64,000 nucleotides of DNA from Erythrobacter sp. JK5 (GTDB lineage: Bacteria; Pseudomonadota; Alphaproteobacteria; Sphingomonadales; Sphingomonadaceae). The translations under genes and the position numbers were made by a program. Location: positions 620,001 to 684,000 of the forward strand of contig NZ_CP073577.1 in NCBI RefSeq assembly GCF_018205975.1. Reading direction: 5' to 3'. The notes below the pieces were generated by a model. It did not search any database, had not been told where the DNA came from, and saw nothing but the letters and a program-made list of their open reading frames with translations. This document shows positions 1 through 64,000 of this stretch, in pieces (the stretch's first letter is position 1; each line of letters opens with the position of its first letter).

Positions 1-51
1 GCCCGGTCCGCCCATATTTTGAACCGCTGCAAGGCGAATTAGGGGAAATCC

Positions 52-1107
52 ATGTCCGTCAACACGAAGAACTGGCAGGAACTCAAGAAACCCAACACCC
101 TGGAAATCAAGGAAGGCGGCGACAAGTCCCGCAAGACCACCTTCGTTGCAGAACCGCTCGAGCGTGGCTTCGGCCTGACGCTCGGCAATGCGCTGCGCCG
201 GGTGCTGCTCTCCTCGCTCCAGGGTGCCGCGATCACGTCGATCAAGATCGAGAACGTGCTGCACGAATTTTCCTCGCTCGCAGGTGTGCGCGAGGACGTG
301 ACCGACATCGTCCTGAACGTGAAGCAGATCGCGCTCAAGATGGAAGGCGAAGGCCCCAAGCGGCTGCAGCTTTCCGCCACCGGCCCGGCCGAAGTGAAGG
401 CCGGAGACATCGCCGTTTCCGGCGACATCGAAGTGATGAACAAGGACCTCGTCCTGTGCCACCTCGATGAAGGCGCGACGCTGAACATGGAACTGACCGC
501 CGACGTGGGCAAGGGCTACTCGCCCGCGGTCCAGAACCGTCCGATCGATGCGCCGATCGGCCTGATCCCGGTCGATTCGCTCTACAGCCCGGTTCGCCAG
601 GTCAGCTACAAGGTCGAAAACGCGCGTGTCGGGCAGGAGCTCGACTACGACAAGCTTTCGCTGACGATCGAAACCGACGGCACCGTCACCCCGGAAGATG
701 CGGTGGCCTATGCCGCGCGTATCCTGCAGGATCAGCTGACGCTGTTCGTCCACTTCGAAGACGGCATTCCGCAGCCGCAGGCGGCCATGATCGGCCACGC
801 CGCGCAGCCGCAGGAAGACGATGCCAACCAGCTCAACCGTTACCTGCTCAAGAAGGTCGACGAGCTCGAGCTGTCGGTGCGGTCGGCCAACTGCCTCAAG
901 AACGACAACATCATCTATATCGGCGACCTGGTCCAGAAGACCGAAGCCGAGATGCTGCGCACGCCGAATTTCGGCCGCAAGTCGCTCAATGAGATCAAGG
1001 AAGTGCTTTCCAGCATGGGCCTGCGCCTCGGGATGGATATCCCTGGCTGGCCGCCGGAAAACATCGAGGAAATGGCCAAGAAGCTCGAACAGGAACTGCT
1101 TGGCTGA
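52..1107 (+). CDS. rpoA: DNA-directed RNA polymerase subunit alpha
   Basis: This encodes the alpha subunit of RNA polymerase, which dimerises to nucleate core assembly and binds UP elements and activators through its C-terminal domain. The 351-residue length is normal for alphaproteobacteria. The N-terminal dimerisation domain carries [16 protein letters not shown] at about residues 42-57. The C-terminal domain (about 265-335) has the helix-hairpin-helix stretch [17 protein letters not shown] followed by [13 protein letters not shown]. The ATG at 52 follows a GGGGAAA ribosome-binding site. It is followed by rplQ, the usual order at the end of the ribosomal protein block, but an intrinsic terminator-like hairpin lies between the two genes. 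Confidence 0.99.
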
Positions 1108-1118
1108 CGATGCTGTGA

Positions 1119-1148
1119 GCTCCTGCGGAAGCAGGAGCCCGGTTTTTT
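1119..1148 (+). terminator. Intrinsic terminator-like hairpin between rpoA and rplQ
   Basis: A perfect 8-bp stem GCTCCTGC/GCAGGAGC (1119-1126 and 1131-1138) with a GGAA tetraloop is followed by CCGG and six T. This is the classical form of a Rho-independent terminator. It starts 12 nt after the rpoA stop codon. Confidence 0.8.
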
Positions 1149-1156
1149 CGCACAGG

Positions 1157-1177
1157 GCTCCGGATCAAGTCCGGAGC
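1157..1177. repeat. Palindromic intergenic repeat, GGATCAAGTCC type
   Basis: An 8-bp inverted repeat GCTCCGGA/TCCGGAGC is separated by TCAAG. It resembles the short palindromic repeats scattered between genes in sphingomonads. A partial related copy (CTGATCCGGACC) lies near 1202-1213. Together they fill most of the rpoA-rplQ gap. Confidence 0.5.
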
Positions 1178-1262
1178 GCACATAGGGCGATGGTCTGGAG
1201 CCCTGATCCGGACCAGCTACGGGCTACCTGATACGGGCCCATATCGAACGAAGGAAGATACG

Positions 1263-1685
1263 ATGCGTCACGGAATTTCGCAGCGCAAGCTGAGCCGCAA
1301 GTCGGGCCACCGCAAGGCCCTGTTCCGCAACATGGCTGCCGCGCTCATCAAGCACGAACAGATCCAGACCACGCTGCCCAAGGCGAAGGAACTGCGTCCC
1401 TATATCGAAAAGCTCATCACGCTGGCCAAGCGCGGCGGTCTGTCGAATCGTCGCCTCGCCCAGGCGCGGCTGCTCGACGAGACCCAGCTCAAGAAGCTGT
1501 TCGATGTGCTGGCCGAGCGGTACAGCGACCGTGAAGGTGGCTACACCCGCATCATCAAGGCCGGTTACCGCGCCAGCGACAGTGCGCAGATGGCGATCAT
1601 CGAATTCGTCGACCGCGACCCCGATGCGAAGGGGCAGGACAGCGGCCCGGACATGAGCGAAGCGAGCGAATACGAAGACGCGTAG
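1263..1685 (+). CDS. rplQ: 50S ribosomal protein L17
   Basis: L17 is a large-subunit ribosomal protein near the peptide exit tunnel. The N-terminus [20 protein letters not shown] and the segment [20 protein letters not shown] are diagnostic for the family. At 140 residues it has a short acidic C-terminal extension ([11 protein letters not shown]) beyond the roughly 120-residue core, which is common in alphaproteobacteria. The ATG at 1263 follows AAGGAAG. The gene normally follows rpoA in one transcript. Here the 155-bp gap contains a terminator hairpin and palindromic repeats, so part of its transcription may be independent or depend on readthrough. Confidence 0.98.
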
Positions 1686-1752
1686 GCACCGGCCGTCACC
1701 TTGGCGAAAGCTCGGGGTCCAGGGCGGCTAGGTGACACGGAGCAGCTTGAGG

Positions 1753-1775
1753 TCCCGGCTTACGCCGGGATGACG
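1753..1775. repeat. Palindromic repeat related to the copies around sucD
   Basis: TCCCGGC-TTAC-GCCGGGA forms a 7-bp hairpin and is followed by TGACG. Core and flank match the repeat units at 19283-19310 and 19670-19697, so the same dispersed family is present here between rplQ and the GbsR-type regulator. Confidence 0.6.
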
Positions 1776-1827
1776 AAGCCATAGAGGGGCCGGCGGGGCG
1801 ATCCGCTGGCCCCTTTGCTTTGCGCGC

Positions 1828-1856
1828 TTGACTTTCCTGCGGAATAGTCTGATATT
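1828..1856 (+). promoter_or_regulatory. Promoter of the GbsR-family regulator operon
   Basis: TTGACT (1828-1833) is separated by exactly 17 bp from GATATT (1851-1856), a plausible sigma-70 pair. The expected start of transcription, about 7 nt downstream, falls at or next to the ATG at 1863. No Shine-Dalgarno sequence is visible, so the transcript may be leaderless. Confidence 0.6.
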
Positions 1857-1874
1857 TCTGTCATGACAGAAATA
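1853..1874. promoter_or_regulatory. Perfect 22-bp palindromic operator centred on the regulator's start codon
   Basis: The 22 bases form a perfect inverted repeat whose half-site is TATTTCTGTCA. It overlaps the -10 element and the ATG (1863-1865) lies at its centre. This fits an operator bound by the dimeric winged-helix regulator encoded immediately downstream, giving autorepression. That is inference from position and symmetry. Confidence 0.7.
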
Positions 1875-2429
1875 CGTGTCGAGTCGGAACTTTCGCCTTC
1901 GGTGGCCCGGTTCGTCCTCCACTGGGGCGATCTTGGCGGGCAATGGGGCGTGAACCGTTCGGTGGCGCAGATCCACGCGCTGCTGTTCATCGCCGACGAT
2001 CCGCTCACTGCCGAGGAGATCGCGGAAAAGCTCGGCATGGCGCGGTCCAATGTGTCCAATTCGATCAAGGAGCTGCTCGGCTGGCGGCTGATCCACCGCG
2101 TGCCGGTGATGGGCGACCGGCGCGATCACTTCACCGCCGAAAGCGACATCTGGGAGATGGCGACCCGCATCGCACAGGGGCGCAAGGCGCGCGAGATCGA
2201 CCCGGCCGAAGAGGCGCTGAGGCTGTGCAATGCGGAGGCAGAGCACGATCCCCATCTCAGCCCGCAGGCGAAGGAGAAACTCGCCGCGATGCTCGACTTC
2301 GTCACCACCATGTCGCGCTGGCACGACGAGATGCTGAAGGTTCCGAAACCGGCGCTGACCGCGCTGATCAGGATGGGTTCGGGCATCACGAGGCTGATCA
2401 ACTGGAGGCCGGGCAAGGGGTCCGAATAG
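1863..2429 (+). CDS. GbsR/MarR family transcriptional regulator
   Basis: This 188-residue winged-helix regulator belongs to the GbsR branch of the MarR superfamily. GVNRSVAQIHALLFI is followed by the DNA-binding helices in LTAEEIAEKLGMARSNVSNS (about residues 48-67) and by the wing region VPVMGDRRDHF. The C-terminal half is helical and probably mediates dimerisation. It is the first gene of an apparent operon with the DUF4166, saccharopine-dehydrogenase-like and serine hydrolase genes (gap 27 bp, then overlaps). A perfect palindrome centred on its start codon suggests autoregulation. The ligand cannot be told from sequence. GbsR relatives in Bacillus sense choline, but there are no choline genes here. 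Confidence 0.88.
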   Translation: MTEIRVESELSPSVARFVLHWGDLGGQWGVNRSVAQIHALLFIADDPLTAEEIAEKLGMARSNVSNSIKELLGWRLIHRVPVMGDRRDHFTAESDIWEMATRIAQGRKAREIDPAEEALRLCNAEAEHDPHLSPQAKEKLAAMLDFVTTMSRWHDEMLKVPKPALTALIRMGSGITRLINWRPGKGSE

Positions 2430-2456
2430 TCACGCAACCCGCGAAAGGGGGGCATC

Positions 2457-3134
2457 ATGAAACCGCAGATTGCCAAACGCGTTCCGCCGATCCCGCAGCC
2501 GGATGATCGGGCGACCGACAAGGGCAGCGCGGCCTACGATGCCCGGTTCCGGCGTCTGATCGTCAGTCACGCCTGGGCGAACCTGCCCGAGGCGGTGCGG
2601 CAGCGCTTTTCCAAGCGGATCGAGGGTGAACGGGTGGCGATCTATCCCGGCGTGATCCGCGCGGCCCGGTGTTCGCGGATCGGCCGGGCGCTGGCGCAGC
2701 TGTGCCGGATCGTCGGTGCACCGCTGCCGCTGGGGTGCGATTGCGGAGTGCCGGCTGCAGTCTCGGTGTCCGAGGATCGTGACGGTGGCGGGCAATGCTG
2801 GACCCGGGTCTATGGCCGCAGGCGCGGCTTCCCGCAGGTGATCCACAGCGCCAAGCGCTTCGCGGGGCCGACCGGGCTCGAGGAGCATATCGGTTGCGGG
2901 ATCGGCATGGCGCTGCGGGTGAAGGCGATCGCGAACGGGCTCGAGTTCCGCAGCGACCACTATTTCGTCGAGGCGCTCGGATACCGCCTGCGCTTCCCGC
3001 GCTGGCTCGAACCCGGCGTCACCGTGGTGCAGCACCGCGACGAAGGGGAGGGCGGGTTCGTCTTCTCGCTCGCGTTGATCCATCCCTGGCTGGGCGAACT
3101 CGTCTACCAGGAAGGAGCGTTCCGCGATGCATGA
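2457..3134 (+). CDS. DUF4166 domain-containing protein
   Basis: This 225-residue soluble protein has no signal peptide. The sequence (FSKRIEGERVAIYPGVI, then GGGQCWTRVY, HIGCGIGMALRVKAI and LALIHPWLGELVYQEGAF) has the layout of DUF4166 proteins. In other bacteria that domain is often fused to, or encoded beside, a saccharopine-dehydrogenase-like protein. Here the next gene is such a protein and overlaps by 8 nt (3127-3134), supporting translational coupling and joint function. A strong AAGGGGGG precedes the ATG at 2457. The biochemical role is unknown. Confidence 0.8.
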   Translation: MKPQIAKRVPPIPQPDDRATDKGSAAYDARFRRLIVSHAWANLPEAVRQRFSKRIEGERVAIYPGVIRAARCSRIGRALAQLCRIVGAPLPLGCDCGVPAAVSVSEDRDGGGQCWTRVYGRRRGFPQVIHSAKRFAGPTGLEEHIGCGIGMALRVKAIANGLEFRSDHYFVEALGYRLRFPRWLEPGVTVVQHRDEGEGGFVFSLALIHPWLGELVYQEGAFRDA

Positions 3135-4290
3135 ACGACAATTGGAGGTCCTGATCCTCGGCGCGAGCGGCGTGTTCGGTTCGCGGCTGGCGGAACTGGC
3201 GAGCCGCGAGGCCGGGATCGGGCTGACGCTGGCGGCGCGCAATCGCGACAGGCTCGAACGCATCGCCGATGCGCTCGCGCCGCGACCGCGCTGCGTCGCG
3301 CTCGATCGCGACCGGCTGACCGCGCTCGACCTCGCCGGTTACGACCTCGTGATCGATGCCGCGGGGCCGTTCCAGGCTTCGCACAGCCGCGTGATCGAAT
3401 CCGCGCTTGCAGCCGGCGTGGATTACCTCGATCTCGCCGACGGGCGCGCGTTCGTTCGCGATTTCCCGCGCTTCGACGAGGTTGCGAAGGGAGCGGGTGT
3501 GGCGCTGACCACCGGCGCCAGCTCAATCCCCGCGCTGAGCCATGCGGTGATCGACGAGTGCACCGCCGGGTGGCAGCATATCGACCATCTGCGGATCGGC
3601 ATCTACCCCGGCAACCGGGCGCCGCGCGGCCTGTCGGTGGTCGAGGCGATCCTGTCCTATGTCGGCAAGCCGGTCCGCGTCATGCGCGACGGGCGCTGGC
3701 AGGACATGAGCGGTTGGGGGATGACGCATCGCGAGGACATCCCCGGCCTCGGCAAACGCTGGGCGAGCGTATGCGACACACCCGAGCAGGATCTGCTGGT
3801 GGATCGCTACGCTCCGCGCGAGGGGGCCGAGTTCTTCGCCGGGCTCGAACTGTCGATCCTGCATCTTGGCCTGGCTCTGCTGTCGCTGCCGGTCCGGTGG
3901 GGTTGGGTCGCAAGCCTGCGCCCGATCGCGCGGCCGATGCTGGCGGTGGCGAAGTGGTTCATTCCGTTCGGCTCTGACAGGGGCGCGATGACGGTGTGCG
4001 CTCGCGGTACGGACGCGGTCGGCGATGTGGTGACGCGGCGCTGGGTGCTCGGAGCCGACGCCAATCGCGGGCCCTACGTGCCGGTGCTGGCGGCAGTGGC
4101 GATGATCCGGCGCTATCGCGACGGCATGCGACCGCCCCCGGGGGCGCGAGCATGCTCGGGAATGCTGAAGCTGGCGGATTTCGCCCACGATTTTGCGCGG
4201 CTCGGGATGACCCACGAGGTGTTCGACGACGCCGGACGGGCGATAGGCTTTGACTCGCAGGAACGCTCGCGCCAATCCTGCGCGGCATGA
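3127..4290 (+). CDS. Saccharopine dehydrogenase-like NAD(P)-binding protein
   Basis: A 387-residue protein with an N-terminal Rossmann fold: VLILGASGVFGSRLAEL is the dinucleotide-binding loop, followed by DLVIDAAGPFQ and the segment GVDYLDLADGRAF typical of saccharopine dehydrogenase-like and trans-acting enoyl reductase-like proteins. The middle and C-terminal part has hydrophobic stretches (ILHLGLALLSLPVRWGW) suggesting membrane association. It overlaps the DUF4166 gene upstream by 8 nt and shares an ATGA with the next gene. The family includes lysine-pathway enzymes and lipid-modifying reductases. The DUF4166 link argues against a lysine role. Substrate is unknown. Confidence 0.8.
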   Translation: MHERQLEVLILGASGVFGSRLAELASREAGIGLTLAARNRDRLERIADALAPRPRCVALDRDRLTALDLAGYDLVIDAAGPFQASHSRVIESALAAGVDYLDLADGRAFVRDFPRFDEVAKGAGVALTTGASSIPALSHAVIDECTAGWQHIDHLRIGIYPGNRAPRGLSVVEAILSYVGKPVRVMRDGRWQDMSGWGMTHREDIPGLGKRWASVCDTPEQDLLVDRYAPREGAEFFAGLELSILHLGLALLSLPVRWGWVASLRPIARPMLAVAKWFIPFGSDRGAMTVCARGTDAVGDVVTRRWVLGADANRGPYVPVLAAVAMIRRYRDGMRPPPGARACSGMLKLADFAHDFARLGMTHEVFDDAGRAIGFDSQERSRQSCAA

Positions 4291-5711
4291 TCCGCACCAC
4301 GATTGCCGCAGCGGCAGCGCTGCTTCTCGCCAGCCCGCTTGTCGCCCAGTCCGCACAGGATGAACTCGACGCGCGCTACGACCGCGCGCTTGCGGCCGGG
4401 TACAAGGCATTGTTCCTGTGCAGCGCGATCGCCATTGCCGAACGCAACGGAGCATCGCGCACTCCGGAAAGTGTCCACCAATGGGAGCTGAGCGGGATTC
4501 AGGCCCCGCTCGATGAGATCGTGCGCGAACTTTCCTACAGGATCGTACGCCGACCGACCGGCCAGATCGCGCAGGTCGCAGTCGAATGGGCCGACGACAT
4601 GCCTGATCGCATCGCCGCCTATTACGGGCCGCAGACGGGGTGTTCGGTGCTGCCGATTGGCGCGCCCGAGACCGTGGTCAATTCCGATGCGCCGGTTGCC
4701 ATGCCGGAACCGCACAGTGACGAGCTACTGACGTTCGACATCGAAGCCCGCGATGGCGCGGCGATGCCGGATGCCCGCGAACGCAGCCCGCTCGAACGCG
4801 CGCTCGAGAACGCGATGACCGGCACCTATGGCGAGGGCACCCGGACGACCGCCGCGCTCGTGCGGCAGCACGGCGTCACCGATGGGCTGACCGAGCGCGC
4901 CCGCTATGCTCCGGGTTTCAGCGAGAACACCCCGCAGCGCACCTGGTCGGTCGCCAAGAGCATCGCCGCCACGTTGGTGGGCGCGGCGGTGCAATCGGGC
5001 GAATTCTCGGTCGATCAGCCGATCGGCCTCAATTACTGGCGTTCGGGCGGGGCGACCGATGCGCGCCGCGCGATCACGATCGATCACGCGCTGCGCATGG
5101 CCAGCGGCAGATATTCCGACACGCCGGGCAACCGCACCGATCCGCTCTATTGGGGCGGTGCAACGGTTGACGAGAGCGCGACCCACTGGCCGCTGATCGC
5201 CCAACCCGGCACGGTCTATCGCTATGCGAACAACGACACGCTGATGGCGGTGAAGGCGATCGAGGCGTATCTGCAGTATTATCCGCCGGCGGAATTCTTC
5301 GTCAGGCTCGGCATGGACCACACCGTCGCCGAAACCGACATTCGCGGGAATTACGTGCTGTCGAGCCAGGTGTGGTCGACCGCGAGCGATCTCGCGACGC
5401 TCGGGCAGCTGTATCTCGAGGATGGCGTGTGGAAGGGAGAGCGACTGCTGCCCGAGAACTGGCGCGAATACGTGTCCACCCCGTCGGGACCGCAGCCGGG
5501 CGGTGCCTTCGGCTATGGCGCGGGGTGGTGGCTGCTCAACGCTTCCGAAGGCGTGCCGCCCGATACCTTTGCCGCGTTCGGCAATCGCGGGCAGTATCTG
5601 GTGGTTGTCCCGAGCCGCAAAGTCGTGATCGTAAGGCGCGGCGAAGACAGGGTCGGCACGCGTTTCGATATCGCGGCTTTCACGCGCGACGTGCTGGCGG
5701 CTCTCGATTGA
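4287..5711 (+). CDS. Exported serine hydrolase of the beta-lactamase/class C fold
   Basis: This 474-residue protein starts with a signal peptide (TTIAAAAALLLASPLVAQ). The penicillin-binding fold is shown by the nucleophile motif RTWSVAKSIAATLVG (SxxK, about residue 220), the YANNDT motif equivalent to YxN, and the C-terminal FGYGAGWWL region. An N-terminal domain of about 170 residues precedes the hydrolase domain. ATG 4287 overlaps the upstream stop codon (ATGA), so it is the last gene of the regulator operon. Members include esterases, peptidases and beta-lactamase-like enzymes. Substrate cannot be assigned. Confidence 0.85.
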   Translation: MIRTTIAAAAALLLASPLVAQSAQDELDARYDRALAAGYKALFLCSAIAIAERNGASRTPESVHQWELSGIQAPLDEIVRELSYRIVRRPTGQIAQVAVEWADDMPDRIAAYYGPQTGCSVLPIGAPETVVNSDAPVAMPEPHSDELLTFDIEARDGAAMPDARERSPLERALENAMTGTYGEGTRTTAALVRQHGVTDGLTERARYAPGFSENTPQRTWSVAKSIAATLVGAAVQSGEFSVDQPIGLNYWRSGGATDARRAITIDHALRMASGRYSDTPGNRTDPLYWGGATVDESATHWPLIAQPGTVYRYANNDTLMAVKAIEAYLQYYPPAEFFVRLGMDHTVAETDIRGNYVLSSQVWSTASDLATLGQLYLEDGVWKGERLLPENWREYVSTPSGPQPGGAFGYGAGWWLLNASEGVPPDTFAAFGNRGQYLVVVPSRKVVIVRRGEDRVGTRFDIAAFTRDVLAALD

Positions 5712-5856
5712 GCCGGAGCGCGGACGTTCAGAAAAAGGCCCCTTAACCTGAACACTCGCTGCAAGGGCGCTTCAGGCTCGGCACAAGGCGAATCATTCAT
5801 AAGGCCCTCGAAGCCGGGATACCCCCGTTCCGGCGAAACCCGAGGACGAAACCCTT

Positions 5857-6405
5857 ATGAAGACTCTGAAACAGACTCTCGCCAAAGGCACGCTCGGGAC
5901 TGTCGCGGCTGGCGCGATGGCCCTGGCGACCGCCACCCCTGCCGCAGCCGACGATTATCGCGATCGCGGCGGTATTGATGCCGGAGACGTGATCGCGGGA
6001 GCGGTCGTGATCGGCGGGATCGCCGCGCTCGCGGGCGCCTTCGACAAGGACAAGGACTATCGCTACCGCGACCGCCGCGACAGGTATCGCGGTTACCGGT
6101 ATCGCGGCGACGGTTACGGCTACAAGCACGGCTATCGCGGCACCAATCCGCGCCGCGCGGTCCAACGCTGTGTCAACGCGGCCGAGCGCCAGGCGCGCCG
6201 CTTCGGCGGATGGCGCTACGCCGATGTCACCCAGATCCGCGATGTCGACCGGACCCGCAACGGCTTCCGCGTGAAGGGCCGGATCGAAGTCGGAGGCTCG
6301 CGCGGCTATCGCGGACGTGATTTCGACCGTGGCCGCTTCACCTGCTGGTTCGACGGTCGCGGCCGGCCGCAGGTCGACTTCAAGAACCTGCGCGGCCTGC
6401 GCTGA
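5857..6405 (+). CDS. Small exported Arg/Tyr/Asp-rich protein, tandem paralogue 1
   Basis: A 182-residue hypothetical protein with a clear signal peptide ending near TATPAAADD. The mature part has a short hydrophobic helix AGDVIAGAVVIGGIAALAG, a low-complexity linker of repeated YR/RD units (DYRYRDRRDRYRGYRYRG) and a C-terminal domain of about 80 residues starting RAVQRCVNAAERQARR and containing two cysteines. The following gene has the same architecture, so the two probably arose by tandem duplication. Function is unknown. Such proteins are frequent in sphingomonads and are predicted periplasmic or envelope-associated. AGGA precedes the ATG. Confidence 0.8.
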   Translation: MKTLKQTLAKGTLGTVAAGAMALATATPAAADDYRDRGGIDAGDVIAGAVVIGGIAALAGAFDKDKDYRYRDRRDRYRGYRYRGDGYGYKHGYRGTNPRRAVQRCVNAAERQARRFGGWRYADVTQIRDVDRTRNGFRVKGRIEVGGSRGYRGRDFDRGRFTCWFDGRGRPQVDFKNLRGLR

Positions 6406-6430
6406 GCGGGACGCGAGGGTTCTTCCCATG

Positions 6431-6448
6431 ACCCTTGGGGGTTTTTTT
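6431..6448 (+). terminator. Weak intrinsic terminator after the first exported paralogue
   Basis: ACCC-TTGG-GGGT makes a short stem directly followed by six further T. ACCCTTGG (6431-6438) can alternatively pair with CCAAGGGT at 6470-6477, enclosing the T-run in a larger loop. Both structures are within 75 nt of the stop codon at 6405. Confidence 0.45.
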
Positions 6449-6614
6449 CCGCGCTGCATGGCGCAGCCTCCAAGGGTCTCCAAATCCGACACCATCCGCG
6501 CTATGATCGCGCAGACGCTCACGGCGGTTCAGGCGCGCGTAAGCCTGAACCGCCTAGGCGCATTGCGTATCAGGGCGATTGGTGGCCGCTCGTGTTGAAA
6601 CAGGAGGGAGCGTA

Positions 6615-7454
6615 ATGGCTCACATTTCTCGTTTCGGGGCGCTGGCCGGGCTTATCGCCGCCGCTTCGATGGCATCCACCCCCGCATTCGCCGCCGACCT
6701 GCCCGACGGGCTTGTCATCCAGCCGGCCGATGCGAGCGCGGTGTTCGCCGATTTCGATTCCACCACCTATGACGCCGACACCGATATCGCCCAGCGCCAT
6801 CGCGGCTGGGGCTGGCGACGCGGCTGGCGGCGGCATCGCCGCGGCGTGCGCGCGGGCGATGTGCTCGCGGGCGTGCTGATCCTCGGCGGGATCGCTGCAG
6901 TGGCGAGCGCCGCCAACGACAACCGCCGCCGCGAGCGCGACGTCGTGATCGTCGATCGCGATCGCGACTACGATTACGATCGCCGCGACGATCGTCGCTA
7001 TGACAGGCGCGACGACCGGCGCGGGTCGGGTGCGAGCGGGCTCGACAGTGCGGTTTCGCAATGCCTCGACCGGATCGAGCGCGATGTCCGCGTCGACAGC
7101 GTCGACAGCGTCGATCGCACCGGCGAAGGCTGGCTGGTGACCGGATCGCTGTTCAACGGAACGGGCTTCGCCTGCCGGATCGGCAACGATGGGCGGATCG
7201 CCGACATCGATTACGGCGGCCTCGCCGATCGCGGCGAGTTCGACGAGAGCGGTCTCGCGGAATTCGAAGCCGAAGGGCAGCTTGACGACAGCACTTATCG
7301 CGCCGCGCGCGGTTCGGTCGCGGCCGAGCCGACCCGCCGCATTGCGCGGGCGGAAATCCCTGCCGACGCTGCGCCGGCCTATCCGGGCGGGCTCGCGCCG
7401 GGGCAGACCATTCCCGAAACCGCGGACAAGATCGACGGCGATCTCGACGACTGA
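6615..7454 (+). CDS. Exported Arg/Asp-rich protein, tandem paralogue 2
   Basis: A 279-residue exported protein. The start at 6615 was chosen over an in-frame GTG upstream because AGGAGGG lies 7 nt before it and the signal peptide begins there (MAHISRFGALAGLIAAASMA). The architecture matches the preceding gene: AGDVLAGVLILGGIAAVAS helix, a linker of RD/DY repeats (DYDYDRRDDRRYDRRDD) and a cysteine-containing C-terminal domain (AVSQCLDRIERDVR, then TGEGWLVTGSLFNG). It carries a further acidic tail of about 75 residues. Function is unknown. It may act in the periplasm or bind envelope polymers through its charged linker, which is speculation. Confidence 0.78.
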   Translation: MAHISRFGALAGLIAAASMASTPAFAADLPDGLVIQPADASAVFADFDSTTYDADTDIAQRHRGWGWRRGWRRHRRGVRAGDVLAGVLILGGIAAVASAANDNRRRERDVVIVDRDRDYDYDRRDDRRYDRRDDRRGSGASGLDSAVSQCLDRIERDVRVDSVDSVDRTGEGWLVTGSLFNGTGFACRIGNDGRIADIDYGGLADRGEFDESGLAEFEAEGQLDDSTYRAARGSVAAEPTRRIARAEIPADAAPAYPGGLAPGQTIPETADKIDGDLDD

Positions 7455-8132
7455 CTAGTTCGGGGGCGAAGTCGGCGCGGGGTTATGGTCTTCCCCGCGC
7501 CGCCTTTCCCCGTAATGGGGTAATCCCAATTGCCAGTGGATGGCCGCGCCGCGCAGCGCGAACCCGGCGGCGAAGCCCGCTCCCCACACAATCCCGTTCG
7601 ACAGGCCCAGCATCGGTGCGGCCAGCATCCCGGCGACCGTCAGCGACGCGCTGAGCGCGGCGGCGGTGACGTAGAGTTCGGGCTGCATGATGATCGAAGG
7701 CCGCCCGGCGACAACATCGCGGATGATGCCGCCGACGCAGCCGGTAATGATACCCATCAGCGCCGCCGGAACGGGCGGCACGCCATAGGCCATGGCCTTT
7801 GCCGTGCCGAGCACCGCATAAGCGGCGAGGCCGATGCCGTCGGCATAGTCGAACAGCCTGCCCTGCCACAGGCGCACCGGGGTGAACCAGGCGATCAGCG
7901 CGGTGCCCAGGCACACCGGCGCGACCCAGCCATCGGTCATCCAGAATACCGGCGCACCGATCAGCAGATCGCGCACCGTCCCGCCGCCGACGCCGGTGAC
8001 CAGCGCGAAGAACGCCATCGTCACGAAGGTTTGCCGCTCGCGCGCCGCCACGACAGCACCCGACAGCGCGAAGATCGCGATGCCGACGATATCGAGCCAG
8101 TCGAGGATCGGGGTGAGGACTTCCCCGTTCAT
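7455..8132 (-). CDS. Trimeric intracellular cation (TRIC) channel family protein, YadS/UPF0126 type
   Basis: A 225-residue membrane protein of two tandem UPF0126/TRIC repeats with about seven hydrophobic helices. Repeat 1 has GIAIFALSGAVVAARE and VTGVGGGTVRDLLIG. Repeat 2 has AYAVLGTAKAMAYG and ITGCVGGIIRDVVAGRPS. The paired glycine-rich GGGxxRD motifs are family hallmarks. Prokaryotic members form potassium-permeable trimers or have been linked to amino-acid handling. The open frame runs further upstream, but the ATG at 8132 starts the conserved domain and overlaps the PepSY gene stop as ATGA, indicating coupled translation. Confidence 0.9.
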   Translation of the reverse strand: MNGEVLTPILDWLDIVGIAIFALSGAVVAARERQTFVTMAFFALVTGVGGGTVRDLLIGAPVFWMTDGWVAPVCLGTALIAWFTPVRLWQGRLFDYADGIGLAAYAVLGTAKAMAYGVPPVPAALMGIITGCVGGIIRDVVAGRPSIIMQPELYVTAAALSASLTVAGMLAAPMLGLSNGIVWGAGFAAGFALRGAAIHWQLGLPHYGERRRGEDHNPAPTSPPN

Positions 8133-8824
8133 GCGTCGGCCGTGACGCGCGCCTTGCGGCGCCGGAACATCAGGATGAGGCCCATCAGCGCGCCCGTGAG
8201 TCCGAGCGCGGCGAACACGATCAGGATCGGGTGACTGGTGTCCTCGCGTTCGGAAAAGTCCATGATGTGCAGGCCCCACATCACATCGAACCACCGCCAC
8301 CAGCGCGTGCGCACCGCCTCGATCTCGCCGGTGTCGCGCCCGATATAGACGTTGGTTCCATCTTCGAGCGCGACCTGCCACACCGCCATCGGGCGGCGGA
8401 AATCGAACGGCACCGCGCTCGCATCGAACAGGGTGACGCTGCGCACCGCATCGCCGCCGACGATCCGCGCGGCCGCAATCGCCCGCGCCGCCTCGGCATC
8501 GAGCGGGGCGATCGGATCGCCGCTCGCCATGTCGACCCGGCTGGTCATCCCGTCGAGCGTGGTGAGGATCGCCACCGCGCGGCCATCCTGCATCGTCACC
8601 CGCATCTCCTTGAGCCGGGCCTCGTCGCTGGCAATCTCGCTGCCGGGGATGATGAGCGCCTGCTCCGGCGTTTCCACCCTCAGGTGGTTGCCGCGCACCT
8701 CCTCGATCGGCCTGGCGACCATGAACAGGCCGCTTGCCAGCCACATCACGATCGGCACGCCGACCAGCCAGCCGAGCCAGATGTGCCATTTGGCGAGACG
8801 TTGCATCAGGGGTTTTGCAGCCAT
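8129..8824 (-). CDS. PepSY domain-containing membrane protein
   Basis: This 231-residue protein has an N-terminal transmembrane helix (IWLGWLVGVPIVMWLASGLF), a periplasmic PepSY-like region (residues about 45-180, including ETGEIEAVRTRWWRWFDVMWGLHIMD with the final helix approach) and a C-terminal helix (PILIVFAALGLTGALMGLIL) ending in a basic tail. PepSY proteins often accompany TonB-dependent receptors or reductases and some bind heme through paired histidines, although only a few histidines occur here. It is translationally coupled to the downstream TRIC-type gene. The start at 8824 places the first helix correctly. Confidence 0.8.
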   Translation of the reverse strand: MAAKPLMQRLAKWHIWLGWLVGVPIVMWLASGLFMVARPIEEVRGNHLRVETPEQALIIPGSEIASDEARLKEMRVTMQDGRAVAILTTLDGMTSRVDMASGDPIAPLDAEAARAIAAARIVGGDAVRSVTLFDASAVPFDFRRPMAVWQVALEDGTNVYIGRDTGEIEAVRTRWWRWFDVMWGLHIMDFSEREDTSHPILIVFAALGLTGALMGLILMFRRRKARVTADA

Positions 8825-8847
8825 GGATCGCCCATGGGACAGGCCGG

Positions 8848-10224
8848 TCAGCCGTGCAAGATGTTCCCGATCTGGCGCGCCGCTTCGATGCAGTCGAGAT
8901 CGGCCCAGCGCGGTCCGATCACCTGCAGGCCGCACGGCAGCGTGACGCCCTCGGTGGTGCCCTCGCCGATCGGCAGCACGGTGGAGGGGAGGTTGGGGAA
9001 AGTCGCCAGCCCGGACCACGCGAGACCGCTGCCGGCCGGCACGTCCTCGCCGTTGATCCGCAAGGTCGAATTGAACACCGGCCCGTCGTGATGCGGCACC
9101 GCCAGCACCGGAGCGGGCGGAGCGAGCACGAAATCGTAACGCTCGAACACCTGCGTCCAGGCGAATTCGACCACCGATTGCGCATCGAGCAGGTCGAACC
9201 AGTCGCTCGCCGTCGCGCGCTTGCCATTGGGCGCAGGCGCCCCGCGCGCCATCACCACGTTGAGCATCTTGAGATAATCGTCCTGCTGCCGCGCAAGGTC
9301 GGGCAGCAGGTCGGTTGCATACTCGATCGCAATCCCGGCGGCCTCAAGCGTGGCGAGTGCAGCTTTCGTCGGCTCGGCCACTCCGACATCGAGCGTGCTC
9401 GAAGGGTGTTCGACGATCGCCAGCAACCGGCATCTCGACAGCGGCTTGTCATGGTGGCGCAGCGGCACGGTCGCACCGATTTCGGTCAGGACCGCAAGAT
9501 CCTCGGCATTGCGCGCCAGCGGCCCGGCGATCGACAGCGCGCTGTCATGCGCAGCGACAAAGCCATTCTGCCGCGCCATCTGCGGGTGATCGTGCCCGCG
9601 CTTGCTGACCAGGCCCCAGCTGGTCTTGTGACCCCACACCCCGCAGAAATGCGCGGGCACGCGCACCGATCCGCCGATATCGGTGCCGTATTCGCACGGC
9701 ACCATGCCGCTCGCGACCGCAGCCGCGCTGCCGCCCGAGGAGCCGCCGGGCGAGCGATCGAGATTGTGCGGGTTCTTGGTCCGGCCATAGACCGGGTTGA
9801 AGCTCTGCCAGTCGCTGAGATCGACGGGAACGTTGGTCTTGCCGACGATCACCGCGCCTGCCGCCTTCAACCGGCGGACCAGATCGGAATCGCGCGGCGC
9901 GATGTAACCGGTCAGCCGCTCGTGCCCCCAGCACGATTGCAGCCCTTCGATATCGAAGCTTTCCTTGATCGTCATCGGCACGCCGAACAGCGGCTGGTCG
10001 TCGCCAGGCCCGGCCGCGTCGAGCGCCTTGGCCGCAGCATAGGCGCGCTCGAAATCGGGCACCGCCAACGCATCGATATCGGCATCGCGCTGCTCGATCC
10101 GCACGATCGCGGCATCGACAGCCTCGACCACGCTGATCTTGCCTGCACGGATCGCGGCGGCGGTGGCGAGCGCACCCGGCTTGTCGGTCAGTTGCGGATA
10201 GGCCATCGGCGTCGCGTCTCCCAT
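8848..10224 (-). CDS. Amidase signature family enzyme
   Basis: A 458-residue amidase with the Ser-cisSer-Lys triad: VGKTNVPVDLSDW holds the catalytic lysine and SPGGSSGGSAAAVASGM holds the two serines, followed by GTDIGGSVRVPAHFCG. Length and layout fit GatA-like or indoleacetamide/AtzF-like amidases. gatB and gatC are not nearby, so a role in Glu-tRNA amidation is unlikely and a stand-alone amide hydrolase is more plausible. It lies 23 bp upstream of the PepSY gene on the same strand and could be co-transcribed with it. Cytoplasmic, with no signal peptide. Confidence 0.9.
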   Translation of the reverse strand: MGDATPMAYPQLTDKPGALATAAAIRAGKISVVEAVDAAIVRIEQRDADIDALAVPDFERAYAAAKALDAAGPGDDQPLFGVPMTIKESFDIEGLQSCWGHERLTGYIAPRDSDLVRRLKAAGAVIVGKTNVPVDLSDWQSFNPVYGRTKNPHNLDRSPGGSSGGSAAAVASGMVPCEYGTDIGGSVRVPAHFCGVWGHKTSWGLVSKRGHDHPQMARQNGFVAAHDSALSIAGPLARNAEDLAVLTEIGATVPLRHHDKPLSRCRLLAIVEHPSSTLDVGVAEPTKAALATLEAAGIAIEYATDLLPDLARQQDDYLKMLNVVMARGAPAPNGKRATASDWFDLLDAQSVVEFAWTQVFERYDFVLAPPAPVLAVPHHDGPVFNSTLRINGEDVPAGSGLAWSGLATFPNLPSTVLPIGEGTTEGVTLPCGLQVIGPRWADLDCIEAARQIGNILHG

Positions 10225-10245
10225 TGTCGCGCAGGCGCGCTCACA

Positions 10246-11724
10246 TCAGCGCGGCGCAAAGCGAATCCGCGCCACCCCGTTCGCCGATACCGGAAGGAAC
10301 AGCCCTTCGCCATAGGCGGCGAGCGTGCCCGTAGAAACGGTGTCGAGCTTGGTCGCTATGGCAAAATCGCCCAGCTGCTTTTGTGCGAGGGCGGCTTCGA
10401 CCTTCTTGATCAGGTCGCTGTAATCCTTTTCGAAATTCTGTGTCAGCGCCTCTTCGATCGCATCGGAGAAATCCTGCGTCTTGGCGATCTCCAGCAGGAT
10501 ATTGGTCGTGAACCGGCTGGTTTCCGCCTGATATTCGGGATCGAGGAATTCGACCGTGCGCGAATCCGGTGCGTTCGATGGGCGCGCGGTCAGCCATACC
10601 GTGCCGCTCGCCGGATCGTCGCGCTCGCCCGGTTTCCACGCCTTGAACTCGACCCCCAGCGCCACCCGGTTGTCGCTCGTGCCATAGGCGGTGACCGAGC
10701 GGAATTCGACCATCCGCTCGCCCAGCCTGGGCAAGGGGAAGGGCCGCTTGGCGCGTTTCGTGAGCGCCTTTTGGACCACCTTTTCGAGCTCGGAATATTG
10801 TGCGACCACGGGCATGGTCAGGGCGAGACCCGAAGACGAGGCAAGATTGCGCGCCATCCGGGGAAGGGGGGCAGCGTCCGGCGCATCGGGTTCGTCGCCC
10901 ACGAAAATCTCAGTCTTCGCCGCCAGTCTTACCCTCACCGACACCGCGTTGCGCGAAGCGGAATAGCCGTCATAGCCCAGCGCTTCGGGCGTTAGCCGCA
11001 GCCACACAGGCGGGTTCTCGCGGTTGAGCGACAGCACGGTAAAGCCGCGCTGCCACAGCGGCGCGATTTCGCTGCGCAAATCGAGCCGGGCGATCTCGGC
11101 CTGAAGCGTCCGCTCCAGCCTTGCCACCACCGTCTTCAGGCGCTCGTCGGCCTTGTCGGCGAAGGTGATCTTCTGCCCGAGCAGCGTGACGGTCGGCGGG
11201 CTGGTCCAGTCGTAACGGATGTCGACCGTGCCCCCGACGCCCCAGTCGCGCGTGACTGAAAGGCGCACGGCGGCGGTGACGTTGGCATTCGCGGTCGCGG
11301 TCTTGCGCTCGATGATCCCGCCGATATCGCTGGCGGTGACTTCGGCGCGGATCGGCATGGTCACGAACAGGTCGCGACCCCGGCCCGACAGCGCGAGATT
11401 GCCGCGCGTGACCGTGCCCTTGAGGTCGCAGCGGATCGGCGGAGACTTGAGCGCGATCCCGATTACCTCGGTGCGCTGCGGCGGGATGCATTCGACGCCG
11501 CTCTGGTCGATCGACCACAACCGCCGCGGCACTTCGCGCTCGAGCGCGCGCCGCAGGGTGGCAAGGCTGACATCGATGTCGGCGGCGAAGGTCGATTGAC
11601 CCTCGGGCACAGTGATCGGTTCGCTCGAACGCGGCGGGGGTTGAACTTCGGACCCGAACGAACAGGCTGTGAGCGCGAAGACAAGCGCCAGCGCGATCGC
11701 TCGAAACCCCGAATGTGTCGCCAT
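10246..11724 (-). CDS. DUF4403 family lipoprotein
   Basis: This 492-residue protein begins with a lipoprotein signal (ALALVFALTACSFGSE, lipobox LTAC). The rest has the duplicated beta-rich repeats of DUF4403, a family with lipid-transfer-like TULIP features. Examples are STFAADIDVSLATLRRALER and, in the second half, LEKVVQKALTKRAKRPFPLP. The ATG at 11724 was chosen because it gives the lipoprotein signal directly. The open frame extends upstream without similarity. It is predicted to be anchored in the outer membrane or periplasmic face. Precise function is not established. It is 21 bp upstream of the amidase gene. Confidence 0.85.
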   Translation of the reverse strand: MATHSGFRAIALALVFALTACSFGSEVQPPPRSSEPITVPEGQSTFAADIDVSLATLRRALEREVPRRLWSIDQSGVECIPPQRTEVIGIALKSPPIRCDLKGTVTRGNLALSGRGRDLFVTMPIRAEVTASDIGGIIERKTATANANVTAAVRLSVTRDWGVGGTVDIRYDWTSPPTVTLLGQKITFADKADERLKTVVARLERTLQAEIARLDLRSEIAPLWQRGFTVLSLNRENPPVWLRLTPEALGYDGYSASRNAVSVRVRLAAKTEIFVGDEPDAPDAAPLPRMARNLASSSGLALTMPVVAQYSELEKVVQKALTKRAKRPFPLPRLGERMVEFRSVTAYGTSDNRVALGVEFKAWKPGERDDPASGTVWLTARPSNAPDSRTVEFLDPEYQAETSRFTTNILLEIAKTQDFSDAIEEALTQNFEKDYSDLIKKVEAALAQKQLGDFAIATKLDTVSTGTLAAYGEGLFLPVSANGVARIRFAPR

Positions 11725-11755
11725 CCTTTGCCCCCTTTGGCGCGAGTGTAGCGCG

Positions 11756-12742
11756 TCAAAGCGATGCGAAAAAGCGGTCTTCGGCCTTGTAGTCGAACAG
11801 GTCCCACGGATAGGCGGCGAGCTGCGGGAAGGCGGTTCGCCAGTCGGAGGGGTTGAGGTCGCGGAGCCAGCGAACGGTGTCTTCTGCTTCCACATCGAAT
11901 TGTATACGGGCCAGCTGCCCTGCTTTGGCAGCCTTTGATCCATCGACAAGGAAAGGCCGGGGAACCGCCCACGGTGCTCGGCCGACATTGTCGACCGGTG
12001 GACCGGCGATCGGCACGAAGTCGACCGGCCTATCGAGCAGTTCTGCAATGCTTCGCCCGATCTCGACGACGGTCGGGGACGTGGCGTCGGCGAGATTGAA
12101 GATTCCCGCCAGGTCCCGCTCCGCCACTGCAACGACGAAATCGCCGATCAGGTCGGCATTTGTGGTGTGGAATTGCGACGCCCCTTCGAATGCCAGCGGA
12201 ATCTGCGTCCGTCCGTCGAGCAAGCGCTTGACGAACCACCATTCGCGCGGATGGCGGCTGTACGGACCGTAGATCGCGCAGGGGCGCAAGATCGTGACGC
12301 GATCGCCGAACAGTTCGAGCGCCCGAAGCTCCATTCGCCGCTTGCGCGTGGAGTAGGTCCCGGAACCGGGTTCGACGGTCGACTGGCTTTCGGAAATGGG
12401 GCCGTCGAATTCGGGGAAACCGTGCTGCGCCGCTTCGTCGAGCGTGCGTCCCTTGTGGTCGCAATAGACGCTGGCAGACGACACGACGATCAGACGACCG
12501 ACCCGGTCGGGATCGTAGCGGTCGATATCCTCGGCATCGAAGGCGATCGTGTCGAACACTATTTCCGCCTCGGGAGCGGCGTCCTGTCCTGCTTCGTAGG
12601 GTTTGAAGTGATGCTCGAAGCCGGTGAGCCAATCGGGCCGCGATCTCGCCAATACGCTCGCTTCGTGCCCCATGTCGCCGAGGCAGTACCACGCTCCGTA
12701 GCCGATCTGGCCCGCTCCGATAATCGCAACCGAACGGGCCAT
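11756..12742 (-). CDS. NAD-dependent epimerase/dehydratase family protein
   Basis: A 328-residue extended short-chain dehydrogenase. The N-terminal nucleotide-binding loop is VAIIGAGQIGYGAWYCL, followed by RLIVVSSASVYCDHKGR (active-site serine region), and TYSTRKRRMELRAL supplies the YxxxK pair. It is closest in style to nucleoside-diphosphate-sugar epimerase-like reductases, but no sugar-nucleotide genes are nearby. It lies 18 bp downstream of lpdA on the same strand and so may be read through from the TCA-cycle operon. Substrate is unknown. Confidence 0.8.
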   Translation of the reverse strand: MARSVAIIGAGQIGYGAWYCLGDMGHEASVLARSRPDWLTGFEHHFKPYEAGQDAAPEAEIVFDTIAFDAEDIDRYDPDRVGRLIVVSSASVYCDHKGRTLDEAAQHGFPEFDGPISESQSTVEPGSGTYSTRKRRMELRALELFGDRVTILRPCAIYGPYSRHPREWWFVKRLLDGRTQIPLAFEGASQFHTTNADLIGDFVVAVAERDLAGIFNLADATSPTVVEIGRSIAELLDRPVDFVPIAGPPVDNVGRAPWAVPRPFLVDGSKAAKAGQLARIQFDVEAEDTVRWLRDLNPSDWRTAFPQLAAYPWDLFDYKAEDRFFASL

Positions 12743-12760
12743 TTCGTTACCTCCGCTCGA

Positions 12761-14173
12761 TCACATATGGATCGGCTTGCCCTGCACCGCCATCGCCGCT
12801 TCCTTGAAGGCTTCGGCGTGGGTCGGGTGGGCGTGGCAGGTGTAGGCGATGTCTTCCGACGTGGCGCCGAACTCCATTGCCTGAGCGGCCTGTGCGATCA
12901 TCGTGCCCGCGAGGCTGTTGATCATCCAAACCCCGACCACCCGGTCGGTTGCGGCATCGGCGATCACCTTGACGAAGCCGTCGGTGTCGCGGTTTGCCTT
13001 GGCGCGGCTGTTGGCCATCATCGGGAACTTGCCGACCCTGATCGCTTTCTTGTCGCCGCCCGCTTTCTCGATCGCCTGCTCTTCGGTCAGGCCGACGCCC
13101 GAGATTTCGGGATAGGTGTAGACGACATTCGGGATCACATCGTGGTTCACGATGCCGGTCTGTCCGGCGATGTTCTCCGCCACCGCGATGCCTTCGTCTT
13201 CGGCCTTGTGCGCGAGCATCGGGCCGGGAACCACGTCGCCGATCGCCCACACGCCGTCGACCTTGGTGCGGAAATCGTGGTCGATCTCGATCTGGCCGCG
13301 ATTGTTGACCTGCAGCCCGGCCTTGTCGAGCGCGAGCCCGTCGGTGTTCGGTCGTCGCCCGATCGAGACCAGCACATGGCTGGCTTCGAGTTTCTGCTCG
13401 TCGCCGCCGGCCGATTTCTCGATGGTCAGCGTCACCTTCTTCCCCTTGACGGTGGCACCGGTGACCTTGTGGCCGAGCATCAGCTCCATGCCCTGCTTCT
13501 TGAACAGCTTGCCCGCTTCCTTGCGCACTTCACCGTCCATGCCGGGGAGCAACTGGTCGAGGAATTCGACCACGGTGACCTTCGCGCCGAGGCGACGCCA
13601 GACGCTGCCGAGCTCGAGCCCGATCACGCCGCCGCCGATCACCACGAGGTGCTCGGGCACTTCGGACAGCTCGAGCGCGCCGGTGCTGTCGACGATGCGC
13701 TGCTTGTCGTTGTCGACCTCGACGCCGGGCAGGGGAGTGACGCTGGAACCGGTGGCGATGACGATGTCCTTCGCCGTGTGCGTCGCGTCGCCGACCTTGA
13801 CCGTGTGCGCATCCTCGAACGCGGCGTGGCCCTTGAGCCAGGTGACCTTGTTCTTCTTGAACAGGAATTCGATTCCGCCGGTCAGCTCGCCCACTGCCTT
13901 GGTCTTCTCTTCCATCATCCGGCCGAGGTCGAGTTTTGGCTTGGCGGTGATTCCCCAGGTGGCGAAGTGGCCGCCTTCGGCTTCTTCGAACAGTTCGGAC
14001 CCGTGGAGCAGCGCCTTGGAGGGAATGCACCCGACATTGAGGCAGGTGCCGCCCAGCGTCTCGCGGCTCTCGACGCACGCGGTCTTCAGCCCCAGCTGCG
14101 CCGCGCGGATCGCCGCGACATAGCCGCCGGGCCCGGCACCGATGATGAGGACGTCGTAGTCGTATTCAGCCAT
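12761..14173 (-). CDS. lpdA: Dihydrolipoyl dehydrogenase (E3)
   Basis: The FAD enzyme that reoxidises dihydrolipoyl groups of 2-oxoacid dehydrogenase complexes using NAD+. Length is 470 residues. The FAD-binding loop is IIGAGPGGYVAAIRAAQLG, the redox disulfide is in GGTCLNVGCIPSKALLHGS (about residues 38-56), the NAD loop is IGGGVIGLELGSVW, and the C-terminal HAHPTHAEAFKEA carries the catalytic His-Glu pair. It is 15 bp after odhB and belongs to the odhA-odhB-lpdA set, so it most likely serves the 2-oxoglutarate dehydrogenase complex. Confidence 0.98.
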   Translation of the reverse strand: MAEYDYDVLIIGAGPGGYVAAIRAAQLGLKTACVESRETLGGTCLNVGCIPSKALLHGSELFEEAEGGHFATWGITAKPKLDLGRMMEEKTKAVGELTGGIEFLFKKNKVTWLKGHAAFEDAHTVKVGDATHTAKDIVIATGSSVTPLPGVEVDNDKQRIVDSTGALELSEVPEHLVVIGGGVIGLELGSVWRRLGAKVTVVEFLDQLLPGMDGEVRKEAGKLFKKQGMELMLGHKVTGATVKGKKVTLTIEKSAGGDEQKLEASHVLVSIGRRPNTDGLALDKAGLQVNNRGQIEIDHDFRTKVDGVWAIGDVVPGPMLAHKAEDEGIAVAENIAGQTGIVNHDVIPNVVYTYPEISGVGLTEEQAIEKAGGDKKAIRVGKFPMMANSRAKANRDTDGFVKVIADAATDRVVGVWMINSLAGTMIAQAAQAMEFGATSEDIAYTCHAHPTHAEAFKEAAMAVQGKPIHM

Positions 14174-14188
14174 GGGGGTCTCGTTCCT

Positions 14189-15433
14189 TTAAAGGTCGAT
14201 CAGCATCCGGGTCGGATCTTCGATCGCTTCCTTGATGATCTTGAGCGCGGTGACGGCTTCGCGCCCGTCGATCAGGCGGTGGTCGTAGCTTAGCGCCAGA
14301 TACATCATCGGGCGGATCACGACTTCGCCGTTCACCGCGACCGGGCGGTCTTCGATCCGGTGCAGGCCGAGCACTGCGCTTTGCGGCGGGTTGATGATCG
14401 GGGTCGACATCAGCGATCCGAACACGCCGCCGTTCGAGATCGTGAAAGTACCGCCGGTCATGTCTTCCATGGTCAGCGTGCCTTCCTTGGCGCGCGCGCC
14501 GAAGTCGGCGATGTCCTTTTCAATCTGCGCGAAGCCTTTCTTGTCGGCGTCGCGGATGACGGGCACGACGAGGCCGTTGGGCGCGCTGACCGCGACCGAG
14601 ATATCGACGTAGTCGTGATAGACAATTTCGTCGCCCTCGATGTAGGCGTTGACGCTCGGCACGTCCTTGAGCGCAAGGCACGCGGCCTTGGCGAAAAAGC
14701 CCATGAAGCCGAGGCGGATGTCGTGCTTCTTGGCGAACATGTCCTTGTACTTGGCGCGCGCCTCCATGACCGCGCTCATGTCGCAATCGTTGAAGGTGGT
14801 GAGCAGCGCGGCGTCGTCCTGTGCGCCTTTGAGGCGGCGGGCGATGGTCTGGCGCATGCGGGTCATCTTGACGCGCTCTTCGTTGCGGCCAGCGCCGGTT
14901 GCGGCGGGTGCCGCAGCCGGAGTGGGCGCGGGTACGGGGGCAGGAGCCGGATCGCCCTTGGCCTTGGCGGCGGCGAGCACATCCTCCTTTGTCAGGCGGC
15001 CATCCTTGCCGGTGCCCTTGATGGTCGACGGATCGACCCCGTGTTCGAGCACCGCGCGGCGCACGGCGGGCGAAAGCGTCTGCGCCGCAGCCGTGAGTTC
15101 CTCCGAGGGTGCTTCCTTGGCAGCGGGTGCAGGCGAGGGTGCGGGAGAGGGCGCGGGCGTTTCCGCCTTGGCGGCGGGCTTCGCGTCCGCCGTCGCGCCT
15201 TCCTCGATCACCGCGATCACCGCGCCGACCTCGACCGTGTCGCCGACCGCCGCGCGGTGTTCGGACAGCACGCCCGCAACCGGCGAAGGCACGTCGACCG
15301 CAACCTTGTCGGTCTCGAGGCTCGCGATCGGTTCATCGGCGGCGACCGCGTCGCCCGGCTGCTTGAGCCATTCGCCGATCGTGCCTTCGGTAACCGACTC
15401 ACCCAGAGCCGGGACTGTGATTTCGGTGGCCAT
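14189..15433 (-). CDS. odhB: 2-oxoglutarate dehydrogenase complex dihydrolipoyllysine succinyltransferase (E2)
   Basis: E2 transfers succinyl groups from E1 to CoA on a lipoyl arm. The 414-residue protein has an N-terminal lipoyl domain with the lipoylated lysine in [14 protein letters not shown], an Ala/Pro-rich linker (about 85-120), a peripheral-subunit-binding domain ([20 protein letters not shown]) and a catalytic domain ending in [14 protein letters not shown] with the catalytic His. The ATG at 15433 begins the lipoyl domain ([14 protein letters not shown]). The open frame reaches further upstream but those codons have no family similarity. It sits between odhA and lpdA. Confidence 0.98.
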
Positions 15434-15542
15434 CAATTCGTACCCCAGTGAGAAACAACATCCATTCGATCGATGCGAAGTCGAGAACCGTTCGCGCTGA
15501 CGTGTCTCGACTTCGCGCGACACGAACGGCGATGATCGGTCT

Positions 15543-18350
15543 TCATGTCTTCAGCCCCAGCGCTTCGGCGACCAGTCGTTCCTGCTGTTCGACATGGCGC
15601 TTCGCGAGGCCGGTTGCGGGCGAGGCGCCGACATCGCGCCCGGCATAGCGGGGCCGCATGCCCTTGTGCCCGGCCTCGGTCAGGGTGTCCTCGATCAGGT
15701 TCTGGACGAAGAACCACGAACCGTTGTTCTTCGGCTCTTCCTGGCACCACACGACTTCCTTGAGGTTCGTCATCCGTTTCATGCGCACCGCCAGCGGCTC
15801 GCCGGGGAACGGATAAAGCTGCTCGATCCGGACGATCGACACGTCCTTGAGCTTCGCTTCGTCGCGCTTCTCCATCAGGTCGTAGGCGACCTTGCCGCTG
15901 CACAGCACCAGACGCTTTACCTTGGCGTCGTCGATTTCGGTGAGGTCCGACTTGATCCGCATGAAGTGGTGCTCGCCGAGGAACTCTTCCTTCGGACTCT
16001 TCGCCAGCGGGTGCCGCAGCAGCGACTTGGGAGTCATGATCACCAGCGGCTTGCGGAACGGGCGCAGCATCTGGCGACGCAGCACGTGGAAGTAGTTCGC
16101 CGGGGTGGTGATGTTGCACACCTGGATATTGTCGTTGGCGCACAGCTGCAGGAACCGTTCGAGTCGCGCCGAGCTGTGTTCCGGGCCCTGGCCTTCGTAG
16201 CCGTGCGGCAGCAGCATGACGAGCCCGTTGGCGCGCAGCCACTTGGCCTCGCCCGAAGCGATGAACTGGTCGATCATGATCTGCGCGCCATTGGCGAAGT
16301 CGCCGAACTGCGCCTCCCACAGCACCAGCGTCTTGGGATCGGCCATCGCGAAACCGTATTCGAAGCCGAGCACGCCGTATTCGGACAGCGTGCTGTCATA
16401 GACCTCGAACTTGCCGTGCGGCAGCGTGGTGAGCGGGATGTATTTGCGTTCGTCGCGCTGGTCGATCCACACCGCGTGGCGCTGCGAGAAGGTGCCACGG
16501 CCCGAATCCTGCCCGGACAGGCGCACGCCGTACCCTTCCATCACCAGGCTGCCGAACGCGAGCGCTTCGGCAGTGGCCCAGTCGAAATGCACCTCGTCGT
16601 CTTCGAACATTTCGCGCTTGGCCTTGAGCACGCGGGTGAGCGTCTTGTGGACCTCGAGATCGTCGGGAACCTCGGTCAGCACCCGGCCGAGGCTGTCGAA
16701 CATCTTGGGCTCGATCGCGCTGTGCACGTTGCGCCGCGCGGTCTCCGGGTCGAACGGCTTGTTGAAGCCCGCCCAGCGTCCGCCGAACCAGTCGGCCTCG
16801 TTTGCCTTGTAGCTCTTCGCCGCCTCGAATTCCTCTTCGAGCAGCGCATTGAATTCGTCGGCGACCTGGCTGCGGTGCCCGGTTTCGATCACACCCTCTG
16901 CAATCAGCCGATCGGCGTAGATTTTCGAGACCTTGGGATGGTTGCGGATCGCGGCGTACATCAGCGGCTGGGTGAAGCTCGGCTCGTCGCCTTCGTTGTG
17001 GCCGAAGCGGCGATAGCACCACATGTCGATCACCACGTCGCGGTTGAAGGTCTGGCGGTATTCGATCGCGAGCTTGGATGCGAAGGTCACCGCTTCGGGA
17101 TCGTCGCCGTTGACGTGCAGGATCGGCGCCATCACGCCCTTCGCCACGTCCGAGGGGTAGGGGGAACTGCGGGCGAAGCGCGGGCTGGTGGTAAAGCCGA
17201 TCTGGTTGTTGATGATGAAGTGCAGGCACCCGCCGGTGTCATAGCCGTTGACGCCCGACAGGCTCAGGCTTTCCCACACCACGCCCTGGCCGGCGAACGC
17301 CGCGTCGCCGTGAATGAGGACGGGCAGCACCTGCTGCTTGTCGTCGAGATCGTCGCGGTTGGCCTGCTGCGCGCGCGCCTTGCCCAGCACCACCGGGTTC
17401 ACCGCTTCGAGGTGCGAGGGATTGGGGACGAGGCTCATGTGCACCTCGATCCCGTCGAACGAGCGATCGGTGCTGGTGCCGAGGTGGTACTTGACGTCGC
17501 CCGAACCGCCGACATCCTCGGGGCTGGCCGAACCGCCCGAGAATTCGTGGAAGATCACTTTGTACGGCTTGGCCATCACGTTCGCGAGGACGTTGAGCCG
17601 CCCGCGGTGCGCCATGCCGTAGATGATTTCGCGTATCCCGTCCTGCCCGCCATGCTTGATGACGGCTTCGAGTGCCGGGATCATCGATTCCCCGCCATCG
17701 AGGCCGAACCGTTTGGTGCCGACGTACTTCTTGGCGAGGAATTCCTCGTACAGCTCGCCGCGCAGCACGGCCGCGAGGATCGCGGTCTTGCCTTCGGGCG
17801 TGAACTGGATGGAATCGCCGGGGCTTTCGAACTTGTCCTGCAGGAACCGCCGCTCCTCGGTGTCGGCGATGTGCATGTATTCGAGGCCGACCTTGCCGCA
17901 ATACACTTCGAGCAGGCGCTGGTGCAGCTCGCCCACGGTGGTCCAGTGCAGGCCCAGCACGCCGCCGACGAACACCTCTTCGCTTTCCTTGCCCGCAAGG
18001 CCATGGAAAGCGAGCGACAGGTCGGCGGGAGCTTCGCGCTTGCCCGAAATGCCGAGCGGATCGAGATCGGCAGCCATGTGTCCGCGCACGCGGTACAGCC
18101 GCACCAGCGTCATCGCCGCGATCGAAAGGCTTGCGGCCATCTCGATCGCCATCGGGTCCATCGCCTTGCCCGCCGCCTTCGCCGCTTTCTCGACCGCGAG
18201 CCGCATCTGCGTCGGGTCGAGCGCCGTCGTCAGGTCGGCATCGGCCCCGCTGACCTGATCGAGCCACCCCGGATTGCCCCACGAAGGGCCCGGCTGCGGG
18301 CCTTCCTGGTCGTAGGCTTCGGGGACGAAAGGCTGGGCTTCTTTGTTCAT
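15543..18350 (-). CDS. odhA: 2-oxoglutarate dehydrogenase E1 component
   Basis: The thiamine-diphosphate-dependent E1 decarboxylates 2-oxoglutarate and succinylates the E2 lipoyl arm. At 935 residues it has the usual length. [19 protein letters not shown] and [16 protein letters not shown] are typical E1 motifs, with the diphosphate/Mg region around NNQIGFTT, then the transketolase-like domain ([31 protein letters not shown]). The N-terminus is short compared with actinobacterial fused forms, so this is a pure E1. It is 25 bp downstream of sucD and 109 bp before odhB. Confidence 0.98.
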
Positions 18351-18375
18351 GCGGGTTTCCCGAGGGGAGGAGGGG

Positions 18376-19266
18376 TTACGCCATTTCCTTCAGCATCGCA
18401 TCGAGCGTGGTGCCGAGTTCGCTGGGGCTGGGCGAGACGCGGATACCGGCCGCTTCCATCGCTGCGATCTTGTCGTCGGCGCCGCCCTGTCCACCCGAGA
18501 CGATCGCGCCCGCGTGGCCCATGCGGCGGCCCGGAGGCGCGGTGCGGCCCGCGATGAAGCCGACCATGGGCTTCTTTCGGCCCTTGGCAGCTTCCTGCTT
18601 GATGAACTCGGCGGCTTCCTCTTCGGCGCTGCCGCCGATTTCGCCGATCATGATGATGCTTTTGGTTTCGGGATCGTCGAGAAGCAGGTCGAGCACGTCG
18701 ATGAAGTTGGTGCCGTTGACCGGGTCGCCGCCGATGCCGACTGCGGTGCTCTGGCCGAGGCCGACCTGCGTGGTCTGGTGCACGGCTTCATAGGTGAGCG
18801 TGCCCGAGCGCGACACGACGCCGACGCTGCCCTTCTTGAAGATCGAACCCGGCATGATGCCGATCTTGCATTCTTCCGGCGTCAGCACGCCGGGGCAGTT
18901 CGGGCCGATCAGGCGCGATTTCGAGCCGCGCAACGCGGCCTTGGCGCGGACCATGTCGAGCACCGGAATGCCTTCGGTGATGCAGATGATCAGTTGCATC
19001 TCGGCATCGATAGCCTCGCAGATCGCATCGGCGGCGAAAGGCGGGGGTACGTAGATGCACGATGCGGTGGCTCCCGTGGCTTCCTTGGCCTCGCGCACGG
19101 TGTTGAAGTTGGGCAGGCCGATATGGGTCGTGCCGCCTTTGCCCGGCGTGACACCCGCCACCATCTGCGTCCCGTAATCGAGCGCCTGCTGGGTGTGGAA
19201 CGTGCCGGTATCGCCGGTCATCCCCTGGGTGATGACCTTGGTGTCTTTGTTTACGAGGATGCTCAA
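18376..19266 (-). CDS. sucD: Succinyl-CoA synthetase subunit alpha (TTG start created by an insertion)
   Basis: The alpha subunit of succinate-CoA ligase carries the phosphorylated histidine and the CoA-binding fold. Length is 296 residues. [20 protein letters not shown] opens the CoA domain, [17 protein letters not shown] follows, and [20 protein letters not shown] contains the active-site His. The reading frame now starts with TTG at 19266, preceded 4 nt upstream by GGAGAGA (19271-19277). Both are supplied by the edge of an inserted GIY-YIG unit. A second copy of the gene's original start, ATG TCC ATC CTC GTA AAC, lies at 19724 with its own AAGGGG site. sucC, the partner subunit gene, is not in this window. 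Confidence 0.96.
19241..19261. repeat. Target duplication, sucD-proximal copy
   Basis: A 21-bp copy of sucD codons 2-8 that matches 19701-19719 except for two extra T. The shared block GTTTACGAGGATG is perfect over 13 bp. It directly borders the inserted unit at 19262. Confidence 0.8.
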
Positions 19267-19282
19267 CTCATCTCTCCAGTTT

Positions 19283-19310
19283 CGTCACCCCGGCGAAGGC
19301 CGGAGTCCAG
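19283..19310. repeat. Palindromic repeat, sucD-proximal end of the GIY-YIG unit
   Basis: A 28-bp unit with core CCGGC-GAAG-GCCGG framed by CGTCA and TCCAG. It is the reverse complement of 19670-19697 with one mismatch. It begins 1 nt after the stop codon of the GIY-YIG gene on the minus strand. Confidence 0.85.
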
Positions 19311-19311
19311 T

Positions 19312-19605
19312 TCAACTCAAAACCAACTCGAACAGATCGTCCCAGTCGGGGTTCTTCTCTTCGATCGCGCGCAGTTTCCAAGCGCGCTTCCATTCCTTCA
19401 TCTGCTTCTCGCGCTCGATGGCGGCTTCGATGGTGTCGTGGCGTTCGAACCACACCAAGGTCTTGCAGCCATACTTCTTTGTGAAGCCCTCAATCCTTCC
19501 TTCGCGGTGTTCCCAGACCCTCTTCGGCAAATCTGATGTCACACCGAGATAAATCGTTCCGTTTCGGCGGCTTGCCATGCTGTAGACAAAACCGCCCTTT
19601 TCCAT
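19312..19605 (-). CDS. GIY-YIG nuclease family protein
   Basis: A 97-residue single-domain GIY-YIG endonuclease of the small YhbQ/UPF0213-like type. The two motif strands are GGFVYSMAS and GTIYLGVTSDL, followed by the catalytic-arginine helix PKRVWEHREG, then KKYGCKTLVWFE and the metal-binding Glu region AAIEREKQMKEWKRAWK. There is no DNA-binding extra domain, so specificity would come from the catalytic domain. The gene is embedded tightly between palindromic repeats and starts 11 nt after the stop of a 35-codon chimeric frame that uses sucD's native start. A role as mobility nuclease for its own repeat unit is inferred from this context, not known. Confidence 0.88.
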   Translation of the reverse strand: MEKGGFVYSMASRRNGTIYLGVTSDLPKRVWEHREGRIEGFTKKYGCKTLVWFERHDTIEAAIEREKQMKEWKRAWKLRAIEEKNPDWDDLFELVLS

Positions 19606-19621
19606 CGTCCGCTACCTCAGC

Positions 19622-19649
19622 CGTCATTCCGGCGCAGGCCGGAATCCAG
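19622..19649. repeat. Palindromic repeat, internal copy of the GIY-YIG unit
   Basis: Core TTCCGGC-GCAG-GCCGGAA framed by CGTCA and TCCAG. Same orientation as 19283-19310 with four differences, and inverted relative to its neighbour at 19670-19697. Confidence 0.8.
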
Positions 19650-19669
19650 TGAAACAAGAACCGCCGGAT

Positions 19670-19697
19670 CTGGACCCCGGCCTTCGCCGGGGTGACG
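19670..19697. repeat. Palindromic repeat, distal end of the GIY-YIG unit
   Basis: Core ACCCCGGC-CTTC-GCCGGGGT, an 8-bp perfect stem, framed by CTGG and GACG. It is the inverted partner of 19283-19310. Confidence 0.85.
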
Positions 19698-19700
19698 GGT

Positions 19701-19719
19701 GTGTCTGTTTACGAGGATG
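19701..19719. repeat. Target duplication, distal copy
   Basis: A 19-bp copy of sucD codons 2-8 that lacks two T present in the copy at 19241-19261. It lies between the last palindromic repeat and the native sucD ATG at 19722-19724. Confidence 0.8.
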
Positions 19720-19735
19720 GACATCAGAGAACCCC

Positions 19736-21057
<1,322 letters not shown>

Positions 21058-21239
21058 TTACGCAACGGAAATCGCAGGTCGGGGTAGGCGGGTGGATAGG
21101 TGAATGCAACCGTCAATAGGTCGCATTCGGCATTAATCTTTGCAAATAGTTCGCAGTTGCAATAACTGTCCGTGTCTCAGGCTTTCGAGTGTCAGGCGCT
21201 GCATCGATGGGAGCGGGCCGAAGAGCCCTGCGCGTGCGT

Positions 21240-23213
21240 TCAGCCGATCACGCGGCGCGTGTCGCTGTCGCGTTCCTGCGCCAGCAGCATCGCGGCGAGG
21301 TAATCCGGGACCGCGCGGCTGAAGTAGAAGCCCTGGCCCAGCGTACAGCCCGCCTCGCGCACCGCCTGAACTTGCTCGATCGTCTCGAGCCCCTCGGCAA
21401 CGATCTCCATCTCCAGCGTCGAACCCATCTCCGCCACTGCGCGGATGATCGCGTCCGACTTGCGCCCGACATTCGGCCCCGACACGAAACTGCGATCGAC
21501 CTTGATCTTGTTGAGCGGGAAGGTGTTGATGTAGCCGAGCGAGGAATAGCCGGTCCCGAAATCGTCGAGCGCGAACTTGACCCCGATCGACGACAGCTCC
21601 TCGATAAAGGCAGCGGTCGCATGGTTGTCTTCGATGAACAGGCTCTCGGTCACTTCGAGCTCGAGCCGCGCGGGATCGAGCCCCGCCTCGCGCAGCGCAT
21701 TGCGGATGCCCAGCGCCGCGCCCGGCGCACGGATCTGCAACGGGGACAGGTTGACCGCGACCGTCACGTCTTCGGGCCATTGGGCGGCGGTGCGCGCGGC
21801 CTGCGCGGTGATCCAGTTGCCCAGCGTCACGATCACGCCGGTCTCTTCGGCCACCGGGATGAACTCGTCGGGGCGCAGCTCGCCCTTTTCCGGGTGGAAC
21901 CAGCGCACCAGCGCCTCGAACGTGCGGATCTTGCCGGTTTCGAGATCGACGATCGGCTGGAAGAAGATCGACAATTCGTCGCGTTGCAGTGCGGCGCGCA
22001 GCTCGTCCTCGATCTCGCGCCGGCGCACCAGGTCGCGGGTCATGGTCTTGTCGAAGAAGCGGGTCTGCGCCCGCCCGCCCACCTTGGCGTGGTACAGCGC
22101 CAGGTCGGCGCTTTGCATCAGCGTGTCGGCATCGCGGCCGTCCTCGGGCAGCAGGGCGACACCGAGCGAGGCGCGCACTTCGAGCCGGTCGCCGTCGATC
22201 CGCACCGTGCGCATGATCTCTGCATGGACTTCGCTGGCGATCCGTTCGGCGTGCTTGCGGTCGTCGACCGGGCAGAACAGCACGAATTCGTCGCCGCCGA
22301 AGCGCGAAACGGTCGATCCGTCGGGGCACACGTCGGTCAGCCTGCGGGCGACCTCGCTCAGCACCCGGTCGCCGACGGGATGGCCGAGCAGGTCGTTGAC
22401 TTCCTTGAACCGGTCGAGGTCGATCCAGATCAGCGCGAGGCGGGTGTCGTCGTCGACCGTCATCATCGTCTCTACCATCGCATGGTTCAGACCGGCCCGG
22501 TTGGCGAGGCCGGTGACCACATCGGTGCGGGCGAGATGCTGCATCTTGTCGGCGAGCTGCTGGCTGGTTTCGGCCGCCGAGATGGAATCGCGCAGTACTT
22601 TGAAGACGTTGAGCACGATCGACATCATCGCCGGGATCAGCAATCCGATCGTGACGGCCAGCACGATCAGGCCAGGTTTGCCGCTGGCGAGGCAGGCAAC
22701 CATGATCGGTACGCAGGCAAGAGCGAGCTGACCGATCCCGATCACCGGGCGTCCGGCGTTACGCGGCGACACGCCGACGCCGTAGCACAGCGCGTTCGCG
22801 ACCATCAGCACCTGGACTTCGCTCGGCGCCTCGAGCCAGATCGTTGCGGCACCGTACATGCCGAGCACCAGCGCGTAGCTGAAGGCTCCGATCTCGTAGA
22901 CCAGCTCGAGCTTGCGGGTGCTGGTTCCGTGGGAGTTGGGTGACAGGCCCAGCGCGGCGGTGACGCGCGCGACCGCGATCACGGTCAACAGCACGCACCC
23001 CACATACAGCTCGGGCATTTCGGCGAACCATGCCGCAAGCGTCGCGGCGGTGACTGTGGTGAAGGCACCGATCGCAAGGCTGGCGGGTTGGGTATAGAGC
23101 GTCTTGACGAGGATGCGTCGCACCCGCGCGGACAGCTTGTCCGCGCGTTCGCGCCTGAGACGCGCCGCGCAAATCGCGCGCAATTTGGTTATAGGCCCAA
23201 CCGCACCTTGCAT
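21240..23213 (-). CDS. GGDEF-EAL cyclic-di-GMP signalling protein with N-terminal membrane domain
   Basis: This 657-residue protein has about five to six hydrophobic segments in residues 40-200 (for example LIVLAVTIGLLIPAMMSIVL), a GGDEF domain (about 235-390) with intact active site SRFGGDEFVLF, and an EAL domain (about 400-645) with FEALVRWFHPEKG, ELEVTESLF, FALDDFGTGYSSL and VAEGLET. Both catalytic signatures look intact, so it may synthesise or degrade c-di-GMP, or do either conditionally. It is a single gene. The 260-bp gap to mdh holds no gene and the GGDEF-EAL gene ends there. Confidence 0.95.
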   Translation of the reverse strand: MQGAVGPITKLRAICAARLRRERADKLSARVRRILVKTLYTQPASLAIGAFTTVTAATLAAWFAEMPELYVGCVLLTVIAVARVTAALGLSPNSHGTSTRKLELVYEIGAFSYALVLGMYGAATIWLEAPSEVQVLMVANALCYGVGVSPRNAGRPVIGIGQLALACVPIMVACLASGKPGLIVLAVTIGLLIPAMMSIVLNVFKVLRDSISAAETSQQLADKMQHLARTDVVTGLANRAGLNHAMVETMMTVDDDTRLALIWIDLDRFKEVNDLLGHPVGDRVLSEVARRLTDVCPDGSTVSRFGGDEFVLFCPVDDRKHAERIASEVHAEIMRTVRIDGDRLEVRASLGVALLPEDGRDADTLMQSADLALYHAKVGGRAQTRFFDKTMTRDLVRRREIEDELRAALQRDELSIFFQPIVDLETGKIRTFEALVRWFHPEKGELRPDEFIPVAEETGVIVTLGNWITAQAARTAAQWPEDVTVAVNLSPLQIRAPGAALGIRNALREAGLDPARLELEVTESLFIEDNHATAAFIEELSSIGVKFALDDFGTGYSSLGYINTFPLNKIKVDRSFVSGPNVGRKSDAIIRAVAEMGSTLEMEIVAEGLETIEQVQAVREAGCTLGQGFYFSRAVPDYLAAMLLAQERDSDTRRVIG

Positions 23214-23292
23214 AGCATTCGAATTAGCCCAAACTCGTCAAGTCTAAGTTAACACTCTGCTTACCGCGATTTTCCGCAGTAATGCTGGGGTC

Positions 23293-23670
23293 TTAGGCTT
23301 CGACGCTGTCGATTTCGACGGGCGAACTTGAGTCGTTTTGTGCCGCAGGGACTACCTGTTCGGCCTGCGCCGCCAACCGGCGGTCGAGTGTCCGGGTGAT
23401 TCCCAGCCACCAATCATAGGCCGCGCGATCCCCGGCGAAGAACGCTTCCTCGGCGCGGGCACGCGCCGCGCGCGCCGCCCCCAGCCCGTACTGGGCGAAA
23501 TGGCGCAAGGCCGCGCGCAGCATCTGCTCGTTCGGGACCGGCGCGCCATACCGTGCAAGATTGTCGTTGGCGGCGCGCTCGGGCGCGACGAAGCGCAGGA
23601 TGCGGGCAACCGGCGATTGATCGGCAATCTCGACGGCGGCGAAGTGACGGCTCATGAATGCGACTTCCAT
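23293..23670 (-). CDS. Hypothetical protein, Ala/Arg-rich helical
   Basis: A 125-residue soluble protein with no signal peptide. It is mostly alpha-helical with an Ala/Arg-rich centre (AARAARARAEEAFFAGDRAAYD) whose helix leads to WWLGITRTLDRRLAAQ, and an acidic tail. An alternative start is the ATG at 23655 (MSRHFAAVEIADQ). It sits alone between the GGDEF-EAL and SleB-type genes on the same strand, with 79 and 143 bp gaps. No family is recognised. Confidence 0.55.
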   Translation of the reverse strand: MEVAFMSRHFAAVEIADQSPVARILRFVAPERAANDNLARYGAPVPNEQMLRAALRHFAQYGLGAARAARARAEEAFFAGDRAAYDWWLGITRTLDRRLAAQAEQVVPAAQNDSSSPVEIDSVEA

Positions 23671-23813
23671 ATGTTTTTGCGGGCGCGCCGGACATGCGGT
23701 CTTCGCCTCGTTCGATGTCGCCGAAATACCGGGTGGCCGCTAAGGCTTGGTATTGGGACAGGGTTTCGCGCGAATTAACCTTGAGCGGTGGTGGCGATCG
23801 CGGGAAACCGAGG

Positions 23814-24986
23814 TCACTGACCCGTAGCGGGCCTTGATGGCGGAACCGACAGGTCGAGGCTCTTGGGGTCGGCCTTCCACTGTCCGGCCTTGGCATAGGG
23901 CTGCTTGACCTGACCGGCCCCGCTCCAGGCCGGATTGACCGGCGGCGTCGTTGCGACAGACGAAACGGGTGCAGCGGGTGCGGGCGGCGTCGGCGCTCGC
24001 GGCGCAGCGCCGATGGGCACCGGATTGACCGGCGCAAGGCCCGGTGGGTTGGCGGTAGCGCGCGCGGGCGCTGTCTCGTCGATCGCCAAAGCAGCGGGCG
24101 CGCGTGCGGGCACACCCGGTTCGAACCCGGCATAGGTCACGGTGAAGGCGCCCAGGCTGCCGCCTGCCCCGCGATTGCGATAGAAACGGTGCGCGCCGAT
24201 CGTGCCGATATGGTCGAGCGAACCCGCCCAGCGCGGATTGACCCAGAGCGTGTGGTAATGCGTCGCGTGACCGACCGGCGCGTAGACTTCGCCGGCCAGC
24301 GCTGCGGCGGCAATCCGCTGCGCGCGCGCCCAGCTGGCGCCGCCCGCCCTGCGGGCCAGGCTGCCGTCGCAGGTGAAGGTGAACTGGCAGCCGGTCGAAC
24401 GGTTCGATCCCTGATAGACCACGCCGCACACGCTCGAAGGCCAGCTGGGATGCGCCACGCGGTTGAGCACCACCTGCGCCACGGCGCGCTGACCCGCCTC
24501 GCTTTCGCTCGCGGCCTCGTACCACACCGCCTGCGCGAGGCATTGCTGCGCGCGCGCTCGCGATGCGCCGCTGCCGGCGAGCGCGAAGGCGCGTGCGGCC
24601 GGACCGGATTCGATCCGCTCGCCCAGGGCATAGCCGACGGCATCGGTCGATCCGTCGAGCGGATCGGTAGCGGGCAGCGCGATCAGCGCCTCGCTCGGCG
24701 AATCGGCGAGGTAATAGAAGGCAGAACCGGGAAAGCTCATGCCCGGTCGCTCGAACGGCATCGCCGCATCCAGCGCCAGCCGCGCCTCGTCGCGCGGGGC
24801 CGAGGCCGGTGCGGCTCCGAAATCGCCCGGTGCAGCCATCGCCGGAACCGCGATCGCCGCAGCCAGCACCGCGATGCGCTTGCGCAGCGACAGCCGTGGT
24901 TCGTTGGCGGTCGCGGCATCGCGCGTCCCATCGGGCAGCCTGATCACGTCAGGCGCTGGTTTCTTGAGGATCCGGTTTCGTGTCAT
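23814..24986 (-). CDS. SleB-type cell wall hydrolase
   Basis: A peptidoglycan hydrolase of the SleB/CwlJ family, 390 residues from the ATG at 24986 (an in-frame ATG at 25034 is possible). An N-terminal basic stretch precedes a hydrophobic anchor (KRIAVLAAAIAVPAMAA). The catalytic domain begins at CLAQAVWYEAASESEAGQRA, where the Glu in WYEA is the proposed catalytic residue, and continues VAQVVLNRVAHPSWPSSVCG and STGCQFTFTCDGS to ATHYHTLWVNPRW. The C-terminal third is a Pro/Ala-rich low-complexity tail. SleB domains occur widely in alphaproteobacteria outside sporulation. Predicted periplasmic. Confidence 0.88.
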   Translation of the reverse strand: MTRNRILKKPAPDVIRLPDGTRDAATANEPRLSLRKRIAVLAAAIAVPAMAAPGDFGAAPASAPRDEARLALDAAMPFERPGMSFPGSAFYYLADSPSEALIALPATDPLDGSTDAVGYALGERIESGPAARAFALAGSGASRARAQQCLAQAVWYEAASESEAGQRAVAQVVLNRVAHPSWPSSVCGVVYQGSNRSTGCQFTFTCDGSLARRAGGASWARAQRIAAAALAGEVYAPVGHATHYHTLWVNPRWAGSLDHIGTIGAHRFYRNRGAGGSLGAFTVTYAGFEPGVPARAPAALAIDETAPARATANPPGLAPVNPVPIGAAPRAPTPPAPAAPVSSVATTPPVNPAWSGAGQVKQPYAKAGQWKADPKSLDLSVPPSRPATGQ

Positions 24987-25190
24987 GGCGCACCTTGGCG
25001 CGTATCGCGCGGGCGCTCGGTATTCGAGCGCCAAAACTCTGGCGTCCCGAAAGCAAACACTCTTGGTTTACCTGTTAATGCCTCGGGTCAACCATGATTG
25101 ATGCAGGGTGCTTGCGGGCGGCGATCGCCCCGCGTATCGCCTGCCGACGGGGTCATGGCGCACACGAAACTCTCTTCCGGCCTTTGGACG

Positions 25191-26063
25191 ATGCGCCGCC
25201 TCGCGTTCGGGTTCGCGGCTCTGTCGCTGGCCGGATGCGCACCAGGCGCGCCGGATGAGGCCGAGGTTTCCGGCAAGCCCACCTTCGTCAGCCTCAATCC
25301 CTGCCTCGACGCGCTGCTTGTCGAGGTGGCCGAACCCGGGCAGATCCTCGCGCTGTCGCACTACAGCATCGATCCTTCGGCGAGCTCGATCGCGGTCGAA
25401 CGCGCGCGGCAGATCGGGATTACCGGCGGATCGGCGGAGGAGGTGCTGGCGCTCGAGCCCGATATCGTTCTTGCAAGCACGTTCATCGCGCCTTCCACCC
25501 GCGCCGCGTTCGAGCGGCTGGGCCTGAGGGTCGAAACCTTCGACAGCCCCGCGACCGTCGCCGAAAGCGTGGAGCAGGTCCGCCGCCTTGCCGGGTTGGC
25601 GGGAGATGTTGCTGCAGGAGAGGCGCTGGTGCAGGCGATCGCACGCCCGGCGCACGGATCGCAGGGAAGGCGCGCGATATCGACCCTGCTGTGGCAACCT
25701 GGCCAGATCGTGCCCGGCGAGACCACGCTGATCGGCGAGCTTCTTCGCGAAAGCGGGTTTGCCAGCCACAGCGCCGAACGCGGACTGCACCAGGGCGATT
25801 ACGTCGCGCTGGAAACGCTGCTGGTCGATCCGCCCGAATTGCTGCTGGTCGCCGGATCGAGCGCGGGGCAGCGCCATCCGATGCTCGCACGCATGCGCGG
25901 CACGCAGGTCGAGCCGCTCGACCAGCGGCTGCTGTTTTGCGGCGGTCCGACCATCATCGATGTGCGCCGCCGGCTCGTGGAGGTTCGCGAGGCGATCGAG
26001 CGGCGCGACGAGACCCCGACCGAACGCCCGCTTCAGGCGCGTCGGGAGGGCGCGGGTCCTTGA
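25191..26063 (+). CDS. ABC transporter periplasmic substrate-binding lipoprotein, BtuF/FecB-like
   Basis: The binding protein of a metal-chelate or cobalamin importer. From the ATG at 25191 it encodes 290 residues beginning with a lipoprotein signal (RRLAFGFAALSLAGCAPG). Earlier in-frame ATGs at 25098 and 25155 would bury the signal, so 25191 is preferred. The fold is periplasmic binding protein class III: FVSLNPCLDALLVEVAEP, then ARQIGITGGSAEEVLALEPD with the typical PD(I/L)V strand IVLAS. Its stop overlaps the permease TTG. No TonB receptor or cobalamin riboswitch is found nearby, so the ligand (B12, heme or siderophore) is open. Confidence 0.85.
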   Translation: MRRLAFGFAALSLAGCAPGAPDEAEVSGKPTFVSLNPCLDALLVEVAEPGQILALSHYSIDPSASSIAVERARQIGITGGSAEEVLALEPDIVLASTFIAPSTRAAFERLGLRVETFDSPATVAESVEQVRRLAGLAGDVAAGEALVQAIARPAHGSQGRRAISTLLWQPGQIVPGETTLIGELLRESGFASHSAERGLHQGDYVALETLLVDPPELLLVAGSSAGQRHPMLARMRGTQVEPLDQRLLFCGGPTIIDVRRRLVEVREAIERRDETPTERPLQARREGAGP

Positions 26064-27052
26064 ACCGCGCCGCTCTGGTCTTTGCCGCCCTGCTGGCGCT
26101 GCTGCTGCCGCTTTCGCTGCTGGCGGGACGGGTCTGGCTCGACCCGGCGACCATGCCGAACGCGACTCTGATCCTGCTGGAACTGCGCCTGCCGCGCGCA
26201 GCGCTGGCGGTGGTTGTTGGGGCAGGGTTGGGCGCGGCCGGAGCGGCGATGCAGGGCTATCTGCGCAACCCGCTCGCCGATCCGGGCCTGTTCGGGATCG
26301 CGCCGATGGCGGCGCTGGGGGCGGTTGCGAGTTTCTGGTTCGGCGCGATGCTTCCGGCGGCGTGGGCAGCGTGGAGCCTGCCCGCCTTTGCCCTGACCGG
26401 AGCCGCTCTGGGGATGGCGCTGCTGGCGTTGATCGCCGGGCGCACCGCGTCCGATGCGGCGGGCGGAGCCGGGGGCGGGATCGCGCTGTTCACGCTCGCC
26501 GGTCTGATGATCGCGAGCCTTGCCGGAGCGCTCACCGCGCTGGCGATCACGCTGGCGCCGAATCCGTTCGCGCTGAGCGAGATCGTGCTGTGGCTCAACG
26601 GGGCGCTGACCGACCGGTCGTGGCGCGAGGTCGGGATCGCCGCGCCGCTGGTGGCGGTGGGGATCGCGGCGCTGGCGCTGACAGCGCGCTCGCTCGATGC
26701 GCTGACCTTGGGCGAAGACGCCGCGCGTTCGCTGGGCGTGCAGCCGGGGCGCTTGCTGCTGCTGCTGGTCGCGGGCGTCGGGCTGACGGTCGGCGCGGGC
26801 GTCGCGGTGGCCGGGATCATCGGCTTCGTCGGGCTGATCGTCCCGCATCTGGTGCGCCCGCTGACCGACCGGCTGCCGTCGAGCCTGATCCTGCCCAGCG
26901 CGCTCGCCGGAGCCTGCCTGGTGCTGATCGCCGACAGCGCGGTGCGGGTGCTGCCCCTTGTCACCGAATTGCGGCTCGGCATCGCGCTGAGCCTGATCGG
27001 CGCGCCGTTCTTCCTGTGGCTGCTGCTGCGGATGCGGCGAGGGAGATTGTGA
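26060..27052 (+). CDS. FecCD/BtuC-family ABC transporter permease
   Basis: The inner-membrane permease of the same importer, 330 residues with eight to ten hydrophobic helices. Family motifs are LRLPRAALAVVVGAGLGAAG, MQGYLRNPLADPGLFGIAP and the late GIIGFVGLIVPHLVRPLTD, which contacts the ATPase. The TTG start at 26060 overlaps the binding-protein stop (TTGA). An AGGG stretch at 26045-26050 could serve as ribosome-binding site. The frame stays open further upstream but those codons are antisense-like noise. Confidence 0.9.
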   Translation: MNRAALVFAALLALLLPLSLLAGRVWLDPATMPNATLILLELRLPRAALAVVVGAGLGAAGAAMQGYLRNPLADPGLFGIAPMAALGAVASFWFGAMLPAAWAAWSLPAFALTGAALGMALLALIAGRTASDAAGGAGGGIALFTLAGLMIASLAGALTALAITLAPNPFALSEIVLWLNGALTDRSWREVGIAAPLVAVGIAALALTARSLDALTLGEDAARSLGVQPGRLLLLLVAGVGLTVGAGVAVAGIIGFVGLIVPHLVRPLTDRLPSSLILPSALAGACLVLIADSAVRVLPLVTELRLGIALSLIGAPFFLWLLLRMRRGRL

Positions 27053-27053
27053 C

Positions 27054-27818
27054 GTGGAGACGGTGACGCTCGCTGCCGAAAACCTCTCGCTGATGCGCGG
27101 CGGCCGGACTGTCGTCGAGCGGGTCACCGCCGCGCTCGCTCCCGGGCGGATCACCGCCATTTGCGGCCCCAACGGTGCGGGCAAATCGAGCCTGCTGATG
27201 GGACTGGCCGGCCTGATCGACCCGGTCGTCGGCGCTGTGCGGCTCGATAGCCGCACGCTGGCGCAGCATGACGCGCGCGAGCGGGCGAAGGCACTGGGCT
27301 ATCTCCCGCAAAGCGCCGATGTCGCGTGGGACGTATCGGTCGAAAGCCTCGTCGCGCTCGGCCGCCTGCCGCATCGCGATCGCGGCGAGGGCGAGGTCGA
27401 GGTGGCGATCGCCGCGCTCGCGCTCGAGGAACTGCGTCACCGCCCCGTCAGCCGTTTATCGGGCGGCGAACGCGCCCGCGCGCTGCTCGCAAGGGTGCTG
27501 GCCGGAACCCCGCAATGGATTCTCGCCGACGAGCCGCTCGCCGCGCTCGACCTCGCGCACCAGCTGAGCCTGATTGCGCATCTCAAGGCCTGCGCGGCTT
27601 CGGGGCAGGGCGTGGTCATCGTCGTGCACGATCTCGGCGTGGCGATGAACCACGCCGATCGCGTGCTGGTGCTGCGGGAGGGACGGCTGGTGGCCGACGG
27701 AGCGCCCGAAGCGGCGCTGTCGCGCGAAACGATCGCCAACGGGTGGGGCGTCGCGACCGAGTGGTTGGGCGAACCGGGCGCGCGCGCGCTCGCACTGCGC
27801 GACGGAATGCGAACCTAG
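27054..27818 (+). CDS. ABC transporter ATP-binding protein, BtuD/FecE-like
   Basis: The ATPase of the metal-chelate or cobalamin importer, 254 residues, GTG start 1 nt after the permease stop. Walker A is GPNGAGKSSLLMG, the Q-loop is around LGYLPQSADVAWD, the signature is RLSGGERARALLARVLAG, Walker B is WILADEPLAALDLAHQ, and the switch His is in VIVVHDLGVAMNHADR. The three genes form one tight operon with overlapping or adjacent start and stop codons. Confidence 0.92.
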   Translation: METVTLAAENLSLMRGGRTVVERVTAALAPGRITAICGPNGAGKSSLLMGLAGLIDPVVGAVRLDSRTLAQHDARERAKALGYLPQSADVAWDVSVESLVALGRLPHRDRGEGEVEVAIAALALEELRHRPVSRLSGGERARALLARVLAGTPQWILADEPLAALDLAHQLSLIAHLKACAASGQGVVIVVHDLGVAMNHADRVLVLREGRLVADGAPEAALSRETIANGWGVATEWLGEPGARALALRDGMRT

Positions 27819-28235
27819 GCGGGAGACCGGATCGGGGCGGGAGACGGAAGGGTCGCGAGGGTACGGCAAACCATGGAGCTGCCCATGGTGCCGGGCGCCC
27901 ATGGAATGCCTCTCTTCACAGCCGCGAACGGCCAAGGTGCGACCCGAAGGACGAGGCGGAAGACCTGCAAAGAGGCCTCCCATGTGAACGATCACGGAGC
28001 AACACGGGACTTGAGATTTTCTGTAGGTGGGAGTTTGAAGGTGGAAAAGGATGCAAGTTCAATGAGGTATTTCGTTAACAAACTCCGGGATTCTTTTCCC
28101 GACTAATACAGCAACCGGGCGATTGGCGATGTGGGGGACACGGAATTCTCGCGGCACTGCGATCCGTTTGGTACTCGCAATGCCTAGGCTTCCGGGCGGA
28201 AGGTTGTCATTGCTGGAAATCAGGACGACCCGGCT
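27819..28235. other. Gene-poor interval after the ABC importer
   Basis: A 417-bp stretch between convergent genes. It contains three CCATGG palindromes (27871, 27883 and 27899) that can pair with each other, and base composition falls after about 27980. A short open frame read from a GTG at 27984 ends SSMRYFVNKLRDSFPD at 28106, but has no convincing ribosome-binding site or recognised family, so I do not call it a gene. Confidence 0.4.
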
Positions 28236-28556
28236 TCACCGTTCGCAATAGCGGTAATCGCCTGCCTTGCAGCGGCGCACGGCTTCGCGCCATGCGGCCA
28301 TGCGGCGTTCGTATTCGGCCATCGCCGCCTTGTGATCGCGGGTCGCCTGCCAGCCGCGCGCATATTCGGCGTCGCGGCGCTGGACGTAGCGGAGTTGCTC
28401 GCGGTTGAGGCGGCGGATTTCGGCCGCGTCACGCTCGCGCGCTTCCTTCGATTGCATCGCAGGGTCCTTGGGATCGTCCGCGACGGCGGGGCTTGCTCCG
28501 ACCGTCGCGAGACTCAACATCGCTGCCGCCATTGCCGCTGCTCGATATCCGGTCAT
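28236..28556 (-). CDS. Small exported Arg/Glu-rich protein
   Basis: A 106-residue hypothetical protein with a signal peptide (YRAAAMAAAMLSLATVGASP, cleavage near AVADD). The mature part is a charged, probably coiled-coil helix (EARERDAAEIRRLNREQLRY, then AMAEYERRMAAWREAVRR) ending in a two-cysteine tail CKAGDYRYCER. The ATG at 28556 was chosen because it starts the signal peptide. The frame extends 13 codons upstream. It resembles small envelope proteins of sphingomonads with the same C-terminal AWR..V..C pattern, but no function is known. Confidence 0.7.
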   Translation of the reverse strand: MTGYRAAAMAAAMLSLATVGASPAVADDPKDPAMQSKEARERDAAEIRRLNREQLRYVQRRDAEYARGWQATRDHKAAMAEYERRMAAWREAVRRCKAGDYRYCER

Positions 28557-28789
28557 GCTGCGCCCCTCTTGCTGGTTCCGGCGGAAGGATAGCACGCGGC
28601 TTGTTCGGCATGATTAACGCCCGACGCAACCCGGCGCATGAGCGGCGCGGCTGGACCGGTTTTCCAGCAGCCCGCTGGACCAGTTCCAAACGGGTGAAAT
28701 TCTCTCACCGCGTTCCTATCTCGGTGGAACGAACGCCTGTCCGGATCGCTCTAGTGTAGGCAGGGTGGGGATCGCGCCCGCCCGACCGC

Positions 28790-28818
28790 TTGACTTGCCG
28801 AACATTACCAGAACATAG
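28790..28818 (+). promoter_or_regulatory. uvrA promoter with LexA (SOS) box
   Basis: GAAC-N7-GAAC occurs at 28800-28814, which is the alphaproteobacterial SOS box recognised by LexA. It lies between TTGACT (28790-28795) and an ACATAG/CATAGA -10 element near 28813-28819, so bound LexA would block RNA polymerase. The uvrA ATG is 11 nt beyond the box. Confidence 0.8.
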
Positions 28819-28825
28819 AGAGTGT

Positions 28826-31741
28826 ATGTCCCTGACCACGATCTCCGTCCGCGGTGCCCGCGAGCACAATCTCAAGGGTATCGATATCGATCTGCCGCGC
28901 GACGCGCTGATCGTCGTCACCGGGCTGTCGGGGTCGGGGAAATCGTCGCTCGCCTTCGACACGATCTATGCCGAGGGGCAGCGGCGTTATGTCGAGAGCC
29001 TTTCGGCCTATGCGCGCCAGTTCCTCGAGATGATGCAGAAGCCCGATGTCGAGCATATCGACGGGCTCTCGCCGGCGATCTCGATCGAGCAGAAGACCAC
29101 CAGCCGCAATCCGCGCTCGACCGTCGCGACGGTGACCGAGATCTACGACTACATGCGGCTGCTGTGGGCGCGGGTGGGGGTGCCGTACTCGCCTGCGACC
29201 GGTGAACCGATCGAGGCGCAGAGCGTTTCGCAGATGGTGGACCGGGTGATTGCACTGCCCGAGGGTACGCGCGCCTATCTGCTTGCGCCGGTGGTGCGCG
29301 GGCGCAAGGGCGAATACCGCAAGGAGCTGGCCGAGTGGCAAAAGGCGGGCTTCACCCGTGTGCGGATCGACGGCGAGCTCTACGGAATCGAGGAGGCGCC
29401 CGCGCTCGACAAGAAGTTCAAGCACGACATCGAAGTGGTGGTTGACCGCCTCGCGGTGAAGGAAGGGCTGGAGACGCGGCTGGCGGACTCGTTCGAGACC
29501 GCGCTCAAGCTGGCTGACGGGCTGGCCTATGTCGATCTGGCCGATGGCGTGGTGCCGGGGCGTGAAGGCGAAGAGGCTACTGGCGGTGCGATGAAGGGCG
29601 CGGGCATCCCCGCCAACCGGGTCGTCTTTTCCGAGAAGTTCGCCTGCCCGGTCAGCGGCTTTACCATCGAAGAGATCGAACCGCGGCTGTTCTCGTTCAA
29701 CTCGCCGCAGGGCGCGTGTCCGACCTGCGACGGGATCGGCGAAAAGCAGCTGTTCGATCCGCAGCTGGTGATCCCGAACGAGGCCCTGACCCTCAAGCAG
29801 GGTGCGGTGGCGCCTTGGGCGAAATCGAACCCACCGTCGCCCTATTACATGCAGGTGCTCTCGAGCCTCGCGAAGGCCTACGACTTCGACATCAACACGC
29901 CGTGGAAGGATCTGGAGCCGGACCAGCAGCTGATCATCCTGCACGGCACGGCCGGGATGCCGGTGCCGCTGACCTTCAAGGACGGGCGCAGGGAATACAC
30001 CGTCAACAAGCCGTTCGAGGGTGTGATCGGCAACCTCAACCGCCGCATGATGCAGACCGAGAGCGCGTGGATGCAGGAGGAGCTGGGCAAGTTCCAGACC
30101 GCGCAACCGTGCGAGACCTGCGGGGGCAAACGGCTCAACGAGAAATCGCTCGCGGTGAAGATCGCGGGCACCGATATCGCCGAGCCGGCCAAGATGAGCG
30201 TGTCGGATGCGAAGGAGTGGTTCCTCGCGCTTGACGACAAGCTGACCGACCAGCAATCGCAGATCGCCCGCGCCATCCTCAAGGAGATCAACGAGCGGCT
30301 CGGCTTTCTCGACAATGTCGGGCTCGATTACCTCAACCTCGACCGTACCTCCGGAACATTGAGCGGCGGGGAGAGCCAGCGCATCCGGCTTGCGAGCCAG
30401 ATCGGCAGCGGATTGTCGGGCGTGCTGTATGTGCTCGACGAACCCAGCATCGGCCTGCACCAGCGCGACAACGACCGGCTGCTGGAGACGCTCAAGCGGC
30501 TGCGCGATCTCGGCAACACGGTGATCGTGGTCGAGCATGACGAGGACGCGATCCGCCAGGCCGACCATATCGTCGATCTCGGCCCCGGCGCGGGTGTGCG
30601 CGGCGGCGAGGTGGTGGCGCAGGGCACGCTCAAGCAGATCATGAAGGCGAAACAGTCGCTCACCGCCGACTATCTGACCGGGCGGCGCGCAATCGCGGTC
30701 CCGGCCACGCGCCGCAAGGGTAACGGCTTCCAGCTGACCGTCCACGGCGCACAGGCGAACAACCTGCAAGACGTCACCGCCTCCATTCCGCTCGGCACCT
30801 TCACCTGCATCACCGGCGTTTCGGGCAGCGGCAAGTCGAGCTTCACCATCGACACACTCTACGCCGCCGCCGCGCGCACATTGAACGGCGCGCGGGTTAT
30901 CGCGGGCAAGCACAACAAGGTCACCGGCCTCGAATATTGCGACAAGGTGATCGAGATCGACCAGTCGCCGATCGGCCGCACCCCGCGCTCCAACCCGGCG
31001 ACCTACACCGGCGCCTTCACCCAGATCCGCGACTGGTTCGCAGGGCTGCCCGAAAGCCAGGCGCGCGGGTACAAGCCGGGCCGGTTCAGCTTCAACGTCA
31101 AGGGCGGGCGCTGCGAGCAGTGCACCGGCGACGGGCTGATCAAGATCGAGATGCACTTCCTCCCCGACGTCTACGTCACCTGCGAGGAATGCGGCGGCAA
31201 GCGCTACAACCGCGAAACGCTCGAGGTGAAGTTCAAGGGGCTCAGCATCGCCGACGTGCTCGACATGACGATCGAGGACGCGGAAGGGTTCTTCAAGGCC
31301 GTCCCCCCGATCCGCGACAAGATGCGGATGCTCAACGAGGTGGGGCTGGGCTACGTCAAGGTCGGCCAGCAGGCGACGACTTTGTCAGGCGGCGAGGCGC
31401 AGCGGGTGAAGCTGGCGAAGGAACTCAGCAAGCGCTCGACCGGGCAGACGCTCTACATCCTCGACGAACCGACCACCGGCCTGCATTTCGAGGATGTGCG
31501 CAAGCTGCTCGAAGTGCTGCACCGGCTGGTGGAGCAGGGCAATTCGGTGGTGGTGATCGAGCACAATCTCGACGTCATCAAGACCGCCGACTGGATCCTC
31601 GATCTCGGGCCGGAGGGCGGCGTGCGCGGGGGCGAGGTGGTCGCTGCGGGCACTCCGGAAGATGTGGCGGAGGAACCGCGCTCGTTTACGGGACAGTACC
31701 TCAAGCCGATGCTCGAACGGCAGCGGGAAGCGGCGGAGTAA
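28826..31741 (+). CDS. uvrA: Excinuclease ABC subunit UvrA
   Basis: The damage-recognition ATPase of nucleotide excision repair, 971 residues. It has two ABC ATPase modules: Walker A loops [14 protein letters not shown] (about residue 31) and [14 protein letters not shown] (about 665), signatures [12 protein letters not shown] and [12 protein letters not shown], and Walker B regions [15 protein letters not shown] and [15 protein letters not shown]. Zinc-finger cysteines are in [10 protein letters not shown] with ACPTCDG, and in CEQCTGDG with [10 protein letters not shown]. The ATG at 28826 (AGAGAG before it) starts the conserved [17 protein letters not shown] region. SOS control is indicated by the LexA box just upstream. 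Confidence 0.98.
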
Positions 31742-31813
31742 CCCGAAATTAGGGCGCGTCGCGCATGATCCGCGAACCCGGCGCGGTCCAGCGCGTGCGG
31801 GAGGGAGGCTGTC

Positions 31814-32110
31814 ATGTTGAAAGCACTGGTTCTGCTCGCATCCGCCGCGATCGGGTTCGTGGTCGCGTTTTCGTTCACCGCCAGCGACGAGATCGGCGTC
31901 GAAGTGTCCGAGCGGCTCGAATCCGACTTCGTCAACCAGTGCGCCGCCCGCGCGCAGTTTCCGCCCGAGCTCAAGCCCCACGCCCGCAGCATCTGCGGCT
32001 GCATGAAGGCCGAGTTCGACCGCAAGGGCATGGTGCTGACCGACGCCTTTGGCTCGAAGCGCAGCGAAATGCAGCAGGTGACGCAGGACTGCGCCCGGAT
32101 GTATATGTAG
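31814..32110 (+). CDS. Small membrane-anchored or exported protein with four cysteines
   Basis: A 98-residue hypothetical protein. An N-terminal hydrophobic segment (ALVLLASAAIGFVVAFSFTA) acts as signal or anchor, followed by a soluble part with cysteines in VNQCAARAQF, SICGCMKAEF and TQDCARMYM. The pattern suggests two disulfides in the periplasm. GGGAGG lies 7 nt before the ATG. The next gene starts 16 bp downstream, so the two are probably co-transcribed. Confidence 0.7.
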   Translation: MLKALVLLASAAIGFVVAFSFTASDEIGVEVSERLESDFVNQCAARAQFPPELKPHARSICGCMKAEFDRKGMVLTDAFGSKRSEMQQVTQDCARMYM

Positions 32111-32126
32111 CGGTGGAGAAGCGACG

Positions 32127-32387
32127 ATGACCGATCACGAGGACGACAACGCCTTCGACCGTATCGATCGCAGGATCGGAATGGCGTGGAGCCGCCTGGG
32201 CGGCGCGGTGTTCGGCATGATGGGCTTGCTCGCGCTGCGCAGCGCGTTCCTGTCCGGGGACACGACCAGCCAGCTGATCATCGGCGCCGCCGCGCTCGCG
32301 CTGCTCTGGCTCGCCTACACATGCTTCAAATCGCGCACCGGGATCCTGGACTTGCTGGGAGACAACGGGCCCGGGCGGAAGGGTTAG
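32127..32387 (+). CDS. Small two-helix membrane protein
   Basis: An 86-residue hypothetical protein with an acidic N-terminus (DHEDDNAFDRIDRRIG), two predicted transmembrane segments (GGAVFGMMGLLALRSAFL and LIIGAAALALLWLAYTCF) and a basic-glycine C-terminus. GAGAAG precedes the ATG by a few bases. It is the last GC-rich, native-looking gene before the AT-richer reverse transcriptase island. Confidence 0.65.
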   Translation: MTDHEDDNAFDRIDRRIGMAWSRLGGAVFGMMGLLALRSAFLSGDTTSQLIIGAAALALLWLAYTCFKSRTGILDLLGDNGPGRKG

Positions 32388-32439
32388 CTGAGAAGGCGAA
32401 GAGATGGGTCGTCTATCGGTGCTGGCGGAGATCTACCTG

Positions 32440-32789
32440 AGTGCATCTGAAGCCGATGATAGAGACCGTTGCTCGCGCTGCCCTGGAGACAGCGGAGTGA
32501 GGGCCAAGTGCTTGTGGATAAGTAATTCTTGATCGAGCCCTTGCATTTCGGGAGCTGCCTACCCACCCTTTATTATGCCCTGGGGCTTGGATCCGGGGGA
32601 TCACTGTTTGGGATGTCAAGTGCGCTGATGCGCGCGACGACGAAGGGCAGGGTGACTTCGAGAGTCATGTTGAACTTTACTCCTAGATAGAGTGTGGATG
32701 TAATCATCGCTACAACGATATTATAACACACTAGGTACTTTCGAACCGGCTCTCGAAGCCGGGAGTAAGGTCGTTAACCCGGAGGACGT
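32440..32789 (+). ncRNA. Candidate structured non-coding RNA leader of the reverse transcriptase
   Basis: The 402-nt gap upstream of the RT has no supported gene but many short hairpins in the sense orientation: CGCTG/CAGCG (32476-32494), GATCC-GGG-GGATC (32590-32602), GCGC-TGAT-GCGC (32622-32633), TGACT/AGTCA (32653-32667), a long irregular stem (32682-32735) and CCGGCT/AGCCGG (32746-32762). In DRT2, DRT9 and retrons the RT's template RNA is encoded directly beside the RT, and in DRT2 it is upstream. The assignment here, and both ends, are inference. A possible -10 is TATTAT at 32571. Confidence 0.45.
32682..32735 (+). ncRNA. Long irregular stem-loop inside the RT leader
   Basis: Seventeen base pairs in four helices: CCT/AGG outside, AGTGTG (32691-32696)/CACACT (32727-32732), TAAT (32701-32704)/ATTA (32720-32723) and ATCG/CGAT closing a CTACAA hexaloop. 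Helices are separated by small bulges. This is the strongest fold in the interval and lies 55 nt before the RT start codon. Confidence 0.6.
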
Positions 32790-34118
32790 GTGGGACGAAC
32801 GGTATCCTCTGCCTCCGGGTACGCACCAGAAGACGACGAATTCGACCCTCGCATTGATGACTTCGTTTCCAAGGAACGGAACTACACGCATTTCGATTTG
32901 CCTTTGTCTGAGGCGCGTCGTGATGGAATCTCGTTCACGGCAAATGATATTTGCGCTCACTCATTTTGGCCATTGCTAGCATATGATTCAATTGAGCGGC
33001 GAGCAAAGAAAGACGAGAATGGCGATACAATTTTCGTCGAAAAGGCACGCCCCATCAAATTCGCCGCGCATCTCGATGCTGCATTGCTAGAGTGGTATAC
33101 GAAAGCCTTGTCAGAGAATTACGAGGCTTGGCTTCGAGATCAGGCATTTTCGTCTTCGATCTTAGCTTATAGATCGGGCGTTGGGGACAATATCAGTCAC
33201 GCCAAGAGCCTCTTTGATGAGATCCGCGAACGTGGAGAATGTACGGCAATTGCCGTCGACATCAGTGGCTTTTTCGACAACATCCGCCATGTTGTGTTGT
33301 TGGAGGCTGCAAAGACCGTACTTAAATGTTCGCGGTTGCCCGAGCATCATTTCAAGGTATTCGATCGAATGACCCGCTTTTCTTGGGTTGAATCTGACGC
33401 GCTTAAGGCAAGGCTCGGCGACCAATATGGAAGGCGCGGAAGGATCTGTAATGCTCAACAGTTCCGTGAGAAGATTCGGCCGAATGGTGCTTCTCTCGTG
33501 CAAGAGAATTCAGATGCTTTCGGAATACCTCAGGGTACGCCGCTTTCCGGTCTTTACGCTAATATGAGCATGCTGCGAGTAGACCGTGAAATGCACGAAC
33601 TAGCCAGCGGTATGGGTGGCAGCTACCGGCGCTATTCCGACGATATTGCCTTTATCGTACCGGGCATCGTAGACCCGGATCAGATTGTGAATAATCTCGA
33701 AGCGATCCTAAACTCGGTTGGTCTGGAGTTAAGCACACATAAAACAGAAACCAGTCACTTTTCGTTGGTCGAAAAGTGTCAAGTATCGAACAGACCATTC
33801 CAATACCTCGGTTTCACTTTCGATGGTCAGCGTGTCTTGATCCGCCAGTCCTCCCTGAGTCGCTATTATTCTAAGATGCACAATGGTGTGCGTGCGAAGG
33901 TTCGGGCTGCGATTACAAGAGGCGTGGCGCGAGAAGAAATTTTCCTTCGAGAGCTCTTTCGTAGGTACACGCACTTTGGGAAGTCGCGAAACTTTCCACG
34001 CTATGCGTACCGTGCATCACGAGTTCTTGAAGCGCCAGAAATTCGCTTTCAAATGAGAAATCACATGCAAGCGTTCAAGGCTGCGCTTCGATACTATTTG
34101 GATCGAGCATACGGATAG
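32790..34118 (+). CDS. Stand-alone reverse transcriptase, UG/DRT-like (probable antiphage RT)
   Basis: A 442-residue RNA-directed DNA polymerase. Catalytic motif A is AIAVDISGFFDNI (Asp157), motif B is GIPQGTPLSGLYANMSM (245-261), motif C is YRRYSDDIAFI with Y282-S-D-D285, and the YLGF primer-grip strand is at 339-342. The N-terminal RPIKFAAHLDAALLEWYTK and SSSILAYR segments are in the style of UG-group defence RTs such as DRT2 and DRT9. There is no maturase or HNH domain, so it is not a group II intron protein. GTG start at 32790 with GGAGG 4 nt before. Codons and bases are much AT-richer than neighbours, pointing to transfer. Retron or other UG class cannot be excluded. Confidence 0.85.
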   Translation: MGRTVSSASGYAPEDDEFDPRIDDFVSKERNYTHFDLPLSEARRDGISFTANDICAHSFWPLLAYDSIERRAKKDENGDTIFVEKARPIKFAAHLDAALLEWYTKALSENYEAWLRDQAFSSSILAYRSGVGDNISHAKSLFDEIRERGECTAIAVDISGFFDNIRHVVLLEAAKTVLKCSRLPEHHFKVFDRMTRFSWVESDALKARLGDQYGRRGRICNAQQFREKIRPNGASLVQENSDAFGIPQGTPLSGLYANMSMLRVDREMHELASGMGGSYRRYSDDIAFIVPGIVDPDQIVNNLEAILNSVGLELSTHKTETSHFSLVEKCQVSNRPFQYLGFTFDGQRVLIRQSSLSRYYSKMHNGVRAKVRAAITRGVAREEIFLRELFRRYTHFGKSRNFPRYAYRASRVLEAPEIRFQMRNHMQAFKAALRYYLDRAYG

Positions 34119-34437
34119 ATTGGGATCAATTCGTCTTGGTGCTGATTGTCCTACTTAGCCCAGGATTATCAGTTGCTCCATTTTGACAACAGACGATATC
34201 AACGTGCGCGAGATTTCGTACCATCCGCATGGCTCGCGTGAACTGAACAGCCTCAGCCAGCGCGATGGGCTAGATCATCGGCACCGAGTAGCCACCATGT
34301 CGCGGAGCACGGCCCGAAGGGCGGCAAGGGCGACCGCCCGCTCGCAGCGATGCGCCTGAAAGGCGCGTGAGCGAGGGAAGCGAAGCTGAGCGACCGGAGG
34401 GAGGACAATTCGCAGCTCGGATGCGCTGCGCAACAAA
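34119..34437. other. Gap downstream of the RT, AT-rich then strongly palindromic
   Basis: No gene is supported in these 319 bp. The first 120 bp continue the AT-richer composition of the RT. From about 34260 the DNA becomes GC-rich and purine-repetitive (GAGCGAGGGAAGCGAAGC and similar) up to the stop of the bestrophin-like gene. The island boundary probably lies near 34250. Confidence 0.5.
34341..34375. repeat. Nested palindrome downstream of the RT
   Basis: A perfect 6-bp hairpin GCGCCT-GAA-AGGCGC (34352-34366) is nested inside CTCGC (34341-34345)/GCGAG (34371-34375). No T-run follows, so it is not a standard terminator. Confidence 0.55.
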
Positions 34438-35322
34438 CTACGCCGCGTTTTTCGCCGCCACGTAATCCTCCAGCTTCGCCTGCATTACTCGCGCCCCGTC
34501 GCAGTCGCTGCCGTTCTCGCCGCAGCCGAGCAGCTCGACGAACTTCTCGGCGTTGATCGCGACGTCGTCGGGGCCGATCTGGTCGAACGGATCCTCGAGG
34601 TGGTTCTGGATGTTGTCGAGCCCGGTCAGGATCACCGCGAACAGCACGGGCATGACATAGGTCAGCACCGGCGCGTCATACTCGACCGCGCAATAGGCGA
34701 AGAACGGGCCGTAGATCAGCGGCAGGAGGATGATGAACACGTCGCTGAAGGCGCGCAGGGTGCGCGGGGTGCGGTACTGGTAGATGTGTTTCACGCTTTC
34801 GAACGCGACGATCATCTTCGACACATACTGGTTGCAGCGGCTGCATTCGCCGCTCGCGAGCCCTTCGCTGCGCATCCGCTTCACGAAGTCCGACAGCTGC
34901 GAGAAGGCGGCGTAGACGTCGCGCTCGGTCCGGGGCATGTCCTCAAGGTTGCCCTTGAACATGTCGCGGCAGGCGGTGAGGAGGTTGGACAGGACGGCCT
35001 CGACATGGTGCAGGCGCTCGAGCTTGGCCTGTTTTGCGTCGCCGTCCTCATCCGGAAGCCAGTCGCGCGCGGCGAAGTAGAGCGCGCGGCCATGCGCCTT
35101 GATGATCCCGTAATCGTCGAGCGCGGCCTCGCGGCGCTTGTAGGCGTGGCCGATCGAGAACACGATCGGGAAGATCACTGCGGTCGAGATGATGGTGAGC
35201 GGGTAGTCGGCGATCAGGCCAAGCTTGAGCGAGGCCCATGTGGAGACCACCGCGAGCGCGACGATCATCAGCGACTTTCCGTTGATTACCAGCCCGATAC
35301 GGGTGAAGCGTTCCCAGCTCAT
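34438..35322 (-). CDS. Bestrophin-like membrane protein
   Basis: A 294-residue protein with four hydrophobic segments: LMIVALAVVSTWASLKLGLI, PLTIISTAVIFPIVFSIGHA, and a pair around FSDVFIILLPLIYGPFFAYC and LTYVMPVLFAVILTGLD. The last is followed by NIQNHLEDPFDQIGPDDVAI, which resembles the conserved cytoplasmic EDPFG..DDL segment of bestrophin/YneE anion channels. A central soluble region has a CSRC pair. Predicted to conduct ions at the inner membrane, by family analogy only. Confidence 0.6.
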   Translation of the reverse strand: MSWERFTRIGLVINGKSLMIVALAVVSTWASLKLGLIADYPLTIISTAVIFPIVFSIGHAYKRREAALDDYGIIKAHGRALYFAARDWLPDEDGDAKQAKLERLHHVEAVLSNLLTACRDMFKGNLEDMPRTERDVYAAFSQLSDFVKRMRSEGLASGECSRCNQYVSKMIVAFESVKHIYQYRTPRTLRAFSDVFIILLPLIYGPFFAYCAVEYDAPVLTYVMPVLFAVILTGLDNIQNHLEDPFDQIGPDDVAINAEKFVELLGCGENGSDCDGARVMQAKLEDYVAAKNAA

Positions 35323-35457
35323 GCAGTCCTCGATCGTGTCCTTGCGATTGAGCGCTGGCCCTAGCGCAGCCGAATTGAGGTATGGTTAAGCGGGCGCGGG
35401 GCGGGATTCGCCCGGATGGGCCGCCTCGTGTACGGTGAGCGGGCGAGGAGGACTGCC

Positions 35458-35742
35458 ATGAGTTGGATGCTCAGAAACGTGCGCGTGACCAGTTACGAAA
35501 CTCACAGGGCCAGTGCGTCAGGCGGGCCGGGCAAGACGCTGCAAGTGATCGCGCCGCGCGACACGTTCAAGCAGGGTCAGCGCATTCCGAAGCTCACCCT
35601 GCAGGACCAGAAGGGCAACACCGTCGCGCTCGAACTGGCGCATGTCGTGCAGCAGCGTCCCGCGCGCGCGCGGGCGGGCGGCAATGACGTGATGCAGCAG
35701 GAATGGTCGATCGTGTACGAGTCGATCCAGCGGGCGGTCTAA
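35458..35742 (+). CDS. Hypothetical protein, small basic
   Basis: A 94-residue soluble protein starting at the ATG 35458 after GAGGA. The in-frame GTG/ATG positions upstream lack similarity to a domain. Beta-rich patterns (GKTLQVIAPRDTFKQGQRIP, KLTLQDQKGNTVALELAH) are followed by an Arg-rich segment and EWSIVYESIQRAV. No family is recognised. It is divergent from the bestrophin-like gene. Confidence 0.55.
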   Translation: MSWMLRNVRVTSYETHRASASGGPGKTLQVIAPRDTFKQGQRIPKLTLQDQKGNTVALELAHVVQQRPARARAGGNDVMQQEWSIVYESIQRAV

Positions 35743-36025
35743 CGCGTTTTCTTACACGGGCCGAATTGCGTAGGTTGCGCAAGGGTTTGGCTCGATATCG
35801 CCCGGTTGCGGCTCGCCCTTATGCGCGAAACCGGGTTGGAGAAGTGTCAACTTCGCATTTTCGCTCCAAAGGACTGTAATTTGTGAGGAAAAGCCCGGAA
35901 ATGGCGGGTGACACGGTGTCAAGTGTGTCAACTTTGCCGGGAGCGAGGTCCGGGGTGATTGCGAGGAGGCTTTTCCGACTCGCGGCGCAGGTTTATTCTG
36001 GCTCTCCCACTGCGGGAGAGGGACT

Positions 36026-36469
36026 ATGACGAAATCGACACATTGGATGGTCGCGTTCGGTTGCGGATTGGCGCTCGCTGCGGGGCCGGCGCTGTCGCAG
36101 GACAATCTCGCCTTCATCGGTACCTCGATGTTCGGCGAACAGGAGGTCGATCACGAAGGCGCAGGGGAGGATGCCAGCGGCGACTTCTCGGCCGAGCTCG
36201 ACCTCAAGGCCGGGCGGATGTGCTACATGCTGGAGATCCAGGGGCTGGACGGCTTCACCGCCGCGCACCTGCACAAGGGAAGGCTGGGCGAAAACGGCCC
36301 GCCGGTGGTGACGCTGGAACTGTTGGGTGAGGACGGTCGCGACATCTGCGTGAATGTCGATCCCCAGCTGTTGAAGGACATCGCGAAGAACAAGGCGAAG
36401 TACTACGTCAACGTCCACACCGAGGAATTCCCGGCGGGTGCAGTCCGGGGCCAGTTGGCGGTAGAATAG
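36026..36469 (+). CDS. CHRD domain-containing exported protein
   Basis: A 147-residue protein with a signal peptide (WMVAFGCGLALAAGPALSQ) and one CHRD domain, the beta-rich fold first seen in chordin. Signature segments are GDFSAELDLKAGRMCYMLEI, TAAHLHKGRLGENGPPVV and YYVNVHTEEFPAGAVRGQL, the last being the typical C-terminal Y.N.HT..FP.G..RGQ motif. Bacterial CHRD proteins are secreted or periplasmic and of unknown role. It is convergent with the frameshifted rlpA gene. Confidence 0.88.
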   Translation: MTKSTHWMVAFGCGLALAAGPALSQDNLAFIGTSMFGEQEVDHEGAGEDASGDFSAELDLKAGRMCYMLEIQGLDGFTAAHLHKGRLGENGPPVVTLELLGEDGRDICVNVDPQLLKDIAKNKAKYYVNVHTEEFPAGAVRGQLAVE

Positions 36470-36500
36470 GAAAGGGCGTGCGCTGGGATGCGCGCGTGTG

Positions 36501-37105
36501 TCAGCGCTCGACGATGTCGAGTTCGACGCTCGCGTGGCCGCGGCTGATCATCCCGAGCTGTTCCGCCGCCGCGCGCGAGAGATCGATCGAGCGACCGCGA
36601 ACGAACGGCCCGCGATCGTTGATGCGCACGGTGACTTCGCGACCGTTGCGCGGGTTCGTCACGCGCACCAGCGTTCCGAAGGGCAGGGTGCGATGCGCCG
36701 CAGTGAGCGCGCTCATGTCGAAGCGTTCGCCATTGGCGGTGCGGCGGCCGTGGAACTTGCGCCCATAGAACGAGGCGACGCCCGACCCGAGACTGCGCAC
36801 GATCGCGTCCGCTTCGACCGGCGGATCGAACTCGTCGAGATCGACCGCGCTGGGGGGATTTGCAGATCGGGCAGCGGCGCTTTCGTGAGCGGCTTGAATT
36901 CGCTGGCGAAATCGGCGGTGTCGCTCGTTCCCGCTCCCGTGGCGGGCGCAGTCGAGGCGGGTCGCGCGGCGCTTGCGGGCGCCAACGCCGCGGCATCCTC
37001 CGATGCCGGCGAAGCCTGCGAGGCCGAAATCGGCATGACTGTCGCAAGCACGGCGACAGCGCCTGCATTGCGAAGCTTGCGGAGAATACGAGGTGCCCTC
37101 TTCAT
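36501..37105 (-). pseudogene. rlpA: Septal ring lytic transglycosylase RlpA, frameshifted
   Basis: The N-terminal part (signal peptide AGAVAVLATVMPISASQ, start ATG 37105) and the C-terminal double-psi beta-barrel (GVASFYGRKFHGRRTANGE, then FGTLVRVTNPRNGREVTVRI and NDRGPFVRGRSIDLSRAAA) are in different frames. They join within a C6 run (G6 at 36852-36857 on the plus strand). One more C restores LQIPPSAVDLDEFDPP and a protein of about 201 residues. RlpA cleaves peptidoglycan denuded of peptides at the septum. No SPOR domain is encoded. Because three other genes show the same one-base loss, a sequencing error is likely and the gene is probably intact. Confidence 0.85.
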
Positions 37106-37304
37106 GGGCTCCGCCTATACTTTGCCGGGGTTTCGCCGGGCAAACCACAAGCCCTCGCAGCGTCGGATTTGGAGAGCGGTCTACCGTCAGATGCCCCTCA
37201 AGCGCGGCAGGCCGAGTTTGGTTAACGCGATCGGGGGCGGTGCAGACTGGGTGTGTTGCGGATTCTCGCGGCTGCGAATCGGGCTGATCCAGGGGCAAAG
37301 CAAA

Positions 37305-37330
37305 TGGGGCCGGCATTGCTGCCGACCCCA
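37305..37330 (-). terminator. Strong hairpin, possible minus-strand terminator between argG and rlpA
   Basis: TGGGG-C-CGGCA (37305-37315) pairs with TGCCG-A-CCCCA (37320-37330), ten base pairs around a TTGC loop with one mismatch. On the minus strand it is followed by TTTGCTTTG, a weak U-tract, so it could terminate a transcript running from argG before rlpA. Confidence 0.4.
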
Positions 37331-37450
37331 CTCTCACCAGCGCGTGGTCACTCTCTCTTTCGAGTCTTCCGGCGAACCTTCCAACCCGACTTCCAGAGCG
37401 CGCTTGGCGCCCGGTGTCTTTCCGCATTCCCGAAGGTCTGCGTTCTGTCA

Positions 37451-37466
37451 CCGGCGCTCGCGCCGG
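37451..37466. repeat. Perfect CCGGCG/CGCCGG hairpin
   Basis: CCGGCG-CTCG-CGCCGG is perfect and is flanked by GTCA on one side and CATCCGG on the other, a degenerate resemblance to the palindromic repeats around the GIY-YIG unit. Confidence 0.45.
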
Positions 37467-37502
37467 CATCCGGTTCACGCTTGCGAACAGTCCCATCGTT
37501 TC

Positions 37503-37697
37503 GGGCCGAAGCCCGTCGCGTTAAGGTCTGCCCCTAGGGCGGAACCGAGACCGCGAACCGTAGCGGACTGCAATCTTCGCGCGGTTGTTCCGGGCCGAAG
37601 CCCTTTCCTCCCACAATTGCCGACCTGGCTCGTGGCCTATCCGGTGGCTTAGCTTCGCGTTCCTCTCAAACGATCCGACTTGCTTCCGGCCGAAGCC
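37503..37697. repeat. Three spaced GGCCGAAGCC hairpins
   Basis: GGGC-CGAA-GCCC at 37503-37514 and 37592-37603, and the shorter GGC-CGAA-GCC at 37688-37697, each preceded by TTCG or TTCC. Spacing is 89 and 96 bp. The even spacing and conserved CGAA loop suggest a repeated structural unit rather than chance. Confidence 0.5.
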
Positions 37698-38039
37698 TTC
37701 ATCATGTCGTCTCTCGAAGTGCGCGTGGACAATACCACCGCATCCTTGAGTTCAAAAACATCGGAAAATCAGAACCTTGCGGTTTGCTTTTCCAATCTTT
37801 CTTCTCCCGAAGACAGGCTGAGATTGCTCCGCGATGCCGAGTCGCGCAAGCTTCGCAACCCCGACTTTTCCACTTTTGCCCAGATCATCTGTGGAGAGCG
37901 GTGGACAACTCAACGTTTCACCGCATTCGTTGAAATCGTTGCCGACTGGCCGGTCCAACCTTCGACAAATCGCCACAATTTCTTGCGTCCGAGACGGCCT
38001 CACGGCTTGCTCGATTCGTGACGAAACCGTTCCGAATAT

Positions 38040-39260
<1,221 letters not shown>

Positions 39261-39397
39261 TGTTCGCTTCCTCAAAGTCGCGGCGCGGCTAGCAGGCGGG
39301 GCAAGCATCGGCAACGATTTGCTGCGAATTGGTCGCTATCCGCTTGTCTTGACGGCTCGGCACCCGATATTTGCCGAACGCAGGGGACGGGGATTGT

Positions 39398-40768
39398 ATG
39401 CTGACGATGTGGAACAAGGCGCGCGAACTGGCGGAGATGACGCCGCCCGAGCGCAATCGCTGGGTCGATTTTCTTCGCGCGGTTTCCATTCTCGCCGTCG
39501 TGTTCGGCCATTGGCTGATGGCGGGGCTGTATGTCGACCCGGCGGGCGAATTGCAGCGCGGTGACCTGCTGTCCGTTTCGAGCTGGGCGCATTGGCTGAC
39601 ATGGGGTTTCCAGGTGATGCCGGTGTTCTTCCTCGTTGGGGGGTATTCCAACGCAGTGAGCTGGAGCGCGACGCTGCGAAAAACGCCGCCGGGACAGACC
39701 GGCACCTATCGCGACTGGCTGGCGAGCCGGGTGCAGCGCCTGATCACCCCGACATTCCCGGTGCTGCTGCTGTGGGCCGCGCTGGCCGTGATCCTGACGC
39801 AGCTCGGGATCGATCGCGAACAGATCCGCATGGCGACCGAGGCGGCGCTGATTCCGGTCTGGTTCCTCGCGGTGTATCTGCTGGTCACCGCGTTCACGCC
39901 GCTGACCTTCAAGGCCTGGGAACGGTTCGGCTGGGCCAGCTTCGCGATCTACATTCCGCTGGCGATGCTGACCGACTGGCTCACGTTCAGCGTCGGCGTT
40001 CCGTATGTGAACTTCACCAATTTTCTATGGGTGTTCCTGGCCATCCACCAGCTCGGCTTCGCGTGGCAGGCGGGCAAGTTCGACAACCGGGTGTTCGCGT
40101 GGGCGACCTTCGCCGTGGGGCTGGCGATCCTGGTCTCGATCACCGTCTACGGATTCTACCCCGTGTCGATGGTGTCCGCGCCCGGCGGATTCTCCAATTC
40201 TCTGCCGCCGACGCTGGCGCTGTTCGCCTTGGGCGTGACGCAGGTCGGTCTGGTGCTTGCGCTCGAACCGCTGGGCCGCAAACTTCTCGACCATGTCGGC
40301 GTGTGGACCGCGACCGTGCTGATGAACGGCATGATCATGACGGTGTTTTTGTGGCATCTCACCGCTTTTGTGCTGGTGATGACGGTCGTCTGGCTCGGTC
40401 TGGGCGGCGTGGGGCTCGATTCGGTTCCGGGCACCGGTGAATGGTGGATCTCGCGCCCGCTGTGGCTGGCGATCTACATTCTTGCGCTGCTGCCGATGAT
40501 CGCGGTCTTCGCACGGCACGAGCGCAGTTTCGGCCCGATCAGAGGCGGACGCACAGTTCCCAGGGTGCGGGCGGTGTTCGGCGTCCTGATGATCTGTATC
40601 GGTCTTGCCGCGACCGCCGGGGTGACGATCGCCAGCCCGGACAGCATTTCCGGCGTTCGCTGGTGGGTGATCGCCCTGCCGCTGGTCGGCGCGGCGCTAC
40701 TCGGGTTCGGACCGGTCTACCGCCCCAGCGCGGAAACCAAGGCCGCAGAAGCTAACCGGGGTTCCTGA
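39398..40768 (+). CDS. Acyltransferase family 3 membrane protein
   Basis: A 456-residue integral membrane O-acyltransferase. The conserved start is NRWVDFLRAVSILAVVFGHW, where R and H belong to the family's catalytic region, followed by nine to ten helices (for example LIPVWFLAVYLLVTAFTPLT and LNGMIMTVFLWHLTAFVLVM). Members acylate sugars or lipids at the envelope. Start 39398 (GGGGACGGGG upstream) is preferred to a TTG/ATG further out. Its last 17 nt overlap the end of cfa on the opposite strand. Confidence 0.85.
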   Translation: MLTMWNKARELAEMTPPERNRWVDFLRAVSILAVVFGHWLMAGLYVDPAGELQRGDLLSVSSWAHWLTWGFQVMPVFFLVGGYSNAVSWSATLRKTPPGQTGTYRDWLASRVQRLITPTFPVLLLWAALAVILTQLGIDREQIRMATEAALIPVWFLAVYLLVTAFTPLTFKAWERFGWASFAIYIPLAMLTDWLTFSVGVPYVNFTNFLWVFLAIHQLGFAWQAGKFDNRVFAWATFAVGLAILVSITVYGFYPVSMVSAPGGFSNSLPPTLALFALGVTQVGLVLALEPLGRKLLDHVGVWTATVLMNGMIMTVFLWHLTAFVLVMTVVWLGLGGVGLDSVPGTGEWWISRPLWLAIYILALLPMIAVFARHERSFGPIRGGRTVPRVRAVFGVLMICIGLAATAGVTIASPDSISGVRWWVIALPLVGAALLGFGPVYRPSAETKAAEANRGS

Positions 40769-42005
40769 GCAGCCGCTGCTCCTCAGCCGCGATATAATCG
40801 CGCGTGATCGGCAGCGCGTGGCGGCTGCGGGCATACTGGATCTGGTAATTGCACATGCTGCCATACTCGAACACGGTCGCCGCGCCGGCAAGGTAGAAGG
40901 TCCACATCCGGAAGAACCGCTCGTCGTACATGTCGACGATCGCGTCCTTGTTCGCCATGCAGTTGGCGTACCAGCAGCGCAGCGTCTTGCCGTAGTGGAG
41001 CCGCAGCGTCTCGACATCGGTCGCGATCAGCCGGAACTTCTCGCTCGCGGCGACGGTCTCGGACAGTGCCGGGATGTAGCCTCCCGGGAAGACGTACTTG
41101 CGGGTAAAGGCGTCGGTCTGGCCCGGCATCCCCATCCGCCCGATCGTGTGCAAAAGCATCGTGCCGTCGTCGGTGAGCAGGTTGGCGCAGGCCTGGAAGA
41201 AGTCGTCGAATTGCGGCTGGCCGACATGTTCGAACATGCCGACCGAGACGATCCGGTCGAACTTGCTCCCGGCGGCGGCGAAATCGCGGTAGTCGACCAG
41301 TTCGATGCTGACCCGGTCGGCGACGCCCGCATCCCTCACGCGCTGTTTGGCGAGCTCGATCTGCTCTTCCGACAGGGTGATCCCGGTGACCGTCACGTCG
41401 TAGTGTCGGGCCAGGAAGATCGCCATGCCGCCCCATCCGCACCCGATATCGAGCACGGTCTGGCCGGGCTGCAAAGCCAGCTTCGCCGCGATATGCGCCA
41501 GCTTGGCGGTCTGCGCCTCGCCCAGCGTCTCGACACCCTCGGGCCAGTAGGCGCAGCTGTATTGCCAATGCTCCTCGTCGAGCATCAGCGCGTAGAAATC
41601 GTTGCCGATATCGTAGTGGTGCGCGACGTTGCTTTTCGAACTGATCGCGTTGTTGACCTTTTCGGCGGCCCAGGTGGCGCGGTTGAGCAACCTGCGCAGC
41701 ATCTTCGGCGGGCCGATATCGCCGCCCTTGTCCCACTGGTTGTTGGCGCGCAGCAGGGTGACGAGCCCCATCACGTCCCCTTCCTCGATGATGAGGCGGT
41801 CGTCCATGAACGCTTCGGCCGCGCCCAGCCGCGGGTCCATGACGATATCGCGCGCGACCCTGTCGTCGGCGAATCGGAGCACGATCTCGGGAAAGCCTTC
41901 GGCCGGTTCGCCATAGGTGTTCGCGCTGCCGTCGGCGAATACCACGCCAAGCCGGCCGAGCTTGACGCCGCGTTCGAGGAATCTGTCGAGGAGAGTCTTG
42001 CTCAT
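40752..42005 (-). CDS. cfa: Cyclopropane-fatty-acyl-phospholipid synthase family protein
   Basis: Methylates double bonds in membrane phospholipid acyl chains using S-adenosylmethionine, normally in stationary phase or acid stress. 417 residues. The N-terminal lipid-binding domain includes FMDDRLIIEEGDVMGLVTLL. HHYDIGNDFYALMLDEEHWQ with YSCAYWPEG is the CFA signature, VLDIGCGWGGMAIFLARHY is the SAM loop, and GMFEHVGQPQFDDFF follows. The ATG at 42005 is preceded by GGAATTTC-type sequence. It is transcribed away from the DUF1801 gene. Confidence 0.93.
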   Translation of the reverse strand: MSKTLLDRFLERGVKLGRLGVVFADGSANTYGEPAEGFPEIVLRFADDRVARDIVMDPRLGAAEAFMDDRLIIEEGDVMGLVTLLRANNQWDKGGDIGPPKMLRRLLNRATWAAEKVNNAISSKSNVAHHYDIGNDFYALMLDEEHWQYSCAYWPEGVETLGEAQTAKLAHIAAKLALQPGQTVLDIGCGWGGMAIFLARHYDVTVTGITLSEEQIELAKQRVRDAGVADRVSIELVDYRDFAAAGSKFDRIVSVGMFEHVGQPQFDDFFQACANLLTDDGTMLLHTIGRMGMPGQTDAFTRKYVFPGGYIPALSETVAASEKFRLIATDVETLRLHYGKTLRCWYANCMANKDAIVDMYDERFFRMWTFYLAGAATVFEYGSMCNYQIQYARSRHALPITRDYIAAEEQRLLRNPG

Positions 42006-42088
42006 TGAAATTCCGTCATTTTGGTGGAGACATCGCGATCACAAAGCTTCAGCCTTGCGCCGTGTCAACGATAGCCTAGTCTGGCGTG

Positions 42089-42529
42089 ATGGCAGAGAAC
42101 AAAACCCGGCAAACCGACGTTGCGGTCGAAGAGTTCATCGCAAGCGTCGAACCGAAGGCAAAGCGCGACGATGCCAAGGTGCTCGACGCGCTGTTCCGCA
42201 AGGTCACTGGCGAAGAGCCGAAGATGTGGGGGCCGAGCATCATCGGCTATGGCAGCTACCACTACACATACGAAAGCGGGCGCGAAGGCGACAGCCTGCG
42301 TTCCGGCTTCAGCCCGCGAAAGGCAAAGCATTCGCTCTATTTCATGGGCCGCTATTGCGACGATGCGACCGGCAAGAAGGTGGATGCGCTGCTCGCGAAG
42401 ATGGGCAAGCACTCGACCGGAGCAAGCTGTGTCTACGTGAACAAGCTGGCGGATATCGATCTGGATATCCTCGGGGAGATCATCGGGCTCTGCTGGGATG
42501 CGATGAACCGCAAATATCCGCCGTCCTAG
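42089..42529 (+). CDS. DUF1801 domain-containing protein
   Basis: A 146-residue soluble protein. AENKTRQTDVAVEEFIASVE followed by AKRDDAKVLDALFRKVTGEE and PKMWGPSIIGYGSYHYTYES is the typical DUF1801/YdhG-like layout, and SLYFMGRYC and HSTGASCVYVNKLADIDLDI complete it. The family is related to the frataxin-like YdhG fold, function unknown. A GTG at 42086 is an alternative start. It is divergent from cfa and convergent with the molybdopterin enzyme gene. Confidence 0.85.
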   Translation: MAENKTRQTDVAVEEFIASVEPKAKRDDAKVLDALFRKVTGEEPKMWGPSIIGYGSYHYTYESGREGDSLRSGFSPRKAKHSLYFMGRYCDDATGKKVDALLAKMGKHSTGASCVYVNKLADIDLDILGEIIGLCWDAMNRKYPPS

Positions 42530-42545
42530 CGCGAAAACTTGTCGG

Positions 42546-43295
42546 TCAAATCCCGGCATACCACTGATAGCCGTATTGATCTTCCCAGAAACCGCCCTTG
42601 CCCTTGCCGATATCCTCGAAGCTGGCGACGGCCTCGATCGCGGTGAGGTACTTGGCGTGCTTGTATCCCAGCTGGCGCTCGATCCGCATCCGCAGCGGGG
42701 CACCGTTCTTCTCGGGCAAGGGCTCGCCGTTGAGCTCGTGCGCGATGATCGTCTGTTCGTGGTAGGCGTCGACCAGATCGACGCTTTCGTAGTAGCGTTC
42801 GCCATACAGCGAATCCGCGCAGCGAAACACGATGAAGCCGGCTTCGGGGCGGATGCGTGCGCGATCGAGCAGGACGCCGAGCTGCGGGCCCTTCCATTCG
42901 GCGATCGCGCTCCAGCCCTCGACGCAATCGTGGCGGGTGATCTGGGTGCGCTGGGGCAGGGCGCGCAGGTCCGCCAGCGATAGCGACAGCGGGTTGTCGA
43001 CCAGTCCCGTGACCGCAAGCCGCCAATCGGCAAACCCATCGGCAAGCGCGCTGCGATACTCCGGGGTATCGACGGTGACGCTGCCGTTGCCCCTGACATC
43101 GGGTGAGCGTTGATCGGGCGCGTATTCGGGCGCGAGCCGTTGGCGGCCCGCGAGCGCCCGGTGCGCGGCGCGGTGCCAGTCTTCGGCGCGGTCGAACAGG
43201 TCCGATCCCGCATCGCTTTCGGCAAAGCGCGAGCAGGCCCCGGCACCCAGTGCCGCGGCTCCCAGCAACACGCTCCTGCGCGCGAATTCAGACAT
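42546..43295 (-). CDS. Molybdopterin-dependent oxidoreductase, sulfite oxidase/MsrP-like, Tat-exported
   Basis: A 249-residue protein with a Tat signal (FARRSVLLGAAALGAGA) and one oxidoreductase molybdopterin-binding domain. The Mo-ligating cysteine is in ITRHDCVEGWSAIAEWKG. PLRMRIERQLGYKHAKYLTA and FWEDQYGYQWYAGI follow the MsrP/sulfite-oxidase pattern, without a dimerisation domain. It would work in the periplasm, taking or giving electrons through the cytochrome b encoded just upstream, whose stop overlaps its start by 8 nt. The substrate (sulfite, methionine sulfoxide or other) is not determinable. Confidence 0.88.
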   Translation of the reverse strand: MSEFARRSVLLGAAALGAGACSRFAESDAGSDLFDRAEDWHRAAHRALAGRQRLAPEYAPDQRSPDVRGNGSVTVDTPEYRSALADGFADWRLAVTGLVDNPLSLSLADLRALPQRTQITRHDCVEGWSAIAEWKGPQLGVLLDRARIRPEAGFIVFRCADSLYGERYYESVDLVDAYHEQTIIAHELNGEPLPEKNGAPLRMRIERQLGYKHAKYLTAIEAVASFEDIGKGKGGFWEDQYGYQWYAGI

Positions 43296-43964
43296 GCGAT
43301 TGCTCCCGACTGCCGCCGGCGATCATGGTCCACACCTGTCGCAGCGGACCGGAAATCAGCACCATGGCGAGATGGATCGCGAAAAAGCCGAACAACGCCC
43401 AGGCGAAGAGAAAGTGAAGCGACCGGGCGCTCTGCCGCCCGCCGAGAATGTCGACCAGCCAGGGTGCGGCGGGTTCGAAACCGGGACTGATCGCGAGCCC
43501 GGTGAACACCATCATTGGCAACAGGATCCCGAACACGATCCCGTAGGCGATCTTCTGCACCGGATTGTACGCTGCCTCGCCTTCCGATCCGTCCTTGCGC
43601 CGATGGCTCGCCACCGATCGTTTGAACGCGGACAGGGTCCAGTCACGCGGTGACGTCATGATGTCGCGGGCGAAATGGCGATTGACGAGCATCGCGATCC
43701 AGATCGCAAGTAGGCCGATCGCGAACACCCAGGCGGCAATGCTGTGCCAGTCGCGCGCCGCGGCGAGGTTGTAATATCCAGGAATCGTCGCCCATCCCGG
43801 AAAGCGCATCACTGCCAGCCAGGCATCGGCCGGGTCGTAGCCGTAATCCCCCAGTAGAGGCGCCGGTGGGCATTCGAGATGTTGAGCCCCGACATGAACA
43901 GCACCGTCAGGGCGGCGAAATTGATCCAGTGCCACAACCGGGTCGAGAGCGCGTGGCGCTTCAT
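43288..43964 (-). pseudogene. Cytochrome b561-type membrane subunit, frameshifted
   Basis: A di-heme b-type membrane electron carrier. The N-terminus (ATG 43964, KRHALSTRLWHWINFAALTV, then LFMSGLNISNAHRRLYWG) and the rest (DYGYDPADAWLAVMRFPG, and helices HSIAAWVFAIGLLAIWIAML, IVFGILLPMMVFTGLAIS and SLHFLFAWALFGFFAIHLAM) are in different frames, switching at a run of five C (43848-43852, G on the coding strand). One added G gives LYWGDYGYDPADAW. Histidines in RLWHW, DWHS, LHF and IHLAM are candidate heme ligands. It overlaps the SDR gene as ATGA and the molybdoenzyme gene by 8 nt, so a three-gene operon. Probably intact in the organism. Confidence 0.85.
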
Positions 43965-44725
43965 CGGGGCGCCCCCATCCTTGCAAGGTAGATCACGTCG
44001 CGATCCTGCGACAGCAGGTGCTGGCCGCTGTCGATGAACAGCGTCGAGCCGCTCCTGAGCGTGCCATTCGCAAGGAACAGTGCGGCATCGACGATCTCGC
44101 CCGTATCGGTCTTGCGCTGGAGCAGGTTGAGCCGGTGCGAAACCTCGGTTTCTTCCTGCTCCTGATCGTGGCTGGCCAGGATCGCGCCGGGGGCGATGCC
44201 GTACACCCGATCGTCTGCGCCCGCCGCACCCTGCGCCAGCATCGCGATCGTCGCCGCAAGCGCGTGTTTCGACATCGTATAACTGAAGAAGTCGGGATTG
44301 GGGTTTTCGAGCTTCATGTCGGTGACGTTGATGACGGTGCGCAAGCCATTGCTGCGCGCGCGCGAGAGATAGCGCTGCGCCATGACCGCCGGGCTGATTG
44401 CATTGACCTGCATCGTCGCCCGGTTCGTTGCGAGATCGAGTTCGGTTGCATCGTCGTAAAGAAAAACCGAGGCCGAGTTGATGAGGCAACGCCAATCGGA
44501 GAGCCTGCCTGCCAGGTTATCGATCATGTTTGCCGCCGCTTCGCTGTCCGAAAGGTCGCATTGCACGGTTTCGGCGGACGGAAGCGTCGCAGCGAGTTCT
44601 TCGGCGGGCCGCGCGCTGGAATTGTAATGGATCACGGCGTGCCAGCCCGCCCCGGCGAACCCGCGCACGGTTTCGGCACCGATCCGGGTCGCGCCTCCGG
44701 TCACGAGCACGGCTGGGCGGTTCAA
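43961..44725 (-). CDS. SDR family oxidoreductase, pteridine reductase/FolM-like
   Basis: A 254-residue short-chain dehydrogenase. VLVTGGATRIGAETVRGFAG has the TGxxxRIG loop seen in PTR1/FolM pteridine reductases, CLINSASVFLYDDATELDL is the following strand, and SYTMSKHALAATIAML holds the YxxxK catalytic pair. The start is uncertain: TTG at 44725 begins the fold directly, while the frame is open to 44803. Its stop overlaps the cytochrome b start (ATGA). A pterin reductase next to a molybdopterin enzyme is suggestive, but a direct functional link is unproven. Confidence 0.8.
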   Translation of the reverse strand: MNRPAVLVTGGATRIGAETVRGFAGAGWHAVIHYNSSARPAEELAATLPSAETVQCDLSDSEAAANMIDNLAGRLSDWRCLINSASVFLYDDATELDLATNRATMQVNAISPAVMAQRYLSRARSNGLRTVINVTDMKLENPNPDFFSYTMSKHALAATIAMLAQGAAGADDRVYGIAPGAILASHDQEQEETEVSHRLNLLQRKTDTGEIVDAALFLANGTLRSGSTLFIDSGQHLLSQDRDVIYLARMGAPR

Positions 44726-44860
44726 CGAAATGGTCCTGTGGTGGGCTGCATCGCCCACCGGCCTATCAGCGCCATGCCCGCGCTTCAATCGGGCTTGCAG
44801 CACAAAAAGGCGCCGCCGATCGCGTTGACCGGCGGCGCCAGATATCGTCCGCTGTTCCGG

Positions 44861-45343
44861 TTAGCGGCAGCGCGCCGAACCGCGATCGATCTCGCGACCC
44901 AGCACCGCGCCGAGCGCGCCGCCGAGCAGAGTGCCGACCGTGCGGTCGCCGCGCGTGTCGATCGCACGACCGATCAGCGCACCGCCCGCAGCGCCGATGA
45001 TCAGGCCGGTGGTGCCGTTGTCGCGCTTGCAGTAATAGCGTCCATCGCGCCCGCGCCAGACGCGGTCGCCGCGGCGGATGCGGCGGGGCTCGTTGTAACG
45101 GTCGTAGCGATCATAAGCCCGATCATGGCCGCGCCCGCGACGATAGCGACGATCGCGATAATCGTCGTCATAATCGTCCCAATCGTCGTAGTCTCCGAGG
45201 CGAAAGGGATCGGAATGCGGCGCGGAAATCGAACTTGCGTCGAGAAAGGCCGAATTGCCGATTGCGGGCAGCTCGGCGGCTTGGGCCGGGGCTGCGAATG
45301 TAGCGAGCGAACCGGCAGCGGCGATGATGGCGATCTTCTTCAT
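44861..45343 (-). CDS. Exported glycine-zipper 2TM protein with Asp/Arg/Tyr-rich linker
   Basis: A 160-residue protein with a signal peptide (KKIAIIAAAGSLATFAAPAQA), a low-complexity DYDD/RYRR linker (residues about 50-95), WRGRDGRYYCKRDNGTTG and a glycine-zipper pair of small helices (LIIGAAGGALIGRAID and GTLLGGALGAVLGREID). This is the Rick_17kDa/glycine-zipper-2TM layout of outer-membrane or envelope proteins. It echoes the charged linkers of the two proteins at 5.9-7.5 kb. Confidence 0.82.
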   Translation of the reverse strand: MKKIAIIAAAGSLATFAAPAQAAELPAIGNSAFLDASSISAPHSDPFRLGDYDDWDDYDDDYRDRRYRRGRGHDRAYDRYDRYNEPRRIRRGDRVWRGRDGRYYCKRDNGTTGLIIGAAGGALIGRAIDTRGDRTVGTLLGGALGAVLGREIDRGSARCR

Positions 45344-45605
45344 GGCGTTATCCTTTGACGACTCCGCTGGTGGAGCAACCCCCGTATCGTTCAGGAAACG
45401 AGAACCGCAGATGAACGGCTTGTTGGGAAATTCGTTCAGGCGACAGGCCGATTGGATTAAGCGATGAGTTGAGGGTGCCTCGCCTCAGGCTGAGTCTCTG
45501 GCGGGTCTGATCGCCGCCGCGCCGGGTGCGCTTCAAAGGGCTTTGGACAAGCGCAGTAGCGCGGCTAGGGCGAGAGCGGGACGTGCGCTGATTCGGGAGG
45601 AATGC

Positions 45606-46451
45606 GTGAAGCCGGTCTGCGACCTGATCGATGTTTTCTGCGACGGTCGGTTGAGCGGCAACCCGCTCGCCGTCGTGCACGGTGCCGACGCGATGCCTGG
45701 CGAGGATATGCTCGCGCTGACCCGCTGGCTCGGCTTTTCCGAGACGACGTTCCTGCTTCCACCTTCAGATCCCGCTGCGGATTACCGGGTGCGCATCTTC
45801 TATCCCGGCGGCGAACTGCCGTTCGCGGGGCATCCGACGCTCGGCACGTGTTTTGCGTGGCTGGAGGCTGGCGGCGTGCCCCGGGCGACCGGATACGCGG
45901 TGCAGGAATGCGGCATCGGCCTGGTACGGGTGCGCGCCGAAGGGGACAGCCTCGCCTTTCGCGCGCCGGAGCTGATCCGTTACGAGCCGCTGTCGGATAA
46001 GGAACGGACTGAGGCGATCGCACTGACCGGCGTGAACGAAGCCGCGGTGGTCGAAGCCGTGCACGTGGTCAACGGTCCGCAATGGCGGCTGCTGCGGCTG
46101 CGGTCGGCCACCGATGTCCTGGCTGCGGAACCGGCGGCAAAGGCTGTTCCGGGAACCGACATCGGTCTCGCCGGACCATGCGATCCCGGCGCGGATCGCG
46201 ACTGGGAGCTGCGCGCGTTCTTCGCGGACAGCTTCGGGCGTTTCAACGAAGACCCGGTGACCGGCAGTTTCAACGCGGGCGTCGCGATCCACCTGTTCGG
46301 CGCAGGCCTGGCTGACGGCTCGTACCGTGCGGGGCAGGGGCGCAAGGTCGGGGCGAACGGGCTGGTGCTCTGCGAACGGGACGCGCAGGGAGACGTCTGG
46401 ATCGGCGGCACATGCGCCATGATCAGTGCGGGCGGGATGCTCGCCAGCTAG
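45606..46451 (+). CDS. PhzF family phenazine biosynthesis-like isomerase
   Basis: A 281-residue protein of the diaminopimelate epimerase fold. CDLIDVFCDGRLSGNPLAVV is the PhzF start, ETTFLLPPSDPAADYRVRIF contains the catalytic-Glu region, GGELPFAGHPTLGTCFAW and EDPVTGSFNAGVAIHL follow. The GTG at 45606 has GGGAGGA 5 nt upstream and begins the family sequence. No phenazine genes are nearby, so it is a generic PhzF-like isomerase of unknown substrate. Confidence 0.9.
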   Translation: MKPVCDLIDVFCDGRLSGNPLAVVHGADAMPGEDMLALTRWLGFSETTFLLPPSDPAADYRVRIFYPGGELPFAGHPTLGTCFAWLEAGGVPRATGYAVQECGIGLVRVRAEGDSLAFRAPELIRYEPLSDKERTEAIALTGVNEAAVVEAVHVVNGPQWRLLRLRSATDVLAAEPAAKAVPGTDIGLAGPCDPGADRDWELRAFFADSFGRFNEDPVTGSFNAGVAIHLFGAGLADGSYRAGQGRKVGANGLVLCERDAQGDVWIGGTCAMISAGGMLAS

Positions 46452-46463
46452 CGACCGCCTCCG

Positions 46464-47102
46464 TCACGAGAGCTTGGCTGCCGCCTTGGCGCGCAGCTTC
46501 GGCGCGAGCCGTTCCAGCGCCGCGAGTTCGGACAGCTCACCGTGCGTCGCCGTGCCGCCGATCAGGCAGGAGAAGGTTCGCGTCACCGACCACTCGCCGT
46601 GGCCCACTTCCGTGCGCTCGAGCGTGTCGCCAGCCTGGCAATCCCCGCTTTCAAGCACTCGAAAATACCACCCGCACCGCCCGCTGCGGACGATCTCTGC
46701 GACCATACCTTTCGTGCCGAACCGATGCTCGATCTTCCAGCACGGCTGGCGCGGCTGGCTGATCTCGATCAGCGCGCTGCCGAGCCGAAAGCGGTCGCCG
46801 ATATGCACTGCGCTCTCCGCGATCCCGCTCACCGCGAGGTTCGATCCGAAAGCGCCCGGCTCATCGAGCAGGCGCGGATCGTCCAGCAGCCCGCGCCAAA
46901 AGGCATGGTGATCGAGCGGATAGAGATGCACCGCCATCTCGGGGCCACCGTGGACCCGGCGATCGGCCTGTTCGTCGGGCGCAAAGCCGTCTTCGAGCAG
47001 TTGCACGATCCCCTCGCGCGGGCGTTTGGCGATGGCGCTGGTTTCCGCCCCGTTGAACGGGCGCGCGGTGCCGGTGCAGATCGCTTCGACCGTCAGCCGC
47101 AT
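46464..47102 (-). CDS. MOSC domain-containing protein, YiiM-like
   Basis: A 212-residue MOSC protein from ATG 47102. ICTGTARPFNGAETSAIAKR is followed by DGFAPDEQADRRVHGGPEMA with HLYP, SNLAVSGIAESAVHIGDRF, and ISQPRQPCWKIEHRFG, which contains the conserved cysteine that binds sulfur or the molybdenum cofactor. YiiM of E. coli reduces N-hydroxylated purines. The C-terminal 3-alpha region is shortened. Cytoplasmic. The frame upstream of 47102 is not conserved. Confidence 0.88.
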   Translation of the reverse strand: MRLTVEAICTGTARPFNGAETSAIAKRPREGIVQLLEDGFAPDEQADRRVHGGPEMAVHLYPLDHHAFWRGLLDDPRLLDEPGAFGSNLAVSGIAESAVHIGDRFRLGSALIEISQPRQPCWKIEHRFGTKGMVAEIVRSGRCGWYFRVLESGDCQAGDTLERTEVGHGEWSVTRTFSCLIGGTATHGELSELAALERLAPKLRAKAAAKLS

Positions 47103-47252
47103 GTCCGCCACTCGTATCCTGCAGAATGGAACACTATCCTGACGATCAAATCGCAACCCGCTTCGCAATCGTCGGGGCGGGGCACAGCAGGAAACGGAGC
47201 GAAGTTCATCGCGCCGTTCCAGCACATTGCGAAAGGTTAGGAAAGGCGCGTT

Positions 47253-47846
47253 TCAGCCGGAAGTGCGCACCGTCAGCGCCAGCCAGTCGCGCATCGTCCC
47301 GTCGCTGCCCTTGCCAGCGAACATCAGCTCGTCCTCGATCGCAAATCCGGCGGCGCGGTACCGCTCGATCAGCCAGGCAGCGGTGGGGAAATTGTGCAAA
47401 CGCCCCAGCAGGTCGCGCCCTTCGCCGGTGCCCAGCTTGTAACTCGCATAGTGCAGGCCGCCGGGCTTCAGCGCGCGCCGGATGCGACCCAGGACTTCGG
47501 GCATTTCGGCTGTCGGGCAATGCAACAGGCAGGCATGCGCCCACACCGCGTCATATTCGGCGTCGGCATCAAGCTCGTCGAACCGCATCAACCGCGCGCC
47601 CAGAGCGTGCCGCTCGTTTGCCTTGGCGACCATTGCCGGCACCGCGTCCGTCGCATCGAGCGAGAATCCGCGTTCCCGTATCCGCGCTCCATCGCGTCCC
47701 GCGCCGCATCCCAGTTCGAGCACCCGCGCGCCGGATTCGAGACGATCGAGAAAACAGTCGAGGTGGCGGCTGGGCCCGACCGAGGGATCGAGCGAATAGA
47801 ACGGTGCCTTGCTCTGGTAGAAGTCGAAGGTCGCCGGGTCGATCAT
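47253..47846 (-). CDS. Class I SAM-dependent methyltransferase
   Basis: A 197-residue methyltransferase. The SAM-binding loop is RVLELGCGAGRDGARIRERG (motif I), followed by DATDAVPAMVAKANERHALG, and YDAVWAHACLLHCPTAEMPE is the post-motif strand. The compact length and tellurite/thiopurine-like pattern do not define the substrate. It lies 150 bp upstream of the MOSC gene on the same strand, possibly separately transcribed. Confidence 0.88.
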   Translation of the reverse strand: MIDPATFDFYQSKAPFYSLDPSVGPSRHLDCFLDRLESGARVLELGCGAGRDGARIRERGFSLDATDAVPAMVAKANERHALGARLMRFDELDADAEYDAVWAHACLLHCPTAEMPEVLGRIRRALKPGGLHYASYKLGTGEGRDLLGRLHNFPTAAWLIERYRAAGFAIEDELMFAGKGSDGTMRDWLALTVRTSG

Positions 47847-47915
47847 GCCGGACCTTTGCTACCCGCTGCTTCACACGACAAGCCGTTTTCCGTATGGCTG
47901 TCCTCGGGGGAAATC

Positions 47916-49148
47916 ATGACATCACCATCCACAGGCCTTGCGCCGGTGACTTCGGGAGAGCGCCTTGGCGTTCTGGATGCCTTGCGCGGATTTGCGCTGC
48001 TGGGAGTTCTGCTGGCCAACCTTGCAGAATTTGCCGGGCCGCCGTGGATGGCCACCGGACCTCAACTGGATTCCCTGACCACTGCGGGTCGGGACGGGCA
48101 AACCTATTTCCTGCTCGACTGGTTCGTATTCGGGAAGGCCAACACGCTGTTCGCGACGCTGTTCGGAATCGGCTTCTGGGTTCAGCTGGAACGGCTCGAA
48201 AGCCGCGGTGCCGCTTTCGAGAGGATTTACCTGAGGCGCCTGTTCGTCCTCCTGCTGATCGGTCTGGTGCATGTCGCCTTTATCTGGGAGTTCGACATTC
48301 TGCATGTCTATGCGCTGGCCGGATTTCTGCTGTTCTTCATGCGGAAGGTGAGAGACCGGGTGCTGATTTCGCTGGGTGTGGCGCTGGCCGTGTTCGGTCG
48401 ACCCGTCTTCGATTATCTGGGCGATTTGAGCGGCATCTTCTTCGACCCGGAACCCCTGTATGCGGACGCCATAATCCTTGGTCGGCAAGAGGCGAGCGAA
48501 GCCGGTCGCTACGGGGATCTGGTTCAGCAGTTCTGGACGATGACCCTGTACGAATGGGTTGCCGGAGGATTGCTGCTGGGCTGGATCATCTACGCGCTCG
48601 GGCGGTTCCTGATCGGTGCCTATATCGCGCGGCGCGGCTGGGTTCAGCGCGCTGGCGAGTTGCTGCCGCAGTATGCCAGGGTGATGGCTGTGGCGCTTCC
48701 GCTCGGCTTGCTGGGACAGTATCTATCCGCCTCGGTCGCTGCCGATCGGATGGGGCCGTTGCTGGGCAGTGAACTGTTCACCGATGTCGTCGATTACGCT
48801 TCCATTCCGCTGACATCGCTGGGCTATGCGTGCCTGATCGTTCTGCTCTTCCATTCGGCGCTGCGCCCGATGGCAACGGTGTTCGGTCCGGTGGGGCGGA
48901 TGGCGCTCACGAACTACGTCATGCAAAGCTTTCTGATAGCCTTCCTGTTGTTTGGAATCGGGCCGGGCCTTGCTCTTGCCGGGAAGGAGGGCACGCTGGC
49001 GCTTACGATCTACGCGGTGATCTTCTTCTTGGGCCAGATCGTGTTCAGCCACCTGTGGCTGAAGATGTTCGCCTTTGGCCCGCTGGAATATCTGTGGCGC
49101 TGGGCCACCTACGGCAAACGCCCCGGATTTCGACGTCAGCCCGCCTGA
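47916..49148 (+). CDS. DUF418 (YeiB-type) membrane protein
   Basis: A 410-residue membrane protein with eight or more helices. [20 protein letters not shown] with NLAEF is the conserved start of the YeiB/DUF418 family. [39 protein letters not shown] and, at the C-terminus, [20 protein letters not shown] with [14 protein letters not shown] are family hallmarks. It starts at ATG 47916 after GGGGG. Its function is unknown. The last 13 nt overlap the end of rlmN on the opposite strand. Confidence 0.9.
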
Positions 49149-50380
49149 GCGGTCTCTGCCGCCTCACGGTCGCGCTCGGCCCGGCTCTTCTTCTGCGCGG
49201 CCGTCTTCAACTGCCCGCAGGCGGCGTCGATATCGCGCCCGCGCGGGGTACGGATCGGGGCGCTGATCCCGCCTTCGAACACGATGTTGCTGAACGCCCT
49301 GATCCGTTCAGGCGTGGAGCATTCGTATTGCGCACCCGGCCACGGATTGAACGGGATCAGATTGACCTTGGCGGGTAGGTCGAACTGCTTGAGTAGCCGG
49401 ACCAGTTCGCGCGCGTCCTCGTCGCTGTCGTTCTTGTCCTTGAGCATCACGTATTCGAAGGTGATGCGCCGCGCGTTGGAGGCACCGGGATAGTCGGCGC
49501 AGGCCTGCAGCAGTTCCTCGATCCCGTATTTCCTGTTGAGCGGCACGAGCTCGTCGCGCACGTCCTTGCGCACCGCATGCAGGCTCACCGCAAGATTGAC
49601 CCCGATTTCCTGTCCGCAGCGCTCCATCGCGGGGATGACGCCGCTGGTCGAAAGCGTGATCCGCCGTTTCGACAAGGCCAGCCCGTTGCCATCCATGACC
49701 AGTTTGAGAGCGTCGCGGACGTGGTCGAAATTATACAGCGGCTCGCCCATGCCCATCATCACGATATTGGTCAGCAGGCGGCCATCGGCAGTGTAGTGGC
49801 CGGCGTCCTCGGCATCGTCTAGGCCGTCCATTACACCCTTGGGCCATTCACCCAGCGCATCGCGCGCGAGCATCACCTGTCCGACGATCTCGCCGGGGGT
49901 GAGGTTGCGTACCAGACGCATCGTGCCGGTGTGGCAGAAGGTGCAGTTGAGTGTGCAGCCGACTTGGCTCGACACGCACAGCGTGCCGCGATCCTCGTCA
50001 GGGATGAACACCATCTCGAAATCGTGGCCGTCGTCGGTCCGGAGCAGCCATTTGCGCGTGCCGTCCGCACTGTGCTGCGCTTCGACAATGGCGGGCCGAC
50101 CGATCACGAAGCGTTCGGTCAGCCACGGGCGCATGGTCTTGGCGATATCAGTCATCGCCCCGAAATCGGTGACGCCGCGGTGATAGAGCCAGTGAAACAC
50201 CTGCTTGGCGCGCAGCTTGGCCTGACGCGCATCGAGCCCTGCTTCGCCGAACAATTCGCGAATGCGCGCAGCTGACAGGCCGATCAGGTCGATACGCCCG
50301 TCCTCGCGCGGCGTGATGTCACGCGTGACGGGTACGGGATCCACCTGACCGGGGATCGACATGAGTGACGTGTCTGCCAT
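49136..50380 (-). CDS. rlmN: 23S rRNA (A2503-C2)/tRNA (A37-C2) dual methyltransferase
   Basis: A radical-SAM enzyme that methylates C2 of A2503 in 23S rRNA and A37 in some tRNAs. 414 residues. The 4Fe-4S cysteines are in [19 protein letters not shown] (CxxxCxxC), [13 protein letters not shown] follows, and [20 protein letters not shown] is typical. The C-terminal methyl-carrying cysteine lies in [10 protein letters not shown] and its partner in the C of the radical domain. The N-terminal extension of about 25 residues is slightly long. It is last in the minus-strand run from slt. Confidence 0.97.
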
Positions 50381-50423
50381 GATTGGCCGCGCATATAGTC
50401 GCGCGGGCGCGAATTTGCCAGCG

Positions 50424-50828
50424 TCAGCGCAGCGGATGCGCGATCAGGTCCTGTCCGATCATCACCCGGTGCCCGTCGGGCGTGCGCACGGCGAATTCGC
50501 GCATGTCCCATTCCTCGGTGGTCGGCGGCTTGATGATCTCGGCCTTGTCGCGGTCGATCTCGGCGAAGTAGGCGTCGACATCGGTGACCTCGATATAGCC
50601 GAAATACTGGTGATCGCCGAGTTGCGCTGGCGGGATCGCATCGGGGCACGAACCGAGCATGATCATGCAGCGCCCGCGCTTGACGAACACCCATCCGCCA
50701 AGGTCCTTGAGCGCGTCGAACTTCATCGCATCGACCCACCAGCGCGCGGTCGCCATCGCATCGGGCACGGCGAGCACAAAGTTGAGGTTGGTGATTTCGG
50801 GACGACGTCTGCTCACAGGTTCGCGCAC
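50424..50828 (-). CDS. VOC (glyoxalase/bleomycin resistance) family protein
   Basis: A 134-residue vicinal-oxygen-chelate protein. The two beta-alpha-beta-beta-beta modules are [20 protein letters not shown] with [18 protein letters not shown], and [19 protein letters not shown] with [15 protein letters not shown], where EW..E/H positions are the expected metal ligands. Its 5' end overlaps the IalB-like gene by 16 nt. Substrate unknown. Confidence 0.85.
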
Positions 50829-51286
50829 CCGACTACCGCGGCGTCGATCGCTGTCGCCGCACCGGCAAGCGCATAGCGATCGGTAAACCGGCGACCGCTG
50901 GTGTCGCGACCGGTCACGCTCATCGCGGTGGCGGAGCGGAGCGCGGCAACGATGGCGGCGTCCATCCGGCTGTCCTGCGCCCAGGCATCGCGCCCGCGCG
51001 TCGGCAACGCGAACCGCCGATCGCCGATGCGAAGCGTCGCTCCCGTATCGCCCACCGTCCGCGACAGCCGCAGGTGCACCTGGTTGCGCAGCCGCTGTTT
51101 GGGCCAGGTGGCAATGCTGGCGAAGCTGCCTTTGCCGTTGCGCGGCTTCGCGATGGCATAGCAGCGCGGCTGGTCTGCATCGCGAAACGCGGCCCAGCTG
51201 GAATAGACGCCCAGGCTGTCCCTCGCCGCAGCGGGGTCGGATAGCGCGAGGGCGGCCAGCGCGATCGCGGCGGTGAGCCTAGTCAT
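50813..51286 (-). CDS. Invasion-associated locus B (IalB)-like exported protein
   Basis: A 157-residue protein with signal peptide TAAIALAALALSDPAAA. The mature sequence SLGVYSSWAAFRDADQPRCY and AIAKPRNGKGSFASIATWPK follows the IalB-like pattern, with a second cysteine in AVVGCANL likely disulfide-bonded to the first. Start ATG 51286 overlaps greB by 8 nt and its 3' end overlaps the VOC gene by 16 nt, so the chain is translationally coupled. Role in envelope unknown in free-living bacteria. Confidence 0.75.
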   Translation of the reverse strand: MTRLTAAIALAALALSDPAAARDSLGVYSSWAAFRDADQPRCYAIAKPRNGKGSFASIATWPKQRLRNQVHLRLSRTVGDTGATLRIGDRRFALPTRGRDAWAQDSRMDAAIVAALRSATAMSVTGRDTSGRRFTDRYALAGAATAIDAAVVGCANL

Positions 51287-51761
51287 ACCGGATCGCCATC
51301 ACTTCCCATTCCTTCGCGCCGCCGGGCAGCGTGACGGTTCGCACATCGCCGACCGATGCCCCTTTCAACGCTCTCGCCATGGGCGATTTCCAGCCGATCC
51401 GGCCTGCGCCGGCGTCCTGCTCGTCATCGCCGACCAGCGTCACCGTCTTGCGGTCGTCGTCATCGTCGGCGAGTTCGACGGTCGCGCCGAAATATACGCT
51501 TCGTTTGTCGGGCTGGTGGGACGGGTCAACCACCCGCAGCGCCTTCATCCTGCGGGCAAGGTAGCCGAGCTCGCGGTCGATCTCGCGCATGCGCTTGCGG
51601 CCGTAGAGGTAATCGCCGTTTTCGCTGCGATCGCCATTGCCCGCCGCCCAGCTGACGATCTCGACGATTTCCGGTCGCTCGGTACCGAGCAGGTGATCGT
51701 AGCGCGCCTTGAGCGCCGCCATGCCCGCAGGCGTGATCGGTGGCCCCTGTTGCTGCCCCAT
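51279..51761 (-). CDS. greB: Transcription elongation factor GreB family
   Basis: A Gre cleavage factor that rescues backtracked RNA polymerase. The 160-residue protein has the N-terminal coiled coil (GPPITPAGMAALKARYDHLL, then IVSWAAGNGDRSENGDYLYG with the acidic tip residues, and REIDRELGYLARRMKALRVV) and the C-terminal FKBP-like domain (VTLVGDDEQDAGAGRIGWKS, SPMARALKGASVGD). GreB is preferred over GreA because of the VVDP loop and length. ATG 51761 is 9 nt downstream of the slt stop. Confidence 0.92.
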   Translation of the reverse strand: MGQQQGPPITPAGMAALKARYDHLLGTERPEIVEIVSWAAGNGDRSENGDYLYGRKRMREIDRELGYLARRMKALRVVDPSHQPDKRSVYFGATVELADDDDDRKTVTLVGDDEQDAGAGRIGWKSPMARALKGASVGDVRTVTLPGGAKEWEVMAIRYD

Positions 51762-51769
51762 CGCGAGGC

Positions 51770-53748
51770 CTAGCGGAGGAACGAGTCGATCGTGCGCGGC
51801 TGCCCCGCCTGATCGGGGTACATGTGCGAATAGCTCACCGCGTTGCCGAGCACGCGCATGATGTAATAGCGCGTCTCGAAATTGGCCGGGATCTTTTCGA
51901 CCCAGGTGACCCAGTCGATTTCGCCGCGACGCGGATCGCCGTTGAGCCGCAGCCACTCGTTCACGCGGCCCGGACCGGCGTTATAGGCGCCGACCGCCAG
52001 CGGATAGGCGCCACCGTAATAGTCCATCATCCGCGCGAAATAGGCATCGCCCAGCCGGATGTTGTAGCTCGGGGAATCGATCAGGCTCGCCGACATGTAC
52101 TGCACGCCGAGCTTGCCCGCCTGTTCGCGCGCGGTGCCCGGCATCAGCTGCATGACCCCGCGGGCCCCGGCATGGCTCACACGGGTCCGGTCGAATTCGC
52201 TTTCCTGGCGCGAGATCGCATGGACCATGGTCCAGTCGTTGACGAGCGGAGTCTGGACGGTCGGGAAGCCCACGCGCTCGAACCCGGACAGCCCGTTTTC
52301 ACCGGCCTTCATGCCGACCACAACGGCCATCTCGTTAAGCCCTGTCTCGAGCGCCAGCTGGGCCACCAGCGCCATTTGTCCGGGGGTCTTGGCGGCTTCG
52401 CCGATTTCCTCGAAGAACCGCCGCTCGGTCCGCCAGTCGCGCCGGTTCGCGGCGATCGCGCGGATCGCCTGCGTCAGCGGCTGCCGCTCGAATTCGGCGC
52501 GGGCGTCGGCATCGAGAGCAACGTCGGGGAGGGGTTCGAACTGCGGCATCGGCCGACCGAGTGCGCTGATCGCCAGCTGGCCGTAATAATAGTGCGGCCA
52601 CTGCGCCGCCATTTCGAAATAGCGCGTCGCTTCGCCTTGCATGCCGGCCTGTCGTGCCGCCCGACCGGCCCAGTAATACCCCTTGGCCTTGGTCAGCGGC
52701 GTGCGTGCCGCATTGCCGTAACGTTCGAACAGCGGGGCGGCGCGGCGTCCGTCGCCAAGCCGCCACAGGGCATTGGTGCCCCCATCCACATCAGGTCGGT
52801 GTAGCGATCGCGCAGGCGGAACGAGCCCTGCGAGATGTCCGCACCCGGAGCGAAGATGTCGTCGATGCGGCTGGTGATGTCGACCGTATCGGTTGCGCTC
52901 GCGGCCTTGGCGACGGCGAGCATGTCGCCGAGGAATTCCTCGGGATCGCGCGCCGGCGCTTCGAACGCCGGGCGCGTGGCCAGCAGCCGCACCGCTTCGC
53001 CGACCTGCCGTTTCGCCCACAGGTAGTTGAGAAGGTTGAAGGTGAATCCGGCGTCGCGATTGGCCGCGTTCGGGATCGCGAGACCGGCTTCGCGCGGTGT
53101 CGATCCGTTGAGCAGCGACAGCCGCGCCATGGCGAGCGGGCGGTCGCTTTCGCGCAGGTTGATCACCTGCCGGGCCGCAGCCTCGCGTTCGCCCTGCCAC
53201 AACAGTGAGTCCATCCGCGCCGCGTGATCATCGTCGCTGAAACGCGACCCGTAGAGGCCCGCAATATAGGCTTCTGCCGGGCCGCTCATCCGTCCACCGC
53301 GCCACGCATCGCGCGCGACCTCGAACGCACCGGCGTGCTGGGCGGCCGCAAGCGTCAGCGCATACCGGGCGCGCCCGGCATTGGTCAGCGGCGGGTGAGC
53401 GCCGAAAAACCGCAGCAGCTCGTCGGTTGGCGGAGCCTCGTTCTCCAGCGCCGCCTCGGCGCGCAGGCGAATGATATCGAGCCGGGGGAAGGTTGGATTG
53501 GCGACTGCAAATCCGGCATATTGCGCGAACGGCAAATTGCGGTTTTCCTGCAGGTATTCCCACATGCTGATCGCGGAGCCGATCGCCCGCTGCTGCTGCG
53601 CGACCATCGGCTGCGCGCCCACGCTGCGGCTTTGCTCAGCCGATGCCGGGACGGCAAGCGCGGCGGTAGCAACCGTGGCCAAGGCGGCCAGAGTTGCGGG
53701 ACGAACGAACGAAAATGTGGATCGCAAACATGTGGCCATGCTGGACAT
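51770..53748 (-). pseudogene. slt: Soluble lytic murein transglycosylase, frameshifted
   Basis: A Slt70-type enzyme that cleaves glycan strands to 1,6-anhydro products. The N-terminal superhelical part (signal peptide LAALATVATAALAVPASA, then alpha-repeats to RDRYTDLMWMG) and the C-terminal catalytic part (GTNALWRLGDGRRAAPLFER onward) are in two frames, switching at a run of five C at 52779-52783 (G on the coding strand). One extra G gives LMWMGGTNALWRLG. Catalytic Glu is in AISRQESEFDRTRVSHAGA, with GVMQLMPGTAREQAGKLG and AVGAYNAGPGRVNEWL. About 659 residues when restored. The same one-base signature elsewhere suggests a sequence error. Confidence 0.87.
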
Positions 53749-53844
53749 AGTGGGAGTCTGCTCCTTATCAGGCGCTGAACGGTGGTTTGGCGCACAAATC
53801 TGCGCCGCGCCAGAGAGATAAATGCTGCAATCGGGAATTATTCA

Positions 53845-54729
53845 ATGTTCAGCGGATCGATACCCGCTCTGGTGACTCCTTTTCGCGACGGATCGTTCGA
53901 CGAGGCGGCGTTTCGGAAGCTGGTCGACTGGCAGATCGAGCAGGGCAGTTCGGCGCTGGTCCCGTGCGGGACCACCGGCGAGGCGTCGACCCTCTCCAAC
54001 GCCGAGCATCACCGCGTGATCGAGGTCTGCATCGAGCAGGCGGGCGGGCGGGTGCCGGTGATTGCCGGATGCGGCAGCAACGATACCCGCAACGCGTTGC
54101 TGCACATGACCTTCGCCAAGAAGGCCGGGGCGGCGGCGGGCCTGTGCGTCGCGCCCTATTACAACCGCCCGAGCCAGGCGGGGCTGATCGCCCATTTCAG
54201 CTTTCTCGCGGAAAACAGCGATCTGCCGATCGTGCTCTACAACGTGCCAAGCCGGACGGTGACGGATATCGAGGACGAGACCGTCGTGACGCTGGTCAAG
54301 AAATACCCCGACCGCATCGTCGCCATCAAGGATGCGAGCGGCGACCTGTCGCGCGTGGCCGACCATCGCATGGGTCTGTCGAGCGAGTTCTGCCAGCTGT
54401 CGGGCAACGACGAATTGTGGCTGCCGCATTCGGCGGCGGGCGGGCGCGGGGCGATCTCCGTCACCGCCAATGTCGCCCCGGCTCTGTGCGCCGAGTTCCA
54501 CGCGGCGATCGCGGCAAACGAGCTCAAGAAAGCGCGCGAACTCAACGACCGGCTGTTTCCACTGCATTATGCGATGTTCTCCGACGCTTCGCCCGCGCCC
54601 GTCAAATATGCGCTCAGCCGGGTGCATGACTGGATCGCGCCGACCGTGCGCCTGCCGCTGGTTGAAGCGAGCGACGCCTCGCGCGCGGCGGTGGACGAGG
54701 CGCTGGTGCACGCCGGGATCGTCGCCTAG
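53845..54729 (+). CDS. dapA: 4-hydroxy-tetrahydrodipicolinate synthase
   Basis: Condenses pyruvate and aspartate semialdehyde in lysine and meso-diaminopimelate synthesis. 294 residues from ATG 53845. GSIPALVTPFRDGSFDEAAF is the start, SALVPCGTTGEASTLSNAEH is the pyruvate-contact loop, YYNRPSQAGLIAHF has the active-site tyrosine, and RIVAIKDASGDLSR has the Schiff-base lysine. It is divergent from slt across about 96 bp and followed by a convergent aspartoacylase-like gene. Confidence 0.97.
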   Translation: MFSGSIPALVTPFRDGSFDEAAFRKLVDWQIEQGSSALVPCGTTGEASTLSNAEHHRVIEVCIEQAGGRVPVIAGCGSNDTRNALLHMTFAKKAGAAAGLCVAPYYNRPSQAGLIAHFSFLAENSDLPIVLYNVPSRTVTDIEDETVVTLVKKYPDRIVAIKDASGDLSRVADHRMGLSSEFCQLSGNDELWLPHSAAGGRGAISVTANVAPALCAEFHAAIAANELKKARELNDRLFPLHYAMFSDASPAPVKYALSRVHDWIAPTVRLPLVEASDASRAAVDEALVHAGIVA

Positions 54730-55796
54730 AGCACCTCGTCCTCGTCGAGCAGCGCTTCGGCAAAGCCTTCCGGCTCGCTTGCCATGATCGCTTCGGTGAT
54801 GCCTTCGATCCGTGCGCCGACGCGTTCGGGGTGCGCGACCGAGGCGATGTGGAACAGCGCCTCGCCCTGATGCACCACCGGCAGGGTCGAGTGGCCGATG
54901 ACGATCCCGTCGATCGGACTGACCACCGCTTCCGGCTCTTCGCCCAGCAAACCGCCGACCGTTGCCAGCAGGTCGCCTTCACGAACCGGATCGCCCGAGC
55001 TCTTGGCCCGGTGCGCCACGCCGCCACGCACCGAGCGCACCCAGGTGGTCTTTTTCGAGCGCGCGGGGACGCCGATCTCGGTCAGCCGGTGATCGTCGGG
55101 GATCATGCCGAGATGTTCGAGCACACGCAGCACGCCCGCAACCCCGGTCTCGATCGAAAGGTCGTCGAAACGCAGTGCTTCGCCCGCTTCGAGCAGCAGC
55201 ATGTCCACCCCGTTATCGGCGGCAAGCGCGCGCAGCGATCCATCGCGCAGCGGCGCTTCGATGATGACCGGCGCGCCGAATGCCATGGCCAGTTCGACCA
55301 GCCGCGCATTGTCCGCTGCGATGCGGATCTGCGGCAGGTTGTAACGGTGGACGGCGGCGGTGTGGATGTCGATACCGAGCGAGGCGCGGCTCACCACTTC
55401 GCTGAAGAAGACATGCGCCAGCTGCCCGGCGAGCGAGCCGTTCTCGTTGCCGGGAAACGAGCGGTTGAGGTCGCGCCGGTCGGGCAGATAGCGGCTGTGG
55501 TTGAGAAAGCCGAAGATGTTGCAGACCGGAACCAGCAGCACCGTTCCGGCAAGGTTTTCCGGCTCGATCTCGCGCACGAGCCGCTGCACTACCGCAGTCC
55601 CCACGATCTCGTCGCCGTGGATCGCGGCGCTGACGAACACGGTGGGTCCAGGCTTTGCGCCATGCACTACCCTTATTGCGAGCGCCGAGCTCGTCCCCGT
55701 GGCCATCGTGGTAATTGGCAGCCGGATATCGCACGCCTCGCCGGGCGCAACCGTGTGGTGCGCGATCGTGAAGGGGGCAGGTTGTGGCTCGTGCAT
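54726..55796 (-). CDS. Succinylglutamate desuccinylase/aspartoacylase family metallohydrolase
   Basis: A 356-residue zinc carboxypeptidase-like hydrolase from ATG 55796 (the frame is open to 55838). TVFVSAAIHGDEIVGTAVVQ supplies the HxxE zinc ligands, NRSFPGNENGSLAGQLAHVF the substrate-binding region and GIDIHTAAVHRYNLPQI the third ligand. The C-terminal half (IGVPARSKKTTWVRSVRGGV, REGDLLATVGGLLGEE) is the beta domain. Such proteins deacylate N-acyl amino acids; ligand undefined. It and the S9 peptidase gene lie between dapA and smpB, and its 3' end overlaps dapA by 4 nt. Confidence 0.88.
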   Translation of the reverse strand: MHEPQPAPFTIAHHTVAPGEACDIRLPITTMATGTSSALAIRVVHGAKPGPTVFVSAAIHGDEIVGTAVVQRLVREIEPENLAGTVLLVPVCNIFGFLNHSRYLPDRRDLNRSFPGNENGSLAGQLAHVFFSEVVSRASLGIDIHTAAVHRYNLPQIRIAADNARLVELAMAFGAPVIIEAPLRDGSLRALAADNGVDMLLLEAGEALRFDDLSIETGVAGVLRVLEHLGMIPDDHRLTEIGVPARSKKTTWVRSVRGGVAHRAKSSGDPVREGDLLATVGGLLGEEPEAVVSPIDGIVIGHSTLPVVHQGEALFHIASVAHPERVGARIEGITEAIMASEPEGFAEALLDEDEVL

Positions 55797-55897
55797 GCTT
55801 GACTCCGGCAGGTCCGTGTCGCCTGCTGCTGCACCCATAGCGGAATCTATCGCGCGTGCTGCAAGCTTTGTGTTCGAGGCTGTATTCCGGCTTGCGC

Positions 55898-57840
55898 TTA
55901 ATCCGGCGGGTTGTGCTGCTCGACGAAGCGGACGGCCTGTTCCAGCATCAACTGCCGTGTCCCGGACAGCGACAGCCAGTGATCTTCGCCATCGAGCGTC
56001 ACCATCTCATACGGCTTGCCGGCGTCCTTGAGCTTGTCGGCCATCTTGAGCGAATGGCTGTAGGGAACGACGACATCGTCCTTGCCGTGGATCAGCATGA
56101 TCGGTGCATCGGCGCGCGCTGCAGCGCGCAGTGGCGACACCGCGTTCCAGCTTTCGCGCGGGCCGAGCTGTTCGAGCAACGCGACCTTGGTGGTGCGCTC
56201 GCTGCCGCTGCCGCGATAGTCCTCGCGATACATGTCGGCGATGTCGCTCACCGGTGCGACCGCCACCGCGCAGCGATAAATGCCCTGTTGCAGCGTGACG
56301 CCGGCGAGCGCGGCATAGCCACCATAGCTCGCACCGACGATGCAGGCGCGCTCGGGATCGACGATCCCGGCCTGCGCCAGTGCTGCTAGTCCGTCCGACT
56401 TGTCGGTCTGCATCTTGCGGCCCCATTCGCCATAACCGGCCAGGCGGAAACCGCTGTCGCGATTGGTCGACCCGCGGAAGTTCGGCTGCAGCACCGCATA
56501 GCCGCGAGATGCGAAGGCCTGCGCCCACCAGTCGAATTCCACATTGTCGTGGCTGTGGGGGCCGCCGTGCGGCAGGATCACCACCGGCAGGTTGCTCGCT
56601 TCGCGACCGGGGGGCAGCGTCAGCACGCCGTCCAGTTCCATGCCGTCGCTGGCGACATAGTCGAATTTCGAGATCGGGCCGACGTGGTCGGGCAGGATCG
56701 CGAGTCGTTCATAGGCGATCGCATCCGCTTTGCCTGCGGCGAGATCGACCGCAAAATAGGTGCCGCTGTCCTTGTTGCCGCTGGTCTGCACGATCACGTG
56801 ACCGAGATCGTTGGTCCAGTCGACCATGCGCATCTCCAGATTGGGGAACGCCGCGCGCACGGCCCGTGCGGCCTTCTGGTGATTTTCGACCTGGAACACC
56901 GGTTTCAGGTTCTCGCCCCCTCGAGATAGCCCATCATGTGCCCCGTGCTGTCGTCGAAGAACACGCGGTCGACGTCGACATCGGCGAGGAACGGGGTCAT
57001 CGCCCCGCCGGCAAGTGGCACTTCGTACCACTCGATCCCGTTCTCGCCGCGCTCGGCAAGGATCACGCTGGTCCCGTCGTAGCCGAGCCCGACCAGCCCG
57101 ACGCGCCCGCCGCGGTTGACCCCTTTCGCGATCACGCCATTGCCTGGCCCGCGCAGATCCCATTCGCCGGTGTTGTCATCGATATCGAGCGTCGCGGCGA
57201 CTTCGCCCGCGGCATCGATCAGCCAGTCGGTATCGTGGCCGGGGCGGGCGGCATTGGCGATCTTCTTGACCGAGAAATCCTGCAGATCGACGCGGTAGAG
57301 ATAGGGTCTGCCATGGTCGAATTCGTATTCCATCCGCCCGCTCCGCGTGAGCTGGATCGCGCCGTAGAACCCGTACCAGCGCCCGTCGATGTTGCGAATC
57401 CCGTAATCGCCGATGATCGCATCCACGAGCTCGCGGCGATTGCCGAAGATCAGCCCGCCCTCGACGCCTTCGGCCATCGGCAGCACGCGCGCGGTGAAGA
57501 ATTCGGCCTTGTCGGTGGTGAAGTTGTAGCCGAGATCCTGCGTGCGGCTGGTCACCATCAGCAGCCGGTCGTCGCCGATCCACTCCATCCAGCGAATCTT
57601 GAGATCGCCGACTTCGAACCGGGAAACGAGTTTGGTCCGATCCTCGACCGCGACCACCGTGCGCTTGCCATCGATGTTGGTGAGCACCGCCAGCCGCTTG
57701 CCGCTGGGCGACAGGACCGCCTCTTCGACATCGGGCAATTTGCCATACTCGGCCAGCGTCGGCGGCTCCTGCGCCTGGACTGCGATGGGAGAAAGGATGA
57801 GCGAAACCGCAAGCGCGGCGGCACGAAGAAAAACACGCAT
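55898..57840 (-). pseudogene. S9 family prolyl oligopeptidase-type peptidase, frameshifted
   Basis: A signal-peptide-bearing (FLRAAALAVSLILSPIAVQA) peptidase of about 646 residues when restored. The N-terminal beta-propeller part (LSPSGKRLAVLTNIDGKRTV and onward to GHMMGYLEG) and the C-terminal hydrolase part (ENLKPVFQVENHQKAARAVR onward) are in two frames that meet at five C (56916-56920). One extra G gives YLEGGENLKP. Catalytic Ser is in VGASYGGYAALAGV, Asp in IHGKDDVVVPYSHS and His in DGEDHWLSLSG. Same signature as slt, rlpA and the cytochrome b gene. Confidence 0.86.
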
Positions 57841-57977
57841 GGAAAACACGACCCTGTTGCGACTGACCCCTTGAGTGCAACCGATCATCTCGATTTTTCG
57901 CGCAAAATCAATATTGGCGGGTGCGATTGCGCACGGGGCTTTGCGAATGTGGCATCAGCGCCTATCTGCCCCGCACC

Positions 57978-58460
57978 ATGGCACGGCCGAAACCCGAAAC
58001 CTTCGACAAGCACAAGACCGTCGCGGAAAACCGCCGGGCGCGGTTCGATTATCATATCGAGGACAAGTTCGAAGCCGGACTCGCGTTGCAGGGCACCGAG
58101 GTGAAGGCGCTGCGCGCGGGCGAGGCGAGCATTGCCGAAAGCTACGCCGAGGTGCGCGATGGCGAGGTGTGGCTGATCAATGCCAACATCCCCGAATACA
58201 GCCACGGCAACCGGCTCAATCACGAGCCGCGCCGCCCGCGCAAGCTGCTGCTGCACAACCGCGAGATCGAAAAGCTGTTCGGCGCGGTCGAGCGCAAGGG
58301 CATGACGCTGGTGCCGCTGTCGGTGTATTTCAACAAGCAGGGGCGCGCGAAAGTCGAGCTGGCGCTGGCCAAGGGCAAGCAGGCGCACGACAAGCGCGCC
58401 ACAATCAAGGATCGCGACTGGAAGCGTGACAAGGCCCGCCTGATGCGTGACCGCGGATAG
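57978..58460 (+). CDS. smpB: SsrA-binding protein SmpB
   Basis: Binds tmRNA and brings it to stalled ribosomes for trans-translation. 160 residues. [60 protein letters not shown] and the C-terminal basic tail [20 protein letters not shown] are canonical. Start ATG 57978 was chosen because it begins the family sequence (ARPKPETF); the frame stays open 19 codons upstream. tmRNA itself (ssrA) is not in the window. Confidence 0.98.
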
Positions 58461-58618
58461 CGTTTGAGCCGGGCCGATCGGGCCGATTCCCCACTCGTCG
58501 ATTCACCGGCTGGTCAGATCGCCTGGAGTACCCATATGACCATCATGGCTGGCCAGCTACACTTCGACGATCTTGACTTGCGCTACGCTGGCTGGCGGCG
58601 CAGGGCGGCTGCGCAATC

Positions 58619-59203
58619 ATGAGCGCGAAACGCAACAAGACCTGGGCGGCCGATACGATCCGCAAGTACATGCCCTCTCGCGAAGAGATGAGCCGCAACA
58701 AGTATCTTGCGCCGATCGCCCACCGGTTCCTCTCGCCCGAATTGTGGCGTTTCACCCGCCGTTCCGTTCCGCGCGGGGTCGCACTGGGCCTTTTCGCCGG
58801 GTTCATCATTCCCTTCGGACAGATCTTCCTCGCGGCGTTTCTCGCACTTCCGGCTCGCGCCAACGTTCCGATTGCCGCGATGGTGACCTTCGTCACCAAT
58901 CCGTTTACCTTCCCGTTCTGGATCGTCGTCGCCAACCAGGTCGGCGAGACCACGCTCAACATCGATCAGGCGGTCGGCGGAATCGCCAACGAGGAATTGC
59001 AGAGCGGCCGGCTGACGTGGCTGGTTGACCTGTTCGAGATGGCCGGAGTGACCGCCTTCGGTTTCCTGGTCCTCGCGATCGTGACCTCTGCCGTCGGATA
59101 CCTCGTGGCGGGCGGTGTGTGGCGCGTGATCGTGGCACGCAAGCGGGCAAAACGCCTCGCTTCGATGGAGGCCCGTCTCGACCAGCGGCTCAATGCCAAT
59201 TAA
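58619..59203 (+). CDS. DUF2062 domain-containing membrane protein
   Basis: A 194-residue protein. A basic N-terminus (AKRNKTWAADTIRKYMPSRE) is followed by the DUF2062 core GVALGLFAGFIIPFGQIFLA with LPARANVPIAAMVTFVTNPF, and a second helix pair ending GFLVLAIVTSAVGYLVAGGV, then a basic tail. The family sits in the inner membrane, function unknown, and in sphingomonads it is commonly found between smpB and the hybrid kinase gene, as here. Confidence 0.88.
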   Translation: MSAKRNKTWAADTIRKYMPSREEMSRNKYLAPIAHRFLSPELWRFTRRSVPRGVALGLFAGFIIPFGQIFLAAFLALPARANVPIAAMVTFVTNPFTFPFWIVVANQVGETTLNIDQAVGGIANEELQSGRLTWLVDLFEMAGVTAFGFLVLAIVTSAVGYLVAGGVWRVIVARKRAKRLASMEARLDQRLNAN

Positions 59204-59250
59204 GGGCAGGTGCGGGCGAACGACGGCGCGGCGCGCGATGGGACAGGACC

Positions 59251-61722
59251 TTGCAGCGGTTGGAAGGCGAAGCGAACACTATCTCTGTAGATGACAACCG
59301 GCTGATGCTGGCGCTGCTTGGCGGCGCGCTGCTTACTAGTGCGATCGTCCTCTTCGCCGCGACGGCCGATGTGACGCTCACGCTCGCCTACGTGCTGGGC
59401 CTGACGGTGCTGATGCTGGCGGTGTTCGCGGTCGATCGGGTGCGATCCGCGCCTGCTGGGCAGGCCGTTGCGGCACCCGATTGGTCGGTTACCGTCGCAG
59501 CTATCGAGGAAGCCGACACCGCGATCGCGATCACCGACCGGGCCAATCGCCTGGTCTGCGCCAATCGTTCCTTCGTCGCGGCATTCGGCGCGGGCAGCGC
59601 GCCGCCGTCGCTGCCGCTCGGACGCGCGGGGCTCGAGGCGATGACGCGTCTCGCCCGCGAGGCCTGGCGCGATGGCGCGGCCGCGCTCGACGAACTTGCC
59701 GGGCGGGATGAGCGAGACGCCTGGAGTGTCAGTGCCGTGCGTGCGGGGCGCGGAGAGGACCATCTGATCTGGCGTTTTCGGGCGCTCGAGGACCAATCGT
59801 CACGAACGCTCGACGATCTCGATCTCAGGGGCCCGTTCGGACAGATGCTCAGCCGTGCAGGGATCGAGACGGCGATCACGACCGCGAACGGCGTGATCCG
59901 TTCGGTCAGCACCGGGTTCGCCGAGCGGGCGGTCGGCGACGAGGCGGCGACGCTCGCGGGGCAGGACTTCGTTTCGGTCCTGCGCTCGGACGAGCGCGAT
60001 CGCATCTACTTCGCGCGCGAAGGGCGCGGCGGCACGCCGCAAACCCTGATCGACGTGCCGCTCGTCGATCCCGAAGAGTATGCCGGGATAGGGCCGGACG
60101 AGAGCACATCGCTGATGCTGCTGGTCGACAGCGGCGTGGGCATCGGCAGCGGCTGGGACGGGTCCTCGCAGGCCGGAGTCGCCCAGCTCGACGCGTTGCT
60201 CGCGCAGCTCCCGCTGGGCCTCGCGATGACCGATCGCGACGGGCGGTTCCTGTTCGGCAACGACGCCTTCCTGCGCTCGGTCGAGCGCGAGGGGAGAGGG
60301 CTGCCCGCCTTCCCGACCGATCTGGTGGTGCGCGAGGACAAGGCGGCACTGTCGGACGCGGTGCGCCGCCACGGACGCGGCCCGGCGACCAGCGGCAACA
60401 TGGCGGTGCGCCTGATTTCGCAACCCGAAGAGCCGGTTTCGCTCGGCCTTGCGGGCGTGCGGGGACTGGGCGAGGCGGCGGTCTTGCTCAGCCTCGCGGA
60501 TTCGAGCGAGGAAAACCAGCTCAAGCGCCAGGTGGCGCAAGCCACCAAGATGCAGGCGGTCGGCCAGCTCGCCGGCGGCGTCGCGCACGATTTCAACAAC
60601 GTGCTCACCGCGATCATCGGCACCTGCGACCTGATGCTGCTGCGGCATACGCCGGGCGACAGCGATTATGACGACATCCAGCAGATACGGGCCAACTCGA
60701 ACCGGGCGGCTTCTCTGACCCGGCAGTTGCTCGCGTTCTCGCGCCAGCAGACGCTGCGGCCCGAAATTCTCCAGCTGCCCGATGTGGTCAGCGAAGTCGG
60801 ACCGCTGATCAAGCGGCTGCTCGGCGAAAAGATCAGCTATTTCGTGCAGCACGACCGCGATCTTGGCGCGGTCCGCGCCGACCCGCAGCAGCTCGAACAG
60901 GTCATCATGAACCTCGCGGTGAATGCGCGCGATGCCATTCAGTCGAACGTGCCGGGCGGGGCTGGCCGGATCTCCTTGCTGACCCGCAGTCTGCAGGCAA
61001 AGGACGTGATCCAGCTGGGTTCCGAAATCCTCCCGGCGGCGGACTATACCGTCCTGATCGTTCAGGACACGGGCGGCGGCATTCCGCCGCACGTGCTGCC
61101 CAAGCTGTTCGAACCGTTCTTCACGACCAAGGAACTGGGCAAGGGGACCGGGCTGGGGCTTTCCACCGCCTACGGGATCGTCAAGCAATCGGGCGGCTTC
61201 ATCTTTGCCGACAATGTCTCCGACGCCGATGGAAAGATCGTGGGGGCGCGGTTCACAATCTATTTCCCGGTCCACCATGGCGAGGCGCCGCGCCGCCGCG
61301 AGCCCAAGGCGCAGACCGTATCGTCGGACTGGTCGGCCGGCGGCAAGGTCCTGCTGGTCGAGGACGAGGACATGGTGCGCGCCGTCGCCGAACGGGCCCT
61401 GTCGCGGGCAGGCTACGAAGTGACCGCATGCCCCGGCGGCGAGGAAGGGCTGTCCGCGATTGCCGAGGGCGGGGAGTTCGATCTGATCGTCAGCGACGTG
61501 GTGATGCCCGGCATGGACGGGCCAGCCATGGTCCGCGCGATTCGCAAGCAGCGGCCCGATATCCCCGTGCTGTTCATGTCGGGTTATGCCGAAGAGCAGC
61601 TGCGCAAGGACATCGATATCCCCGACATGCACTTCATCCCCAAACCGTTCAGCGTGGCGGCGATTGGCGACAAGGTCGCGGCGGTGATGCAGGAGGCGAA
61701 ATCCGCCGAAGGAGCCGGTTGA
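59251..61722 (+). CDS. cckA: CckA-type hybrid sensor histidine kinase
   Basis: The CckA kinase/phosphatase of the CckA-ChpT-CtrA pathway controlling cell-cycle or envelope and motility genes in alphaproteobacteria. About 823 residues from TTG 59251 (GGACAGGA upstream); the start is not certain and the frame begins at 59119. Two N-terminal helices (LMLALLGGALLTSAIVLFAA and VTLTLAYVLGLTVLMLAVFA) are followed by PAS regions, the DHp domain GQLAGGVAHDFNNVLTAIIG, the ATPase domain (NLAVNARDAI, DTGGGIPPHVLPKLFEPFFT, GTGLGLSTAYGIVKQSGG) and a receiver (LIVSDVVMPGMDGPAMVRAI). Receiver Asp is in SDVV. Neighbours smpB and DUF2062 fit the sphingomonad locus. Confidence 0.9.
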   Translation: MQRLEGEANTISVDDNRLMLALLGGALLTSAIVLFAATADVTLTLAYVLGLTVLMLAVFAVDRVRSAPAGQAVAAPDWSVTVAAIEEADTAIAITDRANRLVCANRSFVAAFGAGSAPPSLPLGRAGLEAMTRLAREAWRDGAAALDELAGRDERDAWSVSAVRAGRGEDHLIWRFRALEDQSSRTLDDLDLRGPFGQMLSRAGIETAITTANGVIRSVSTGFAERAVGDEAATLAGQDFVSVLRSDERDRIYFAREGRGGTPQTLIDVPLVDPEEYAGIGPDESTSLMLLVDSGVGIGSGWDGSSQAGVAQLDALLAQLPLGLAMTDRDGRFLFGNDAFLRSVEREGRGLPAFPTDLVVREDKAALSDAVRRHGRGPATSGNMAVRLISQPEEPVSLGLAGVRGLGEAAVLLSLADSSEENQLKRQVAQATKMQAVGQLAGGVAHDFNNVLTAIIGTCDLMLLRHTPGDSDYDDIQQIRANSNRAASLTRQLLAFSRQQTLRPEILQLPDVVSEVGPLIKRLLGEKISYFVQHDRDLGAVRADPQQLEQVIMNLAVNARDAIQSNVPGGAGRISLLTRSLQAKDVIQLGSEILPAADYTVLIVQDTGGGIPPHVLPKLFEPFFTTKELGKGTGLGLSTAYGIVKQSGGFIFADNVSDADGKIVGARFTIYFPVHHGEAPRRREPKAQTVSSDWSAGGKVLLVEDEDMVRAVAERALSRAGYEVTACPGGEEGLSAIAEGGEFDLIVSDVVMPGMDGPAMVRAIRKQRPDIPVLFMSGYAEEQLRKDIDIPDMHFIPKPFSVAAIGDKVAAVMQEAKSAEGAG

Positions 61723-61802
61723 CCGGCGACTGCCTGCCTGTTCACCTTGGATAAAGCGCGGTAATCCATGATAAAGCCTGCAATCGAGGGGAGGGGTAAG
61801 CA

Positions 61803-63311
61803 ATGTCTCGAGTCAATCTGACGGGCGCGATCAAGGTCGCGGCGCTTTCGGCAACCGCGCTCATGACGAGCGCAGCCGCCTCGCAATCGGTTCCCGGACC
61901 GGATGAAACCGCGCAGGGCGACGTTTCGGTCACGATCTACAACAGCAATCTCGCGCTGGTGCAGGACGTGCGCCAGCTTGATATCGCGCGCGGCACCAGC
62001 CGGGTCGAGTTTCCCGACGTTTCCGCCGCGATCCAGCCGCAGACGCTGAGCTTTTTCGCGCCCAATACGACGATTATCGAGCAGAATTTCGACTTCGATC
62101 TGCTCACCCCGACCAAGATGATGGAAAAGGCGATCGGCCAGACCGTCACCCTGCTGCGTACCAACCCGGCGACCGGTATCGAAACCCGCGAGCGGGCAAG
62201 GGTGCTCTCAACCGCCGGAGGCGTGGTGGTCCAGATCGGCGACCGGATCGAGGTGCTGCGCGACGACGGCCTGCCGGTGCGGGTGATCTTCGACCGGGTG
62301 CCGCCCAACCTGCGCGCGCGCCCGACGCTCTCGGTCAATCTCGACAGCAGCCGGGCAGGGGTGCGGCCGGTGTCGCTGCGCTATCTTTCGAGCGGGCTCG
62401 GCTGGAGCGCGGATTACGTCGCGCTCTACAACGAAGCGGGTGGCACGATCGACATGCAGGGCTGGGTCACGCTTACCAACAACAGCGGCACCACCTTCCA
62501 TCGCGCCGACACGCTGCTGGTGGCGGGCAATCCCAGCGGATCGCGCGCGCGCGGCTTCGGCAACCGCGGAATGGTGCGGGCCGGCACCGAAAGCGCGGAT
62601 CGCGAACGGCTGGGCGACTTCTACCTCTATCCGATCAGCGGGCGGACCACGATCGCCAACGCGCAGACCAAGCAGGTGAGCTTCCTCGATGTGCAGGCGG
62701 TGCCCGCACGCAAGGTCTATTCGCGCACCGTCGGCTGGCTGCAGAACGATACGCAGCCGGTGAACGTCGCGAGTGCGATCAGCTTTTCCTCCTCGCGCGA
62801 TCAGGGTCTGGGCGACGCTTTGCCGGCGGGGACTGTGCGCTTCTACCAGCGCGACAGCCAGGGCACACCGCAATTCATCGGTGAGAACGGCATCGGCCAC
62901 ACCCCGATGGGGTCCGAACTCTCGCTGACGACCGGCGATGCGTTCGACATCTTCGTCCAGGCCGAAGTCGAGAAGCGCGAGACCATCACCACCCGCGAAT
63001 GGGAACAGAGCGCGCGCTACCGCGTGATCGAGGATGGCGTCGAAACTTCACGGATCGAGGCCGAACGCCTCCGCAACAGGACCTTCTACCGCACCACCAT
63101 GCGCTACAAGATCACCAACGCGAAGGACGAGCCGATCGAGGTCGACCTGACCCAGTCCGGGCTCGGTCGCTATTGGTGGGGCTGGGATTACCGGGTGGTG
63201 AGTGAGGATATCGTCGGCGAACAGATCAATTACGATCGCCGCAAATGGGTGGTCCCCGTTCCTGCCGAGGGCGAACGCACGATCCGCGTTACATTCGAGA
63301 CCCGCTGGTAG
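61803..63311 (+). CDS. DUF4139 domain-containing exported protein, copy 1
   Basis: A 502-residue exported protein with signal peptide IKVAALSATALMTSAAASQ. The DUF4139 domain is beta-rich: VSVTIYNSNLALVQDVRQLD at the start, LSSGLGWSADYVALYNEAGG, GWVTLTNNSGTTFHRADTLL, and YKITNAKDEPIEVDLTQSG near the end. DUF4139 proteins are usually 500-600 residues and of unknown function, and probably act in the envelope. The next gene begins 17 nt downstream and is a paralogue. Confidence 0.9.
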   Translation: MSRVNLTGAIKVAALSATALMTSAAASQSVPGPDETAQGDVSVTIYNSNLALVQDVRQLDIARGTSRVEFPDVSAAIQPQTLSFFAPNTTIIEQNFDFDLLTPTKMMEKAIGQTVTLLRTNPATGIETRERARVLSTAGGVVVQIGDRIEVLRDDGLPVRVIFDRVPPNLRARPTLSVNLDSSRAGVRPVSLRYLSSGLGWSADYVALYNEAGGTIDMQGWVTLTNNSGTTFHRADTLLVAGNPSGSRARGFGNRGMVRAGTESADRERLGDFYLYPISGRTTIANAQTKQVSFLDVQAVPARKVYSRTVGWLQNDTQPVNVASAISFSSSRDQGLGDALPAGTVRFYQRDSQGTPQFIGENGIGHTPMGSELSLTTGDAFDIFVQAEVEKRETITTREWEQSARYRVIEDGVETSRIEAERLRNRTFYRTTMRYKITNAKDEPIEVDLTQSGLGRYWWGWDYRVVSEDIVGEQINYDRRKWVVPVPAEGERTIRVTFETRW

Positions 63312-63328
63312 GCGGCGGGGCCGGGACG

Positions 63329-64000
63329 ATGCGGGCAACCGCGATACTCTCCCTCCTGCTGGCGCTGGTGTCGGCGCAGCCCGCTGCGGCGCGCACGATC
63401 GTGGAGGCGTCGGATCCGACCGATCTTTCGGTCACGATCTATCGCGATCCCGACCGCTCGGTCGGCGAGGAAATGAACCGCGACTGGCCGCAGGGCTTCG
63501 CGATGATAAGCGAGGTCCGCACAGTATCCCTTCCTGCGGGCGTATCGACCATCCGCTTCATCGGTGTAGCCGAAGGGATGGTCGGCGTCAGCGCGATCGT
63601 CACCGGCCTGCCGGGCGGGACGATCGAGAAGAACCGCAACGCCGAACTACTTTCGCCTGCTGCGCTGGTGAACGGGGCCCTGGGCAACCGCATCACGATC
63701 ACCCGCACCAATCCCGCCACGGGTGAGGCGCAGTCGGAACAGGCCATCGTCCGCACCCGCGCCGATGGCGGGCTCGTGTTGCAGACATCGCAAGGCTACG
63801 AGGCTGTGCGCTGCGCAGGGTTGCCGGAAAAGCTCACTTTCGACCGTATCCCGGACGGCCTCTCTGCCAAGCCGGTCTACACGATCGACACGCAGACACC
63901 CGAGGGCGGCACCTACGAGATCACGCTGACCTATCTCGCCTGGGGCTTCGACTGGCAAGCGGACTACGTCGCCACGATCCATCCTGCTCAGGAGCGCAGC
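63329..64000 (+). CDS. DUF4139 domain-containing exported protein, copy 2 (3' truncated by window)
   Basis: The first 224 codons of a second DUF4139 gene. The signal peptide is AILSLLLALVSAQPAAA. LSVTIYRDPDRSVGEEMNRD, VRTVSLPAGVSTIRFIGVAE, NRITITRTNPATGEAQSEQA, LTFDRIPDGLSAKPVYTIDT and YLAWGFDWQADYVATIHPAQ run parallel to copy 1 (VRQLDIARGTSRVEFPDVSA, LLRTNPATGIETRERARVL). ATG at 63329 follows GGGGCCGGGA. The gene continues beyond the window end. The tandem pair is probably co-transcribed. Confidence 0.88.
   Translation, partial: MRATAILSLLLALVSAQPAAARTIVEASDPTDLSVTIYRDPDRSVGEEMNRDWPQGFAMISEVRTVSLPAGVSTIRFIGVAEGMVGVSAIVTGLPGGTIEKNRNAELLSPAALVNGALGNRITITRTNPATGEAQSEQAIVRTRADGGLVLQTSQGYEAVRCAGLPEKLTFDRIPDGLSAKPVYTIDTQTPEGGTYEITLTYLAWGFDWQADYVATIHPAQERS

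Follow-up and report, generated by a model that had tools for sequence, protein, structure and literature searches.

The window, a stretch of 64,000 nucleotides from Erythrobacter sp. JK5, carries between mdh and sucD a compact unit in which a small nuclease gene is enclosed by palindromes. On the minus strand mdh is followed by a 94-aa ORF, a remnant of the sucD start, a left doublet of REP palindromes, a GIY-YIG gene, a right palindrome, the motif GGAGAGATGAG, a TTG codon and sucD. The features, with their positions in the window, are these:

20017..20979, minus strand: mdh, malate dehydrogenase, the upstream neighbour (Pfam PF00056 and PF02866)
19736..20020, minus strand: spacer ORF of 94 aa, with no Pfam family; genome G018 has a homologous spacer that lacks the unit
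19698..19724, minus strand: remnant of the native sucD start, ATG and codons 1-9, left of the unit
19698-19719, minus strand: upstream direct repeat, the last 22 nt of the sucD-start remnant
19617..19724, minus strand: chimeric ORF of 35 codons, from the native ATG into the palindromes (sequence reading)
19622..19697, minus strand: left REP doublet, two inverted REPs, from CGTC foot to GACG foot
19312..19605, minus strand: GIY-YIG nuclease gene, 97 aa (PF01541, E 2.6e-14)
19283..19310, plus strand: right REP, in inverted orientation to the outer REP of the left doublet
19264..19282, minus strand: right edge carrying GGAGAGATGAG and the TTG start of sucD
19240..19261, minus strand: downstream direct repeat, within the working sucD start
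18376..19266, minus strand: sucD, succinyl-CoA ligase alpha subunit (PF00549, PF02629, PF13607)

The two sides of the unit form an inverted repeat (19283-19313 and 19667-19697) of 31 nt with 94% identity, and on folding the left REP doublet becomes one long DNA hairpin (z -4.94; equalled by 0 of 200 shuffles). The sucD start is present as a direct repeat of 22 nt (19240-19261 and 19698-19719), with two mismatches in the ungapped alignment (20/22 nt); when gaps are allowed, the copies differ by two T alone. The native ATG, at 19724 on the minus strand, is the start of the 35-codon chimera. The sequence-only reading had described just this arrangement, with the sucD start on both sides of a GIY-YIG gene and its inverted palindromes, a chimera that begins at the native ATG, and GGAGAGATGAG plus a TTG ahead of sucD. 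Its description is borne out by the direct repeat, the inverted repeat and the PF01541 match, and the chimera and the TTG can be read directly in the sequence.

The GIY-YIG gene and its flanking palindromes

The protein consists of a single GIY-YIG domain that matches solved UPF0213 structures (1zg2, E 4.6e-10; 1ywl, E 9.1e-7). None of the NCBIfam models matched it at E 0.001, and Pfam shows no recognized DNA-binding domain in its 97 residues. The active-site residues Tyr8, Tyr19, Gly21, Arg29, Glu66 and Asn85 are invariant in 34 sequences. Among carriers of the sucD unit the gene shows a median dN/dS of 0.10 (range 0.06-0.24; 28 pairs, the one broken copy excluded), and purifying selection on it is strong. 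We take the gene of the window to belong to COG2827. A passage of PMC1839093 treats small UvrC-like genes (COG2827) as having an unknown role and counts three in Caulobacter crescentus; a passage of PMC7017083 relates single-domain GIY-YIG proteins to Slx1, a structure-selective nuclease.

Most of these genes turn out to be flanked by REPs, contrary to the earlier supposition that this small type is generally unlinked to REP-like repeats. The test for a REP pair was a local alignment of the 200 bp upstream of the gene with the reverse complement of the 200 bp downstream, with a score of at least 28 counted as a match. Matching inverted REPs were present at 89 of 94 loci in the genus, many of which are relatives of one another, and at none of 66 control window pairs (highest control score 27). 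The 94 loci comprise 34 that were listed (5 in this genome, 29 in others) and 60 chosen mostly from the top of a longer list. In the family, 28 of the 29 listed loci have such a pair. It recurs at 56 of the best 80 (of 583 confirmed) loci from named genomes, compared with 2 of 147 controls; these REP-positive loci are mostly from Alpha-, Beta-, Gamma- and Deltaproteobacteria, and also include one FCPU426 locus and one of the two from Nitrospiraceae. No REP pair was found at the other 24 of the best 80, which include the single loci from Chloroflexi, Planctomycetota and Elusimicrobia.

Nuclease and palindrome are matched to each other. Five distinct types of flanking palindrome accompany the five GIY-YIG genes of this genome. 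When arms were compared with those of other tested units of the same genome, the left arm paired best with its own right arm in 46 of 54 cases, and among 40 units below 80% identity, nucleases that are more alike have more similar REPs (Mantel Spearman 0.435; 0 of 2000 permutations). The foot common to the REP arms is CGTC[A/G], preceded by a pyrimidine; a fixed target word beside the foot was sought and not found, the adjoining side being only pyrimidine-rich. One locus of this genome (L003, C1:573216-573473) holds a GIY-YIG gene with an internal TGA, flanked by CGTCATTGCGAGC-type palindromes.

REPs are found away from the gene as well. A search of this genome with up to two mismatches to the REP pattern (0 sites for the reversed-pattern control) gave 23 sites, of which 7 lie in three GIY-YIG units and 16 elsewhere, the latter as five inverted doublets and six singles. 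Across the genus, 68 of 114 genomes contain the searched pattern (control 0), at 0-45 per genome. Genomes without a GIY-YIG match have a mean of 0.8 REPs, and 21 of these 27 have zero; genomes with at least four GIY-YIG matches have a mean of 14.5, and zero is seen in 2 of these 29. REP number correlates with GIY-YIG number (Spearman 0.66). After subtraction of 3 REPs per gene the coefficient is 0.12 (p 0.21) and is no longer significant, so that action of the nuclease on distant REPs is only a candidate activity. Carriers of the sucD unit have more REPs after subtraction of 4 (median 7 vs 1, one-sided p 0.002, among genomes that are not independent). The Y1/RAYT transposase (PF01797) is present in 7 of the 114 genus genomes; it was not found in the other 107, this genome among them. 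Genome G018 has 31 REPs of the searched pattern. Two of its four units were read, and their REPs are of other types; the partner nuclease of the 31 may have been lost.

Carriers, empty sites and movement

The genus set consists of 114 genomes, one per species, in 100 of which SucD was found; the mdh-sucD region was examined in 95, the five with a partial SucD match being excluded. The spacer is hypervariable, with assorted unrelated small ORFs and a length of 38-2342 nt (measurable in 93 of the 95). Nine genomes carry the unit there (G000, which is this genome, and G107, G061, G080, G042, G069, G048, G025 and G078), with identical orientation in all nine; the GIY-YIG gene of the G080 unit is broken. 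In agreement with the expectation of an empty site in relatives, the unit is absent in the remaining 86 of the 95. The companion claim of a recent insertion is not supported, as 9 of the 95 genus genomes and also members of other genera have this unit at the site, where it is thus old.

At least one GIY-YIG match occurs in 87 of the 114 genus genomes. The eight best (82-100% identity) all stand directly upstream of sucD, and the next best (69% identity) is at a different location. Family-wide, 223 of 298 genomes gave a match; sucD is directly downstream at 8 of the 29 listed family loci (L228, L229, L230, L231, L235, L237, L242 and L254), with mdh visible upstream in 7 of these 8, and 5 of the 29 (L233, L236, L238, L244 and L252) lie between sucD and sucA. 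Among the best 80 named loci, nine have sucD directly downstream, including Porphyrobacter sp. AAP82 and several Sphingomonas, and L294 is placed between sucD and sucA. The sucD-sucA spacer of G107, G061, G083, G080, G054 and G036 holds another GIY-YIG subtype with its own REPs, 48-57% identical to the mdh-sucD one.

Trees were built from short genes. On the sucD tree (FastTree, 95 rows, first 60 nt omitted, many weak branches) the nine carriers need nine changes, close to the shuffled mean of 8.7, and are therefore not clustered; four of the changes are forced by starred branches. The mdh tree (77 rows, 6 carriers) requires five. Divergence of the GIY-YIG genes among carriers is about that of their sucD genes. 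This in-step divergence speaks against a recent sweep, and also fits vertical inheritance with many losses.

The scatter of the unit over the sucD tree and the recent movement of a related unit elsewhere make mobility plausible. To this extent the earlier proposal of a mobile unit stands; its other part, a recent transposition at sucD, is not supported. The recent movement is seen in G083: a unit near 466 kb and another near 3035 kb agree at 414 of 415 bp, from the CGTC foot of the left REP to 26 bp past the right REP. No target duplication common to the two was found, and the similarity of their outer 300 bp is no greater than that of shuffles. The 60 nt immediately left of the units show weak similarity (4 of 200 shuffles equally good), so the copy may on its left side extend past the REP foot or have an older end there. 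An empty-site comparison for one G083 unit found the two flanks apart in G013 and G051 and gave no usable empty site. The REP doublet of this genome at 1259626, compared with G046 (one of six relatives aligned), fits a clean insertion with a joint that is not defined to the base; the doublet at 903908 gave no clean alignment across the joint.

Flanking duplications had been expected at other copies of the unit as well. A direct repeat at the REP boundary (score of at least 24, reached by 0.1% of random pairs) is present in only 2 of 85 GIY-YIG units, both of them the sucD unit. A wider search over 250 bp found direct repeats with a score of at least 26 in 7 of 89 units (1.7% of random pairs), and three of the strongest belong to a repeat family of its own, GTCCGC...GCGGAC. 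At L186, L194 and L197 (all G022), and also at L178 and L180, the GIY-YIG units lie inside a larger repeat with GCGGAC/GTCCGC ends. The 11 GIY-YIG matches of G022 may have moved within this repeat.

The duplicated sucD start

The duplication is beyond chance: the upstream copy aligns to the native sucD start of many relatives, and most of the alignments stop at the joint. Three of the nine carriers (G000, G080 and G107) have the upstream copy; it was sought in the other six and not found. All three copies stop at one and the same base, after codon 9 (ACACC), with the REP foot immediately following (C/TGTCACCCC). Two of the copies stand out (scores 46 and 34, with no shuffle above 22), and that of G107 is decayed and weak (24 vs 21 for the best of 40 shuffles). 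The spacer genes upstream of the joint differ among the three genomes. G018, which lacks the unit at this site, has the G000 spacer gene (72% over 195 nt) and 25 of 27 nt of the sucD start; the G080 spacer gene is likewise present, with no unit beside it, in G113, G003, G024, G109 and others; no homologue of the G107 spacer was found within the genome set. In the tree of the unit gene G000, G107 and G080 form a group with G061 (84/91, not starred), a grouping with modest support. As the joint-bearing units and G061 fall together, it is likely, but not proven, that the joint had a single origin and was later combined with different spacers.

The TTG with GGAGAGATGAG adjoins the unit in G025 and G078 too, both without the duplication, and in a variant form in L228, from another genus. 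Between the right REP and the start codon, G000 shares 91% identity with G025, G078 and L228 and 62-78% with the other six. For the first 60 nt of sucD the values are 85-97% for G025, G078 and L228, 93% for G042 and G069, and 78-87% for the remaining four. A start re-created by an insertion, as the sequence-only reading had it, is thus not supported, since TTG and ribosome-binding site accompany the unit where there is no duplication. Among the 95 genomes sucD begins with TTG in four, G000, G025, G078 and G108.

Remnants of the sucD start also occur, with other break points, in four spacers that have no GIY-YIG gene (G096, G055, G104 and G011; loci L047, L128, L026 and L078). They stand upstream of small ORFs, and spacer cassettes therefore seem to stack at mdh-sucD. 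From the shared joint, the TTG edge without duplication and these remnants, the duplication is best read as the shared joint of a horizontally exchanged cassette, and not as a fresh insertion scar.

Two other origins were considered and given up. Import of about the first 45 nt of sucD alone was replaced by the shared-joint reading after the joint and unit-tree results. A one-step import from one sampled donor does not suit a unit that is a mosaic, with its left side closest to G080 and its right edge closest to G025, G078 and L228; as the closest other protein found is 90% identical, no donor is named. The part of PMC6506933 that bears on gene-end duplications is not decisive.

Interpretation and comparison with known systems

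We put at roughly 0.58 the probability that the unit is a member of a widespread set of REP-bounded GIY-YIG modules, and an old resident of mdh-sucD that is exchanged as a cassette. Such a module would be a small single-domain GIY-YIG gene between two inverted REPs of matching type, a build like that of RAYT/REP on a different nuclease. The nuclease would recognize the REP hairpin of its own type and cut it near the CGTC foot, and the REP-bounded DNA, as whole units or as doublets without the gene, would be copied or moved without target duplication. The contents of the mdh-sucD spacer would be swapped between species through recombination in the flanking genes. At its left end the cassette would bring the joint, native sucD codons 1-9 beside the REP foot, which two relatives have in common; at its right end would come a ribosome-binding site, a TTG and the first sucD codons, all belonging to the cassette. 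Its two copies of the sucD start would make up the 22-bp repeat, which could offer recipients with unrelated spacers a short homology arm on the left.

A broader claim is more tentative, and we would give it somewhat less than even odds. The small GIY-YIG nucleases would be the missing mobilizers of a large class of REPs, CGTCAYYCC...GGRRYCCA and its relatives, in Proteobacteria and possibly outside them; they would form a second, non-HUH system of REP transposition, and the sucD module would be a cassette whose replacement 5' end allows harmless passage between species.

The main rival is intronless homing, in which a free-standing endonuclease cuts a unit-less sucD start and repair from the donor installs the unit together with a replacement sucD 5' end. 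Carriers scattered over the sucD tree, an identical joint in three backgrounds, and a right edge that travels with the unit and the first sucD codons are all what homing would give, and co-conversion of flanking markers is described for homing in a section of PMC3984707. One subtype is indeed loyal to the site directly upstream of sucD (the eight best genus matches, 8 of the 29 listed family loci and 9 of the best 80 named loci), but its relatives occupy many other sites in an identical REP arrangement, the joint is absent in six of nine carriers, and sucD-start remnants arise without a GIY-YIG gene too. Above all, carriers retain an intact presumed target at the working sucD start, so the site would stay unprotected; homing is thus weakened, and we consider it improbable.

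It also seems unlikely that the GIY-YIG gene is a mere passenger in a spacer that turns over by ordinary interspecies recombination, its REPs being terminators or mobilized by other means. A hypervariable spacer of 38-2342 nt with many unrelated small ORFs, and four spacers in which a sucD-start remnant occurs without GIY-YIG, show how much of the locus this account could cover, and the excess of REPs is not independent of gene copies. The cognate pairing and covariation of REP and nuclease types, however, do not suit a passenger, nor does the recurrence of the same layout at most tested loci, distant from sucD. The recent near-identical REP-bounded copy in G083 and the strong purifying selection on the gene argue in the same direction, and the Y1 transposase, which might have mobilized the REPs instead, was not found in most genus genomes.

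A recent staggered-cut transposition, with a target duplication of 20-22 bp and a start codon re-created by the unit edge, would explain the 20/22 nt repeat at the unit ends and the empty sites of relatives, but is very improbable, and with it a fresh target duplication, given that six of nine carriers and, by the same test, 83 of 85 units have no repeat, that G025 and G078 have the TTG edge without duplication, and that the near-identical G083 pair has no common target duplication.

Under the cassette reading, the sucD locus would be an instance of a module at the start of an essential gene that supplies the start codon and can pass between species; in annotation it resembles a short endonuclease gene beside a shifted start. 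By sequence family and domain size the 97-aa protein is like UPF0213/YhbQ/YazA and the Slx1 relatives. The reports on these, in the sections of PMC7017083 and PMC1839093 that deal with them, differ in discussing repair, and REP context is unmentioned there. A link between bacterial GIY-YIG genes and REPs was not found in searches of the open PMC literature (subscription papers lie outside this scope), and the text of the GIY-YIG superfamily survey PMC1564403 does not contain 'palindrom'.

With transposons that leave a staggered-cut duplication the unit shares terminal inverted repeats, in the form of REPs at both ends, and it differs in that a direct duplication is not found at most copies (2 of 85). 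Organellar endonuclease inserts bring a substitute end of the host gene, as in Allomyces atp6. The sucD unit is like them in that a host gene receives a new end from an endonuclease insert while its former end persists as a remnant, and unlike them in being REP-bounded, in lying on a bacterial chromosome and in affecting the 5' end. Free-standing GIY-YIG homing endonucleases, as portrayed in part of PMC3984707, offer the same catalytic domain, a subtype loyal to one gene, scattered presence and flanks that are carried along. In contrast to them, the sucD unit is bounded by REPs, encodes a single-domain protein in which Pfam shows no recognized DNA-binding domain, and has relatives at many sites, and the presumed target, from the sucD start to beyond the joint, is intact downstream in carriers.

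In layout the unit resembles RAYT units, which, in the portion of PMC2817692 that describes them, have a gene between two inverted REPs, covarying types, and scattered REPs and doublets. Here too a small nuclease-like gene stands between inverted REPs, REPs and inverted doublets are scattered, REP type tracks enzyme type and no larger target duplication is made (same portion of PMC2817692). The differences lie in the enzyme, GIY-YIG (PF01541) and not a Y1 HUH transposase; in the REP foot, CGTC[A/G] here and GT(A/G)G in RAYT REPs; and in the low REP numbers, 0-45 per genome for the searched pattern. The RAYT/REP enzyme transposes or cleaves its own REPs, and the same is a candidate activity for the GIY-YIG protein of the sucD unit. 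REP palindromes are common in bacterial genomes, and this genus has them though RAYT is absent from most of its genomes; a recurrent, covarying pairing of REP and GIY-YIG would give a candidate mobilizer, and the spread of REPs would be directly testable. The pairing of nuclease and palindromes across many bacteria, as compared here from their sequences, points to a little-noticed kind of mobile DNA. The layout is known from RAYT/REP; what looks new is a REP-transposase-like unit built on a different nuclease.
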